Position numbers and translations under genes: made by a program. 64,000 nucleotides of DNA from Byssochlamys sp. IMV 00236 (Eukaryota; Ascomycota; Eurotiomycetes; Eurotiales; Thermoascaceae): the NCBI GenBank assembly GCA_001931875.2, contig MSJH02000657.1, forward strand, positions 186,001-250,000, written 5' to 3'. How positions within the stretch are numbered: position 1 is the stretch's first letter; each line of letters begins with the position of its first letter. This document shows, piece by piece, positions 1 through 64,000 of this stretch. The notes below the pieces were generated by a model, which was given only the letters and a program-made list of their open reading frames with translations, was not told where the DNA came from and searched no databases.

Positions 1-1392
1 GATCATGTAATGTGATTTTACACTGGTCCAGGACATGGTTATGACAATATTTACTTCACTCGCATAATGTGTACTCAATATACAAGATACTATATATGAT
101 AATTGGATTTTCACTTCATTGACGGTGTTCTGTTCAATTATGATAAGTACTGCAGTTTTCTCCTTCAAATCCGCCAGACCAACTTCTGATCTGTGACAAG
201 CATCGGGCGATCATAACCGCTCGCAGTGGAGCAGTGGCAAGTGCTCTCTGCTGATCTTCTGCGGGTCTGACCATAGCGGTGTGAGCCTATATTAATGTTA
301 TACATATTTTTTCATCAGTCATGATAGTTTTGTAAGTTTGTCACATCCTTAGCTTGACTTGGTTTTCTACTCAGCTTTTTTTCTTCTTTGACATTCAGCA
401 GTGTATAGCCTATCCAGCAAACCTAGATTTTTTTTATAGAGGACGAAGAAAACCAAGCCACCGCTACGACTGTTTATTACTGACTGCATATACAGCAACT
501 GCACGTTGGCACCTTATAGGAACGTTCGTGCAGCATAACAAGGCCAGCATGGCCTGAAGAATAAGCATCGAGGAGAAGTAAGCATGACCACCTGCAGGGA
601 TTCCGCAGGCGGGAAAACGGGGACTATGGAGGATCTACCATGGGGTATTAATAGAAAAAAGTAGACAAAATCGCGACGGGAGTGATATATCTGAGACATA
701 CATCGACTCTTTCTCTCTTTTGCTGTCTCTTGCAGCGAAGATCAGAACGATGTAACTTGAAATGGTAACTCTGAACTAGGTAGGTAAGCTTTCCCTTCAC
801 CCCCAGGAGATTAATCCCTCCTAAATACCTAGGTAGGAGGTACCTAGTTAACTACCGCACCCCAATCCTCAACAAATGTAAATAATCTTTACCTGTTTAT
901 CTAAACTAATTTACCCCATGTAGAGGCTGAAGTGAGAATATCTAAAGGTCTATTCAGCTAATTTTGTAGTGTCGCGAGTGGACCTGTGCGATAGTTACAA
1001 GCCTACCTAATTACTTAGCGCGTGATAAGCTGGCCAACTCATGCTTCTATGCATGCAGCGTGGTTAGCTTTCCACATACGTACATTAGAATGCAGGTTGA
1101 TTTAGTAACTATTGACTTACTTGAGCTGGTATGAGTGAGACTGATATGACTGTATGTACATAGATGTGGGGAAGGTCCATTTCAGAAGAATGGGAGTATG
1201 GATCGGATAATATTAGGACAGACTATCAAGCGCTTCCTGTCTCTGGCCTGAAGGCCTGTGAGTGGCTGTCTGTCTTCGCTGTGTGGGTAAAGAAAATTTT
1301 TCCAGGGAAAAAAAGTGGATTCAATCTATTGTTCCTAATTCCATAATACCTTTATATGCGGATGGAGTGATAAAATAACATCAACGGATTTT
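1..1392. other. Gene-free left edge
   Basis: No reading frame here is longer than about 67 codons and none resembles a known family or joins to another by plausible splice sites. The stretch is AT-rich. It contains short runs built on CCTAGGTA/TACCTAGTT around 775-850, of a kind that is common in intergenic DNA of moulds. It would hold the 3' flank of the SMP-30 gene that ends at 1393. I see no RNA gene or mobile element. Confidence 0.6.
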
Positions 1393-2042
1393 TCACTTCC
1401 TACCTATAGGCACACGCGCCTTATTGGGACGTTTGCCTGGAATTCCAATATAAGCCTTGAACACTCCACCACTGTACCGCTTCGATTCCGGGTACTTGTC
1501 AACTTCCGGATCAGCTTCGCTTGTAATGTAAATATCCTCTCCCGCGATAACAGCGCACTGATGTTCAGTGGTTAGTAAGGTCCTTAAGATAGAATCAGGC
1601 GAAAAGGCGATAATCGAGAACGAAAACGAAGTCAAAGATAACTTACTGTAGGACACCGAGTTGGCACCTTAATCTCAGCGGTAACTTTGCCTTCGGGGTT
1701 GACGCGGACAACCTTCCAACCACCCCAGATGGCAACCCAGATGTTGCCCTCGACGTCCATAGCGTGGCCATCGGGAGCACAGCCCTCCTCTTCAACGCGG
1801 AAGAAGACACGCTTATTGGAGATGTTACCCGTGGCGGCATCAAAGTCATAAGCGTAGATGGTCTGGGCGCCGGAGTCCGTGAAGTACATGGTCTTATCAT
1901 CTAGACTCCAGCTGGTACCGTTGGGGATGGTGAGTCCCTCGACCATGCGATGGAAGGATCCATCTGTATCGAGTCTGAACAGGACTCCTGGATTCATCGT
2001 TAATATGCTAAGAATTAAATCTCCAAGAGATAATAGAGAACA

Positions 2043-2083
<41 letters not shown>

Positions 2084-2674
2084 GAGAGAAAAAAAGCCAT
2101 ACCAACTGGTTCCAGCTTGGTGATTGACGGATCGTTGAACGCGCTGACCCAGAATCGACCCTGGCTGTCAATCGCACCATCGTTGGCTCTCATCCGCTCT
2201 TCATTACCCTTCTGGACCTCTTCCGGAGTCCAGAAGCGCTGGATGTAGCGGTATTTGCTACTGTGCTTCTCGGCGACACCGACTCCATGCTTACCGCCAA
2301 AGAGGATCTTATCCTCTACTCCCTCCAGATCGCAAGTTACTCTGGCGAGCAAGTCAGTCAAAATGCAGACTCTCAATATTGATATAAAGAGGCTAGGGCA
2401 TGATGTCTCTGGAGATCGACCTACCCGATAGAGTATTCATATTCGTGGTGGCGTGCGGACGCCGGGCCGACGGTCAAGTCAACATACCAGATCGATTTGT
2501 TCATGATATCCACAAAGCGGAGGACATTCTTGTTCTCTTCCCAGAAAGGGCCCTCACCAAGTCCGCAATGGATATCGAGATATGGCTTCAATCAGCTCTC
2601 GTCAGCACCTTATTACTCGATGTGGCCAATGACGTTGACGCGATCTTTGTTACCTCTGCTGCTATGGTCTTCAT
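1393..2674 (-). CDS. SMP-30/gluconolactonase (regucalcin-like) family protein
   Basis: Five exons join in phase to 308 aa: 2674-2654, 2585-2425, 2341-2103, 1987-1647 and 1557-1393. The first exon encodes only seven residues. The product reads as a six-bladed propeller of the SMP-30/gluconolactonase/LRE-like family. An early GLGEGPFWEE segment carries the family's metal-binding Glu. It is followed by RANDGAIDSQGRFWVSAF, then IPNGTSWSLDDKTMYFTDSG (the N-G-x-W and D-S segments that line the metal site) and CAPDGHAMDVEGNIWVA. Members are cytosolic lactonases acting on sugar lactones; the substrate cannot be read from sequence. There is no signal peptide. Intron 3 contains a long TA microsatellite. 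The gene is divergent from the SDR at 3793, so the two may share a promoter region. The family is certain; the exact lactone is unknown. Confidence 0.88.
2049..2080. repeat. (TA)n microsatellite inside an intron
   Basis: About 16 TA units run without interruption inside intron 3 (1988-2102) of the SMP-30 gene. The repeat lies between the donor at 2102 and the acceptor next to 1987. It would be transcribed as an AU-rich, self-complementary tract. Confidence 0.95.
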
Positions 2675-3792
2675 TTTTGCGACTGTTGTAGATCAAATGA
2701 AACAGTTTCTCGGGCGGGAATAGACTGGTAGAAGAATAAAATGTCAATGACTATGTTACTTTTCTCAAAGGCCCACGCTGCCGAGAATGAATCAAATGAT
2801 GTGTTGTTGGCAATTTGACTTCATCGCCAACTCTCCTATTTAAATAAATTACCCAGTAACGTAACTTAGTAACTTAATTAAGTACTGTACTTACTCCACT
2901 GCTATTCTTGGTTTGGTTAGTTGAGAGAGAGAGAGAAAAAAAAAAGAGCAGCGGATGACGGACCGTGCAACCGTGCCGTCTCCATAAGATCTGAGATAGA
3001 AAGAAATCCCCATGACCATGGATTGATTGCTTTTGTCTTGTCGTGGAAGTGATATCATTATTATACCGTATTGTGGTGAGAATTCCTCCCGTTCCGAATA
3101 CTTACAAGGTTCTGGCCACGTCCACTGGGCTTTTTTTTTTTTTGGAGATGCAATTTGAGAAACTAATATAACTATCGATTATCTGTTATTGTGGCTAATG
3201 CAGCTAGTTACTACACACAAAATACTATTGCCTTCGACCTCGTACAACAGTCGTGAGTGTGCATACAAACGAAATACCTCAGTCAATCACAACAACCCCG
3301 CGGAAGAAACTTACCGAGGGGTTACAGTACTTACCGATCGCTTCATACTTAACTTGACCTCCCAATAATGACCGCCACGGAATTCAATCTATTAATCAAA
3401 ATACCCAGAAAATAAACTGGAAAGAGCAGATCCATGAGTATATATTCCGCAACTGTCCCCTACAGGGTGAACTGTCTACCGTGGAGAGCTATTTAATACT
3501 ATGTACATATCTGACTTCGGACATTCATACTCCGTACCCCTCCCCCGCAATGAATTTAGCCACGATGGCTTGCGGGTCTGGCCTTCTGGGCCCATGTTAT
3601 TGTCTTCAGATCTTGCTGCTCACGGTAGACACCATAGATAAAATAACATATCACCAGACTTTCGATTCTAGATACGTCTTTCGGGGAACATCTTCCATTG
3701 GAGTTTGTTTAAGTCTTCAGTTCCTATACCCATTAACTACGTACATACATATCTCACATCAGTGATACTTACATACCTACTTCAATCCAACA
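2675..3792. other. Intergenic region between divergent SMP-30 and SDR genes
   Basis: This 1.1 kb holds no convincing gene. It contains a GA run (about 2923-2936) followed by an A tract, and a T tract (about 3131-3143). It should carry the promoters of both the SMP-30 gene (minus) and the SDR (plus). Confidence 0.6.
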
Positions 3793-4818
3793 ATGGCCAG
3801 TAAAGGAACCACGAACTCCCAACGCCCATACGAAGGCAAATTAGGAATCATAACAGGCGGTTCACGAGGTAAAGCAAAAAAGAAAAAGCATCATCAGAGA
3901 ATCCTCGGATGTCATTTTCTCAGGAAATTTCTACAGCTAACAAACACAAACAACCCAGGAATCGGCGCCGCCGTCGCCAAACGTCTCGCTACAAAAGGCT
4001 GTAACCTTCTCCTCGTCTACACATCCGCATCCTCGAAACCCCTCACAGACCAAATCACCACGGACCTCATCTCCTCGCACCAAATCCACGTCTCATCCGT
4101 CCAAGCGGATCTGTTGAACCCAGCTGAGGCCGCGCCGCGCATCGTCTCTGCCGCAAAGGACCTCTTCCGCTCCTACCATGCTAGCGACGAGGATGAATTC
4201 CAAATCGACATCCTGATCAACAATGCAGGCGTGGCATCAAACCAGCTCCTGAACGATAAGGAGCATGGACCCGTTCAGCCGGAGGAGTTCAATCGCGTGT
4301 ATGCGGTGAATGTGCTGGCGCCATTGCTTCTCACGCAGGCTGTTGAGCCGTATCTTCCTCATGACCGATCTGGTCGGATTGTGAATGTTTCCAGCGTCTC
4401 GTCCTCGATCGGATATGAAGGCCAGTCCGTGTATGCGGGGACGAAGGCTGCGCTGGAGGCCATGACGCGCTGCTGGAGTAGGGAGCTCGCGACCCGCGCG
4501 ACTGTGAATGCGGTCAATCCGGGCCCGGCTTGGGGAGATATGTACGCGGGTGTTGGGCCGAAGTTCTGGAAGATCAATCAGCCGTACGTGGATGCGGCGC
4601 CGTTGGCGCAGTATAATGGTGAGGAGTGGGTGAAGGAGATGGCTGGGGAGGATGCGGAGAGGTTTGATCGGTTGGTGAGGGAGGAGATGGGGGGTAGACG
4701 ACCGGGGTTTACGACTGAGATCGCGGGGACGATTGATATGCTTTGTACGGAGGAGAGTGGGTGGACGACGGGTAGTGTGGTTTGTGCGAATGGTGGAATG
4801 AAGATGTCGATTGCGTAG
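3793..4818 (+). CDS. Short-chain dehydrogenase/reductase (classical SDR)
   Basis: Two exons, 3793-3868 and 3959-4818, give 311 aa. The 90 nt intron interrupts the dinucleotide-binding motif, and removing it restores TGGSRGIG at residues 21-28. NNAG is at 113-116 and the catalytic Tyr and Lys are in YAGTK (Y184, K188), preceded by an NVSSVSSS strand that holds the catalytic Ser. The C-terminal NGG motif fits an NAD(P)(H)-dependent SDR of the FabG-like group. No targeting signal is visible, so it is probably cytosolic. The substrate is unknown. Reading through the intron stays open and inserts 30 residues in the Rossmann motif, so a naive single-exon model would be wrong. Confidence 0.9.
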   Translation: MASKGTTNSQRPYEGKLGIITGGSRGKAKKKKHHQRILGCHFLRKFLQLTNTNNPGIGAAVAKRLATKGCNLLLVYTSASSKPLTDQITTDLISSHQIHVSSVQADLLNPAEAAPRIVSAAKDLFRSYHASDEDEFQIDILINNAGVASNQLLNDKEHGPVQPEEFNRVYAVNVLAPLLLTQAVEPYLPHDRSGRIVNVSSVSSSIGYEGQSVYAGTKAALEAMTRCWSRELATRATVNAVNPGPAWGDMYAGVGPKFWKINQPYVDAAPLAQYNGEEWVKEMAGEDAERFDRLVREEMGGRRPGFTTEIAGTIDMLCTEESGWTTGSVVCANGGMKMSIA

Positions 4819-5049
4819 TGGATATTCAACTAATCTTTGCTCTGATGGTGCGTAACATTGTGGGATATGTCATTATAACAGGTAACTATGCGGTTGACAT
4901 AACATAATGCTCATCATTGGATTTCCCAAGGAGGGCGATTATACAAACAATATATACATATACAACGATACAGCTCCGGGAATGTGTACGAACGATATAT
5001 TATGACATCTATAATACAATCGAATATGTACCTATCTTTTACAATAATC

Positions 5050-5905
5050 TTACATGACAGCAACAACTCCCGCTCCAACAGCAGCGAGTCCCACCATAAC
5101 CTTAGCATTGGCGCTCATCAGGGACACAGCAGCGCCAGTACTGGTCGTCGAGCCAGCCGTGCCGGATGCCTTGGTTGACGTAGCGGAAGATCCACCCGAA
5201 GTTCTCGAAGCACTTGCTTGAGGACTCGAAGCCTGGCTAGCCACTGTAGGCGCCACTGATGCCGCAGTGCTGGCGGATGCCGCTCCAGTAGCAGATGCAG
5301 ATGCAGAAACCGGGGTGGTAGAACCCGCTGTAACAGTGACAGGAAGGAGATGGATATCAGACGCAGCCAAAGTCTCAGTGCTGACCCCAGGAAAGTTGGC
5401 GCCCGTTCCACTCATAGAACTTGTGCAGACAGCAGAGGTAGTTCCGCCCATGGAGCAGAAAACACCTCCATAGCTGGTGACAGTCGATAGTGTCAGTAAC
5501 CTGCACACCCACATGTCCGCAAGGACACTTGCACTAAGCAAAAGAGGAGTCCAACTTACAAGTCCTCCTCTGGCTCCTTCAACATCCACGCCGCTGTCTT
5601 CGGGCCCGAAATGAGCGTCATTCCCGGTCCCATACCGCAATCCGAACCGTCTGTCCCAACAGGACAAGTGAGATAATACGTCGTGGCAGCGGCATCCTAT
5701 ATATCAGAGAACAAAAATCATATCAGGTAACCATATAACAAAATATCGAATGCTCAATATAATCTCAATGGATGCTAACATTGCCGATAATAGAAGCCAC
5801 CAAGGGCTGAGGATCCGTGTCGGGAATAAAGACTGATATGACAGACGACTGCGCAGATGCCAAGCCAAGCATGGCTAGGCTGGTAACGAACGTTTTGGCA
5901 GCCAT
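5050..5905 (-). CDS. GPI-anchored, Ser/Thr/Ala-rich secreted protein
   Basis: Exons 5905-5780, 5696-5560 and 5473-5050 give 228 aa. Residues 1-18 are a signal peptide ending in an ASA-type cleavage site. The middle has a small Cys-containing domain (YYLTCPVGTDGSDCGMGPG, then FCSMGG and AVCTSS) found in a family of predicted mould GPI proteins of unknown function. Residues from about 135 are a low-complexity Ser/Ala/Thr stalk, likely heavily O-glycosylated. The C-terminus is a short hydrophobic tail (KVMVGLAAVGAGVVAVM) after small residues, which fits a GPI-attachment signal. It is expected at the plasma membrane or cell wall. It lies just downstream of the arylsulfotransferase-like gene on the same strand; I infer no functional link. 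Confidence 0.85.
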
Positions 5906-6684
5906 GGTTAGCTGAACTGAAAATGATCGACTTGGTGAACGAACGACGTAGTTGGATGAGGAGTAAACAAAGTCGACGGAGAGTCGCAGAACGCCGAGTT
6001 AGATATATTCACTTTTTGGAGGCAACCATCGGGGAAGAAACGACACAATGTCCGACCAGGAAAAGGGAGAATGCTAAAAAAAGGCAAAAAAAGTACAAAA
6101 CGGGGCAGTCCGTCGGTCTGGGCCGGCTGGGCGCGACTTGTGGCGTGGCGATTTTATCCAGTAGTCAGGAGCATAGAACAATCAAAAACTGATTCTTCTG
6201 CGGTAACCGAGAACATCAAAATAATCTTCAGCCCAGTGGCTTTTCCTAAGATCTTTACCAGCGCTACCTAGCGACTGAACTTCAAAATTAACGTCGACTT
6301 CAGATAAATTGGTATTATCTTGGGAGGGAGTCTGGGAGATGTTGTAAGCACAAGCAAAAACTTGTAGAGCGTGTAGCTGCCGAGACATGCAACACAAAGC
6401 GTATGACCAAATCGCACATAGACCGAAATGAAGAATCCGGTCTGGATATCAACGTTGTCACTGTGATCGCAGAATGACCCCCATCCACCTGTCAGAGAGA
6501 AAGAAAGAAAAGAAAAGAAAAGAAAAGAAACAGAATCAAAAAACAAGATTCAATATATCTTCAGAATCCCTTATATTCATTGTAGCCACAATCAGGGCTT
6601 GGGTATCTAGCATAATATAAACAGAGAAATATGTCGTCACGGAACTCTGAAAGCATAATCATATCAACAGAGAAACGAAGCATG

Positions 6685-8547
6685 TTATTGAGGCAGGAGT
6701 TGATAATCAAATCGCGAGAGACAGCGTTGAAAACAGCTGATCATCTTAGATAGCGGCGGCCGATTCCGGGCTTTCCAGAGCATGATCAGGATCGCTGCGA
6801 AAAGACAAACTGACAACAATGACTGCTGCAGAGAAGGGATATCCTGGGTGATAGGCTCGAGCAGTGTTCCGGAAGCCTAAGTCACTGGAGTCAGCATGAG
6901 GCACACGAGAGACTACAGCAGGAAAATAGCTGCATGGGAGCAGAGAATAGCTGTTGTAGTTGTACAGTACACTACTTACCATTTGTCCCGTTCTAGCATC
7001 AATCACTCTCGAATAACCCAATATCACGCCGTCAATATCCACAGCAGCAAATCGAAGATAACACTCGTCCAGATCCTCCGGCAGCTCTATGCTCGTCTCG
7101 AAGCTTTCCTTCGTCGTATAACCGATCGAATCATACTCTTCCTCCGTAGCGTGAGGGTAAGGTGCCGTCTGTGTAATCCAACCCGCGACTTCAGTTGCAC
7201 CGTTCCAGCTCACGTAGGCTGTTCCAATATCCACATCCATTTCCACATCGGGTGGGTAATTAGGCATCCCTACCCACGGGCTCTTGAAGGCGCGATACGA
7301 TTTCACCCATCCGAAATTGAAGAACATTGAGGGTCCAAAATGGACGTCGCATAAGATCTGCCCGTCGGGTGTGAATTCGGTATATGCGGACGTGTGACCC
7401 CAGCCGACAAAGACGTGACCGCTCTCTGGCATGATCTGGACTGAACCCTGTGAGCCGCTGATAAATCCCTGAGGGCTTCTGTATTCATGTACAAGCGTAG
7501 CCGTCATATGGTCTAGATCAAGGGAGACAATCATTCCGCGACTATACTCTGCTGTTATTATCGATCTATCATCAGCGCCATTGTCGAATATTGTCAACGT
7601 GTTGTTGGGATACCAGTTGACATGATGCTGCCAGCTGAAGTTCGACGCAGCGCCTCCTGACAGATCCTTGAAGCTGCTTCTCTTTCCACCGAGCACCCAG
7701 AGAACGTCCCCAGACGGACTGATACAGGTCACTGTATGCATGTATCGAGAAGAGATGTAGTAGTTGCCATCCGGATCTTTATCCACGCTGTTGATGTGGA
7801 AATAGTCGAACGCTTTGTCTTCCCTAGAGCCCTTGTCGCCTATGGGAGCATACGTCTCTTCGACGGGGTAGAAGCTGGAAGCTCGCCATTCGAAAATGAT
7901 ATCTCCAGTTTCAATGTCGATCTCCATGAACAGGCCATCGTAGATCCAACCATCGCGAGACTTCCCTAGCGCGGAAAGGTCTGCGGGGATGATTTCGTAA
8001 ACCGTTACCAGAGCGGTGCCATTATCCGTAAGCTTGAATTCGTGCAGATCTCCGTCTAGTTCACCAGGTACTTCTACCGTGTATGCTACCTCGTACGACG
8101 AATCCAGCTACCATCCGTCAGTATAGATCAAGAGGGCTATGGCTCTCCGCTGTAGATAAGAGTCAAACTGACCATATAGTAAATGCCTCGACCATGGGTC
8201 CCATCGTCAGTTCCACACCAGAATGTCAGGTAATTTTCTCCCTTATACTGCTGCACCTTCATATCCATCACCTCCCCGAAGCGTCCCTCCGTCCAGACGA
8301 GCTCACCCGTATAATCCAGTATTAGCGGGCCCGGGGCCGGGACAGCATGTCCGCGAGGCGTGAGGAGAATATAGTCATGGTCGCAGCGCTCATCCCATTG
8401 CAGAACGTTCAATCGGGGCGCCTCTAGGTCGAACGACTCATAGCTATTCGCTGGATAGGACCCAAGGACGCCGGTATCATACCAGAAGTTGTACCATGAT
8501 TCACAGCTGGCGATCAATGGTAGGGCAAGCAGCACTACCAACAACAT
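6685..8547 (-). CDS. Arylsulfotransferase-family (ASST) secretory protein with C-terminal membrane anchor
   Basis: Exons 8547-8173, 8107-6980 and 6876-6685 give 564 aa. An N-terminal signal peptide (MLLVVLLALPLIAS) is followed by a propeller-like fold of the Arylsulfotran_2 type. Family segments include DGLFMEIDIETGDIIFEWRA, DYFHINSVDKDPDGNYYISSRYMHTV and FSWQHHVNW, with repeated D-x-G-D/N hairpins. The two introns are phase 0. Splicing at 6876 puts exon 3 in a frame that encodes a transmembrane helix (about 514-535, SLLSVCLFAAILIMLWKARN) with a basic cytoplasmic flank. A competing frame, open only if the second intron is ignored, has no such helix. Bacterial relatives transfer sulfate between phenols, but the activity of fungal members is unproven. 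Likely a type I membrane protein of the secretory route or cell surface. Confidence 0.82.
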
Positions 8548-10564
8548 CGCGCCAGCAGGGCGGCATCGGATACGCAGAAACTCTCACAGAGAGAATTCTG
8601 CTTGCTCCCCCAGCGCTATTAAAAGGAGAAATTTCTCAGAAGCGCGCCGGCGCGATAGGAACAGAATCGAACGGCACCTGCATCTATAGGGACTAAGGCA
8701 TCGCACCGCCACATCGGCACGTCTTCCGCTCTTATAGACGGTTTCTCTTGAGGAGAGCACAGATATGAACGAGGCCCCATTAAGTACCACCGCTTACTCG
8801 GCAATCTCTCCAGACCCGTTGAAGAAGGGAGTCGAGTCTCGACGTCAAGCACGAGGATAGTGGACTATGGGCGAGCTGCCAAGACAGACGGCGCAGAGGA
8901 ATTCCGCTCCAGACGAACGTAAACTAGACCTGTCCAGGGAGAGGTGTCGTGTGCACTCGATAACTCAATTGTTGAGAAGCCAGTTTTGCCATGTGGAATG
9001 TCTCATGGTTGGCCCGTTATGCTTCGGTCGCCCCATCACCAATCTGATCCAGAAGACGGTTAATATTTAGTTTTGTGGAGCAAGTATCAGGAGCGGTTAT
9101 CTGGAGGCCGCTAGAGTATCTGGAAACCTGACGGACTGGTTCGACTCCCTTTCCTATAGATAGTGGACATCTTGCTGGGGTGCGTCTTGGCAGATGTAGC
9201 ATGTCTGGGAACTGCCAACCAGGAGGTTCACGATGCTGGTCCATTCTTCGCTTATCAAGAGGAGATCTGAACGCTGAATCCTCAGTGCCTGGAAACGAGA
9301 TCCGCCATCCGCCTGGAGAGCAAATCGAAACCGTAAGTGTGACGACGGCTTGCTCTTCCACAAAAGGCGGGCTGTGCCAAGATGGCAGAAGTAAAGATGG
9401 ATGAACGAGGCAAGTCAGTACGAGATAGTATCGATATCAAAACGCCACAATAGAGAATTCGAGAATCGACCAAGTCAAGTCAAGTCAAAAAGAACAGTAC
9501 AGATAATACAACATGTCCTTAAAGCGCGTCTTCCCTCCAACAGTATCCAGCTGCTGACAACTAGCAGGCCTCCGATCTGACAATGGACGTTTCACGAAGT
9601 TTGCTATAGAGGTAAGGCGATAGACATGGCTGGATGGCCATATTTGGCGCAGAGAAGAAGTAACTAACTCTCCGTACCCCATAAAAGCCCCATAATTATT
9701 AGTAACTGTCTTTTCATCCATTTGACTCAAATTATTAAACAGATCAAGATTCTAAGTAGGACAAAATGGCCAAAACCAAACTATGGTATATGTTCGGACC
9801 TCCGAGTCGGACTCCGTCACACCCGGTACTTACCTAGTTAAGTATCGCAGTACTTAGAAAATTGCATCTTGAATATCCCACCCGCATTCCTCGCAGAAAT
9901 CCAATTCGTTACTCAATCCCAGCGATTCAATCATGATCGAATTTTTACGAGATGATCTACGAAAGCACGTAGAACAATCTTTACCATAGCCATTCTATTC
10001 ACTGATGAGAACAAGATAACATTGCACCGACGGAGCTTCCGACAAGGCCACGAAGGAGACGCGTGGCGTCTGAAGGCTGAGCCGGTAATTAACTTGAATA
10101 GTTCGCTTCTCGATTCACTGCCGAGATGACGTGGATAGGAAACTAGCTAGCTGGCTCTACGGGAGAGATAGTAGTTAATGCCAGTCAGAACCGAGTAAGT
10201 GAGGTCGATTGCGTCCCTGGATCGTAGTTGGGTGTGTTTAAGTGATGTGATAAGGCCTGAAAGTCCCTGCAGGAGAATAGAGTATTACGCCAACATTGCA
10301 AGGACAAACATCTGTTTATAATATATACCCTTCAAGATGTCATTTCTGGATCTGTGTGAATTCGGGAATGTTAATTGACCGCTTTACGTCTCTCTCAATA
10401 TCCCCAGAGGTTCTGCAAAAGGTCGAGATGATTTCACCTATTCGCATACAACATCTAAATCCCTTCATGAAACAAACAACCAATAATATGCAAATACGCA
10501 CTCTGGATGCTAACGAATCAGTAGTTCTGAGCAAAAGTAATAATACAATCTCCAACCCATCTGA
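8548..10564. other. Gene-free stretch of 2.0 kb
   Basis: Several overlapping frames of 60-114 codons occur (for example 9017-9361 minus), but none resembles a family, shows intron structure or extends by splicing. The first few hundred bases should be the promoter of the arylsulfotransferase-like gene. The right end should hold the 3' flank of the gene ending at 10565. Confidence 0.55.
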
Positions 10565-11839
10565 TTAATTATTCCTACCAGTCCTTCTCTTCTTCTTCTC
10601 ATCGTTCTTCTCATACTTCTCTTTTCTCTTCCGTTTCTTCGCCTCCGGTTTCCTCTCTTCATTGTCTTCTTCTTTCCCTTTAGGACGAGCCTTGGGCGGG
10701 GTAGTAGTAGTGGTAGTAGTGGTCGTCTTAGTCGTAGTACTCTTCTTCCTCCTCTTAGGCTCCCCAAAATACCCGGACAGATCAATATTCGCCAGCACAA
10801 ACGCAACCTTCTCAACATCCACGACGGAAAAGATCCGTCTCTCATCTTCATCAGCACTATCCGGCTTCGCGGTCTTATTTAACCGTTCTCGGATCTCAAA
10901 GACCGCGTTCCATACGTTTCGGTATTCCGTCAGATTATATTTGATATTCAGCTCGCCATTGCTCTTTTTAGGCGGCTTCTTCTGCTTCCCGTCGTCTGCG
11001 TCATCATTATCGCTGTCATTCTCATCATCCCCGGTTCCTTTTCCTTCCTTTTCTTCCGCGGATGGGTAACAATCCAAACAAAGCCATTGGTAGATCTCAT
11101 CACTGAAGAAAGGGACTTGGGTTTTAGTGTCTGATAGATATGTGCCTGCGCACAGGATGAGAGAAGCAGTAGCAGGACCAACGCCGCGCAGGGGTTCCGT
11201 AAGAGCGTCAAGACTGGCCTTGGGGAAGGCCGCGTCGGGATCATTGGCTGCAGACTCAGCGGTTGGGAGAGCCGCATATGCAGCGGCCGTACTCTTTCGA
11301 ATGAGAGATGCTTGGTTTGATTTCACAAGGCCTTGAAGCGTGGGACGGAAGACGCCGTGTTTTCTGTACCCCGATTCATTAGAATGGTCATTAAATTTCC
11401 ACACCCAAACGAAAAGAAAGAAGAAAAAAAAAATCATAGAATATAGAAACAGAGGCCGGAAAAAAACTCACAACTTCCAATCCATCAACTGAACCAACTC
11501 CTCTTTCTCTATGAACAGCCCATCCTTCCCATTCTCCTCCCTTCCCCTCACTTTACCAGGTAAAACTTCATACCGCCACTTATCCAACTTCAAAAACGCA
11601 TCCAAATCTTTCTCAACTTGCTTCTCCGGCACCACCACCTCAGGCACCAAATCCTCTCCTCCTTTTTTCGCTTTCTTTTTACCGCCCTGATACTTGGTGT
11701 GTAATTTATCTCGATACACCTCTCGGATAGTGACCGGGTAGCATTTCAGAAGACGGCTGAATATAGATCGGGTGATATCCTCGGGCTTGAAGGAGGGGAT
11801 TATGTCGAAGGAAATGAATTCTTCTTCTTGTGTAGACAT
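10565..11839 (-). CDS. Conserved fungal protein with a helix-hairpin-helix (HhH-GPD-like) segment
   Basis: Exons 11839-11472 and 11363-10565 join in phase 2 to give 388 aa. The N-terminal third is a conserved helical region (FDIIPSFKPEDITRSIFSRL). A segment near the middle, LTEPLRGVGPATASLILCAG, has the form of the DNA-glycosylase helix-hairpin-helix (L-x-G-V/I-G-P-x-T-A). It is followed by SDEIYQWL, where a glycosylase-type Asp would sit. An acidic stretch with DDENDSDNDD comes next. The last 80 residues are strongly basic, with a threonine run, a PPKARPKG segment and KKRKRKEK nuclear-localisation-type clusters. I infer a nuclear nucleic-acid-binding protein. Glycosylase activity is not shown, because the canonical Lys/Asp pair cannot be placed with confidence. 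Confidence 0.75.
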
Positions 11840-12875
11840 GATGAGGTGGGGAGGGGGAATGGACGGTGGATGGATGGATGAATTATGTGGTGAATGGGCC
11901 AGTCGAAGGAAAAGCAAAACAAAACAAAGTAAAAAAGACAAGGAGAGATAAATTGTCAGATCAGGCAAAAGCAAAATCGAAGCGAAATAATCTTGTCGAA
12001 CGAGAATCGTTCCGAAATGGGGTAATATCAAGCACGAAAAAAAAAAGTTGAACAGGACAAAACGGACTTAAATAAGGTTGGATAATTTCTTTTATCCCCC
12101 TTCTGTGCAGCAACCTCCAAGACCAAGATTAAACTTGGAGAAAGAGGTTAATAAGAACGGCCAAGATCGACGGGTCTTATATGTAGGTCGAAGCACAATT
12201 GAATGGTCGTCTGGGCGATCTCTAAATAGGAAATGTCAAAAGTCAGACGTGAAGCCGGCACTGGCCAATCAGACGCATCTCAGAGACAGAGCGTCCAGCC
12301 GCACGAGAACATCGTATCTCGATAACTGCCCGGTTGATTCCAGGGCATTGTGAAATGCTTACGAGATTCTTATTCTCTTTCGGTTACAATCTTACGGTTC
12401 AGAGTCAAACAGTCTACAGCACAGTTTCCACTGTCCCTCGTATGCAGGTATAGTTCATTAGAGATTGGAGGTACAGTAGTGTATGTTGGAGCACCACCGC
12501 AAAGGACAGAAAGACAAGCGTAAAGAGCGTTACATGCATGAAATAATAAGAATACTGGCCCCGAAGTGAACAGTTGCAAATCAGACAAGTTCCGCACTCC
12601 CAGACCCAACCTGAACCCCGTATACCGATCCGATCCCAGCCATAAAGATAAGAAGAAAAAACGTGTCTTAGAAACGGTCATGCCCCCCAAATCCCACTAT
12701 ACCACTGGGACAAAAGTAATAAAAAGCCATATGTAGAAGGAAAAGAGGAGAGAAAAAAGACAATTACAAGAAAAAGATGCCTGTTGCTTTCAGCATCCAG
12801 GCTCAACCACGTCAGCAAAAAAAGAAGTGAAAATCTTAGAGTGATCACCACACCAAGTGCTCACTTGTACGGCTA
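11840..12875. other. Intergenic, about 1.0 kb
   Basis: It lies between two minus-strand genes: the 3' flank of the Ahc1-like gene on the right and the promoter of the HhH protein on the left. Frames here (12078-12353 plus, 12370-12690 minus) have no recognisable product. Confidence 0.55.
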
Positions 12876-15098
12876 CTATCGACGCTGCTTGCGACCGCCA
12901 TCGCCTTTCGTCTTCGATGGAGACGTTTCCGGACTGGCAAAGCTGACACGCTTCTCATCCTTTCCACGACTCACGGGCAAGACAGGAGGAACAGCACCGT
13001 GTCGGTCCTTTTTCTTGCCATTCCCTCGTTTGAGAGGCTTTGACAGCGGAGCCGCATGGCGTCTGGCGGGACTAGCTAACCCGGGTTCTGTTTTGGTCTC
13101 CGTTGTGGTGGTAGTTGTATCCTCGTCATCCTCGACCTCGATGTGACTGAAGTCTCGGATATCATCGTCACCATCGGAGGAGCTAGGGCTCGGACTCTCA
13201 GACTCAGATGCCGCCTCATACTCATCATCATCGCTAACAAGGCTCGGAGCTTGGTTGGACTCCACCGTATTAGGACTGAGGTTCACAGACGGATCGCCCA
13301 TCTCCATTTCACGCGGCTCTTCGTGAGAGATTCCTAATCCAGACGTTGGAGGAAAGGAAGAGGCATATGAGACGACTGGCTTTGCAGGAGTTGAAGCATC
13401 GAAATGCTGCGATCCATGACCCGCCTTGTCCTGACCCTTGCGACTACTCGGTCGCTGCGACGCTGTTTGTGGCATTGTCGTGCGGGCCGGCAGTCTGCTT
13501 GCTCGGACATTGGGTGACGACTGTTGGTCATGACTGGGAGCGGCATCAGTCACGCTGTCACTTGACTCTTCGTCAGAGAACAGCGCGTCAAGATCCAAGC
13601 TAGTCTTTGCATCACCAACAATCTGGCTGAGATTGAGACCGATTCCTCTTCTCTGCATCAAGGAAGAGAGATGAGGTGTGTCTGGCGAGGCAGTGAATGG
13701 CAGGCTGACAGCGGCCGGTGTTGACAGCTTATCCTTCTTCGTCTCCACTTGCGGCGACAGGCCCTGGCTTTGTCGCCTTGGAGTCTGGCTCTCAACAGAG
13801 GACTTCCGCTGCGTATTAACCTTGGACATCGATTCCATCACATGGGCAGAGCGGATCAACGGATGGACATAACCAGGAGTACCACCGCTGGTCGACTCAG
13901 TGGTGTTTCCTCCAACCACCGTCCCTGCCTCATCCACCTCCACAGGCTCTCCAGATGCCATAGCAGCAGCATCATGACTGGCGAAGTTGCGGTTGTGAGC
14001 GATACGACAGTGATTGATGAAGCCCTGAGTGCTAGAGAAATTATCCCTGCGACAGTCGAGGCAGACCAATTTCACAAACTGGCCGTCTGACTTCCGCTTG
14101 ATGATCATGGGCCCGGCTTTCTCCTTGGGTTGTGGGTAGCCACTAGCGAGCGCTTGCAACTTCACGGTTCCACTGCCTCTCTGCGACCGCGACTTGCCGG
14201 CCACATAACCGCTCTCTGTCAAGCTGCCTCGAGTCGCTCGTCCGTCCAGAGAGGAAAGACCTGCTGTGGCCGGCGGCGTTTCCACCTCACCGCCATCAAA
14301 GCGAGGATCCGGTATCAGCCATTTAGCATAATGTCGCGAATACGGGCCGTCTGTTACTCCCCATGGCGCGGGAGAGAGCGGTGCAGGTCCATTTCCAGGT
14401 TGCAGAACCGCCACTCCCGTACCATGGCTGACTGACTGTGACACTCCCGAGATACTCGATCCTGGATAAGGAATCTCAGCGCAGCGTCGCAGCTGCTCCA
14501 GCGCGACCTGACACTTTGCGATCTCTTGATCAATCAACCGTAGCTCGTTGTGTTTGAGGAGCACCTCCAGGCTCAGCTGCGCATCGATCGTCTCCCGCAG
14601 TTTATCGATATCCACTTTGGGCCGCGCTGCGGGCTTCTGATTCGAGTTATTGGTTGTGTCAGCTGCCGGTGTGACATTGCCGTTATGGAGCTGCTGTGGC
14701 GTTGGGGGTTGAGAAGGGGCTGCTCCAGCAGTACTGTCCGTCGGGACTTCCGGTTGCGCCCCGACAGTCGTCGATGGGAGACCGGTCGTATTTGTCGTTG
14801 ATGCCTGGTCTGAGTCGTTCAGACGTGGCTTTGTCGTCGCACGCTCACCGACCGAGGATTCCGATGCGCTCGAATCAACGCGCTTGCGCTTCAGCTTGTG
14901 CAGAGACGGATTGTCCATTCTGGGGGAACGACACTGTTGCGGTGCTGCCAACATCTTCAAATCCTCCCCCATCACCTTGTTTCCCCCAATTCCAGAAGAC
15001 CATGGAAGCAGTCGAAACATGCCATGCGAGACGTGGTGGATCGGCACCGAGATCGAAGAGACGGCGGAGAGGAGGCCCGAAAGCTGCGTGGACGCCAC
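12876..15098 (-). CDS. Ahc1-like C2H2 zinc-finger protein (ADA acetyltransferase complex-type)
   Basis: A single open exon of 740 codons. The diagnostic part lies near the middle: MIIKRKSDGQFVKLVCLDC, then RRDNFSSTQGFINHCRIAH. This is a C-x2-C...H-x4-H finger of the kind seen in yeast Ahc1 and related fungal chromatin proteins. Before it is a helical/coiled region (IDKLRETIDAQLSLEVLLKH). The C-terminal 300 residues are disordered and acidic, ending with Ser-rich and basic patches. The start is uncertain. Met61 (14918) lies in a better context and begins MDNPSLHKLKRKR, a basic nuclear-type segment, and Met27 (15020) is another option. By homology the role is in a histone acetyltransferase complex; that assignment is inference. 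Confidence 0.75.
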   Translation of the reverse strand: MASTQLSGLLSAVSSISVPIHHVSHGMFRLLPWSSGIGGNKVMGEDLKMLAAPQQCRSPRMDNPSLHKLKRKRVDSSASESSVGERATTKPRLNDSDQASTTNTTGLPSTTVGAQPEVPTDSTAGAAPSQPPTPQQLHNGNVTPAADTTNNSNQKPAARPKVDIDKLRETIDAQLSLEVLLKHNELRLIDQEIAKCQVALEQLRRCAEIPYPGSSISGVSQSVSHGTGVAVLQPGNGPAPLSPAPWGVTDGPYSRHYAKWLIPDPRFDGGEVETPPATAGLSSLDGRATRGSLTESGYVAGKSRSQRGSGTVKLQALASGYPQPKEKAGPMIIKRKSDGQFVKLVCLDCRRDNFSSTQGFINHCRIAHNRNFASHDAAAMASGEPVEVDEAGTVVGGNTTESTSGGTPGYVHPLIRSAHVMESMSKVNTQRKSSVESQTPRRQSQGLSPQVETKKDKLSTPAAVSLPFTASPDTPHLSSLMQRRGIGLNLSQIVGDAKTSLDLDALFSDEESSDSVTDAAPSHDQQSSPNVRASRLPARTTMPQTASQRPSSRKGQDKAGHGSQHFDASTPAKPVVSYASSFPPTSGLGISHEEPREMEMGDPSVNLSPNTVESNQAPSLVSDDDEYEAASESESPSPSSSDGDDDIRDFSHIEVEDDEDTTTTTTETKTEPGLASPARRHAAPLSKPLKRGNGKKKDRHGAVPPVLPVSRGKDEKRVSFASPETSPSKTKGDGGRKQRR

Positions 15099-18000
15099 CT
15101 TCTTTTTTCTATCTGTTGCAGAGGGAGGGGGTTGTGAGCATGAGGTCGCAGACGGCTATCGCGTCCGCTGACGGAGAGAGGAGGGATGAGACTCGTTTCG
15201 ATTTCCACGGATCGCCAGCGACCGCACGTCCCCGTACGAGCAGTGCGGAGAAGCCACGCCCGTCAATCACGAGAATCTGGCCTTGAGACAAAGGCCAGCT
15301 GCCCCAGGAACAGGGCGATTCAAGGGTGTAAACGAGAAGGACCGGTCGCGCAAACGGCCGGGGAAAGGACCGATATAGAAGGCGAAACAGGGGGGCGGAT
15401 GCGACCGCGGTTCAGCAGGGCGCTTGGACGCGGCAATATCGACCACGCAAACCGGTCCACGGCTGTTCGTCGAGATTTGTTTGTACCAGAAGAGTCTCTC
15501 CGGGAGCTACAGGAGAGGAACAAGTTGGACGTCCTGCCAGGGACCGTCTATGAAGAGCAGGAGAGGTGTGGTTTGAGACAGGTTGAGTGCCACTGCGATA
15601 TGGGGTCGAGGTGGTCTAACTAGCACGGAGGTTAGTCAATCCGGTCGGGGCGAGCCGGGGCGCGGTCTGGAACACGTAGTACTAACTAGTAGTAATAATA
15701 CGTAGATAGTGGTCAAAGTGTAGAGTAATTAGCTAGTCGTTAGTTAGTCTAACTACTAGATATAGTATAGATAGTTCCAGCAGCAGGCAGAAAGAAAGCA
15801 AGAAAGAAAGAAAGAAGTAAAAGGAAAAAGGGAAGAAGCAGAAGAGAAGAAGGCAAAAAGGCACTAGTTGCAGACGTAAAACAGGCAGAAAGAATCAAAG
15901 ATTGGGTTAACTAGGTTAGGTGCTGAGAAACCAAAACCCCCGAGGATCTCTGGCGGTTGGTCCCGTAACAAATGCAAGACAAGACTGGGGGTCAGCCAAG
16001 CAGGAAAAGAAAGGGTGAAAGGGGGGTGTGGAGGGGAGAGACAGAGAGAGTATTATTACCATACTCTGCTCTAGTTAGAGCACGGAGGAGAAACAGGAAT
16101 GCGGCGGAGCATCCAGAACAAAGCGTTTTAGTTAGTCTAATGGAATTATCCGTTAGTCGGTCGGCGACGGCGTGCTGAGTGGATACGGCGATGATGCGAA
16201 GGAGGGGACGGCCTGCGATCGCCCGATTTCGTGGCGTTTTGTGTATGTAGTATTTATTGCTCGATTGTGTACGGAGTTGATCGTGTATAATTCAACTTGA
16301 TTAATTATTATTCTCAATAATAATAATATCTAGTAGTTAAACAGAAGATGAAGATAGATATCTCTCTAGTAATACACTATCCAGAATCACGAAACAAAGA
16401 CAGTGAGTGTCATACAATCAAGTACTGGTAAACTATAACTAACTACTAAACTACGAGGCCCATCTCCAAGTCTCAAACTCTCTCTCTCTCTCTCGTCCTC
16501 GTCATCGCCCTCCAACAGTCCAACTAGGGTCTCCCCGGGACTAACGTAGCGCCAGTTACGGATGGAACGGGCGATCCTCGATGTGCAGCTGTCAACGTCC
16601 CAGGCCCTGCGCTGGGAGCATCGTCGCTTGCTCGCCAGAGCGGTCTGAGAAACAGCTTAATTCGACTTGCCGCCTTTTCTGGACTTTTTCTGGACTGTGT
16701 TGGATGATGAGCAGCAACTTACGGATAGAGTACTCCGTATGGTATAATGGTATTATTAAGTTACTCCTCCACACGAGAACAACTCGGGAGACATTCCATG
16801 CTTTTGCCATATTATTACAAATGGGTTGACTCCCCCCGCTCCCATCGACTTGCTCTTGGCTGGATAACTGCAGATTGTTGGTCCTGTCCAGGAAAAGAAG
16901 AAGAAGAAAAAAATGAATTATTTATTAGTATTATTGATATGATTATTACCAAAAAGCAGGCGGCTGCAACAGGAACAGGCTCTGCACCGAACCAACGTCA
17001 ACAGCTCACTTGTCGTACAGTCCCCGAGCAGTGGTGGGGATGTGGTGGCGCTCGGAGTAGAATACGAGCAAGAGCAAGAGCAACATTACATGCGTGCCCG
17101 ATTCACTCCAAGTGGTGCAGAAGAAGTTATTATTGACTAACAGCACTACCTAACTAATCGATTAATCTGGCACCGTGACTGCTTTTTCATACTGGCAGAT
17201 ACGATCTGAATTCACTGCCACCAGTAGTGCTGCAGTAATCAGTGCTGGAGCATTAGCGGTATCACATTACTCCTAGTCTACACTCAACAGATAGCAGATG
17301 TACTGTAGATACAATACTACTCTACTGCCCCGTTGGATCATCATATCGGCATCGCAGAAGGCTGAATCGAAAGCAGCCCATGGACGACAGACTGTCATCA
17401 CCGGATTGGCTGCCCTTCCCGATACGAGTTGCCCGTCGATCGGCCTGACTTTGACTTGGCGATAGACCAGAGATAGATAGATAGACCAGACAGACCGCGA
17501 CGAGCACAGCTCAGGTAGAAGAGCGACACCGAGGTAAGAAAAAAAGAAAGAAAAAAGCGACGGTATCTCTATTAGTATCAGATCTGTGTAGAATAACATA
17601 TCATAGTCCACGACTGCTCCGGTATAACATCACGAGATTGCTTATTTGCAGCAACCATAATTAAGAGGTGCCTTTGACATACTCTGTATCTAGTCTACTC
17701 TAAACCACCAATGTCTTAACTACTACTCGTAGTTATTTGCTCTCTTATAATCGGACGGCCTAGTTATGCATTATCTGATCCCAGCACAGGCTCCGTGCAG
17801 CCTCCTCTAGTGTCGGCTGGCTGTCCTCCAAGTCCGAGCTGGACTAAAAAGGTCGCTAAACGAGACGGAGGAGAAAAAGGTGAGATCCGTCTCCAGCATT
17901 GCCGCCCAGTAGTTATGATCTAGGACTTCCTTATCATGTGGTAGTAGAAGTCCGTACGGTTGCTGCTCGCGTACTGCTCGATGGTCATGAAGCCGATATT

Positions 18001-19692
18001 TATGCTTCCGGAAGCCTCGGAATGTTGGGCCCTCGCATCCGATAGTAATAATGACTTCTTAACTTCCCGGCTTCAAGTCCTCCGGCCGCGAAAATGGAAA
18101 AGAGGACATCTGAAACAGACTAACAGGGCATTGATAGCTTAAAAAGGAATCAAGGGGCAACGGCGCTCTGGCGGTCTGATCTCAAATCTACCATCTTTGG
18201 TTAAGGGCGGCGGACGTTCCCCAGACTCACCATGGGAAATACCAGAAAGTCTATCTAAGACATCAGTATCGTGACAAGTGATGAGATTCACTAGTCTGCA
18301 TAGCTTTTCTCATGGCTGGCATATAATATCGTCTTGATCGAAGCGCTGGGTAAACCAAGAGTCAGCGAGTAATGGAACAACGTTCTGGCGGAATTATCAA
18401 TAATCCGAGTCCGGATCTAAGTATCCTTTCTTCCAGCGTTCTCTATGAGATCTTTATATCAATGGCAGCATCACTAAGAAATCTTGTAGGGCCCTGATGG
18501 CCACTTCACTTCGTCTTGGCCAGCTCCTTCAAGGCCAGGCCGGGAGATACACTGTTACCACGCAGCTTCAAGATACAATAGAAATTAAATATTCTGGCGC
18601 ATATTATGCAGAGCATATTATCTAAAAACAAAAAATCTTCCTCTTAGATTACGGACCGGGAAATATCCAAGGAAGATAAGGAGTTTATTTTAAAAATAAT
18701 AAGGCTTGACCCTAGAGAGAGGCCCTCCACTGCTGAGCTTCTGCGAGATAAATGGTTCGACAACTGAAAGTGCTGTCGAATTTACATCGTGCAAAAAAGA
18801 AAAAAGTGCTACGGTAATCTCCACTCGCATTCCTCCATTTTCAAGTAGACAAAACTTCCCTACTCTAGTCTACTCCCAGCGAAGAGAGGCGTATAGCATT
18901 TGAGGGTGGAGTAACTCCTCTGCAAATAACTAGTGTCTCCAGCTCCTTCAGTTTGATGATATCAGGGCGTGATTCCGTTTTTACACCATGTGTTCTTTTT
19001 CTGAGATCTATCTACTACTTCCTTCCGGTAATATTAATGATAGATCTAGAGCCGTAGATATACCATACCTAGTTAATTATTACAATTTAGTTTCCTCCTG
19101 GCTCTTGCTGAGGACTAAGTAATTTGTGGCGGGGGGTCCCTTCTGATCGGATCCACCGGGAAACTAATTATTAAACCGTTTTGAAGCAGGGGAGAGCCTT
19201 GTCCCAATTGAAACGCTGGAATCGCGAGTACTGACTGCTGCAGCCTGCCAAGGGACGCGGGTGTATCGAATTCAGGAGGCGAATATGAATATGGCAGTTT
19301 TCTCGATGAGGGCAAAGGGAAAGAAATGGATATATAGAGCCGATGCGGCAAAGACGGGACCGGATGGAGAAAACCACGATGGTCTAGATAGAAAAAGGAC
19401 TGTCCAGCCAACCTTGGAACGGTAGAATGGACCGGCCAGCACCGACTGTCTGGCCCCTCGATGATTCTCCTGCTCGTCCGGCAAACTTAAGACGGCACCA
19501 TTGTTAAAAAGACAGCCGCGAGAGCCCCTTGATGTCATCCATCACGGATATCTTGCTGTCACACTGCCATATCTACACCCTGCGCAGAACAGAACACACC
19601 TCCGGGCTTCTTCCTCCAGCCGCCCCCCTTCTGGTTATATATCTCATCGCACTTACACATGCGCGCCTTCCGATGCCGACGCGCTCTCCATC
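15099..19692. other. 4.6 kb gene-free region between divergent Ahc1-like and Dgr2-like genes
   Basis: No frame reaches a believable protein. Frames at 15186-15623, 17273-17611 and 19272-19538 are GC- or composition-driven and match nothing I know. The DNA holds an AAAG-rich tract near 15790-15817, an (AAT/TTA)-rich patch near 16300-16335, a TC microsatellite at about 16479-16494 and many CTAGTTAG-like words. It must contain the promoters and leaders of both flanking genes, and it is much longer than any other divergent gap in the window. A non-coding RNA or long leader is possible but not visible from sequence alone. Confidence 0.5.
15790..15817. repeat. AAAG-type simple repeat
   Basis: Imperfect AAAG units form a short purine tract inside the long gap upstream of the Ahc1-like gene. 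A TC run of about eight units follows at roughly 16479-16494. Confidence 0.85.
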
Positions 19693-22600
19693 ATGGCAGA
19701 GGCGTCGGGTTCGTCAAAGGTGATGCCCGCTAATCGCGCTCCGGGGGCGCCGGGTGTGATTCGGTCGTCAACAATACCTCTGGCGCCGTCCGATGGCAGC
19801 AGAACCGCCAGCCCTGATGTCGAGAGACCCGGATCTATCAGGGCGTCGCAGACATTTCCGATCGGTATGTAGATGATCAGATGGTCAGCCGTTGCGCGAG
19901 GAGCTGTTGCGTGCCTGAGATCTTCCGCCCCCCGCGGTCCACAAGAAGAAAGAAACTGCTTGTCGCAAGGCTGCGATTGCTGACCCGATGAATCATTCTA
20001 GTGAGTTCTCATGGCACATCCAGCCAGCAAGGGACACGTCGCTCCCATGGAATTCCTTTCGCGAAATCGTCGGTCACGGAGTCCGGTGCGGACGGCCAGA
20101 GCGCAATAGATCCGTTGTCCCAGGTGTGTAGTATATAGTTATACTGTTCTGTCTACATCGCGACTATACTCTACAGACAGATCTGCGCGGGTATGAGCAA
20201 ACGGCTGACCTGCACCGCGCATAGCATATCCTCAGGCGAACGACCACTGAGAAGTTGATCCCCCTCAGAGTGCGCGCGCAGACATCTCACGAAGCGGAAG
20301 CTGGCGGAACGGATGCGGCGTCCAACCTAGGCTTGAGCGAACAGGCCTCAACACGCGGAGAGGTGGCAGCCAGCTTAAAATCATCAAAAGATAAGAAGTA
20401 AGTGTAGAGAAATTCAGAATTACGGAGAGATACGAGCTATGCGCTCTTCCCGCCTCTTGGACGTGTCGCGCTCGCCAGGGCGCGCTGTTCGAAAATGCCA
20501 ATCGGTCCTTCCATGCCGTTGCGCATAGCTGACTAGTGCTTGTTATTGTAATGTAGGAAAGGCGTCTCCTTCCTCAGCCGACTTATCCCAAACAAAAAGA
20601 AGGACCAGATCTCCGATTCCAATGACAGCCAATCCGAGCTGGACGATGAACGCATGGATACGGAAGTCTTCGCGTATCCGATCGGATTCATTCCTCGATT
20701 CCCACCGCCGCCCAAATATATCAAAGTCAGACTCCATAACAAAAAGCAAAAGACTTTCGACCACGTCTTCGTGGCACAGGAACTGAAGGGGTTCGACGAA
20801 CCCAACGGTAGGTCAAATCGAGGCGCAACGACAGAGCGGGCGATCTGGACTCTTGAGTTCTCAAAGGACGGAAAATATCTGGCTGCAGCAGGTCAGGATC
20901 GGAAGATCAGGGTTTGGGCTGTCATCGCGAATTCTGAGGCCCGGCGTGACCATGAATTGGACGAGGAAAAAGAAGATGAGGGCGAGGGGCCGTCGTTGCG
21001 GTTGACTGCGCCAGTATTCAAGTCGACACCCATCCAGGAGTATGAAGGACATACAGGAAGCATTTTGGATCTGTGTTGGAGTAAAGTATGGGATCGCAAT
21101 GTCTGCATACAAGTTACGGCCATGCTAACCTCTCCTAGAACAACTTCCTGCTGTCTTCGTCAATGGATAAGACTGTCCGCTTGTGGCACGTCAGCAGGTC
21201 CGAATGTCTCTGTTGTTTCAAGCATTCAGATTTCGTCACCTCAATCAAATTCCACCCACGCGACGATCGATTCTTCCTTGCTGGGTCCCTTGACTGTAAG
21301 CTGCGATTATGGTCCATACCAGATAAGAGCGTTGCTTTCTGGGCAACCGTTCCAGAAATGATCACTGCAGTCGCCTTCACGCCTGATGGCAAGAGTTCGA
21401 TTGCAGGATGCTTGAACGGTCTGTGTCTGCTATATGATACCGATGGTCTAAAAGCAAACGGACAGATACACGTCCGTTCAGCGCGTGGGCGCAATGCCAA
21501 GGGAAGCAAGATTACAGGCATCGATACGATTGTCCAGCCTCCCAACGACTCGAATGGAGAGGTAAAGCTTCTTATTACGAGCAATGACTCCCGAATTCGA
21601 CTCTACAACTTCAAGGACCGGACTCTGGAGGCAAAATTCCGCGGAAACGAGAACAACTCCAGCCAAATCCGTGCCTCCTTTAGCGACGACGGGAAATACG
21701 TGATATGTGGTAGCGAGGACCGCAGAACCTACATCTGGCCTACGGGTTGGAACGACAAGGAGACGGATAAACGTGCTGTAGAAGTGTTTGAGACTCAATC
21801 TTCCATAGTAACGGCGGTGGTCATGGCTCCTACAAAAACAAAACAGCTCCTCGGTCTCTCCGGTGACCCTATCTACGATCTTTGCAATCCGCCTCCCATC
21901 ACACTGGGACCTCAACCAGACTCGCGGATATCATCCAGATCAAAAACAGACAGCGGAGCACTCCGAGATGACTTTGCTCCAGGATCTGGAAAGACAGAAT
22001 CCTTGCATACGACCAAGGCTCTGGAGTCTCCTACCTATCTTTCTCGGTCGGCGCATCCAGACGGGAATATCATCGTTGCAGCCGACTATTCGGGGAGGAT
22101 CAAGGTATTCCGACAAGACTGTGCGTATCAGAAACGGCGCAGTGAATCGTGGGAGACGAACTCGACATTTTCCCGGAAGATACTGGGTCGCACGAATTCG
22201 GCTCGCCACAGCATTGCTTCCTCCATCGGAAAGGAATCCAAGACACCTTCTGAACGGATTATCTCCTGGCGTGATTCCGTCATCGGTACTGAGATCTCTA
22301 GTATCGACAATCCGCGTAACGCTGGTGGTTTGCGGACCCGAAGCTCGTCTCCTCGGAAAGCCATGGCGCATTTGTCGCGCTACTCGAGCCCTATCGCTGC
22401 CCCTACTGCAGTGGTTCCTGAGTCCCCATCTGCATCAGCGCATTCGCCGCCACCTTCTGCACCAAAATCTTCAATGGACAGTCCGTCGTCGTCCACGATG
22501 GATGCAGCACGAAGTTTCCATACCGCGGAGACCGACCCTTCCTCGCCGCAGCATCCGGAGCGACCTCCAGAGGGTCCTTCTGTCTTGATGGATGGTACTC

Positions 22601-22878
22601 AGAGTCACGCGTATTGGAATAAGACTGCTCAAGCGGCGCAGGCAGCGAGCGCACGGAGGACAGCAAATACGTTGGATCCGCACTTCCTTTCCCCAGCGGC
22701 GAGACAGTACAGCGTGGCAAGCGCATTGAGCAGCGATTGCAGCTCATTGACCGGGGAACAGGAGGAGGGCGAGATCCTCCGATGTACCGATTGCAAGGGA
22801 ACCAACTTCCGGGCCACGAGAACAAGAGAAGGGAAACCCAGATTAATCTGCGTCAAGTGCAACAAGCCTGCTACTTGA
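19693..22878 (+). CDS. WD40-repeat protein of the WDR44/yeast Dgr2 group
   Basis: Five exons (19693-19864, 20002-20123, 20225-20397, 20557-21085, 21139-22878) join in phase to 911 aa. The N-terminal 200 residues are Ser/Pro-rich and end in a basic GVSFLSRLIPNKKK segment. A conserved FAYPIGFIPRFPPPPKYIKV motif precedes the propeller. WD repeats include WTLEFSKDGKYLAAAGQDRKIRVWAV, FLLSSSMDKTVRLWHVS, FLAGSLDCKLRLWSIP and YVICGSEDRRTYIWPT. After the propeller comes a long Ser/Pro-rich tail. The C-terminus ends in a four-Cys knuckle (CTDC ... CVKC), probably zinc binding. Animal WDR44 binds Rab11; the function of the fungal member is not established. Exon 3 was chosen because its acceptor at 20224 follows a CTGAC branch point and keeps the frame open; the nearer AG gives stops. 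Confidence 0.88.
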
Positions 22879-23758
22879 GAGTAATGTCCTTTCTTCCTTT
22901 CTTTTCCTTCCTCCTTTCATCGTACATATTTCTTTTCCTCCCTTATTATTCCTTTTCTTTGCATTATGTATTACGGCATATAACGACGGAATAATACACC
23001 GCATCCTTGGAGCGCCTCTTTTGGAGCGTTTTTCTCGTCATGGCGCAACGTGTACACTATGTCGATGGACACGAGGTATGATTTACGGGTCTATATATAT
23101 AGACTTTTGACGATGTTGGACATGTGTGATTATCATTTATGAAAAATATACCTGGATATCTGAAGAGAGCTGGCCAGTGTTGCCATTTACAGCTTCTCAC
23201 AAGTAATCTTGTTCTTTCTTCCCATACTTAATCCCGTTCAATGCTGGAGGTAATTTTCGTAGTTTGGATTGAGTCTTAAAAATGAAAAGAATAAGTTTAA
23301 ATTAACATGAAGAAACAAGTACATATATAGACGACAGAATAATTCATTAGTACAGAGTATATCAATATAGACGTGTTCTAGTGCAAGAGTGGAGTTGCAC
23401 TCTAGCTCAGTTTTCCTAGTTAGGATCAACCCCGACTTTCCACCCGGCAAAGGCCAGAGCTCGCCTGAAAGTGACCGCATCTTCTCCACGTATCTTCACC
23501 ACCTCACCGTCAAGCGTCCACTAGACCGCCGACAAGCGCATTGTCCGCATAAATATCGTTTCTATTACTCGGCGCTTGATTTCTCAATTGAGAGAAAAAA
23601 AAAATCTGTTCTGTTCTACTCCGCGAGTGACACGATCAGGACGCAAAACGCAGGACCGGAAACCTCCCATCCCGCACATCGCAGAGCAAGAAACGGACCA
23701 GACCAGACCAAACCACCTCTTGAGCAAGAAGAGGAAGAAGTCAAAGAAGAAGAAGAAG
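22879..23758. other. Intergenic, tandem genes
   Basis: It contains the 3' flank of the WD40 gene (pyrimidine-rich just after the stop) and the promoter and leader of SRP9. The leader is purine-rich (GAAGAAG runs up to 23758). No gene is seen. Confidence 0.55.
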
Positions 23759-24377
23759 ATGCCATACCTTCCTTCCTCCCAGGCTTTCCTGGAACAATCG
23801 TCTCTACTACTCGAGGCGTATCCGGAATCTGTATGTCATTCCCCCCTCCCCTCGTCGCAATATCTCCCCCTCCCCTCCAAAAAGAAATATATAACTAACA
23901 AACCACCATTAAAAAAAAAAATTCCAGACCAAAATCACAACCCGTTACAGCTATCCTTCACGATCACCAAAATCACATCCGAGATCGAAACCCAAAATCA
24001 CCGACCCGGCTGCTACTACTACGGCTGATTCGAATGCAACCACCACCACGACACCCGTCGCAACACTCACTTTGAAAACGTGGCATCCACCCACGGGAAT
24101 CTGTCTGAAGTATAAAACGAACAAGGCGGCGGAAGTGGGACGGTTGATTACGGGGTTGGGCAAACTTGCTGCGGGTGCGAAGGTGAAGGATTTGGGAACG
24201 AGTGCTACTGCTCCCGTAGTAGCAGGAGAGGATGTGGAGATGGCGGATGCTCCGACGGTGGCGGCGGCGGCGGCGGTGGTAGATGATTCTGCGGCTGCGG
24301 CTACGGTGGTTAAGACGGATTCTGCTGGGGCGAAAGGTGGGAAATCGAAGAAGAAGGGTGGAAAGGGAAAGCGATGA
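23759..24377 (+). CDS. Signal recognition particle SRP9-type subunit
   Basis: Exons 23759-23830 and 23928-24377 give 173 aa. The start MPYLPSSQAFLEQSSLLLEAYP and the strand RYSYPS followed later by TLKTWHPPTGICLKYKTNKAAEVGRLITGLGKL match the Alu-domain SRP9 fold (alpha-beta-beta-beta-alpha). This subunit helps bind the SRP RNA and slow elongation during ER targeting. The fungal version is longer than the animal protein of about 86 aa. It has a Thr-rich insertion between the strands, an Ala-rich linker and a Lys/Gly-rich tail (KKKGGKGKR) likely to touch RNA. Splicing after codon 24 is needed; without it the frame closes. Confidence 0.88.
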
Positions 24378-25686
24378 GAAAGTCAGTGTAGTGTGTTGGG
24401 GTTTGTGTGCTGTACGGATGAAGCGTACGTGACGGCTCTGGCATCATCATCATCAAACGATTGGGAAATGGGACAAGGAAGGGAAAACTGCCCATGGTCT
24501 TTTGCCTAGGGTTGCTTTACTTCTTCTTCGCGTCGTGCTTTTGATCGTTTATGCCCGGTGACTATGAGGTCCTCGCTGCCGATTATGTTGCAAACCAACC
24601 GGCCTCGATCACCCACGCTGGTAAACTTTACCCTCGAAAACGCTCCAGCACCAGAATCGCAATTCGACACCTGCACATCCAGACAGACAGGTCGGGACTC
24701 GAGAAGGCTAGGATCACGAAGACACACATCTACTTCGCCAACACAGGAACGATTCCCGTCCTGCTTTACGAATCCAATCATCCTTATCAAAAAGAAGATC
24801 AGGCTAGATTCTTTGCGACTATGATCCTTGCATATTTTTTTTTTAGAGATGATACCATGCTAGAAATTCAAGTCTTTCTGTGTACTCCCTCAAACAGTAT
24901 CAACTGATCGAAATAATCACAACACAATCATCCCACCCCACCCGACCACATGGCATAAATTGTGTCCGGCACGTGGAAAATGAGTAAGTTAGTTATACGC
25001 ATTCCCAGTATTATTCCTTAGATCTAGGCCGTATTATCCAGTAAACTCGAAAGCTCAACGCTCAAGAGAATTCCACCAGTCACTCTGCTCCCATCTTACC
25101 TTGTCTGCTGACGAGGCGGACATTATGTATACTAGTAATCTGATCATATAGACAAGTAACTTCTGTGTATGTCTTGGGTTGAGTGCGGGCGGGGGGGCGG
25201 AGGGAAAGAGAAGATCGCTGTGCGAGCATTTTGGGATTCCTCTGAACGAGAAGCGGATTGGAATTTCCGGGTAGACAGATCAAGGTCATGCGTCACTATG
25301 CAGAGGTGCAAATGTTTACGGCCGCGGACAACATGTACTTGACAATACTACTACAGTTAAAGCTGCACTGATGTAGATGAACAACTCGATCATTATCCAA
25401 GTAACGTACATAGCGCATATGATTCAACCATAAATACATCAACCCATCCGACCACTTCCCTGCTGCCCTCTGTGTAGCCCAGAGAACCAGCCGTAGAAGA
25501 ATGCAACCGGAGAATACCATAAAACCATCCCAATATAAACGCCATATACCGTGCTAACCATCAAAGCGTTTCCATCGACATAATAAAAGAAAAAGTGCAT
25601 GGCCGGAGTGGTGGTATAGGAATAAGCCGAGAACATACAAGAACGGAAGCAAATTCAAGGGTATAGTTATCGACGAGGCGATAAGT
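24378..25686. other. Intergenic, 1.3 kb between convergent genes
   Basis: Both SRP9 (plus) and the ribonucleotide reductase gene (minus) end toward this stretch. Overlapping frames at 24506-24790 (minus) and 24551-24907 (plus) are 88-118 codons long. I could not tie either to a family or decide which, if any, is real. Confidence 0.5.
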
Positions 25687-27148
25687 TTAGAAGTCCTCGT
25701 CGAAGGTGAAGGCACCACCGTTCTCGATGTTCTTCTCGGCTTCCTGGGGGTCCTTCTTGGTGCTGGCCATGACACCGGCCTTCTGGTAGTCACCGACACG
25801 CTTCTCGAAGAAGTTGGTCTTGCCAGCGAGCGAGATGTTGTCCATGAAGTCGAAGGGGTTTGTGGCGTTGTAGTACTTCTTGTTGCCAAGAGAGACCAGC
25901 AGGCGGTCGGCAACGAACTCGATGTACTGGCACATGAGCTTGGAGTTCATACCAAGGAGGGCAACGGGGAGGGCGTCCGTCAGGAACTCCTGCTCAATGT
26001 CGACGGCATCAACGATGATCTTCTCGACAACCTCAGGTGAGGGGCGGTTGTTCAGGTGGGAGAACAGCAGACAAGCGAAGTCGGTGTGCAGACCCTCATC
26101 ACGAGAGATCAGCTCGTTAGAGAAGGTCAGACCAGGCATGAGGCCACGCTTCTTCAGCCAGAAGATAGAGGCGAAAGAGCCAGAGAAGAAGATACCCTCA
26201 ACAGCAGCGAAGGCAACCAAGCGCTGGGCGAAAGTGGACTCCTTGTCCTGGATCCAGCGAATGGCCCAGTCGGCCTTCTTGCGGATGCAGGGAACTATCA
26301 AAACTGATTAGCATTCTTGTGATCCCACAAATCCTAAAACAGTTATCACGTACTAGTGTCAATAGCGTCGAAGAGGTAGGTGCGCTGCTTGGGCTCCTTG
26401 ATGTAGGTGTCGATGAGAAGGGAGTATGTCTCGGAGTGGATGTTCTCCATCATGATCTGGAAACCGTAGAAGCAACGAGCCTCAGGGACCTGGACCTCGC
26501 CACTGAAACGCTCGACGAGGTTCTCGTTGACGATGCCGTCAGACGCGGCGAAGAAAGCCAGGACATGGGAGATGAAGTAGCGCTCGTCATTGTTGAGGCG
26601 GTTGTTCCAGTCGTGCAGGTCCTTGGACAGATCGATCTCCTCAGCAGTCCAGAAGGAAGCCTCTGCCTTCTTGTACATCTGCCAGATCTGTGTGTGTCGT
26701 GTTATGTTAGTCCATTATATTCCCCAATCGGGTAGGTAAAAACCACTATACGCGTAGACGCGTTGTCGACGTGACTCACCTCGTGGTACTTGATGGGGAA
26801 GAGAACAAAACGGTGGGGGTTCTCCTGGAGCAGAGGCTCAGAAGCCTCGAAGTCCTTGATGCCAGGAGCAACCTTAGGAGCCTCGTTGGCGGGCTTCTCG
26901 ACGAGCTCGACCTTGGTGGGAGCAGCCTCGACGGGGGCGCTAGACACGGGAGCGTTCTCCTTGTTGGAGGGCTCGAAATTGAGCTTCTTGACCGGGGAGT
27001 CGCTCATCTTGAGGTTCTCGAGAGAAGAAGCAGCCTGTTGAATATCACCTGTCAGTCGATCTGAATGTGCACGACGCGTCTTGTATAGCACTGGCGACGT
27101 GCTGTATCCATGACGTACCTGCTTCGAAGGGGTGAGCTGTGCTGCCAT
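25687..27148 (-). CDS. RNR2: Ribonucleoside-diphosphate reductase small subunit (class Ia R2)
   Basis: Exons 27148-27119, 27034-26780, 26687-26354 and 26294-25687 give 408 aa. The di-iron ligands align with mouse R2 at a constant offset of six: D145, E176, H179, E239, E273 and H276, with the radical Tyr at Y183 ([10 protein letters not shown]). The C-terminus FTFDEDF is the peptide that docks on the large subunit. The enzyme makes deoxyribonucleotides for replication and repair. The N-terminal 70 residues are disordered. They include a CDK-type site (SPVKKL, S23) and a KEN box (K35-N37). The first exon has only ten codons. Introns 1 and 2 carry ACGCGT words and the promoter has a long palindrome (separate entries), which suggests G1/S-type control. 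Confidence 0.97.
26750..26763. promoter_or_regulatory. Two ACGCGT (MCB-like) words in an RNR2 intron
   Basis: ACGCGT occurs at 26750-26755 and 26758-26763, in intron 2 of the ribonucleotide reductase gene. A third copy lies at 27074-27079 in intron 1. ACGCGT is the MluI cell-cycle box bound by MBF-type factors that drive G1/S genes, including R2 genes, in yeasts. Location in introns is unusual, and activity is inferred only. Confidence 0.4.
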
Positions 27149-28812
27149 TGTATATAACGGTGAAGAGAACAAGAGACACTGAGACAAGGAATTGGACACA
27201 GGCAGACAGAGAATAGTCAGAAGATTCCCAGTTGAAGGACTGTTGATGAGAGAATCAGAGACGCGAAAGAGGGAAGAGAGCTGGCAGAAATACCTGCATC
27301 GACGCCAAACGTGATCTCTAGCGCGACGGGCTAAGTCACGTCGCACGTGACTTAGCGCGCCTCGTCCCTGGCTGCGGGAGGCTGGACGGCCAAACCTCCG
27401 GCGCGTCTCTGCTTCTCCATCTAGTTACTGCTTCCACGAATCCATCGTGCTCCTCGCATATCCACTGTGCATTATTATCCACCCCTTCCGGTCATTATTA
27501 TTGTTTGGCGTTTTGCCCTTCAGCTTCCCCTTCATAGCTCGGCATCAGACCACACCTCTTCCTGCCCTTTCCGATACTAGGAACCCCCACTAGGAAAGCA
27601 AGCTGCCCATTGCCAGGCCCGGCTGGATATGGTTCAAACGTTATCAGATCAAAGCTAGACGCGTACCTGCAAGAGAGAAAAAAAAACACACGGAGACCCC
27701 ATCAGGTTCCATTCTTAGCAATGACCAACTGCTTACACAATTCTCCCAACTTCCTGGAGTCCAGAGCTGAAAACTTGTCTCAATCTCCACAACCGCGTAT
27801 GGTACTCTAGGAACTCTTCCAATTGAATCAACCAAACGCTCTCCGGATTACAAGTCATTGTTTACCGACGTAATCCCAACCAGATCTCCGGTCCTCATAA
27901 AGCCGAGCGAAAACTTAACATCCGACTATAAGACGCGCTTTCAGAATCCCGTAATGATCTACGATCAGATAAGAGAACCGCCCAGGATACCCTACTCAGT
28001 TAGTCTAGCTCATTTGTCGCACGCGTATCGAGTACATAGAACAACATAGATCCCGCATTCCCGGAAATACGGAATAAAGCTATGATTCCCTTGTAGTCAA
28101 GGAAACCCCTAGTTTGGAAATGATCGCATTCAGTGGACTGGAAATTTTTATTGAGGTATCCAGTTCTTTGTGTAGTGCCCACGCGTGGCAAGACGCGTCT
28201 GACTCTAGGCACCACGTGCAGTTCCCAGCCCTGTGGATGCCATATGGACTTTTTGACAACTGCACAATAGCAAAGATCATATGAACTTCGAGGATATTAT
28301 ACTCTTTGGTTTTTACTTGAACTGAGATTTCCTGCTTCTGGACAATCGTTGTACATACGTACCAGAAGTTGCATTGTCGCTCTTGATCTCTACCGCTTGT
28401 TCTCTAGTTTCGATAGCGGCGATTACTACGCCCATGTGGCCTGTCACGAGCTTCAAGAAAGCTTCATGATGTCTCTGATTTCAATTCTGTGAAGAACTCA
28501 TCCAATGAGTAAAACGTGCTAACAATTGATGCAATGCAGGGAGCACTGGTACAGAGGTGTAACATCGCAGATGCTTTATATATTGATATTGATATATATA
28601 GAATATATCTTGTACAGAACACAACGCCATCTATCCCTACATAAGACGCCCGGACAATGGCAGCCTCAGCTATATACAGGAACGCAAAGCTCCAGGGGAA
28701 ATAAAACCGCGAAGACAAAAAACAAGCAAAACGGCCAATTCCACAATAGGGCAAACACGAACGGATACATGATCGGATAAATGGCACACTTTTCTCGTCA
28801 AAGAAGAATCAT
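27149..28812. other. Intergenic, 1.7 kb
   Basis: The left part is the RNR2 promoter. The rest has only short frames up to about 107 codons with no family match. The right end should be the 3' flank of the carrier gene that ends at 28813. No RNA gene is recognised. Confidence 0.55.
27330..27356. promoter_or_regulatory. Perfect 12-bp-arm palindrome in the RNR2 promoter
   Basis: Arms GCTAAGTCACGT and ACGTGACTTAGC flank a 3 bp CGC spacer, about 180 bp upstream of the RNR2 start codon. Each arm combines a TAAGTCA/TGACTTA word (a bZIP half-site variant) with CACGT/ACGTG. Dyad symmetry of this size suggests a dimer-bound operator; the factor is unknown. Confidence 0.5.
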
Positions 28813-30064
28813 TCAGATCTTCGCACGGATAGATTCGGGCAGCCAGCGATCTTCAAACCGGCGCATAAGCTTGTTGGTCTGCTCTGCCAGACTGAGGGTC
28901 AGGATCTAGAGAGCAAGTTAGTAAAACAGTTTCCTATTCCGCGAACTACGCTGCTGGAACGTACAGTATGAGGCAAGATACGCGCCAGATGCGCGGAGAA
29001 GCCCTTGTAAATAGCGAAGACACCTTCGGTCTTAATAGTCTTATACAGGCAGTCAAACACTCCCTTGTAGAGATTACCGCTCTGGTTGTACAGACGGGAC
29101 ATGATAGTGTCTGTCTCCAAGTTAGCAGATAGCCACAGCAGGTGTCCACATATCAAATGGGCATACCAGGAGGATGCATGACGCAACACACAACAAATCC
29201 AGACGCAGTACTGCTGGCAAAGTGCAAGGCAGGGCCGTCCTCCATTCCCAAGTGGCGCATCAAGCGGCGCTTGGCCAGGAAGTAGGTGGGCAGCTGGACG
29301 GAGCTACCAAACCCGGTCCGTACCATGGCTGCTCCCACTCCACGGTAAAGTCCCTTGATACCCTCACTCTGGTGGATCTTTCGCAGACCGTCCACTGAAT
29401 TTTTATAGTTATGCTGGGTCCCGACAGGTAGGAAAGGGGAGTGTGACTGAAGGCGAGTCTTGACGAGGAAGAATGGAGACCCAAGTGCAGCTCCCATCAT
29501 GCCGGAGACCGCACCAGAAAAGACGTTAATACCCAGGCTCTGGACGTGGGCATCTTTATAAACGGCGGAAGCCAACCCCCCACGAATGGGTTCGTAGAAT
29601 CCAAGACGGCAGCCGTTCATGAGAATTTGATAGACGTACTACTCCGACAGTCAGTCCTCATGGCTCAATCAATTGTACCACATTTGTAGCCATGCATAGA
29701 ATCACGTACAGCAGAGCCAATGCCCTGGAACAATCCACGTGGACCCTCATTTTTGAGGATGACTTTGATCGCGTGGAAGACACCCGTGTACTTTTTGACA
29801 GCTGCGTCCTTCGCCTGCAGCTCTCCTTGCAATTGTAGGCTTTCAAAGAATTCTTATCAGTTTCCGAAAAATGTATCATAAATGCTGTAGCAGGGCGCAA
29901 TACCGGATTTTAACGGTCTCGAAACTGTGGGTAACGGTGACGGCTCCGCAGGCTGCAATGCCTCCAGCAATGAAGGCTCTAAGTCGCAGAGCATCGAATG
30001 TTAGTATGCTATACCAGGAGCCTGTATATGATAGGCATTGGACTTACCCTGTCGTGGTAGACAT
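28813..30064 (-). CDS. Mitochondrial carrier, Oac1/SLC25A34-35 type
   Basis: Six exons (30064-30048, 29978-29904, 29839-29710, 29638-29167, 29110-28965, 28905-28813) give 310 aa, the normal size for a carrier of three repeats and six helices. The signatures are the subfamily's: SFETVKIR in repeat 1, SPFFLVKTRLQ in repeat 2 and PPDTIMSRLYNQ in repeat 3, with the AIYKGF and GLYRGVG matrix-helix motifs. Yeast Oac1 carries oxaloacetate, sulfate and alpha-isopropylmalate across the inner membrane. The same substrates are likely here but not proven. Exon 1 encodes only five full codons. The gene is divergent from Swd2, with 524 bp between the starts. Confidence 0.9.
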
Positions 30065-30588
30065 TTCGTCTGATGTGACTCCGCTTCCGGAGACAGGTAG
30101 GGCGTGTTGCCGGACTGAATATCTATATTCAAAAGAGGAAAAGAAAGAGAAAAGGAAAACGAAAAGAGTGGAGAATCGCCCAAGAGGCCAGTTGCAAGTC
30201 AAACAAAGGGTATCAGTCTTCAGACGAGAAAGTATGAATTTCCTGCTGGTGCTATGGGGGATGTCAGATCGACCAAGCGCTGGCTGAACAATTCGCGAAA
30301 GCTATGTTCTTTCACACTATTGGCGAGTTCTCCGCGGCACTCCCCGGTCCAAGCTTAGCTAACTCCGACTGTCGGGGCGGATCTCCTTCACCGCCCGGCC
30401 TCTACAGAAAGGCAGAAAACCGCTCTTCTCCACGTTTGATTGAACGCGTCCGAACAGCGCGTTGGCCGGAGGTTGAGAAGTGTCAGTGGGATCGTGGGCA
30501 CAATTGAGCCAGGCCTTCAAATAATCAATGCCTCTGAAGACACAGGTGCCCTAGACTTGGTCTTCAATTGTGTGCTCTTGAGACAGCA
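30065..30588. other. Shared promoter region, carrier and Swd2
   Basis: A 524 bp divergent gap with no gene. It should hold both promoters and the Swd2 leader. Confidence 0.6.
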
Positions 30589-31806
30589 ATGGCAGAAACT
30601 CAGCAGCCGTCTACGCCGCAGCAGCAGGCCCCCGCTCCGCAGCCCACGCAGAAAGTGTCCGACGTAATTCGCAGCTACAGACCGACTAAGGTAGGTTGAG
30701 TATTTCACAGACGTGGGATTTTATGTGCTGATAGGTATATTTACCCATTATCAGGCATTTCGATCCCCGAAACAAGATGGCCACGTTCACATAACGTCCT
30801 TGGACTTTGACGACCAGGGTGACTACTTGGTAGCTGCTGGGGATGATGAAACAATCCAGATTTTTGATATCAAGGAGGGCAAGTCGACAAAGACAGTCCC
30901 TAGTAAGAAGTATGGTGTCCATCTAGCAAGATTCACCCACCACTCGCGTCAGGTTCTCCATGCGAGTACGAAGGTCGATGGTGCGTCCAACCCTCAACCC
31001 CCAGCTTCGAAGTCAAGGGCTAACAGCATAAAGAATCTTTACGACTTCTTGACCTCCACAATGAGAGCTATGTCCGCTACTTCACGGGGCACTCAGACAA
31101 GGTTACATGCTTGGCTCTCTCGCCAGGCAGTGATGCCTTCATCTCATGTTCTAAGGATGATACTGTTACCATGTGGGACCTCAATTCGAGGAACCCGCAG
31201 GGCAAATTGAAGCTCGCGACACCGTATCTCGTTGCGTTCGATCCATCTGCCTCCGTCATCGCAATCGCATCTCAGTCAACGTCATCTGTATTGCTCTACG
31301 ACTTCCGGAATTACGACAAGCCGCCATTTGCTACCTTTGACCTCGCCCCTCTTGAGGAGAGATTCACGCCCTCCACTCGCGGTCGAGCATGGACCAGGTT
31401 GGAATTCTCCAACGATGGAAAGAATCTGCTCGTTGGGACGGAATACCATGGGCATTTTGTGCTGGATGCATTCGAAGGCAGCCTTAGAGCTTTCTTGGTC
31501 GGGAAGAATGGATCCTCTGGCAGAGCGGCCCCAGTTTCTAGTTCGGGAAAGCCTCTGGGCCAGGGAGATGCCTGCTTTACACCGGATGGGAGATATGTTA
31601 TAGGAGGTTCCGGTGACCAGTTCGAAGCTCTTGTGTGGGATACACACCAAGCACCAGAGCCGGGGAACTTCCTGCAGCCGATGGCACGGCTGCCGCAGAG
31701 AGGCCGGACGGCCATTGTTGAATGCAATCCCAGATATAACATGTTTGCTACTGCAGACAGGGAAATCGTATTCTGGCTTCCGGAGGACAGCTCGAAGGCC
31801 TCATAA
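30589..31806 (+). CDS. SWD2: Swd2-type WD40 protein (COMPASS and cleavage/polyadenylation factor)
   Basis: Exons 30589-30690, 30755-30980 and 31034-31806 give 366 aa. After a Gln/Pro-rich N-terminus comes VIRSYRPTKAFR, then WD repeats such as ITSLDFDDQGDYLVAAGDDETIQIFDI, YFTGHSDKVTCLALSPGSDAFISCSKDDTVTMWDL and TPDGRYVIGGSGDQFEALVWD. This matches the Swd2/WDR82 family. It links histone H3K4 methylation (COMPASS) to transcription termination. The second splice uses donor 30981 and acceptor 31033, placing the CTAAC branch point about 10 nt before the AG and giving the family motif ESLRLLDLHNESYVRYF. Confidence 0.9.
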
Positions 31807-31980
31807 GGCGGCGACGGCTTAAGGAAAATCCCATGATGGTGAATGCTGAGCTCATCCTTCCGTCGTCAATGACTTCTGGTGCTCTTTACGCAGGTGGTGA
31901 AGCCGATTTTTCGAAATGCAATCCTGCTACAGGTCGACAAATGACGTGCTACTCAAGGACCGTTCTTTACAGAGATGTCA

Positions 31981-33690
31981 TCATTTTCGATTCTTTTCCT
32001 TCCCCACCAGACTCCTGGCAGTGTCACAGACCCACACCAGAGGTCCTTCAAGCTCATCATTGCCGTTTCTGTTTTCCTCGACTATATTCTCTATCTGCTT
32101 GACGACCGTTCGGTTACTGGAGATGGTCATTATTCCCGTCGACCATCCGTAGAAGAATACGCTGCGGTTGATATCAGACAGGCTTTCTTCTACCTTGTGA
32201 GCCACGCTGGGCAGCCTGCCGTTTTCCCAACCAGCTCTGATATCCGTCTCAGCATCGACGACCCGGATTGGTAATATCAGCTGGGTGGGAACAGGGTGAT
32301 CTGAGAGCTCTTGAAACTTGCGTATCAGGCTGTTCCTATCCAAGTTTTCGAAGCCAGAACCGCCCATCAATATTTCTGTTCTCCTCTTCTCGGCGTCCGT
32401 TCCGATAGTATCGACGATCTCGCGCATCCTCTTGGCGGCTTCTTTTGTACATATCAAGTCATGGCCGTCTACTGCTGGCCATAGCTCTGTGGGAACCAAT
32501 GGTTGCTCCTTCTCCATCTCGATCTGTCTGAGTATGGCGCGGTGATAAGTCGGTAAAGGGGGAATTTCGCGGAAGTGAGAAAGGTCTGAGACAAAGGCGA
32601 GGAGCAAGGTGCAGTCGACATTAAGTGTTTTTGTGAATCGCTTGAATGGATTGGGAAGAAGAGTCCCCAGAGGCAGCTGTTCTGGTGTAACTGTCTCAGG
32701 GTCTCTGTCGCTGTCGAGATCATCATTCATCAAGTCAAGAGGCAGACTTGTGCCACATTCGACGGTGGTGCCATATTTGCGCATCTGGCCGAAAATCTTA
32801 TCAATCTCCGGGATTCTCCCTTCCACGATTTTGGGGATTACGACCCGTGTTCGGGGATGCCTGTAGTTAATCCTAACCGACCTAGCAGCCTTGGTCAAAT
32901 CAGCCGCCAACTTTATCAACTCAATCTCATCATCGCTGTCTTCCTCTTGATCACTGCCGTAATTTCGTAGAATCGTCCTGTTTCCTCCATCCGTATCTTC
33001 ATCCTCGTCCTCATCCATTTCCCAGCCCTTCTTCGCCATCTCAAACAACAACCGACTCTCTGAGATGGTCGACACCTTCACCCACTCTTCCCCTTCACCA
33101 GCTACAATATCCACAAACACACTCTTCTTCTTATCTTTATCTTTATTGCCCGTGCTTCCTTTATTCTTCCCTTTAGAATCATTTTCTACCCCTGACCGAT
33201 CCCCACCTTCATGACCTTTCTGCTGCTCATGTCTGCGCGACCCATCATCCCAATAAAACCTCTTCCCAAACGCCACCAACCCAGAACAACTCCTCTTCGC
33301 AATCGTCCACACAGCCATATAAAACTGAAGATTCGACGACCGTAGCGCATGAAGAAGCTTCAACTCCCTATGCTTCTCCTCCTCACTCCGATCATCACTA
33401 ACATCCCCCGCGCGCGTCGCCTCATCAGCAGCAGCGGCTTTCTCTGCCTGCTCGTGCATTTTCTCTAGCCCGCGCAATTCCGCTAGGACACTCGAGCGTA
33501 GTTGTCTGATTTCGATGATTTGAGGTCGACGGAATTTCTCGTTTACAGCGGATTGGAACGCGTCGAGTTCAGCGAGGAGGAGTCGGCATTGGTGGAGAAG
33601 GCTTCGGGATAGGGACAGCGCGGAGGAAGATGGTGATGATGATGAGTCTGGGGCGTCATCTTGTGGATTGTCGGTGTTGGAGGGAGGCAT
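31981..33690 (-). CDS. DUF1308 (C7orf25-like) conserved protein
   Basis: A single exon of 569 codons from Met at 33690 (the frame is open to a Met at 33729, in a weaker context). The N-terminal 200 residues form helices (LLHQCRLLLAELDAFQSAV ... LRSSNLQFYMAVWTIAKR) matching the DUF1308 N-terminal part. The middle is charged and disordered, with SVFVDIVAGEGEEWVKVS. The C-terminal DUF1308 domain includes TLLLAFVSDLSHFREIPPL and near the end VEENRNGNDELEGPLVWVCDTARSL. The family is widespread in eukaryotes with no agreed function. It converges with Swd2 with only 174 bp between stop codons, so the 3' UTRs probably overlap. Confidence 0.85.
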   Translation of the reverse strand: MPPSNTDNPQDDAPDSSSSPSSSALSLSRSLLHQCRLLLAELDAFQSAVNEKFRRPQIIEIRQLRSSVLAELRGLEKMHEQAEKAAAADEATRAGDVSDDRSEEEKHRELKLLHALRSSNLQFYMAVWTIAKRSCSGLVAFGKRFYWDDGSRRHEQQKGHEGGDRSGVENDSKGKNKGSTGNKDKDKKKSVFVDIVAGEGEEWVKVSTISESRLLFEMAKKGWEMDEDEDEDTDGGNRTILRNYGSDQEEDSDDEIELIKLAADLTKAARSVRINYRHPRTRVVIPKIVEGRIPEIDKIFGQMRKYGTTVECGTSLPLDLMNDDLDSDRDPETVTPEQLPLGTLLPNPFKRFTKTLNVDCTLLLAFVSDLSHFREIPPLPTYHRAILRQIEMEKEQPLVPTELWPAVDGHDLICTKEAAKRMREIVDTIGTDAEKRRTEILMGGSGFENLDRNSLIRKFQELSDHPVPTQLILPIRVVDAETDIRAGWENGRLPSVAHKVEESLSDINRSVFFYGWSTGIMTISSNRTVVKQIENIVEENRNGNDELEGPLVWVCDTARSLVGKEKNRK

Positions 33691-34424
33691 GGTTGCCAGA
33701 TTTGAATTTCCGAGAAGATAATTGCGCAATGTGAGACTGTGTATTGGATTTCAGAAGTGAGTCGTTGAATCGTTGCTCGCGCGTGACTCAAATGTGTGTA
33801 TGTAGGTGGGGCGGAACTTTTAAATCAGCCATTGGCACTAACAATATCTGAAGAAATAGATCTATACAAAACAAAAGAAAAAGTGAGAACGAAGTAGTAA
33901 GTATTGTTGAGCTCGCAAAAAGTGCTTGCGCAGCAAAGTTCAACCACTCCCATGACACGGGTGTATCCTTTTCGCCGCGGGATGCGGAGTGATGTCAGTA
34001 TCATTACATAAGCACAATCACAATCAACAAGATACGTTAGGATATACTAGTACTAGTATGAGACTCGATAGAGTTAAAACTCCCCTGGAAATCATTTCAC
34101 TGTACAGTAGAGTGTACGCGGAAGATCAATAACTGTAGCAGCCGGAAATGACAGAAGGGATCGAGAATCAGGAGCGTAATAAGAAATTAAAAGATCCCAG
34201 AATACCTCGTTGAACCATCGATAGGAATAAGAGAGACAAAAAGAAAACGCCCCAGTAATGCTTATTGATCCTGAGAAAAGAAATACAAAAGAGGAAGGAA
34301 AATCTTCCAGTGAGAGAAAGGGTCTTTTCTTCTCAGGGAGCTGTCCCACAGGTCAATATAAGATATCAAAGCTTCGGTATCGCAGAGACAACGCATCCCC
34401 TCTCCACGGACTCGCTCTGTCCAT
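33691..34424. other. Intergenic, 0.7 kb
   Basis: This is the promoter of the DUF1308 gene and the 3' flank of the Ptm1-type gene. A short palindromic TACTAGTACTAGTA-like run lies near 34047-34060. No gene is seen. Confidence 0.55.
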
Positions 34425-36305
34425 CTAGTCATGGTCCTTTCCCGTTAGTCGTTCCCTCTCGCCAGAATTGTGGGGGGATTCGTCCTCGTCGGACCACTTG
34501 TCAGCATCTTCACCGACAGCAAAGATCGTCTCGCCGTCGAGAGATTCTCTCTGTCGTGGAGCGGAAGGAACTGGCTTAGGAGGCACAGGTGAGAGCTCAC
34601 GCTCCGGCTCAGGACGTGGCCGACCTTCATTCTCATCAGGGAGTGCAAATTCCTCGTCCAGAGATGTAGCAAGAGAGCGAATCTCGAAACCGTCGTCATC
34701 CTGGGCAAGTTCGTCACTCATGGCAAATCTTCTGTTGTTGGCCGTCGGCCGCCAAAGATAAGCGACAAAGCTAATGTCAAATAAATAGACAATGTTGAGC
34801 CATCCGTCCAGGACAAACCATCTGGTTTTCCAGTGCTCGGGAACAAAGTTTGCTTCGCTATGGCCTGCAAAAGCGAACGAGTTGACGAAGAAGAAGCCGA
34901 AGATAACGATGATGCTAATCAAAATGCACCACCAGAGCTTCTTATACATCAGAGCCTTGACTGTCTGCTTCCTCTCGACCAAATCTTTCATGGTCATGTT
35001 CAATGAGTTCAAGGTCCACACGTAGAATGCGGTGAGAGTACCCGCGAGGGGCAAGATAACGAGCAGGATTAGCGGTCCTGCAGTATCCGGAGTAATTGAC
35101 AGACTTGCAATGGCATAAATGACACCGAAGACGAAGTGACCGATAGCAAGTAGGCGGACATAGATCATGGTACGGCCAAGAGATGGCTTCACAACACCAT
35201 ATCCCATGCAGACGATGAGAAGCAGGAAGAAGGAGAAAGAGTTACGGCCCGCGTTCAGAATAGCCACAATGACCATAAGGACCTTTGCCATAGCATTCAG
35301 ACCATGTCGGTTTTGATAATCTGAGAAGAGTTAGCTCGACCGGGCATATCTCGCAAAAACAGCACTTACCGTAGAAACCCCAGGTCATCAACTGCTCCAC
35401 AATCAAGAAGACAATAATAGCCGTGATGTAATTCTGGACCGGTACTATGGAGAGTCAGTAACGAATAGAATAAGGTAGCTAGAGAATGACGCATACAAAT
35501 ATCATGGCGATTTTGGACGTAGAGGAAAGCCCAAAACCTGCATATGTCAGCCAAATCACTTCGAGGTTAGAATAAAGATGAGGAAAGCATACACTCCAAT
35601 AACAGCGTATACAATGGTCAGTCCTCCATAGAAAGGCAACTTCGCTATTTGCGCCGCTGGAAGCTCGCCATAGGCATTTCTGAACTCGACAACCGCAGTA
35701 TAATCCTGGCCTGAGTATGCGTACGTGCTGACACAATAGAACCCCGTTGCCTTCACTGGATAGTTAACTGCCACCGGATCCTTCAGGTGTACCGCTTTCG
35801 ATATGATAGGTGACTTTGCCAGGTCGGTCGCATTGGGTGCAAGAATGAAAGAACCAATCTCTTCCTCGGTACAGAGCTTCGCTTCGACATTTCCTTCGTC
35901 ACAAATCGTTTCCTGTCCCTCACAGATACTTGTCAGTAACCCAATTGCGATCCAAACGATGGCGGAATAACAGACCTCGGCATCATTGGGCCCATTCCTT
36001 CCAATCAGAGCTTCGTCGTTCCACTCAAAGATGACCAAACTAACTATAGGATCGCTATCATCCTGGACTGTGCTCTTCATGAATTTCGTCAAAATGAATG
36101 GCTCGAGGTCGCCTCCCCATGCCTTCCGGCTATACATGCCCGAGCATCGTTGTCGATGAGCATCATCTTGTTTCTAGAATAAAAGATTAAACCAAACATG
36201 TCTCTCGCGATGGAAAGGGTGGTTTCTGACCAATTCGACTTCGTTAGCAAGTGCGCATGTTGCCAGCAAAGCTGGCAGGCAGAGCGCCTTAAACCAGCCT
36301 TTCAT
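34425..36305 (-). CDS. Ptm1/GPR107-type seven-transmembrane protein
   Basis: Six exons (36305-36231, 36173-35976, 35918-35593, 35537-35497, 35444-35370, 35320-34425) give 536 aa. A signal peptide (KALCLPALLATCALA) is followed by a lumenal domain with paired Cys (CSGMYSRKAWGG, ICDEGN, KLCTEEE, FYCVST). Seven helices then begin with LTIVYAVIGVFWAFLYV and ILPVQNYITAIIVFLI. The family motif GYGVVKPSLG sits at the end of helix 4. The cytosolic tail is acidic and Ser/Pro-rich. This is the lung-7TM/Ptm1 family of Golgi or endosomal proteins; the precise role is unsettled. Intron 2 (35919-35975, 57 nt) has no stop and could be retained. The start lies 363 bp from the divergent Ncs2 start. Confidence 0.88.
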
Positions 36306-36668
36306 GCTGAGTGTCAACGGTGGCCTCTGAGACTCCGAAGGTCCCGGGTTGCAGGGCGCAATAGATATGTGCAAAATATCAGTCTCGATCAGAGAGCATA
36401 CGAGAATAATAAGAACAGCGGATACGACTATACGTCGTATCTATCCGTCATGGATGTCTGGTGTAATGATGTGAGCTTTAAGCTATTCAGCTCCTAAATA
36501 TCGCAACAACGTTGGCCGCCCCAGATGGCCGGGGGAGCCGCGCGTTGACCCTCTTATCTAAGCGGGTCGCCTGTCAGACGCCACCGGCCGTTTTTTACCA
36601 AAAAAGTGCCCGCCTTCGCGAGTAAATTTCGATCTTTTAGATGCAGCAGCTGGACCTGCACAGTAAAG
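36306..36668. other. Compact shared promoter, Ptm1-type and Ncs2 genes
   Basis: A 363 bp divergent gap. It contains GC-rich words around 36510-36600 but no obvious named element. Confidence 0.6.
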
Positions 36669-37836
36669 ATGCCGGGGAAACAATTCAACGATCCTTGCAG
36701 CGACTGCCAGGATGCGGAAGCTATAATAGACGTGCGCACCCGCCATCTATGTCGGTACGTGCTTTGAGACATGCGAACGATAGATGCGGGGGTTACCACT
36801 AACGCTCCATAGGGACTGTTATATACAATTTACTAACCGCAAGGTCGTGCGGCGAATGGACTATTACCGCCAGATTCGAAATGCGCCCAAGGATAAACGG
36901 CGCAAATTGCTTCTTCCTCTTTCATACGGACCGTCCTCCTCGGTCCTGCTGCACATGCTGAACGAGCAGTTAGAACGACAAACGTCTGAATGGCATGGCA
37001 CAACAGCATACGATCTTCACGTTCTTGTTGTTGACCCGTCAACTATATCATCGTCAAATCCGTCTTGTCAGGAAAGGTTCTTCTCTCTGCAGCAGAAGTA
37101 TCCCAGACACACCTACACGCAGATCCCGTTTCACGACATCTTTAAGTATGATCAAAATATCAAGGAAACTATGAAGGAGTTTGCTGGGCCAGAATTCGAG
37201 GATGATCCATCTAAGCCGGACAAGGATCGGCTAGATGCGTTTCGCGCATCGATTCCTTCAGCTACATCCAGGACGGACATTGACAATGTCTTGTTAAACA
37301 GGCTGATAATAGCATTTGCAAAAGAAAGTGGATGTGAAGGTATACTTTGGGGTGATTCAGACAGCCGTCTGGCATCAAAGACCCTGGCCAGTGTTGCCAA
37401 GGGACGTGGCTCGTCCTTGATATGGCAGGTCTGTGACGGCATGTCTCCCTCGGGCCTCCAGTTCACTTTCCCTCTGCGAGACCTATACAAGTCTGAGTTG
37501 CAGCAATACTCCGGTTTAATTCCGGAGCTTCAAGACATTCTCATACCTGAGGAGTCAATCTCTGCCGACATGTCTGCTAGGAACATGTCGATCGATGAAC
37601 TGATGATGCAGTATATCCAGACCCAGGGTGAGAAGTACCCTGGTATTATGGCCAACGTAGTTAGGACGGTAACCAAACTCCAACGGCCGTCTATTTCTGG
37701 TGCTCAATCTCGGTGCGCTCTTTGCGGTACGGTTGACGTCCGGGGAAGCAGTGCTCAAGCATCCGAGGGACGCGGTGCTCTATTCTGCTACGGATGTGCA
37801 AGATCGAAATCAGACATGAGCCCTGTCACTAGATGA
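36669..37836 (+). CDS. NCS2: Cytoplasmic tRNA 2-thiolation protein 2
   Basis: Exons 36669-36754 and 36813-37836 give 369 aa. The N-terminus has paired zinc Cys (C10, C13, C28, C31). The PP-loop position reads LPLSYGPSSSVLLHML, a degenerate loop as expected for Ncs2/Ctu2, which lacks the catalytic features of its partner Ncs6. Then come LLNRLIIAFAKESGCEGILWGDS and a FPLRDLYKSEL segment typical of the family. The C-terminus has a second Cys cluster (RCALCG, FCYGC). With Ncs6 it adds the 2-thio group to wobble U34 of Lys, Glu and Gln tRNAs, using sulfur from the Urm1 pathway in the cytosol. Confidence 0.93.
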
Positions 37837-38004
37837 ATGGGCGAAAAAAAAAATGAAAAGGAGTTCAAAATATTCCATTTCCACTATGGTATCGAGAAGC
37901 TTCACAAAGTGAATCCATTAGTATGTACGCGTAACCGAAACCCATTATTAATCATTAAAATTACACCATTCAGTTGCGGAAACTCATCGAGCACGAACGC
38001 GATA

Positions 38005-38918
38005 TTAATCCGTATTGCGTACAACTCCCCTTTCGAGGTCGCCTGTCGGCTGTTTGGCACCGCCAAACCAACCCCTGCCACCACGATTTTCCTTTTGGGT
38101 TTTGGCAGGTTGTGGTCTGACAGGTTCATCGACGCCGTCGTCAGTTCTGGCCCCTGAAGCGCTCTGTCCCGGATGGTTGGGTTGGTCAGTCAGCAACCCA
38201 TCCTCGTAACGATCGAACTCTTCGGCGACACTAAGGTCTGTAACGCGTTGTTGTTGCTTGCTACCCTTAGCCATCGCCCGTGCTCCTTTCGCGCGCAGAT
38301 GCTCCTCAAGCAAGACAGCGTTCCGCGTGTTGCATTTATACAAGGCATCGGCAATATCACCAACGAAGGGCACGAGTCCAACTATGAAGTCGATCATGAT
38401 GTTGAACATCATATGCATCCGAAGGTTGCCAGGTAGTCCTCCATCGATTTCCTCGCATGTCCTGAGAACCATCAAGGCCAGGGCGACATCAGCGGCATCA
38501 CCAGCACTGCTCGGTTTCACCAGTCAGTCTCCATGAATGCTAAAGATGTGGACGAAAAGAGAGCCTTACAATGGTATGATAGCAATCACACTGCTCCAGC
38601 CAAACTGGATGCCACACAAGTTGAAGAGAGAGTAATCTAGCCTGTATGCTCTGCGCTTGACTTTGGTCAAGACTTTGGCATCATTTTCAGAGAGACCCGG
38701 CGGTACTGCCTTTCTCCGCTTCTGAGTCTTCCGTCCAAATGCACGATTGAGGCGGGATGCGGGTACTTCCTCGAAATAGGGGTCCTACATTGAAAGGCGC
38801 TATTAGCAAGTTATTTATTCACCGTAGCACTGCAGACTCTCACCTCTTGACCGAAATGGTTCTTGGCATGTTCATTGAGGATCCTCTTCCCCACGAGAGC
38901 AGCTAGTTGTCCAGACAT
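38005..38918 (-). CDS. DUF4112 domain protein
   Basis: Exons 38918-38844, 38784-38570 and 38506-38005 give 263 aa. The core, from LDYSLFNLCGIQFGWSSVIAIIP to NIMIDFIVGLVPFVGDIADALYKCNTRNAVLLEEHL, is the DUF4112 pattern. It has two hydrophobic helices, with the conserved G-L-V-P-F-V-G-D and N-x-R-N motifs. The N-terminus is basic (KTQKRRKAVPPG); the C-terminus is disordered and polar. It is probably a small membrane-associated protein of unknown function. The second acceptor is a tandem GAG/CAG (NAGNAG), so a one-residue isoform is possible. It converges with Ncs2, with 168 bp between stops. Confidence 0.85.
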
Positions 38919-39786
38919 GTTGGTCTTGCGCGCAGCGATGTATGATCAGAAGTGGAAGCGCAGGGGAGGTGATGCCTTGAATAGACTCTTCTGCAACTCC
39001 AAAGAGAACACAGTCGACTGCTGAAAAGACGGCACAAGTGGCAGAACAAGTTCAGATAAATGTTCAGACGACAAGGCTACTCCAATGGATTCTTGAAATA
39101 GTCTGTGCCTGGTCGGTGTTTCAACAAGCGCCGGACCCGCCAGTAAGGATCAGAGGAAAGATGAGGTTATTTTTATCACAAAGAGCAAACAGCTTTTCAG
39201 GATCAGAGAAGCAGAAAGGCGCTTTATCTATGGCTTTTTCTCGGAGCGCCCGTTAGCAACATGTCCAGCGATCGGTTCCTGTTTTTGCGATCGCAAGCCA
39301 ATGATCCCTATCTACCAGGACCATGTAGTCTATGATCAGCGAGTTCGAAACTTGCTCAACGTCATCCCGCGTGCACAGACGAATTGTTTCCTCTGTGGCT
39401 GGTGCACGATCGCTGCTCAGCCACAGCCTGTGGCGCAGACAGCAAGCTGCCCGACAAGTCACTGGATTGCCACATGCCGCTGTGCTTTCATTTCACCTGT
39501 CCTCTATCTACGGCAAACGCCAGGTATACCCTGCTGGTCTTTCCCGAAGCAAAGCGTGGCGGTTTACCGTCTTTCTCTTTTGTTTGTGCTCTGACGATCT
39601 ATTATTCTTGTCTGGGATCCCCTACAGTGAATTGTTCTCCACTGTCCCACAGCTAGGACTGTCCTTGACCTTGTGTCCTGCCTTGGATCATTCTAGCTAT
39701 CTATCAGATCCCCTCGCCGCCTCAGTTCCTGGAGAGCTTCTCGCCTTGCGTCAGGCGAGTTGAAATGCTCAGTTCCACCAGGCACT
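38919..39786. other. Intergenic between divergent DUF4112 and Dcp2 genes
   Basis: An 868 bp gap with overlapping short frames (39253-39763) of no recognisable product. It is expected to hold the Dcp2 promoter and a pyrimidine-rich leader. Confidence 0.55.
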
Positions 39787-42442
39787 ATGGCAGAAACAAA
39801 GATGCAGTTGGAAGACTGTATGTTGACACCCTCTCTCAGCGCTCCTATCGCGTCACCTCACCATCCGGGATGACTTACGAAGCTAACCATGTATGACTCC
39901 TCGTCCAGGGCTGGATGACCTATGTGTTCGCTTTATTATCAACTTGCCCCGTGAAGAGCTCGAATCTGTCGAGAGAATTTGTTTCCAGGTTGAGGAGGCA
40001 CAATGGTTCTACGAGGATTTTATCCGCCCGCTGGACCCGGGTCTTCCCTCCTTGTCGCTGAAGGCGTTTGCAATGCGGATTTTCCAGCATTGCCCGCTGA
40101 TGTCTCAGTGGTCTCACTATCACCATATTACAGCTTTTTCGGAATTTCTGGCATACAAAACTCGGGTTCCCGTCCGAGGTGCTATCATGCTGAACGAAGC
40201 AATGGACGAGGTCGTTCTGGTCAAGGGCTGGAAGAAAGGTGCCAATTGGAGCTTTCCCCGAGGTAAAATTAACAAAGATGAGAAGGACATCGATTGCGCG
40301 ATCCGTGAAGTATACGAGGAAACTGGCTTTGACCTAAGAGAAGCCGGCCTCGTCAAGGATGAAAAAGAGATGAAGTATATCGAGATCACGATGCGCGAGC
40401 AGCATATGAGGCTTTACGTCTTTCGTGGTGTCCCAAAGAATGCTTACTTTGAACCTCGCACGAGGAAAGAGATCAGTAAGATCGAATGGTACAAGCTGTC
40501 CGATCTACCCACCCTTAAGAAGAACAGGCAACACGACGAAGGATCCACAGTGGCCAACGCGAACAAGTTCTATATGGTCGCCCCGTTCCTGCATCCTCTG
40601 AAGAAATGGATCGCGCAGCAAAAGAAACACGATGAAAGGGTGCGAGAAATCTCTGGTCAGTTTCAACAGACTGAGGGTGAAACGTCGATGGACGAAGCTG
40701 TTTATGCCGCTAATGGGGCCCTTACTCCCAAGCGGGAGCTCCTACAAGCAGCAGGCCCCAGCGATCTGCCAGAGGTCACTCCATCTCAGGATGTGTCCTC
40801 TCATTTGAAACAGCTTCTCAACATAAATGGCAGTGCCACGGATGCCCGACATGCGGCAGAAGTTCCTCAGCCAGCGATGCCAGACCCGGCAAAGTCTAAT
40901 GCTCTGCTTGCCCTTCTTAAAGGTGGCCCTAACGGTGTATCTCAAACTGGACCTATGCCAATGACCCAGGATCCTCCGAATGCCTCAGTGTTGCAGAACT
41001 CTCAACAGCCGGCCTCCCCGTTCTCTTCTTTAGCAGGAACCCGTGGATCAGTTCAGTTCCCAAGTCAATTTGGACCACCAGGACTGCCATCATACCCTCC
41101 GTCTTCCCCCCTAACTTTACATCATGGACCGCCCGCAGGTGGCTTGCCGTCTGTAGCACATCTACTACAACAGCGACCGACATCTGCCTTCTTACGGATG
41201 GATAGACCTGAGTCTTTCACGGGTTACCGAGGAGAATTCCCCCATCCGCAGCAGACCCCGGCCCATCAACCCCAGACGACCCTGTCCCGCTCTATGCAGG
41301 AATCTGTGCGACCTGTTCCTGGACATCCTGACCAGCACTATGCACCTGCTCCTTACCAACGGACTGGAGACCCACAGTTTGCGCAGCCGTCCCAACATCC
41401 CAATGTTCAAGGCCCTGCTATTCCTCCCGCAAGCAAGCTACCACCTCCTAAGCTTACAAGTCATTCTCTTGCTCTTCTCAGTGTCTTCAAAGATCCAACT
41501 CCGAAGACCCCGAAGACGCCGGGAGCAACGTTGGCACCGAAGCCAGATGCTGCACCCGACATGACGCGTCGGGCCTCTCAGCATCAGGATAACCTGCTGA
41601 GCCTCTTGAAGGGGGCATCCCCTGCACCTCCGGCGAGACCTGCGGAACTGTCTGCGCAACCTGCTTCCCCCGCGACCAGGCAGATCCTTCAAAGACCTGC
41701 AGCGACTGGCACACCTCCTTCGAAGCCGCCGACGATCATGATCAAGAAGCGCCAAGGTGGTGAAGGTCAGACCTCCGCAACTGTTTCCGGGCCGCTAAAT
41801 ATGCCTGATCTCGAGAAACTTGGGAAGAATCACGCAAAAAAGACGAATGGGACACCCCGCAGAGGCGCAAAAGAGCGTCTTTCTTCACCCATCACCATCT
41901 TACCGCGACCATCTAGTGCAAAGAGAGAGTCGCCCGTCTCCGCTGAACGTATTTCGCAATCCCCTCGGCGACAGCCGCAGGCCAAAACTCCCGAGCCCTC
42001 GAAGCCGTTTCAGCCCCAGATTCTTCGACGATCTGAGAATGCTGATTTGGAGACACTTTTCCCAAGTCGTACTGTAACTGTCCATGAGTTCACTCAACCT
42101 GGACATTCGGACAAGGTAGGCGGTACGCCGAAAGAGACGCCTGCCGCTCCACTGAACTACGATCGTCGCCCAAGCCAAACAGCCGCGCAGAAAGAGACAC
42201 TACTATCTCTATTTGGAAAGTCGCCTTCTCAGAGGGCCCAACCGCTGGCTAAACCAGCCGAGTTGCCTTCTACTGCTGCTGGGCCCTCGATGAGCTCGGC
42301 GAACATCAGCCCGCTATCTGCATCTCAGATTCGCAGTAATGGCGCAGAGTCCGTCGGATCCGGCGGACCGGAAAGGGTCACATCGCCTGTTAACAGGGCA
42401 TTTTTGCTTGGGTATTTGCAAAACGTCGCGAAGGGTCATTAG
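39787..42442 (+). CDS. DCP2: mRNA-decapping enzyme subunit 2 (Nudix hydrolase)
   Basis: Exons 39787-39817 and 39909-42442 give 854 aa. The regulatory helical domain (about 10-95) contains WLDDLCVRFIINLPREELES and QVEEAQWFYEDFIRP. The Nudix domain follows. Its box runs from G129 (GKINKDEKDIDCAIREVYEETGF) with the metal-binding Glu E147 and E148. Box B-like FYMVAPFLHPLKKWI ends the catalytic region near 250. The enzyme removes the 5' m7G cap in P-bodies with Dcp1. The remaining 600 residues are Pro/Gln/Ser-rich with several short leucine motifs (for example NALLALLKG, DNLLSLLKG, ETLLSLFGK), matching the Edc3/Pat1-binding motifs of fungal Dcp2. Confidence 0.95.
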
Positions 42443-42862
42443 ATCTCGGTTCTTCCAGAGCCGTATCGATAGGGTTTCCTGGAATGGCATAATAGGAGTT
42501 TTGTTGTGCTGCTGTGGTGGGCGCGTGAAGCGGTTTCATACTGCATACATCTCAAATTTAGCACTGGAGAGCGCATTTTATGCATTGATTTTAGCTAGCC
42601 TGTTCCACTAAATACCTTGATAGAATCGCATTTATGGTGTCTATATCGGTACCTTCCAATGATTTTAGTTCCGTACTTCCGCATCCTTAATAATTATATC
42701 CCAGTAACTTAACTTAAGCAAGCAACCACCATCGGTTACGTCAGAGCAGACATCTGTCATACTGCCGAACCTCACCGCCTTGATTATATACTCGGAGCTT
42801 CAGATTTGCTTAACAATCTATGCTCAAGTTCACGCTTCCAACATTCACGAGTTAATGCAGAA
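42443..42862. other. Intergenic between tandem Dcp2 and Iba57 genes
   Basis: A 420 bp gap with the Dcp2 3' flank and the Iba57 promoter. No gene is seen. Confidence 0.55.
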
Positions 42863-44179
42863 ATGCCTCCTCGGACGCCCACCCGATCCGTCTGTACACG
42901 GTGCCTAACAAGGCGCCGGTTATTCTCAACCAATTCTTCCCTACAGCAACAGAAGCAGCATGATCTGCCCTCTCCCCCGCCGCGCTCCGGATATGCTCGA
43001 CTCGACCACCGAGGTCTCATTTCTCTCACTGGAGCAGACAGTACGACCTTTCTCCAGGGCATGATCACCCAGAATATGCTGGTTACAAATGACCCTCAGC
43101 GGTCCACGCGAAGGACGGGATTCTACACTGCTTTTCTCAATGCGCAAGGACGGGTGCTCAATGATGTGTTCATCTATCCCTCGCCGAACGGAGGGGAATC
43201 GTCCTCCGCAGATGAAGCGGGTTGGATCATCGAGGTGGATAAGAACGAAGTCACGAGCCTAATGAAGCATCTAAAGAAGCACAAACTGCGCTCAAAGCTC
43301 AAGCTTCGTGCCCTCGAAGATGGAGAACAAACTGTCTGGTCGACGTGGAATGACCAAGCGGAGCCAAGATGGGCGGCTTACAACCTCGAATCTGAATCGC
43401 CGTCCCCTTTCTCTCCATCTTCTCATATTGCTGGTTGCATTGACACCCGCGCTCCGGGTTTTGGTTCTCGTCTCGTCACGCCCGGTGATGATGACCTCCG
43501 CAAGTACCTTCCAGACGAGTCCAAGCTCCCCGGCAGCGAAGTTTACCTACCCACCTATACATTGAGGCGGATGCTATTTGGTATCGCAGAGGGACAGGGA
43601 GAAATTATCCGGGAAAGTGCTCTGCCTCTCGAATGCAATATGGATATGATGCGCGGTGTGGACTTCCGAAAAGGCTGTTATGTCGGCCAGGAGCTCACGA
43701 TCCGGACACACCACACGGGCGTTGTACGCAAACGCATTCTTCCTGTCCAGCTGTATTCTGCCGGTCAGGATCCGCACAAGTTTGGAGAAGTCCCCGTCTA
43801 TGACCCTACCACCCAACTTTCGCTACCGCCTGCTGGCTCCAACATCTCTCGGATCAGTGCACGCAAGGGCCGCAGCGCCGGGAAGTTCCTCAATGGAATC
43901 GGAAACGTCGGTCTTGCGCTCTGTCGGTTGGAAATGATGACCGATATTGCACTTACAGGAGAAGGTACTCAATATACCCCAGACCAGGAATTCAAGGTCT
44001 CCTTGGATGATGATGCGGAGGGAGAGGAAATCAGGGTCAAAGCGCTTGTACCATCGTGGACAAGAGACTTTATCCTAAGCGGGGTCAGGAAGAATACTGC
44101 CCGACCAGATGAAGGTGAAGGCTACAGAGCCAGGGAAATGGTAGAGGAGCTGGACGAAGAGCATCGACGAGGGGAGTAA
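42863..44179 (+). CDS. IBA57: Iba57-type mitochondrial Fe-S cluster assembly factor
   Basis: A single exon of 438 codons from Met at 42863; the frame is open 19 codons further up, to 42806. I prefer the inner Met because it begins an Arg/Ser/Thr-rich, acid-free presequence ([13 protein letters not shown] ... [10 protein letters not shown]) suited to mitochondrial import. The mature part is a GcvT-like fold: [21 protein letters not shown], then [20 protein letters not shown]. The signature KGCYVGQE is at 270-277, followed by LTIRTHHTG. Iba57 works with Isa1 and Isa2 in the matrix to make [4Fe-4S] clusters for aconitase-type and radical-SAM enzymes. It ends 394 bp from the convergent J-protein gene. 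Confidence 0.92.
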
Positions 44180-44573
44180 GCAGGACGCAGCTCATGTACA
44201 GCATTCATATCCTCTTATATAATCCATGTACACTCTACTTCTCTTGTTTAAAAGCTATCAGACGTCCACCAAATGCTTAGTTTGTTAGCCATCTTTAGTA
44301 CGGTCAATACGCCGTAGATAATCATCAGGGCTGCTTAGCAGAAGACCTCTGGTTTTCGAGAAGCGATCTGGAATATTTATGCATTAATGAACATCTCTAT
44401 AGTATCTTGATCGAACGCTTTTGGGGTATCTTTAAAATCGAATATAACAAAACGCACGAGACCTGACCAATTTCTCTTCAACGCCATCGTATGACCCTAA
44501 TCTCACCGGACATACCTCAATATTTCCTTGAAGCCTTAGGCGCCTAAATAGCAACATGTATCCATAACACGCT
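44180..44573. other. Intergenic between convergent genes
   Basis: A 394 bp gap that should hold two 3' UTRs. No gene is seen. Confidence 0.6.
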
Positions 44574-45884
44574 CTAACCAGAGGCCTTCGCAGCCGCCTC
44601 AGCAGCGTCAGCAGCTTCGTCTTCTTTGCGTATTTGCTCCTCTAGCATTCTGCGCTCTTTCTCACGCTGTGCATTCTTCAGGCGCATCAGTGTGACCTCC
44701 TCGAGACTGGGAGTGCTGAGTCCGGTTTTCCCAGCTGACGATGAATCCTTGGGAGTGCTTGCCGCTGCAGTAGAAAACGACGCAAAGGAGGGAGCTTTGT
44801 TGGGTTTTTTGGCACCGTCCGACGTGGCTTTGTTAAGACCAGGAAAGTTGAATTTGGGGGCAGCTTTGGCACCATTGTTTCCGAATGCTGGTGTAGTTGG
44901 AGTTGTCGATTCTAGTGGCGGAGTAGGAGAGGACGCTGCTTGAGCAGTGTCTCCTCCCAGATCGGGTTCATTTCCAGAAGCCCAGAAAACCGATTCGATT
45001 ACAGACCATTCGTCCTGAGCGGCTTTGCGCTTCTTCTCGCTGTCCAGAACAGCAGAGTGGGCGCTGACAATGGATTTGTAGACAACTACTCCTGTTGCTA
45101 CGGTCTTCTTCTCTTTCTTGTCTCCGATCCGTTGTCGCTTGTCCTTCAATAAGAATGCGTTATCGATCTTGCCGAAGGGGGCAAATAGAGCCACCAAACG
45201 ATCCTTGTCAAGCTCTAGCCCAGGGCCCTCTCGAATCCATCGCACCTTAACAGCTCTCTCCAATTCAGGGACGTTTGTCCCGCCCTCTTTCGATCGGTCC
45301 ACGCGTTGACTGCTTCTGTCTGCGGCTCCTCGACCCTCTGCTTCTTCCGCCTGGAGGCGTCGTTCTTCCTCTTCAGCCTCCCTTTTCAGCTTCTCCTCTG
45401 CTTCTCTTCTCCTGCGTCGGTTATCCTCAGCAATGCGCTCGATTTCTCGCTCCAACTTCGCTTCCGCATCATCACCGCCATATCCAGCCATGCCTGTCGC
45501 CATCCAAGGCCTCTTTAGACCCCTCTGCGCAGCCTCCGCAGCCATTCCAGCTCTCTCACGCGCTTCCAAGTCCTCCTTCATCTTCCTCTTGGCCGCGTCC
45601 ATCATTTCCGTCTCGCGCTTCTTCCGCTCTCGCGCCTCTCGCGCATTGTTGTAGAGCTCCCGCACCGACGGGTCAGACAGCACATCGTAGGCGATTTGAA
45701 GTAGATGGAACTTCTCGATATCGTTTGGGGTAGGATTCTGGATCTTATCCGGGTGATACTTAAGTGCGGTGCGCCGGTAAGCTCGTCGAATTTCTGCTTC
45801 ATTCGCTGCAGGAGAGACATCGAGGAGCGCATAGAAATCCTGCGCGGAGGCCGCATGGGCCTTTAGATCGTCGGAGGGGGCCAT
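44574..45884 (-). CDS. Cwc23/DNAJC17-type splicing-associated J protein
   Basis: A single exon of 436 codons. The J domain occupies about residues 15-80, with the HPD motif at 44-46 (LKYHPDK). A long charged coiled coil (about 85-205, RERKKRETEMM ... REAEEEERRLQAEEAE) follows. It leads to a C-terminal RRM-like domain (VKVRWIREGPGLELDKDRLVALFAPFGKIDNAFLL ... TGVVVYKSIVSAHSAV). This order (J, coiled coil, RRM) is that of the yeast Cwc23/fission yeast Cwf23/human DNAJC17 group, which acts with the spliceosome-disassembly machinery. The tail is Ser/Thr/Ala-rich and ends in another short coiled coil. No intron is needed. Confidence 0.9.
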   Translation of the reverse strand: MAPSDDLKAHAASAQDFYALLDVSPAANEAEIRRAYRRTALKYHPDKIQNPTPNDIEKFHLLQIAYDVLSDPSVRELYNNAREARERKKRETEMMDAAKRKMKEDLEARERAGMAAEAAQRGLKRPWMATGMAGYGGDDAEAKLEREIERIAEDNRRRRREAEEKLKREAEEEERRLQAEEAEGRGAADRSSQRVDRSKEGGTNVPELERAVKVRWIREGPGLELDKDRLVALFAPFGKIDNAFLLKDKRQRIGDKKEKKTVATGVVVYKSIVSAHSAVLDSEKKRKAAQDEWSVIESVFWASGNEPDLGGDTAQAASSPTPPLESTTPTTPAFGNNGAKAAPKFNFPGLNKATSDGAKKPNKAPSFASFSTAAASTPKDSSSAGKTGLSTPSLEEVTLMRLKNAQREKERRMLEEQIRKEDEAADAAEAAAKASG

Positions 45885-46688
45885 TGTTTACTAGATAAAG
45901 GCGGCCGTGTATCACGGAGAAGCAAGAGGGCGAACCTGGATCGATTCAGTACTGAGCTGCTGTCGCGGAGCTTCTGGGGGGAGTAGGTAAGATTCTGTGG
46001 AGCCAACGCGCGCTTTTCCCTCGAGACTTGAGAAAATCCGGGTAAATGGACGCTTCAAGTACTACTCCAGAGGAACTGCGCGTGCTCGGGCTCTTCACGG
46101 ATGTTATAAGAGGTTGACGTTCTTCAAGAGCGTAAGTTGTTCTGTGCCGCCTCCGACGGCGTTGAGTGGCGCCGGGGATTTCTCCAATGTCCGTGCAGGC
46201 ACCAACCCAGCCAATAATAGTAACTTTTTTAGATCTAGCTACATAGGTAGTTTCTTAGAGATAGCTGCTCTACATCGGTGAGTAGGTTCAACTCAATGAT
46301 ACAGTGTATTATTATTCATTGTCTGTCTTGTAGGTCGAAAAATGTAAATATCTACGTGACCTCGTATTGAAAACTAAAATCTCAGTGCAGTGGTAATTAT
46401 GGTAGTCGATATATACCCCCATAACTAACATATTTCTATTAACCAGAGAAAAAAGCTCTTTGATATCTTTTCCACTAAAACCTCTAATGTAACAGCGCTT
46501 CATATATGTGCTAATTCTATATGTGAAGGCTTGTTGGACTTTCTACATTCTGTGATGACTGAAAAGGCACGTGCTTTCTTCAACCCAGGCTGCTCGTTGC
46601 CGTCAGGAATCCGTATTCAGCATCCATATGCTATCGCCTGATCGATGCAGCTCCTGTGATTAATCAGTCTATTATCCTTGCTTGCAAT
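45885..46688. other. Intergenic between divergent genes
   Basis: An 804 bp gap. The right half is AT-rich, and no frame here resembles a protein. It should hold both promoters. Confidence 0.55.
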
Positions 46689-48379
46689 ATGTCCTCACTC
46701 AATGCCTCGCACGAAGCTGTTTCTGCCCCATCTCAGTCTCAGCTAGCTCTCGCTTTGGCAATCGTCAAGCTGAAGCCTGCTCACGTCGATATCAAAGGTT
46801 AGAAGACTCTCCTTATCAAATGTGTACCCTCACTAGATGAGTGCTAAACCTTGAGTAGATCACATTCTCAAAATCCGCGAACACATCAAGCATGGGAGAG
46901 ATCCTATTCGTACGAGTTTCCCAGAGAAGCATCTTGACAGCGTTGCATTTTGGCAGCAGGCGTATGAGAAGTCTGAAGCTACTCAAAGCAAACTCCTCGA
47001 CCGGATTTATGAGCTTGAACAACGTAATGAGGCGTTGCTGTTGAAGCTTCAGCCCAAAGAGCCCGAGGGGACAAAGACCCAGGGACAGGGGAAACGGAAG
47101 TCAAAAGCTAATGAGGTTATCTCTGCGCCTTTGAAAAGAGCAAAGACGCAGATTCCTACATCCTGTGGTGATACTGCAAGAGACAAGTTTGGCTCTTATG
47201 GTGATGTCGTTGGTGGGTTTGAGCCATTACAGGGCTGTAAGTCAGTGATACCCCCAAGAAGGATTCTTTCTGACTGCCTCAGATACAGCACCTTTTATGC
47301 GCCAGCTATATACGCTGCAGAGCACCTTAAATAAAAAGTCAAGTCGCAGTAGCATCGCTCTTGCTGCAGCGAGTTTGTGTAAATCTGCAGAGGATGTCCT
47401 ACGTATGGTCCCTTGTGAGGCGAGTGCGCCAACAGGTCGATCCAAAACGTCCCTCCAAGTGCACAATCCTCAGCCAGATGCTAGCTCAGTACTGAATGGA
47501 GTCCAATATGCATATGTGGCCATATACCAGGCGCTAGATAAGCTTTCGGGTGGCAATGAAAAGACCCGGGAGACTGGCCAAGTTATTTATCATGCAGTTT
47601 CATTGTTCGAAAGTCTCATGGAACTTCTGCAGAGGAGCTCGAAGACTAATGTGGAAGACTCCCTGGATAAAGGCTCATCAAAAAGGCAGAAAAAGGTCGC
47701 GAAACCAAAGGCATCGAAAGCTACAGGGAAACACCAAGGGTCAAATAAGGAGGACGAAGACGGGTTAGCGACTCATATATCCAGTGTTCTCTGCAATATG
47801 ATGTTGCATCTCAATCTCTCCAGAAGAGAACATAAGAGTCTCTTGGAAGGATATCTATTCGTCTTTCTCAACCGCATAGGAAAGGTTCTGTGTGTCTTCG
47901 TCTTCGGAGATTTGCAGTTGAGACCAGACCTAAGGGCAGATACTACCAAGCTCCCGCTGCCTGCAGGACTGACCGCCACCAGCCTTGATGATACTAATCT
48001 AAAGGCTATGAAATGGGAGGCAAAATATCTCATTTCGATCCTAGAGAGAACAATACATCTCCTTGGCTCATTATATGGATCTTCTCACTCCATAATAGCA
48101 AGTAAGGAGGGAGATACAGCTAACCACGGTCAATCTCACGATATGCCACTTCCTCTGCAAGTAAAGAAGAAGCTACAAAATACTTTACTCTCTGCAGTAT
48201 TTGGAGATGAACCTCTATTCAAAGATTGTTTGAAAAGGCCAGGTTTGCCCGGTAAAGCGGAGCTAGAGAAATTACTGGCTCGTGGGCCAGTTTCGGACAA
48301 GACAGTGCCTGACTGGTTTGTGCAGGAAGTGTGGACATTACTGGGATGGGATATCCTGATGAAAAAAGACAAGAACTGA
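46689..48379 (+). CDS. Conserved-looking fungal protein of unknown function
   Basis: Exons 46689-46797, 46859-47236 and 47283-48379 join in phase to 527 aa. I do not recognise a named domain. Residues about 40-85 are helical, with a likely coiled coil (AFWQQAYEKSEATQSKLLDRIYELEQRNEALLLKL). Two basic clusters (GKRKSKANEV ... LKRAKT and KRQKKVAKPKASK) look like nuclear-localisation signals. The C-terminal 350 residues read as an all-helical domain (IALAAASLCKSAEDVL, YAYVAIYQALDKLSG, QVIYHAVSLFESLMELL, MMLHLNLSRREHKSLLEGYL) ending PDWFVQEVWTLLGWDIL. Such repeated amphipathic helices suggest a scaffold or HEAT-like fold, but this is a guess. The splice sites are good (gtaagt donor at 47237). Confidence 0.75.
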
Positions 48380-48599
48380 GCATTTCCCCTCTATAAGTGA
48401 TTTTTTTCTGACTGTGTCGTACCCCCGACTGTCTATCTCATGCGTGGTTCATTATATAAAGTATATTGCAGTTTTATATCGGTATCATATCATTGACTCC
48501 TGGCCTGAATGATCCGCATGCACATCCATTCTGTCTTTGAAGATGTCCCAGATTTCTGAGCTCTCTATCTCTAATACGTACTAATAGGTTAAGGATTCC

Positions 48600-49818
48600 T
48601 TATTTGAGATCCAAAATTCGGACTGCGTTTCCTCCCAGAACAGCCTTTATGGAATCTGTATCCCCGGCGAGCGTAGCATCGATCGCTTTGTAGTTGGTCG
48701 TGACACTGAGCCAAGGCTCTTCCTCCTTGCCATCGAGTGGAGGGAAGAATGGATGATCGGTTCCTGGTACAGTTAGAAAAGACTGATTTTCGCCCAAAAC
48801 TACAGATAGGATATATAGCTTTCATACCGAATAGCAACCTGTCCGGTCCTCCTGCTGCATGAATAGCGGCCTTCAGCCCAGCTTCCCCATATACAACGGC
48901 ATCGAGGTATATATTTGTTTTCAACACATCCCACACACTCCTGCTGGGTCCTTTAGTATCGCCACCATTGGCAATGAATTTGCGCTCGTGTGCAATGCAG
49001 CTCTCTATCCGTCCTGCCAGGAAAGGAAGAGTGCCCCCGGAATGAGCCAGCAAGATTTTCAATCGTGGAAACCGATCAAACACACCAGCCAGGAGCATTC
49101 GCGTGACCGCAATGGTGGTCTCAAGTGGGAATCCCAGGGCTAGTGGAAGGACATGGCCGTATCGATCTGTTGCTTCAGGACCACCAAATGCTTCATCTGG
49201 CAGGCCATAATGTGGATGAAGAAAGAGAAGAGTGTCTGTATCTTGCAGAGCTTTCCAGATAGGATCCAGGCCAGGGTCGTCCAATCCTTTGCCCAGCCCA
49301 GACGTGCCCATGATCACACCCCGCAGATGCGGTAGCGTCTTCAGTCGCGCAATTTCCTGTGCGACAATATCTGCGCTAGGTGCACTGAGCGGTAGGGCTC
49401 CGAAGGCGAAGAGGGTCTCCTTCTCATGCAGGGCACGTACTCCATCTGGGTCTGCTGCACTGTTCACTTTGGCGCAAGTTGCCTCCAGATCATCATTGAT
49501 TTTCTCAGCCCATATTTGTGCCTCCTCTGGCTCAACAAAGTCTAACCACGGATTAGCCAACGAGACAACACTGGTAGTGATGCCATGCCGGCGCATGAAG
49601 GCCAGCTTGACATTGATGTCGGAGTACGATGAATCAACGGGTCGCCCTCGTTGGTCAAGAGGAATGGATTCACTGTCATCGGAGGATAGGATGATCAATC
49701 GCGAAGGTGCACCAGACGCAGGGTCATGAACATAGGGTACTGTCTTGCGCGAACGCAGCATATCTATGTAGGACTGGGGGTAGACATGGGTGTGAATGTC
49801 GACAATTGGATGCGACAT
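48600..49818 (-). CDS. Iso-orotate decarboxylase-like amidohydrolase (ACMSD superfamily)
   Basis: Exons 49818-48828 and 48763-48600 join in phase 1 to 384 aa. It is a metal-dependent amidohydrolase-2/ACMSD fold. The ligands are visible: H9 and H11 in DIHTH, H201 in FLHPHYG and D333 in GTDHPFFPP, plus H259 in LLAHSGG. The segments SLANPWLDFVEPEEA, GTSGLGKGLDDPGLDP, HVLPLALGFPLETTIAVTR and GGTLPFLAGRIESC closely resemble fungal iso-orotate decarboxylase rather than general ACMSD. That enzyme turns 5-carboxyuracil into uracil and CO2 in thymine salvage. The neighbouring divergent gene fits thymine 7-hydroxylase, the enzyme that makes this substrate, which strengthens the call. The protein is cytosolic, with no signal peptide. 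Confidence 0.85.
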
Positions 49819-50138
49819 TGTGTTTGAAAGTTGCTCTTGATCTCCAATGGATCACAATGTGCGAATTCAAGGCCTCAGTGCGTCGACAGTTAGTAAAGAA
49901 TATCAGAGATTTAGACAGTATGATTTTCCAAGCAGACGAGGGCGGGGTATCAACGAGGGGAAGTCGACAAGATATGTGGAGGGGTCAGATCTCGATCTCG
50001 AAGTCCACCCAACTGGAAACGGCAAGTGACTAGGTAGACCTCAGAACTGTCCCGGAGCCATTCCAGAAGAAGGCATCAGATAGAGCCAGATTTGAAGCTA
50101 TCGTGACAGGTAATATGGATATCGTACATATCGTCTTT

Positions 50139-50209
50139 CTTATCGAAGCTTATCATCCGACAAGCCGCTGGGAAGACCAAGAGATAAGCTCGTCGATAAG
50201 CCTGATAAG
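50139..50209. promoter_or_regulatory. Cluster of five HGATAR sites in the divergent 49818/50409 promoter
   Basis: GATAAG occurs five times in 71 bp: on the minus strand at 50139-50144 and 50149-50154, and on the plus strand at 50183-50188, 50195-50200 and 50204-50209. Each is preceded by A, C or T, so all satisfy HGATAR, the binding consensus of AreA/Nit2 nitrogen regulators. The cluster lies 200-270 bp upstream of the dioxygenase start and 320-390 bp upstream of the decarboxylase start, in the only intergenic DNA the pair shares. Confidence 0.7.
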
Positions 50210-50408
50210 AACGAGGGCATCAGTATTTATACCTGCCTTAGACTCCACCCACATACTAAGGAGCTGGTAATAGGTCTCCATGATGTTTTGACTCGGTGTT
50301 ATTGGAATCTGTTCCGCGGAGGTTTGAGTGTTCCACGTTGATAAGAAATTCCCCCGCGCGGCGTCAACCGTTACTCATACATACATCGAACAATATCACT
50401 TTTCGAAA

Positions 50409-51525
50409 ATGGAGGGAAACATCGCTCAACAAGAGTGCAAGCCTGCGTCGACGGGCGTCGATAAAGATGATCTAGTTATTCCTGTAAATATCTCCTCATC
50501 TCCAGCTTTCGAGCAATGGAATGCTAAATCAACAGCTTATCGATTTCGAGCCCTTCCGGGCTGGGAGGCCTGCCGAGAAACATGCAGTCGCCATTTCCAT
50601 CCTCAATGCCTTCAAGTCGTCAGGATTCCTTTATCTCAAAAACCACGGAATTCCACCCTCGGTCGTCTCAAAGGTCTTTGGTGATTCAGCACGCTTTTTT
50701 GCTCGCCCGCAGGAGCAGAAGGACAGCCTAGGCTGGACAACCCCGCAGTCCAACCGTGGATATGTGGCTCGTGGTCGTGAGAAGGTTTCTCTACCAGATG
50801 TCGAAGCTTCAAGTGTCGAGGCTATGCGCGCTGCTATCCCAGACTTGAAGGAAACTATGGAGATCGGCTGCGAAGGAAAAGAAGGGTACCCTAATCGCTG
50901 GCCGGACCAGTTGGACGAGGAGGGCAAAGAGTTCAAGCAGACGATGCTCGATTTCTTTGAGACCTGCAAGGACCTACATATGCAGATCATGCGTGCTATA
51001 GCTATAGGAATGTCACTGCCGGAACACTTCTTCGACGAGTTCACCGATGGCGGAGACAACAACCTTCGTCTTCTGCATTACCCGCCCATTCCTAAGGATG
51101 TCTTCAAGAATAACCCGGGGCAGGTCCGCGCTGGTGAACACAGCGACTATGGGTCTCTTACACTTCTTTTCCAGGACTCGCGGGGCGGTCTGCAAGTGCG
51201 CAGTCCAAATAATACATTTGTAGATGCCGTCCCAATCCCTGACACCATTGTTGTTAATGCCGGTGACCTGCTGGCCAGGTGGTCCAACGACATGATCAAA
51301 AGCACCCGCCATCGGGTCGTTGAGCCGACTTCCACAGTCGAAGGAGACGATAAGTCGGATATGTATCCTGCGCGATATAGCGTTGCGTACTTTTGCAACC
51401 CCAACATGGACAAGTTTATCGACGCTCTGCCAGGAACTTATGGTGACGAGATCGGTGTTCCCAAGAAGTATGAGGGGATTAAATCAGGGAACTATCTTGT
51501 GCAGAGGTTGACTGCGACATACTAG
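50409..51525 (+). CDS. Thymine 7-hydroxylase-like Fe(II)/2-oxoglutarate dioxygenase
   Basis: Exons 50409-50483 and 50536-51525 give 354 aa. It begins with the DIOX_N region (VIPLIDFEPF ... SGFLYLKNHGIP). The double-stranded beta helix carries iron ligands H227, D229 and H284 (GEHSDYG, STRHRV) and the 2-oxoglutarate motif R305-Y-S307. From what I recall of the Neurospora enzyme, thymine is held by an Arg and sandwiched by a Tyr and a Phe; R203 (NLRLLHYP), Y230 and F311 fall at matching spacings here. It would oxidise thymine three times, to 5-hydroxymethyl-, 5-formyl- and 5-carboxyuracil. It shares a 590 bp promoter with the decarboxylase that takes the last product. Paralogues with unknown substrates exist in fungi, so the substrate remains inferred. 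Confidence 0.85.
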
Positions 51526-51762
51526 TAGATATTGTACTCCCTTCAGCGCATCTGGTCCAGTCATGTCTTTTATTTTTACTATGTTAATGTATATGATATC
51601 CTCTTTATCTTCTATTTTCAATGTAATTCATAGAAGTTTTGTGTCTGATGTTCCGTAATACTTTCATCTCTAGGGTAATATACACGTCTGCCGTGGAGAT
51701 AATCGTGTAATTTAGTTGCAGATTAACTGTCCTTTGCAAGAAACTCGTGGCGACTTGCATGT

Positions 51763-54156
51763 TCACTCCTCATATGATGGTGGCGGTTGCTCTAGTGCCT
51801 CAAACTCAGCCATCGAAAGATTGTACCCAAGGTGTCGCTTGAGCAACTCATGGGTGGCAAATCGTTCCGCGATATTGCCCTGTGCATCAACAAAGGAAAT
51901 ACGAGGATTAGCTTCGCTGATCCTCTGTAACTCATTGGCGTGACGATGGTGATGTAGGGATCCATCTACGCCAATTAAGAATATCGTAACGTGCACCCAA
52001 GGAAGACTCAGGAGATCAAGCTCAAGCTCGTACATGTCAGTCGCCTCTCCATCAAGTATAAGGAGTAACCTTAACATTGGGGTTCTGGGACCGGCTTGCC
52101 ATCCATATACGGGATGATACGTTGCCGATTCAGGATACTGCTGGAAATGCAGATCCTTGACTTTCTGCCAACCTGTCATGACTCGAGTCTGTCCCCCGAA
52201 TCTGATACTGCCCCATGTCGTTTCAAAGTTCTGTGAGTTAATGAAGCCGATATAATGAGCTTTGGTTGAGAAGGTGACAAGCTGGTAGCCTCCAGGGTTG
52301 TTATCGTGATTGGCCATTGCATCGGTGAAGCGACGCAGGATAGCTTTGGAGATATCTACGACGCAAAGAGTTAGTCCATCGCTCTGCTGTTCAGTAAAAC
52401 TATAGTTACCTTTGCTTTTAGGCTGGGAAGATCTGGAAAAGCCTGTGATAAGATAGTGCTCATAATTTGGTCGGATGGGAGCAGTATTCATAGACTTCGA
52501 GACATCCAATAGAATCACAGTGCTACCAGTAGGGTATTCCGGTGCATCTAGCGCTCTGAAGGGAGTTGGAATGGACTGTTTCGAGTAACTATCGGAGGTA
52601 TGCTGAAGCTTGCAGGTATCGTCGGCAGAGTAGTATGCAGTAGGTGGCACGACTGCGGAACCCATCCTAACGCGAGCCATCTCAATTGTAGACATGATGT
52701 CCGGCTTCATGCCAACTTTAGCTTTTCCGTCTCTGTGGTTCAGAACCCAGTATAAGCGTTCCTCTGCGGTGTTTTCAAATCCTCGCCAAGAAGGTGTAAT
52801 CCCTCTCCATCCAGCTGGCGCATCAATCTTAAACTTTAGCGGATGCGAAGCTAGATTCGCCCAGGCAGATGGAACAGGCTCGAAATATCCTGCTCGAAGT
52901 AGTTGAAGGTATTGAATCGGACGATTGGCTCGAAGGTCTGCTACTGCTTGAGCCACTCCAATCCTTTCTTGGTACGTTGCCGCAACTTGTCGTGATTCTT
53001 GGTCTGGCCATCGACCAGACTCTTCTTCCAGGATCGCGTTTCGTAACTCTCGGCCACGTGAAGACAACTTTTCCTCTGAGGACTTAATTGAGAACGCTCT
53101 TTTGGCTCTTTTCAGACCTTTAAGCTTGGATTGTTTATCACCTTCAGCATTGCCAACGGCGAGGGAGGAAGGAATGTTCTGTTGATTCCTGTCATCAAAT
53201 CGACCCGATGAGCTTGTGGTAATGGTAGTACTTGGCATTAAAGGGCCTGAGTGATCAATTTCCCAGATGTTTAACTGTGGCTCTTTAGCATCGACAGCAG
53301 CCTGTGCTTGCACATTCAGCGATAGATTCAACTGTGCAGTCTGTTGAAGAGATAGGGTATAATAATCCGGCCGAGGTACTGGTTCTCCGTAGTCGCTAGA
53401 ACCATATGGAGAGACGACACGGCTATATGGGTTGTTGCTAAATAGGATTGATTGATAGCAGTCATGATATTCCTTCTCCCCTATGCGAAATGAGATGTCA
53501 GATTGTGTAAAAGAATGAGTCGGTCTCCTAAGCCCTTTCTAACCTGGATACATGACTGCTTTTGACCACAAGTCTTGGACGCCAAGCCGTTCTAATTTCC
53601 GGGTCCTATATTGGTGAATAGAGCAGTTACAGTCAATGAATGAATCATGTTCTGGCTCAATGTCACTATTGTAAATGCGATGTTTAAGTTGAACGCTCTG
53701 TAGCATGTTCCACATCTCTTGCTACAAAGCCAAAAGACATTAGCTCGTGTCTCGAAGAATCTCGGAATGGAGCAGATTGTACCTCATCTCGAGCGCGGAT
53801 ATTTGCAGCTTCGATGACTTTATTCGTGTGAGACCGACGCTGTGATTCGCTTACGGTGTTTAACGAGGCATACGCTGGAGGAGCGTCATCTCGAGTGTCG
53901 ATCTCCTCGTTAAGGCCCCTGTGGTTGGCCATGCGAGATATTGGCCTGTTTGAATTATTGTTTGGGGTTTCATAGAATCTATCCAGGGCCTCGTTGATGC
54001 TATCTGCCCCCTTTAAAGTAAAACAGAATGAGTCTCTGGATAGTGAAGAAAGCAGCAGCATAACTTTCTTACCTCTAAGAATACGAAAGCCTGTTCTTCA
54101 CTAACCTCTGGAGCGAATGACATGAACTTTCTTATATCTTCTTCTGAGGGTACCAT
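51763..54156 (-). CDS. VWA-domain protein with N-terminal UBA-like helix bundle and two PPxY motifs
   Basis: Five exons (54156-54073, 54010-53783, 53715-53544, 53480-52410, 52355-51763) give 715 aa. Residues about 5-42 (DIRKFMSFAPEVSEEQAFVFLEGADSINEALDRFYE) have the shape of a UBA/UBA-like domain. PPAY is at 72-75. A conserved helical region around 290-400 precedes the von Willebrand A domain, whose MIDAS starts D487-x-S489-x-S491 (LLDVSKSMN). The strand RFGGQTRVMTGW and LLLILDGEATD complete the fold. The protein ends with PPSYEE, a second PPxY (710-713). This suggests a cytosolic partner of a WW-domain ubiquitin ligase such as Rsp5/HulA, which is inference. Intron 4 (52356-52409, 54 nt) has a perfect ACTAAC branch point but no stop, so it could be retained. 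It converges with the dioxygenase gene. Confidence 0.82.
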
Positions 54157-54988
54157 GGCGAGAAGAGCGCAGTGCCTATCTTATCTACCGGAGTCTTCAA
54201 GAGTCCATCACAAGAACATCAAGATGCTCTCAACTCTTGTTGTGTTTTGCAACCCGCACCTGTATGGTACTCGTAACACCTATCAGCCTCTTCGATGGTG
54301 CGGGCTGTGCAGTTCCTGCTTCGTGAAGCTCTCGGTCCCTAATTACTGTCTTATCATGTGATGATATCAAGCCACTTGAGTTCAGTCCACCAATTAGCCC
54401 AACACCTTACGGAACGTGCCGACAACATCTCGCAACGCTAATTTCGATTGAAAATGCGATTCTATTTATCTTTATTTCTCCCGAGATATCAATTTACATA
54501 CTATAAATAACTTCTATGCATGATATGCGACTAACTGTAGCAAGAGGCAACTGGGGTGCATTAGCGCGTATACTCACTTGTTCCCAATTCGCGCAAACTT
54601 GATGACTTCAAACAGAAATCGTGATACAACATAATCTTACTTTGTTGATCTAGTCAAGACCCCGATCATGATTTAATGCAGGACCTTTGAACAATTGACC
54701 ATGAAAATGGACGTTACTGCGATACAAGACGCTCTCGTGGTGTAGCAAAGCTAAATCTTGGAACTGATGAAGATGCTTGATTGTGCAACTATCTAGGGGC
54801 TCGATCGAGCTACTGGAGGGCACCGAAACTAAATTAAATACACTGCCGTCGGCCATAACTTTACGATGACCTATCAAGGCCTCCCATGTGGTCCAGCCTT
54901 TCGCAGAAAACAAGTCGAAAATAAGTATTATTAATTATATGATGGCTTGGTTTATACAATAGGTAGAACCGTGAAGAAATAATACCGC
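54157..54988. other. Intergenic, 0.8 kb
   Basis: The promoter of the VWA gene (minus) lies at the left, and the 3' flank of the SDR at the right. Short frames (54122-54361, 54650-54913) match nothing known. Confidence 0.55.
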
Positions 54989-56231
54989 CTATTCCCCATC
55001 TAGTATTCGATAAATAGCTTCAACTTCTGGGACCTCCTTCTTAAATTCGGCCTTGGTCTCCTGCCAAACACGCTGCTGCGCTGCACGACCAGATTTCCTC
55101 TCCATGAAAGGCGGATATCTGGAGTCGATAGCTTATTAGGTAAATCCGGCAAGGATGCAGAAAGTAACAGCACTTACGGTGATAGGTCGTAGTCTATAAC
55201 AATTTTCCCATGTGTATCTTCGGTTGCTGAAACTCCATTTACAAGCGCAGTAGCGCAAGTCATTGGATCCCTCGCTGAAAAGTCCATGATCAACCTTGGA
55301 ATTAACTTTGCCTGGTTCGGATTCGTCAAGGGTGTCCACGCAGAGCCAGGATCTGCGGAATTGACTGTGACTTTCTGTATGCCCCGTTCTTGCGCCCTCG
55401 AGATTCGGTTTGCGAGTTCGCGTGCGAAGTAGAGCAACAGGGCTTTCGAACGGCCGTACTGATGGGCTTGAATCATGCCGTCTTTGGTGTTATTGAGGTG
55501 TCCAAGATATGAGCCGGTCTTCGGGACGGACATAGTGAGTGACGAAGGATAGACCCCGAACGTTGTCGTAAAAGTCAGAACTGGAGGGGCTGGATTCGAT
55601 GGTGAAGATTTGAGCAGTGGGAGCAGAAGAAGGGCGAGGAGCGCAGTAGACAGGAAGTTAACTTGAATAGCTAGATATATAGACACTCAGTTAATTTTCC
55701 ATCATATAGAGGAAGGAGATAAACGATAGTAAGACGCATAAAGGAAAACGTACATGATTCCCATCCTTCGGGCGACTTGCGGGGTTTAAAGGCGAGAATG
55801 CCTGCAGTCATCAAGACATGGTCGAGGCTCTTGAGTTCGCGTGCTTTCTTTGCTAAGGCTTGACAGCTACTATACGAGAGCATGTCAACTTGCCAAACCA
55901 GAATATTAGGCTTGTTTGGGCCTGAAATATCAGCCAGAATCTTCGACTTCACGCCTTCACAGTCTTTGACGTCAACGAGGACAAGAGTGTCAACACCGCG
56001 ATTCGCTATTAAGCTTGCAGCGCGAGAACCGAGCGCGCCATTTGCCCCTGTGATAAGGACTGTCTTGCCTTGGAAGGACTTTGCTGTTACTGTGAGCTTA
56101 GCATTTCGCTGTTTGTACAGATTGCGCCATGGGAAGACCTCCGCGAGTAGCAATGGTGCGGCGATAGAGATGACAACAACAGCGGTAGCTGCAACAATTG
56201 GCCAGTAGCAACCAGCCATCTCACTTCCCAT
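54989..56231 (-). CDS. Membrane-anchored SDR (retinol-dehydrogenase/WWOX-like group)
   Basis: Exons 56231-55754, 55670-55178 and 55118-54989 give 366 aa. An N-terminal helix (about residues 9-31, WPIVAATAVVVISIAAPLLL) should anchor it in the ER membrane or a lipid droplet. The cofactor motif TGANGALG is at 61-68, with an acidic residue at the end of strand 2 (VLVDVKD). The catalytic pair is Y231 and K235 (YGRSK). The usual NNAG is replaced by TAGIL. The substrate is unknown; relatives act on sterols, retinoids or other lipophilic alcohols. It lies next to a broken UstYa-like gene and another SDR, so the area may be the remains of an accessory metabolic cluster. Confidence 0.85.
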
Positions 56232-56446
56232 AGATTACACGCGTTCCCAGGGGTGTTGACGTGTCAAGAGACAACCAATATGGGTAACCGTGTATTAACG
56301 GGGAGTATAAATAGGTTTTAAGCTACGGTAGTTCGGGGCTCGGGACACGACCGATCTCGGTCACCCCATTAAAGCTAGTTGGCTACCTAAGTTACGGCAT
56401 TTAAATAAAGTTAAGCTATAGCATCAAAGTCACTAAATAAGCCTAG

Positions 56447-57149
56447 ATGACGAGGAGGGAGAAACGATCTCCTTCTACGAAAGAAAGCATCGATCTCACC
56501 GCAAACGTCCCGCTCTCAGCGACGTTGCGCAGCGCATTAAGACTTAGAGCGAGCCGATGGTCTATCATTGGTAAAATGCTTTTGGGGGCTTTCTCGTTAG
56601 TATCATCAGCGGTTCATGCTATTTCGTTCTTCAACTCGAGACTTCCTATTAAAAGTCCCGATGCTGTCTACAGAGACATGCCTGGAGAGAAAGGTATTAT
56701 TTTTGGACAAAATACTCTCTCTCAACAAGGCAATGTCAATTGACCAGCCTGGTAGCATCATCACCTATCCTCGATAATTATTTCTATCATATATGACACT
56801 GTAAAGTATAACGAATCCCTTTTGAAAGAGAATGTTTATAAGAAAGCTCCCGCGCCCGATGTTGACGGGGTTTGGGATGCACTCGTGATACAAAGTTAGC
56901 GTTTTTTTTTATTCGGAATTTAGGAAAGCTGTAAGAATGTTCGTCTCGAAAGGTAATCAGTTCATTGTCCCGAAAGATCAGGGTGAGAAATATGGTCTTT
57001 CAAAAAGCCGTGTTAGAGGAAGACCGCAGGTTGGCGGTGGATATCCCTTATATTTGGAAGCCATACATCATCTTCATTGTCTGGTGAGACACTGTATGCC
57101 TACTAGCACTTACTACGCCATGACGAAGAGCTATTCTGTGGTCAACTAA
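56447..57149 (+). pseudogene. Broken UstYa-like (DUF3328) oxidase gene
   Basis: Three collinear pieces of a UstYa-family protein lie on the plus strand. The first (56447-56743) has an N-terminal transmembrane segment (MLLGAFSLVSSAVHAISFF). The second (about 56790-56900) reads KAPAPDVDGVWDAL, the family's P-S/A-P-E/D-V-D-x-x-W-D-A-L motif. The third (56937-57149) has GGGYPLYLEAIHHLHCL, containing the first HxxHC motif. In-frame stops separate the pieces, the gaps offer no standard-length intron that keeps the frame, and the second HxxHC motif is missing downstream. UstYa proteins are oxidases of fungal peptide and other secondary-metabolite pathways. I read this as a decayed copy; a functional gene with unusual splicing is less likely. 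Confidence 0.55.
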
Positions 57150-57898
57150 CGTTCTGAAAGGGAATGACTGAACTGTACCTTCGTCTTGAAAATGATAGGA
57201 CTCGATATTTCTTGTAACCAGCTTAAGAAGATGGAAGTGAAGTTAGAGAGCGGGTAAGACTGCAGCAAAAGACAATAGTAGGATTGATGCTGAGTCTGTA
57301 CTTTACGTGACGTTCTTGAACCAGCCCCCGATACTTCTCACTGTGAGTGACGCTCGGTTAGTGTCGGTAGTGATCATGTGTAGCTCTGGCACAGCCTGAT
57401 TCGGGCCAGTACTACACAAGGTAATTAAGCCTTTGGTTTGAAAGGCTTAGTTATATTTAGAGGTGTACAGGATTTTAGGGTTATTTCCAATCCGACGGAT
57501 AATGGACCGACCCGCGGTTATGTCCAGGTACACTGCCAGCAATCTACAGAACAGCGATCGGTAGTTATTGGTGGACCATGAGCAGGATAGAAGCAAGACA
57601 ATTGGTTCCTTATCAATTCAGGATCAAGGAACAATCTAGAGATTTATAATCACATTGATACTTATGTGGGTTTTGTTCGGCCCGTTCACCAGGAGATTTG
57701 CCGATAACAAGCTGTCATCGTCTCTAAATGCCGAATCGCTTTTATCTCCGAGCCGGCGGGGTATCAAGCGCTAGGAACAGCCATCTCGAGGGCGTCTTCT
57801 CTTTTATTTAAAGGTCTCTCAGCACGAGGCTTTATGTAGAGCGGTATGCACTCTTAAGGAACCATCTTGTTCACAGCGATACTCGATACTGTGGCAGA
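57150..57898. other. Intergenic, 0.75 kb
   Basis: It follows the UstYa relic and holds the promoter of the SDR at 57899. I looked here for the missing C-terminal half of the UstYa-like gene and found nothing convincing. Confidence 0.55.
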
Positions 57899-58993
57899 AT
57901 GGCGGAATTCGAAGCTTCTAAGTTGTTCTCCGTGAAGGGGTTGGTGGCTGTCGTCACCGGAGGAGGAAGTGGTGAGCATTGTCTTTCAGTTGCTGCTATA
58001 TTGGACCTCTATGAAATGAGACATTGATACTCCTGAGGTGTTTTATGTCTACTTATTGTATCCCCTGTTGATACCCTTGCGTGCTATAGAAGTGATGAAC
58101 ACAAACAGCTTAGTTTGAGTGTATGACCAGATGTTAACAGCTGATATTAAGGTCTCGGGGCTGTAATGGCACGCGCTCTTGATGCCAATGGCGCTTCCAA
58201 GGTGTTTATTCTCGGCCGCCGTGAGCAGAACTTGAAGGATGTCGCCGCGCAAGCGATCAACAAATCTATCATCCCTATCACGGCAGACGTGACTTCCAAG
58301 GAGTCCCTCCAAGCAGCTTACGATACCATCGCAAAGCAGACCGATTATGTCGATCTTCTTGTCGCCAATAGCGGTATTATGGGTCCCAGCATTAGCCCTG
58401 GTCAACCAGGGACACCTGCTGGTACACAAACCTTGTCCGAGCTTCGTGATCATCTTTGGGCAACACCGATAGAAGACTTCTCCAGCGTATTCAACGTCAA
58501 TATCAGCGGCACCTTCTACACTGTTCTCGCTTTCATTCCTCTCCTGCAAGCCGCACTCGAGAAGAGACCAGCTCCCGTACCTGGAAAGCTGTCCCCACCT
58601 AAGCCGCAGGTCATCATCACCAGCTCCATCGGCGGCTTCTCCCGCGTCGCTGCGTTCTCACCCGCGTATAGTATGTCGAAAGCTGCGACCAATCATATGG
58701 TCAAATCTCTCTCCACAATGATGGTCAAACATGACATCCGCGTGAACGGTATCGCGCCTGGTCTGTACTACTCCGACATGGCGGCCCCAGCATTCGAAGC
58801 GTACAATGCTGTTGGTGGTGGTGTTTCGGATGGATCGATCCCGCGCGAATTTGTTCCAATCGGAAGAGGAGGCGCTTCAGAGGATATTGCTGGTATCATC
58901 TTGTGGATGGCTGGTGCTGCCGGTGGTTACATGAGTGGCAATATCGTTGTTAGTGACGGAGGCAGATTGAGCATGGTGCCGTCAATGTATTAA
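57899..58993 (+). CDS. Short-chain dehydrogenase/reductase (classical SDR)
   Basis: Exons 57899-57971 and 58152-58993 give 304 aa. The 180 nt intron, long for this window, splits the cofactor motif. Joined, it reads TGGGSGLG (20-27). The family NAG position is N97-S-G. The active site has S183 (ITSSIGG), Y197 and K201 (AYSMSK), and INGIAPG is present in the variant VNGIAPG. The C-terminus (GNIVVSDGGRLSM) fits a tetrameric NAD(P)-dependent SDR. The upstream in-frame Met at 58166 would omit the cofactor motif, so the spliced start is preferred. The substrate is unknown. Confidence 0.9.
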
Positions 58994-60553
58994 ATGACGA
59001 AAGGGAAAGCAATTCATACTCTTCTATTGCATGTATAAAGATATCGACATATGATATAGGATCTAGACTCTAATTGGAGATGAAACTTTCAACAGTTTGA
59101 TATTCCAGTCAGGCATTAACTCCGTGAAATGAAAATCAACGACCCAAACCCTGGTTAAAGTATAGATCTACGGTAACTACCTCAATCAAGACGTCATCAC
59201 TATTTCTAACTAACTGTGAAGATCGATTCTCCATTCGCATCCAGCTGCCCCCTCCGCTGACGATTATACCCAGTCGCGGATAGCTTCAAAGTTCTTACAT
59301 CGACACTTCGTGTCAAAATCTGGATAGTTTCCGTAAACTCGGATCCAGAATTGACCGAGAATACTAAGGTCAGCCTTGCACATGAGTTGCTGGCGAAGTA
59401 TATCAAGGCAATGTCCTGAACTTGTACGGTTATCCCAGGCGGAGCTAGGAAGTAGTAGAAAGAACATACCTGCGTGAAACTGAAGTCACAACTGGCCCCC
59501 TTTCGCTCTTTTAGATAGTATTCATAGTTCGTTCTAATAAAAAGTCTGGAGGAATACGTTTTTTCATTTGCGTCTAGGGTTAATATCCGAAGTGCTCAAT
59601 CGAAAAGCATGCAAGGTAAGTCGACCCCCGCGGGAACTCCTACTCGCTTTGAAATCTCGATAGGATAATATAATGCCACGTGCTTGCCTATTATCGGAGT
59701 GCTCAGCAAACTTATGGTAGATACGAAGGATGAATGGTTCACGTCGGTTCCCTGAGATAAAGGCCAGGGTTATGTATAGGACCTAGTACTCGAAGTCTAT
59801 ATCCACGTGCGATGCTTTTTAGTCGTCACCTTTTCCTATATCCTCCATTTGCAACAGGTTCTTCGGCTACCTTGATTATGGAATCGAAACTACAGGATTA
59901 TTAGGGATTCAGGTTCTTTAATCTGCAACTAGTCGATACCGCCAGATTTCCCATATGTATAGTTATTTGCTGCCGTGCCATTTAATATTCGACATATAAC
60001 CATTATGCATAAAAGTCAATAAATAGCAATCCTTCCTCTTGAGTATTTCCAGAAGCTCACAGTGTGCTTATGGTTCTGCTGACAACGAAATCAGTAGGCA
60101 ATAGTGAAATGTCGGATTATGAGGACACAGACAACTCCACAGCCGTCGGATGGCCCTGTCAGCCTTCTCCACCATGTCCCGCATCCCTCCTGACAGGAGC
60201 TGAGCTGCCCATTGCCGAGCTCTAATAACTATCGTGTGGATTGATTTGTCACATCGGGAGCTGCAACAGGCGGGGTGCGGGGTAGATGTGTTGATGCGAA
60301 CTTTGTATGCGCATCTGTAGCTTCTCTTGTTATACTTAGATGTTGCCGGTGCGAAGCAGACATACGGTTTTTACGAGTCTGCGATGTAGATAGCCGGCAG
60401 TTAATGTGTCATATTCATTCGTACTTTTATTGTTCGTTATAAAATGATATATACATTCCAAGGTTTTGAAAATAGACCTGCTAAGCATTGCATGATCGTC
60501 ACCACGTAATCGTTGTGGTTAGGGCCCCTGCAAAGCTTCCAATTATCTTTCCC
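58994..60553. other. Gene-free stretch of 1.6 kb
   Basis: It lies between two genes that both end here (the SDR on plus, the Gfa-type gene on minus). Frames are below 70 codons. No RNA gene or repeat family is seen. Confidence 0.6.
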
Positions 60554-61117
60554 TCACAACTTCCCCGCCTTCTTAGCAGTGTAAGCAGCGATGAGATCCA
60601 TAAGGGTCGGCGACAGTGTATCGTATGTCTCCAACCCCACAGACTTGAACTTGCCGCGGACCTCGCCCATACGGTCCGGGTTGAAGCCCTGCTCGATGAT
60701 AGAGGAAACGAAGGCAGCAAATTGAGGCTCCTGCCAGCCCTTCTTGTCGGACAACTCGACATGAACGAAGTCGAGACCCTTAAAGGGATGGTCGATCTCG
60801 ATGCGACCGAACAGATGCACTCCACACTTCTTGCATCGGTTTCGCTGGATGGCGGCGCTCTTGTCGACGATCTCGAGCTTTTCTGGGTGAGCAGTCACAG
60901 TGACCTTCTCCTTCGGAATGACTCCGACAACCGAGAAGAGAGATCCTTCGGGTTTCCAGCACTTAGAGCATCCGCATGCGTGGTTGTGAGCGACATTTCC
61001 ACCCAGAGTCACTTCGACTTTGTCACTGGGGCAGTGGCAGTACAGCTTTCCACCGCTGAAGTTGGGATCACCCTTGGTGATGCCGTTGTCGATAAGAGGG
61101 TGGAGGTGAAGGGCCAT
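60554..61117 (-). CDS. Glutathione-dependent formaldehyde-activating (Gfa) family enzyme
   Basis: A single exon of 187 codons, close to the usual size of about 190 aa. The zinc ligands follow the family pattern: C27 and C29 (LYCHCP), C48, C50 and C53 (HACGCSKC), and C95 and C98 (RCKKC). [15 protein letters not shown] and the GVHLFGRIE strand are typical. Family members are annotated S-(hydroxymethyl)glutathione synthase, joining formaldehyde to glutathione ahead of formaldehyde dehydrogenase. Whether all fungal members catalyse this is debated. The protein is cytosolic, without a signal peptide. No neighbour belongs to the formaldehyde pathway. Confidence 0.92.
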
Positions 61118-63018
61118 TTTGGGACTTGTATAGCCTTATGTTTCCTTGACGATGATTGGACTTCGGATTGTATAGCGTGCTCACAAGGTAGACAAAGATT
61201 GATTCTGGAACTGTTCGTCAGGGACCTTGGGAGTCATGGTGAGACGGTATATATATGTCCAGCTCGGGCCCATCTCGGGCCCAACTCCCGTCATGTCTGA
61301 AGTACACCTGATGCGGAGTAAAGATCCAGCTCTTGAGGCATCATCTTCGTTCTAGTCCAGAAACAGTATCATTTCGCGTATGTCATCTCTTGCGGTGTTT
61401 GATTTGGAGAACGCGGGCGCGACAAGATACCTATCCGTTCACTGCGGGGCTTTCGGATACAAATTACTCCGCATCAGAGATACAGAGTACTTTCGAGAGT
61501 ACAAGAATTATTAATCAAACAGGTCCGACTCCTCATCGCGACGTGGTTATACTCCGCATGGGCACAAAAATCTCGCAGAGGTTTCTCGGGATTGCGTGCT
61601 CAATAATGGCGGTATTTGGTATCTTCTGGAGGGACTTCTCGGGCAATGAAAGTCGTATGCTGATTCGCAGGGTCTCCGAGCATTAACTAACTAGCACATG
61701 GACGAACGTGTAAGCCGAAGAACATGGGGCTTGAGAAGATTTATTATTAAGGAAATGGGCGCCGGGAATGTCCACTTTACCAGACGGGGAAGTATCCCTT
61801 CAGGATTGAAGCATGGAGAATGACCTTCATGTCACTGGCTTCAGGTCAGATTATATGTTCCTTGGGAACATAGCTGGTTATTAATCAAATGTCATGGCTG
61901 TTCTTGCGCTCTGCGCTCAGAGATGGAAATGCTGATAGTATGGGTGCATTCAGACTAAATAGGTATGCTCCCTTGAATACCCGTGATTAGAAATATACTG
62001 ACAAGCATCCTTAGAACGGCTATAGAGAAGCTCAAGATCAGTAATCAGCATCGCGGATCGGAGCAGATAATTTCGCCGTAGGGCCGGCCCCTGTCCGCAT
62101 TTTTCAGTGATACAGACTTCCCTCTCCCCAAAGCTTTCATCTCTTTATACATCCAATCGTCTTGGTATCAGTCTGTTCTGCAATCGTTCCCATATTCGTT
62201 TTTCTATGAGTATCGTCCGAACGGTGGGAGAAAATATTTCTGAGACCTGATGGTGAGTCCGATACTGCGCAGCTTTCCGATGCAGGGCCTATTCCGGGCT
62301 TAATCCTACAAAAATCTCTGGTATCGAGCAGATCTGGGGATCCGAAGCGGGAACGCTTTGTTAGTCCTTGATCCGACGTGGCCTGCAGTGATTCGCGAAT
62401 GAATTGTTAGTTGCCAGAGATCAAAGGTCGTAAATGAATGACGGAAGTCGACTAGACGACTAGACCAAAAAGGAGAACTCCTCAGAGGTCTGGTCCTAGC
62501 TGGATCTAACAATGAATATTGACAGTCTTAGAAGAGGATGCTAGCGCGCAGGAGAAAAGGGGACTGCCAGCATTTGGCATGACAATCACACTCAACGAAC
62601 CACAACACGAAGTTATTAAACTGGAGGGTATAAACCGTGACGACGCTTGTCGCATTCTGGGCAGTATATCTCCTTAGCACGAGCGAGGTCGCCGTCGACC
62701 ACAGGGCTTGTGGTGTGATTTTCGAAGCATTCAACCCTGGTTTTTTTTTATGCATTAGTTAGTTCGCTCACTCAGACTGCACATGAACCTATGTTGTTTT
62801 CTTTTGGGCATTTGCTTCTTTTGTTCTAGTTCTACTACTATGGAAGCCCCCAGTTGTTTTTCTGGGCGTTGCTTATACCGTTCTGATTTCACAGCGAACC
62901 ACCGTGATACTCGCACCTCAGCATTTCGTGGTTGGCCGCGGCAGGTCATGGTTTTCATTTTGACTCCAGCAGGGCCTTACTCAAATGAACTCCATAGAAC
63001 CCCTGACTCCTCGCTGGT
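61118..63018. other. Gene-free stretch of 1.9 kb
   Basis: The left end is the promoter of the Gfa-type gene. Frames at 61333-61686 and 62783-63133 have no recognisable product; the second runs antisense into the HNH gene. No repeat family, tRNA or mobile element is seen. Confidence 0.55.
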
Positions 63019-64000
63019 CTACTCTTCGTCATCTTCATCGTCATCTTCATCATCATCATATTCAATACTATCTGCAGCCCCACGAATAGCAGCAATCCTA
63101 TGCAGGACCCACTGCATCTGTAACAGATGGTAGGACGGCAAAGGATGGGTCTGTGGGTTATGAGTCTTGAAAGTTATCACATCGCCGGACTTGACCAGAC
63201 AATCTGTATGGCCATTTAACAGCTTAACGCACCGTCCCGTTGAATTAAGATCCGACCGCAGATCAGGCCGAGATGTGAGGATCGTATATGGCGCGATATC
63301 TTTGCGTTTATTCGCCGGTAGCCAAAAGAACTCTACCTCCATCGTCTTCATGTCTGCGGAGGGAGGGCGTGGCTTGAGCGCAAAGAGGCATCTGTCCCAA
63401 TAGGCATGCGCGCTAGGAGAGAGCGTGATGAGGTTTTCGCATTTTTCGGTCCCATTACCTCCCAATATAGCATCTTCCCATTGTTTAACATGCTCTGCTG
63501 TCCAGAAGGCTCGAAGAGATGCCCAGAATTCCCCTCGGAGACTGTTCCCAAGGCTAAGTGGGAATATGTGGGCTGCTTCCACCATTTGGTCAGCGTGTGT
63601 AATAACACACGTTTGGGAGTCTCTCTGGAGGCACTGACGCAATATATTAGTTGATACCCAATCTTGGCTTATTTGGGTGTACTCACGTTATCAATAGCCA
63701 CCTGGGATCGGACCTTCTTAGCTGATAGCAACGGTGAGTTAGGATCTATTACAGACTGAGACTCATCGGTAGATGTCCGCTGCCTTTTGCCAGTCGGGGT
63801 AGACGCTTCACTTGAAGGGTTTGTGTTTCCTCCCCAAGGATCCTTAACCCTTCTTCGGTTTGCCCCTAAAGAAATTAGCCCAGTAGTCATTTATTATAAC
63901 CCTAGAATACTTACAAATCTCTACGGCATCTAATATCATTGGATTGCCAGCCACGAAGACGGATGCCTTGACTGGATCGTCGTGGCTTGCGATTCTGCGT
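63019..64000 (-). CDS. HNH-endonuclease-domain protein, 5' end outside the window
   Basis: Three exons are visible: an open exon running in from the window edge to 63915, then 63865-63687 and 63633-63019. About 293 residues are seen. The edge exon (ASVFVAGNPMILDAVEI) leads to a Lys/Ser-rich linker (WANRRRVKDPWGG). The HNH_2-type domain then starts CLQRDSQTCVITH and contains EAAHIFPLS (first His), CENLITLSPSAHAYWD (Asn and last His). The tail ends in a run of Asp and Glu encoded by a TCA/TCT-rich repeat at 63026-63060. Proteins of this group are expanded in Aspergillus and relatives and have no known role. The splice phases (1, then 0) agree. The start codon lies beyond 64000. Confidence 0.85.

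Follow-up and report, generated by a model that had tools for sequence, protein, structure and literature searches.

Organization of the locus

Within the window (the whole 64,000-nucleotide stretch of Byssochlamys sp. IMV 00236 DNA that was analysed, C654:186001-250000), positions 48600-51525 are occupied by two divergent genes, each interrupted by a single intron; the preliminary description of this DNA had placed such a pair there, and the gene models bear it out. On the minus strand (48600..49818) lies a predicted iso-orotate (uracil-5-carboxylate) decarboxylase gene, assigned by homology to the solved chain 4lak and by its active-site residues, which begins with an ATG at 49818 and whose exons (49818-48828 and 48763-48600), separated by a 64-nt GT..AG intron (48827-48764), encode a product of 384 residues. 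On the plus strand (50409..51525) lies a predicted thymine-7-hydroxylase (T7H) gene, assigned by homology to 5c3p, by published active-site residues and by a tree, whose exons (50409-50483 and 50536-51525) flank a 52-nt intron (50484-50535) and encode a dioxygenase of 354 residues. Alternative GT..AG choices for the latter intron yield products of 337-355 residues, and the one chosen keeps a block, VIPLIDF, that aligns to the Neurospora protein.

The two start codons face each other across a 590-bp intergenic region (49819..50408) that, judging from this layout, is a putative bidirectional promoter common to both genes. Five GATAAG sites, located at 50139 and 50149 (minus strand) and at 50183, 50195 and 50204 (plus strand), fall within 71 bp of this gap (50139..50209), and a sixth is found at 50340 (plus strand); by the consensus given in the accessible part of PMC4246892, the five clustered sites are putative AreA/GATA-factor sites. 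No pathway-specific regulator or transporter was recognised beside the pair among the five flanking open reading frames scanned, which include CAF17-type, DnaJ and short-chain dehydrogenase products and of which the nearest on each side carries no Pfam family. The assembly itself comprises 47.4 Mb in 840 contigs, and is thus larger than the Paecilomyces variotii genome, which we take to be roughly 30 Mb; bacterial contamination may account for the excess, and a search of the assembly for bacterial 16S sequence returned one match, on contig C622, that lay below the cut-off (45.4 versus 50 bits; 5 of 482 candidates scored).

The decarboxylase

All five of the best solved sequences for the decarboxylase belong to uracil-5-carboxylate (iso-orotate) decarboxylases (371-375 bits), and the next solved family, ACMSD, reaches 80 bits as against 375. 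Identity to 4lak is 53.7% (194 of 361 aligned positions), and the match to the solved enzyme has an E value of 3.1e-111. The chains 4lan and 4lao are labelled Cordyceps militaris, and 4hk5 and 4lak are presumably C. militaris chains as well. Each metal-ligand position is kept, with H9, H11, H201 and D333 corresponding to H12, H14, H195 and D323 in C. militaris numbering, of which the three histidines are, we assume, metal ligands of the C. militaris enzyme; D333 is counted as kept on the basis of chain 4hk5, which has D at 323, the aligned mutant chain 4lak having N at that position. The substrate residues R59, N89, F230, H259, R270, F336 and F337 are likewise kept, and match R68, N98, F222, H251, R262, F326 and F327, whose roles are taken from the accessible part of PMC6305744. 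That source describes the metal as bound by one aspartate and three histidines, and stresses R68 and N98, the counterparts of R59 and N89, as important for specificity. All 11 mapped active-site residues are therefore retained: eight named in the same excerpt (R68, N98, F222, H251, R262, D323, F326 and F327) and the three assumed histidine ligands.

Homology to the solved iso-orotate decarboxylases (4hk5, 4lak, 4lan and 4hjw) is full-length, and every residue that contacts the carboxylate or the uracil, or binds the metal, is shared; they differ in a segment of 13 residues near 118-130 and in some short insertions, with no functional difference evident. Among the matches listed, the protein is 100% identical (rounded) to one from P. 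variotii and 96% identical to one from P. lecythidis, and the near-identical protein P0001 contains Pfam Amidohydro_2; a scan of both the decarboxylase and the dioxygenase against NCBIfam matched no family. No second copy of the decarboxylase was found in the same genome, where the next matches are at most 30% identical.

When prokaryote contigs were scanned with the decarboxylase alignment, 19 pattern matches were obtained and one relative was confirmed, approximately 35% identical, on a 4.5-kb bacterial contig from a metagenome assembly (L046). There, at L046:310-4247, the decarboxylase-like protein directly follows a 475-residue Amidohydro_1 protein, which by eye resembles a hydantoinase, and a GntR-FCD regulator, with a second GntR-like reading frame also recognised by eye; it may serve a pyrimidine or a hydantoin pathway. 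That contig gave no match to the dioxygenase.

The dioxygenase and its paralogues

The best solved sequence for the dioxygenase is the thymine dioxygenase of Neurospora crassa (420 bits; E = 5.6e-125; 59.1% identity to 5c3p, or 195 of 330 aligned positions), and the next different solved protein is an ethylene/succinate-forming-type enzyme, at 128 bits. With E values of this order, and of that given above for the decarboxylase, chance is not an issue for either gene. All 15 cofactor and substrate residues published for the N. crassa enzyme in the accessible part of PMC4787775 are shared, among them the HxD..H triad (H227, D229 and H284); the 2-oxoglutarate-binding residues R305, S307 and Y207 (R286, S288 and Y194 in N. 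crassa T7H); and the thymine-contact set N98, E134, R203, Y230, F311 and N313 (N87, E122, R190, Y217, F292 and N294), within which the counterparts of N98, E134 and N313 are the residues described by that source as hydrogen-bonding the uracil ring. The present protein differs from 5c3p by a six-residue insertion near 292-297. Among the matches listed, it is 99% identical to a P. variotii protein, which together with the decarboxylase matches points to a genome of P. variotii or a very near relative, and Pfam DIOX_N and 2OG-FeII_Oxy were found in P0121, which is 99% identical to it. A separate T7H labelled 'Paecilomyces variotii No. 5' (P0122) is only 90% identical, whereas the other P. variotii cluster stands at 99%, a difference suggesting that it comes from another species.

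No second copy of the dioxygenase was found in the same genome, in which ten other, paralogous loci were matched. These paralogues were examined because HxnY, an enzyme of the nicotinate pathway with N. crassa T7H as its nearest structural homologue, also keeps the metal, 2-oxoglutarate and ring-stacking residues (PMC9304392, in excerpt). The residue comparison took in nine of the ten loci (all except L019, on C806), of which five cover all 15 T7H positions and the other four cover 14, 13, 10 and 9. None of the nine keeps the whole residue set where it is covered: N313 is changed in all eight loci that cover it, other changes include Y230 to W, and the closest paralogue (L015) departs at N313 alone, the other 12 of its 13 covered positions being kept. 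The trio N98, E134 and N313 occurs together in none of the five fully covering loci, and at least one of its members is missing from every one of the four loci with partial coverage.

In a tree of 22 rows, drawn without HxnY and with very long branches on several outside rows, the dioxygenase, 5c3p and 13 fungal relatives form a T7H clade of 15 rows with support of 95/96, outside which fall five paralogues from the same genome and two other solved dioxygenases; only this clade is relied upon, since the paralogue pieces have long branches. One row of the tree is itself unusual: a T7H labelled as from the basidiomycete Amanita polypyramis (P0204) is 69% identical to the cluster of the present dioxygenase and groups with Aspergillus and Penicillium rows (91/82), and may reflect either contamination or gene transfer.

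The preliminary description had assigned the two proteins to the iso-orotate decarboxylase and thymine 7-hydroxylase families, and both assignments held up in comparisons of sequence and residues (53.7% and 11/11; 59.1% and 15/15) and, for the dioxygenase, in the tree (95/96). It had proposed a search against characterised enzymes, in which the best solved relatives proved to be the two that it named, and a phylogenetic check, which placed the dioxygenase with N. crassa T7H; the residues it had singled out (H9, H11, H201 and D333 in one protein; H227, D229, H284, R203, Y230 and F311 in the other) are all found at the positions given.

Linkage in other fungi

The two proteins share the same longest contig, as judged by equal contig size, in 35 of 38 named species among the matches listed, and equal-sized longest contigs are almost surely one and the same. 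This count covers species, matched by eye, that are present both among the 120 matches listed of 2631 for one protein and among the 120 listed of 2451 for the other, and omits one 5.8-kb contig paired on its length alone (36 of 39 with it). Four of the 35 linked contigs are under 100 kb. Locus numbers, available for 20 linked pairs, differ by 1 in ten, by 2-10 in five and by more than 10 in five; these last are model numbers issued by one sequencing centre and are not known to be serial, and in three Penicillium pairs intervening genes may exist, because the numbers differ by 3-5. The three misses (P. variotii, Paracoccidioides brasiliensis and Penicillium salamii) involve rows that belong to separate contigs or assemblies, and carry little weight in either direction. 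Residence on a common contig is weaker evidence than adjacency, and the comparison covers contig and locus number, as read from the proteins alone; as far as these show, the pair does stay together in other Eurotiales, a point that the preliminary description had put forward for checking.

GATA sites between the two genes

The 590-bp gap contains six GATAAG motifs, versus 0.41 expected from their density in the window, and eight HGATAR motifs, versus 1.96 expected, the motifs having been chosen after the sequence was read and the background being a small one (the window and 42 loci). When the gap was simulated 5000 times with a first-order Markov model, six GATAAG were never reached, and eight HGATAR were reached in 16 runs. 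Sliding 590-bp windows containing six GATAAG number 7 of 1269, with starts at 49801-50101, and all overlap the gap, which is the densest GATA stretch in the window. The window as a whole is mildly enriched in GATAAG (45 versus a shuffle mean of 33.9, with at least 45 in 6 of 100 shuffles). Across 42 other loci of the same genome (155,079 bases, partly overlapping), GATAAG occurs at 0.38 per 590 bp, and no stretch of that length has more than four, a count seen in the locus L047 described below.

AreA and its counterpart NIT2 are described in the accessible part of PMC4246892 as favouring at least two HGATAR sites within 30 bp; such spacing is found here at 50140/50150 and at 50182/50194/50203. 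Control may be wider than nitrogen, because the N. crassa decarboxylase gene, uc-7, is reported to be induced by sulfur starvation (PMC8550094, in excerpt). Among the titles and openings of abstracts listed in the literature surveyed, in which subscription journals were mostly outside the scope, none dealt with GATA or AreA control of a T7H-decarboxylase pair, and the dense GATA-site cluster between the two genes seems to be a new detail.

Candidate genes for the fate of uracil

Two loci of the DUF1688 (URC4) type are found in the same genome. At one of them (L047; C627:302000-311500), a GTP_CH_N/GTP_cyclohydro2 gene, a DUF1688 gene and a UPRTase-type gene lie side by side, families for which we take URC1, URC4 and URC6 to be the respective labels. 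Clusters of HGATAR are present between its genes (raw counts of eight at 3040-3275, six at 5374-5503 and seven at 6585-6711), and the other DUF1688 locus (L048) contains four scattered GATAAG and 22 HGATAR in 7 kb. Elsewhere in the assembly, the UPRTase matches on two small contigs (C261 and C264) score identically, as duplicates would. According to the accessible part of PMC7530994, URC1 and URC6 of Lachancea kluyveri convert uracil to 3-hydroxypropionate and ribosylurea, and urea is then released by URC4.

Interpretation

The gene models, the orthology, the intact active sites, the failure of the searches to find a second copy of either gene and the linkage all support an enzymatic reading of the pair, to which we assign a probability of roughly 95%: that the two genes encode an intact thymine-7-hydroxylase and an intact iso-orotate decarboxylase, together a module converting thymine to uracil. 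The chemistry has been shown by others for orthologues. The two proteins would be the terminal pair of enzymes in the thymine route of fungi, in which the hydroxylase, with Fe(II), 2-oxoglutarate and O2, would oxidise the 5-methyl group of thymine in three turns (yielding, successively, 5-hydroxymethyl-, 5-formyl- and 5-carboxyuracil, or iso-orotate), and the amidohydrolase-fold, metal-dependent decarboxylase would then remove the carboxylate as CO2 to leave uracil. It is very improbable that one or both proteins instead use another substrate, either nicotinate-related, as for HxnY, or an aromatic acid, as for the ACMSD and resorcylate decarboxylases. The retention of metal, 2-oxoglutarate and ring-stacking residues is by itself no proof of thymine as substrate, because HxnY keeps them too (PMC9304392, in excerpt), and even the paralogue L015 departs from T7H at only one covered position; the dioxygenase, however, also keeps N98, E134 and N313, which no examined paralogous locus has in full, the decarboxylase keeps R59 and N89 at the positions tied to specificity in the accessible part of PMC6305744, and the two genes are linked and would act consecutively in one route.

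Beyond the enzymes, both genes would be expressed together from the 590-bp gap, AreA sites within it would switch both on when good nitrogen is scarce, and the resulting uracil would pass to UMP, through UPRT, and also to ammonia, by way of the URC genes that this genome carries; taken jointly, these steps have an even chance at best, and perhaps somewhat less, of being right. The GATA cluster in the gap and the URC locus with its own HGATAR clusters together suggest an AreA-controlled route from thymine through uracil to the URC genes, and not nucleotide salvage only. That the pair belongs with the URC genes to a single regulon for nitrogen scavenging under AreA control, with the pair largely a catabolic entry point, is a tentative extension for which the odds are somewhat under even. 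A comparable and likewise less than even likelihood attaches to a purely anabolic use of the same enzymes, bearing only on the regulatory and catabolic part of this explanation, in which the GATA cluster would be incidental or would serve another GATA factor. Because we know of no thymidine kinase in fungi, thymine would on that account be recycled to UMP, and UPRT-type genes are indeed present in the genome. The pathway is called thymidine salvage in the accessible parts of PMC4787775 and PMC6305744, and the presence of GATA sites is not in itself proof of control by AreA, since some gene clusters have comparable numbers of AreA sites and yet their products do not change when areA is mutated (PMC4246892, in excerpt). 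The density and pairing of GATAAG, and the URC locus, which has HGATAR clusters too, nevertheless fit nitrogen control better than such salvage. The thymine locus offers a clean test of fungal thymine 'salvage' versus nitrogen scavenging.

Comparison with known systems

The enzymes, their pathway, their structures and their linkage are already established in publications, and what the locus provides is confirmation, in one more mould, of a compact module for thymine demethylation that is widely retained. The reactions have a parallel in TET oxidation with a base decarboxylase acting next, which is among the reasons why the two enzymes have been studied (PMC4787775 and PMC6305744, in excerpt), and to that parallel the locus adds nothing new. 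The preliminary description had left open whether the linkage had been described before; it has been, for N. crassa and Aspergillus nidulans (Smiley et al. 2005, as cited in the accessible part of PMC6305744), and the module is for that reason not new. The same two genes lie near each other in those fungi, where the decarboxylase gene is, in that paper's wording, 'downstream' of the T7H gene, whereas here the two are head to head. Among bidirectional promoters bound by AreA/NIT2, that of niaD-niiA in Acremonium chrysogenum likewise separates a divergent metabolic pair with GATA sites between its members; there the promoter is AreA-bound (PMC4246892, in excerpt), whereas the sites of the present pair are putative ones, recognised from sequence.
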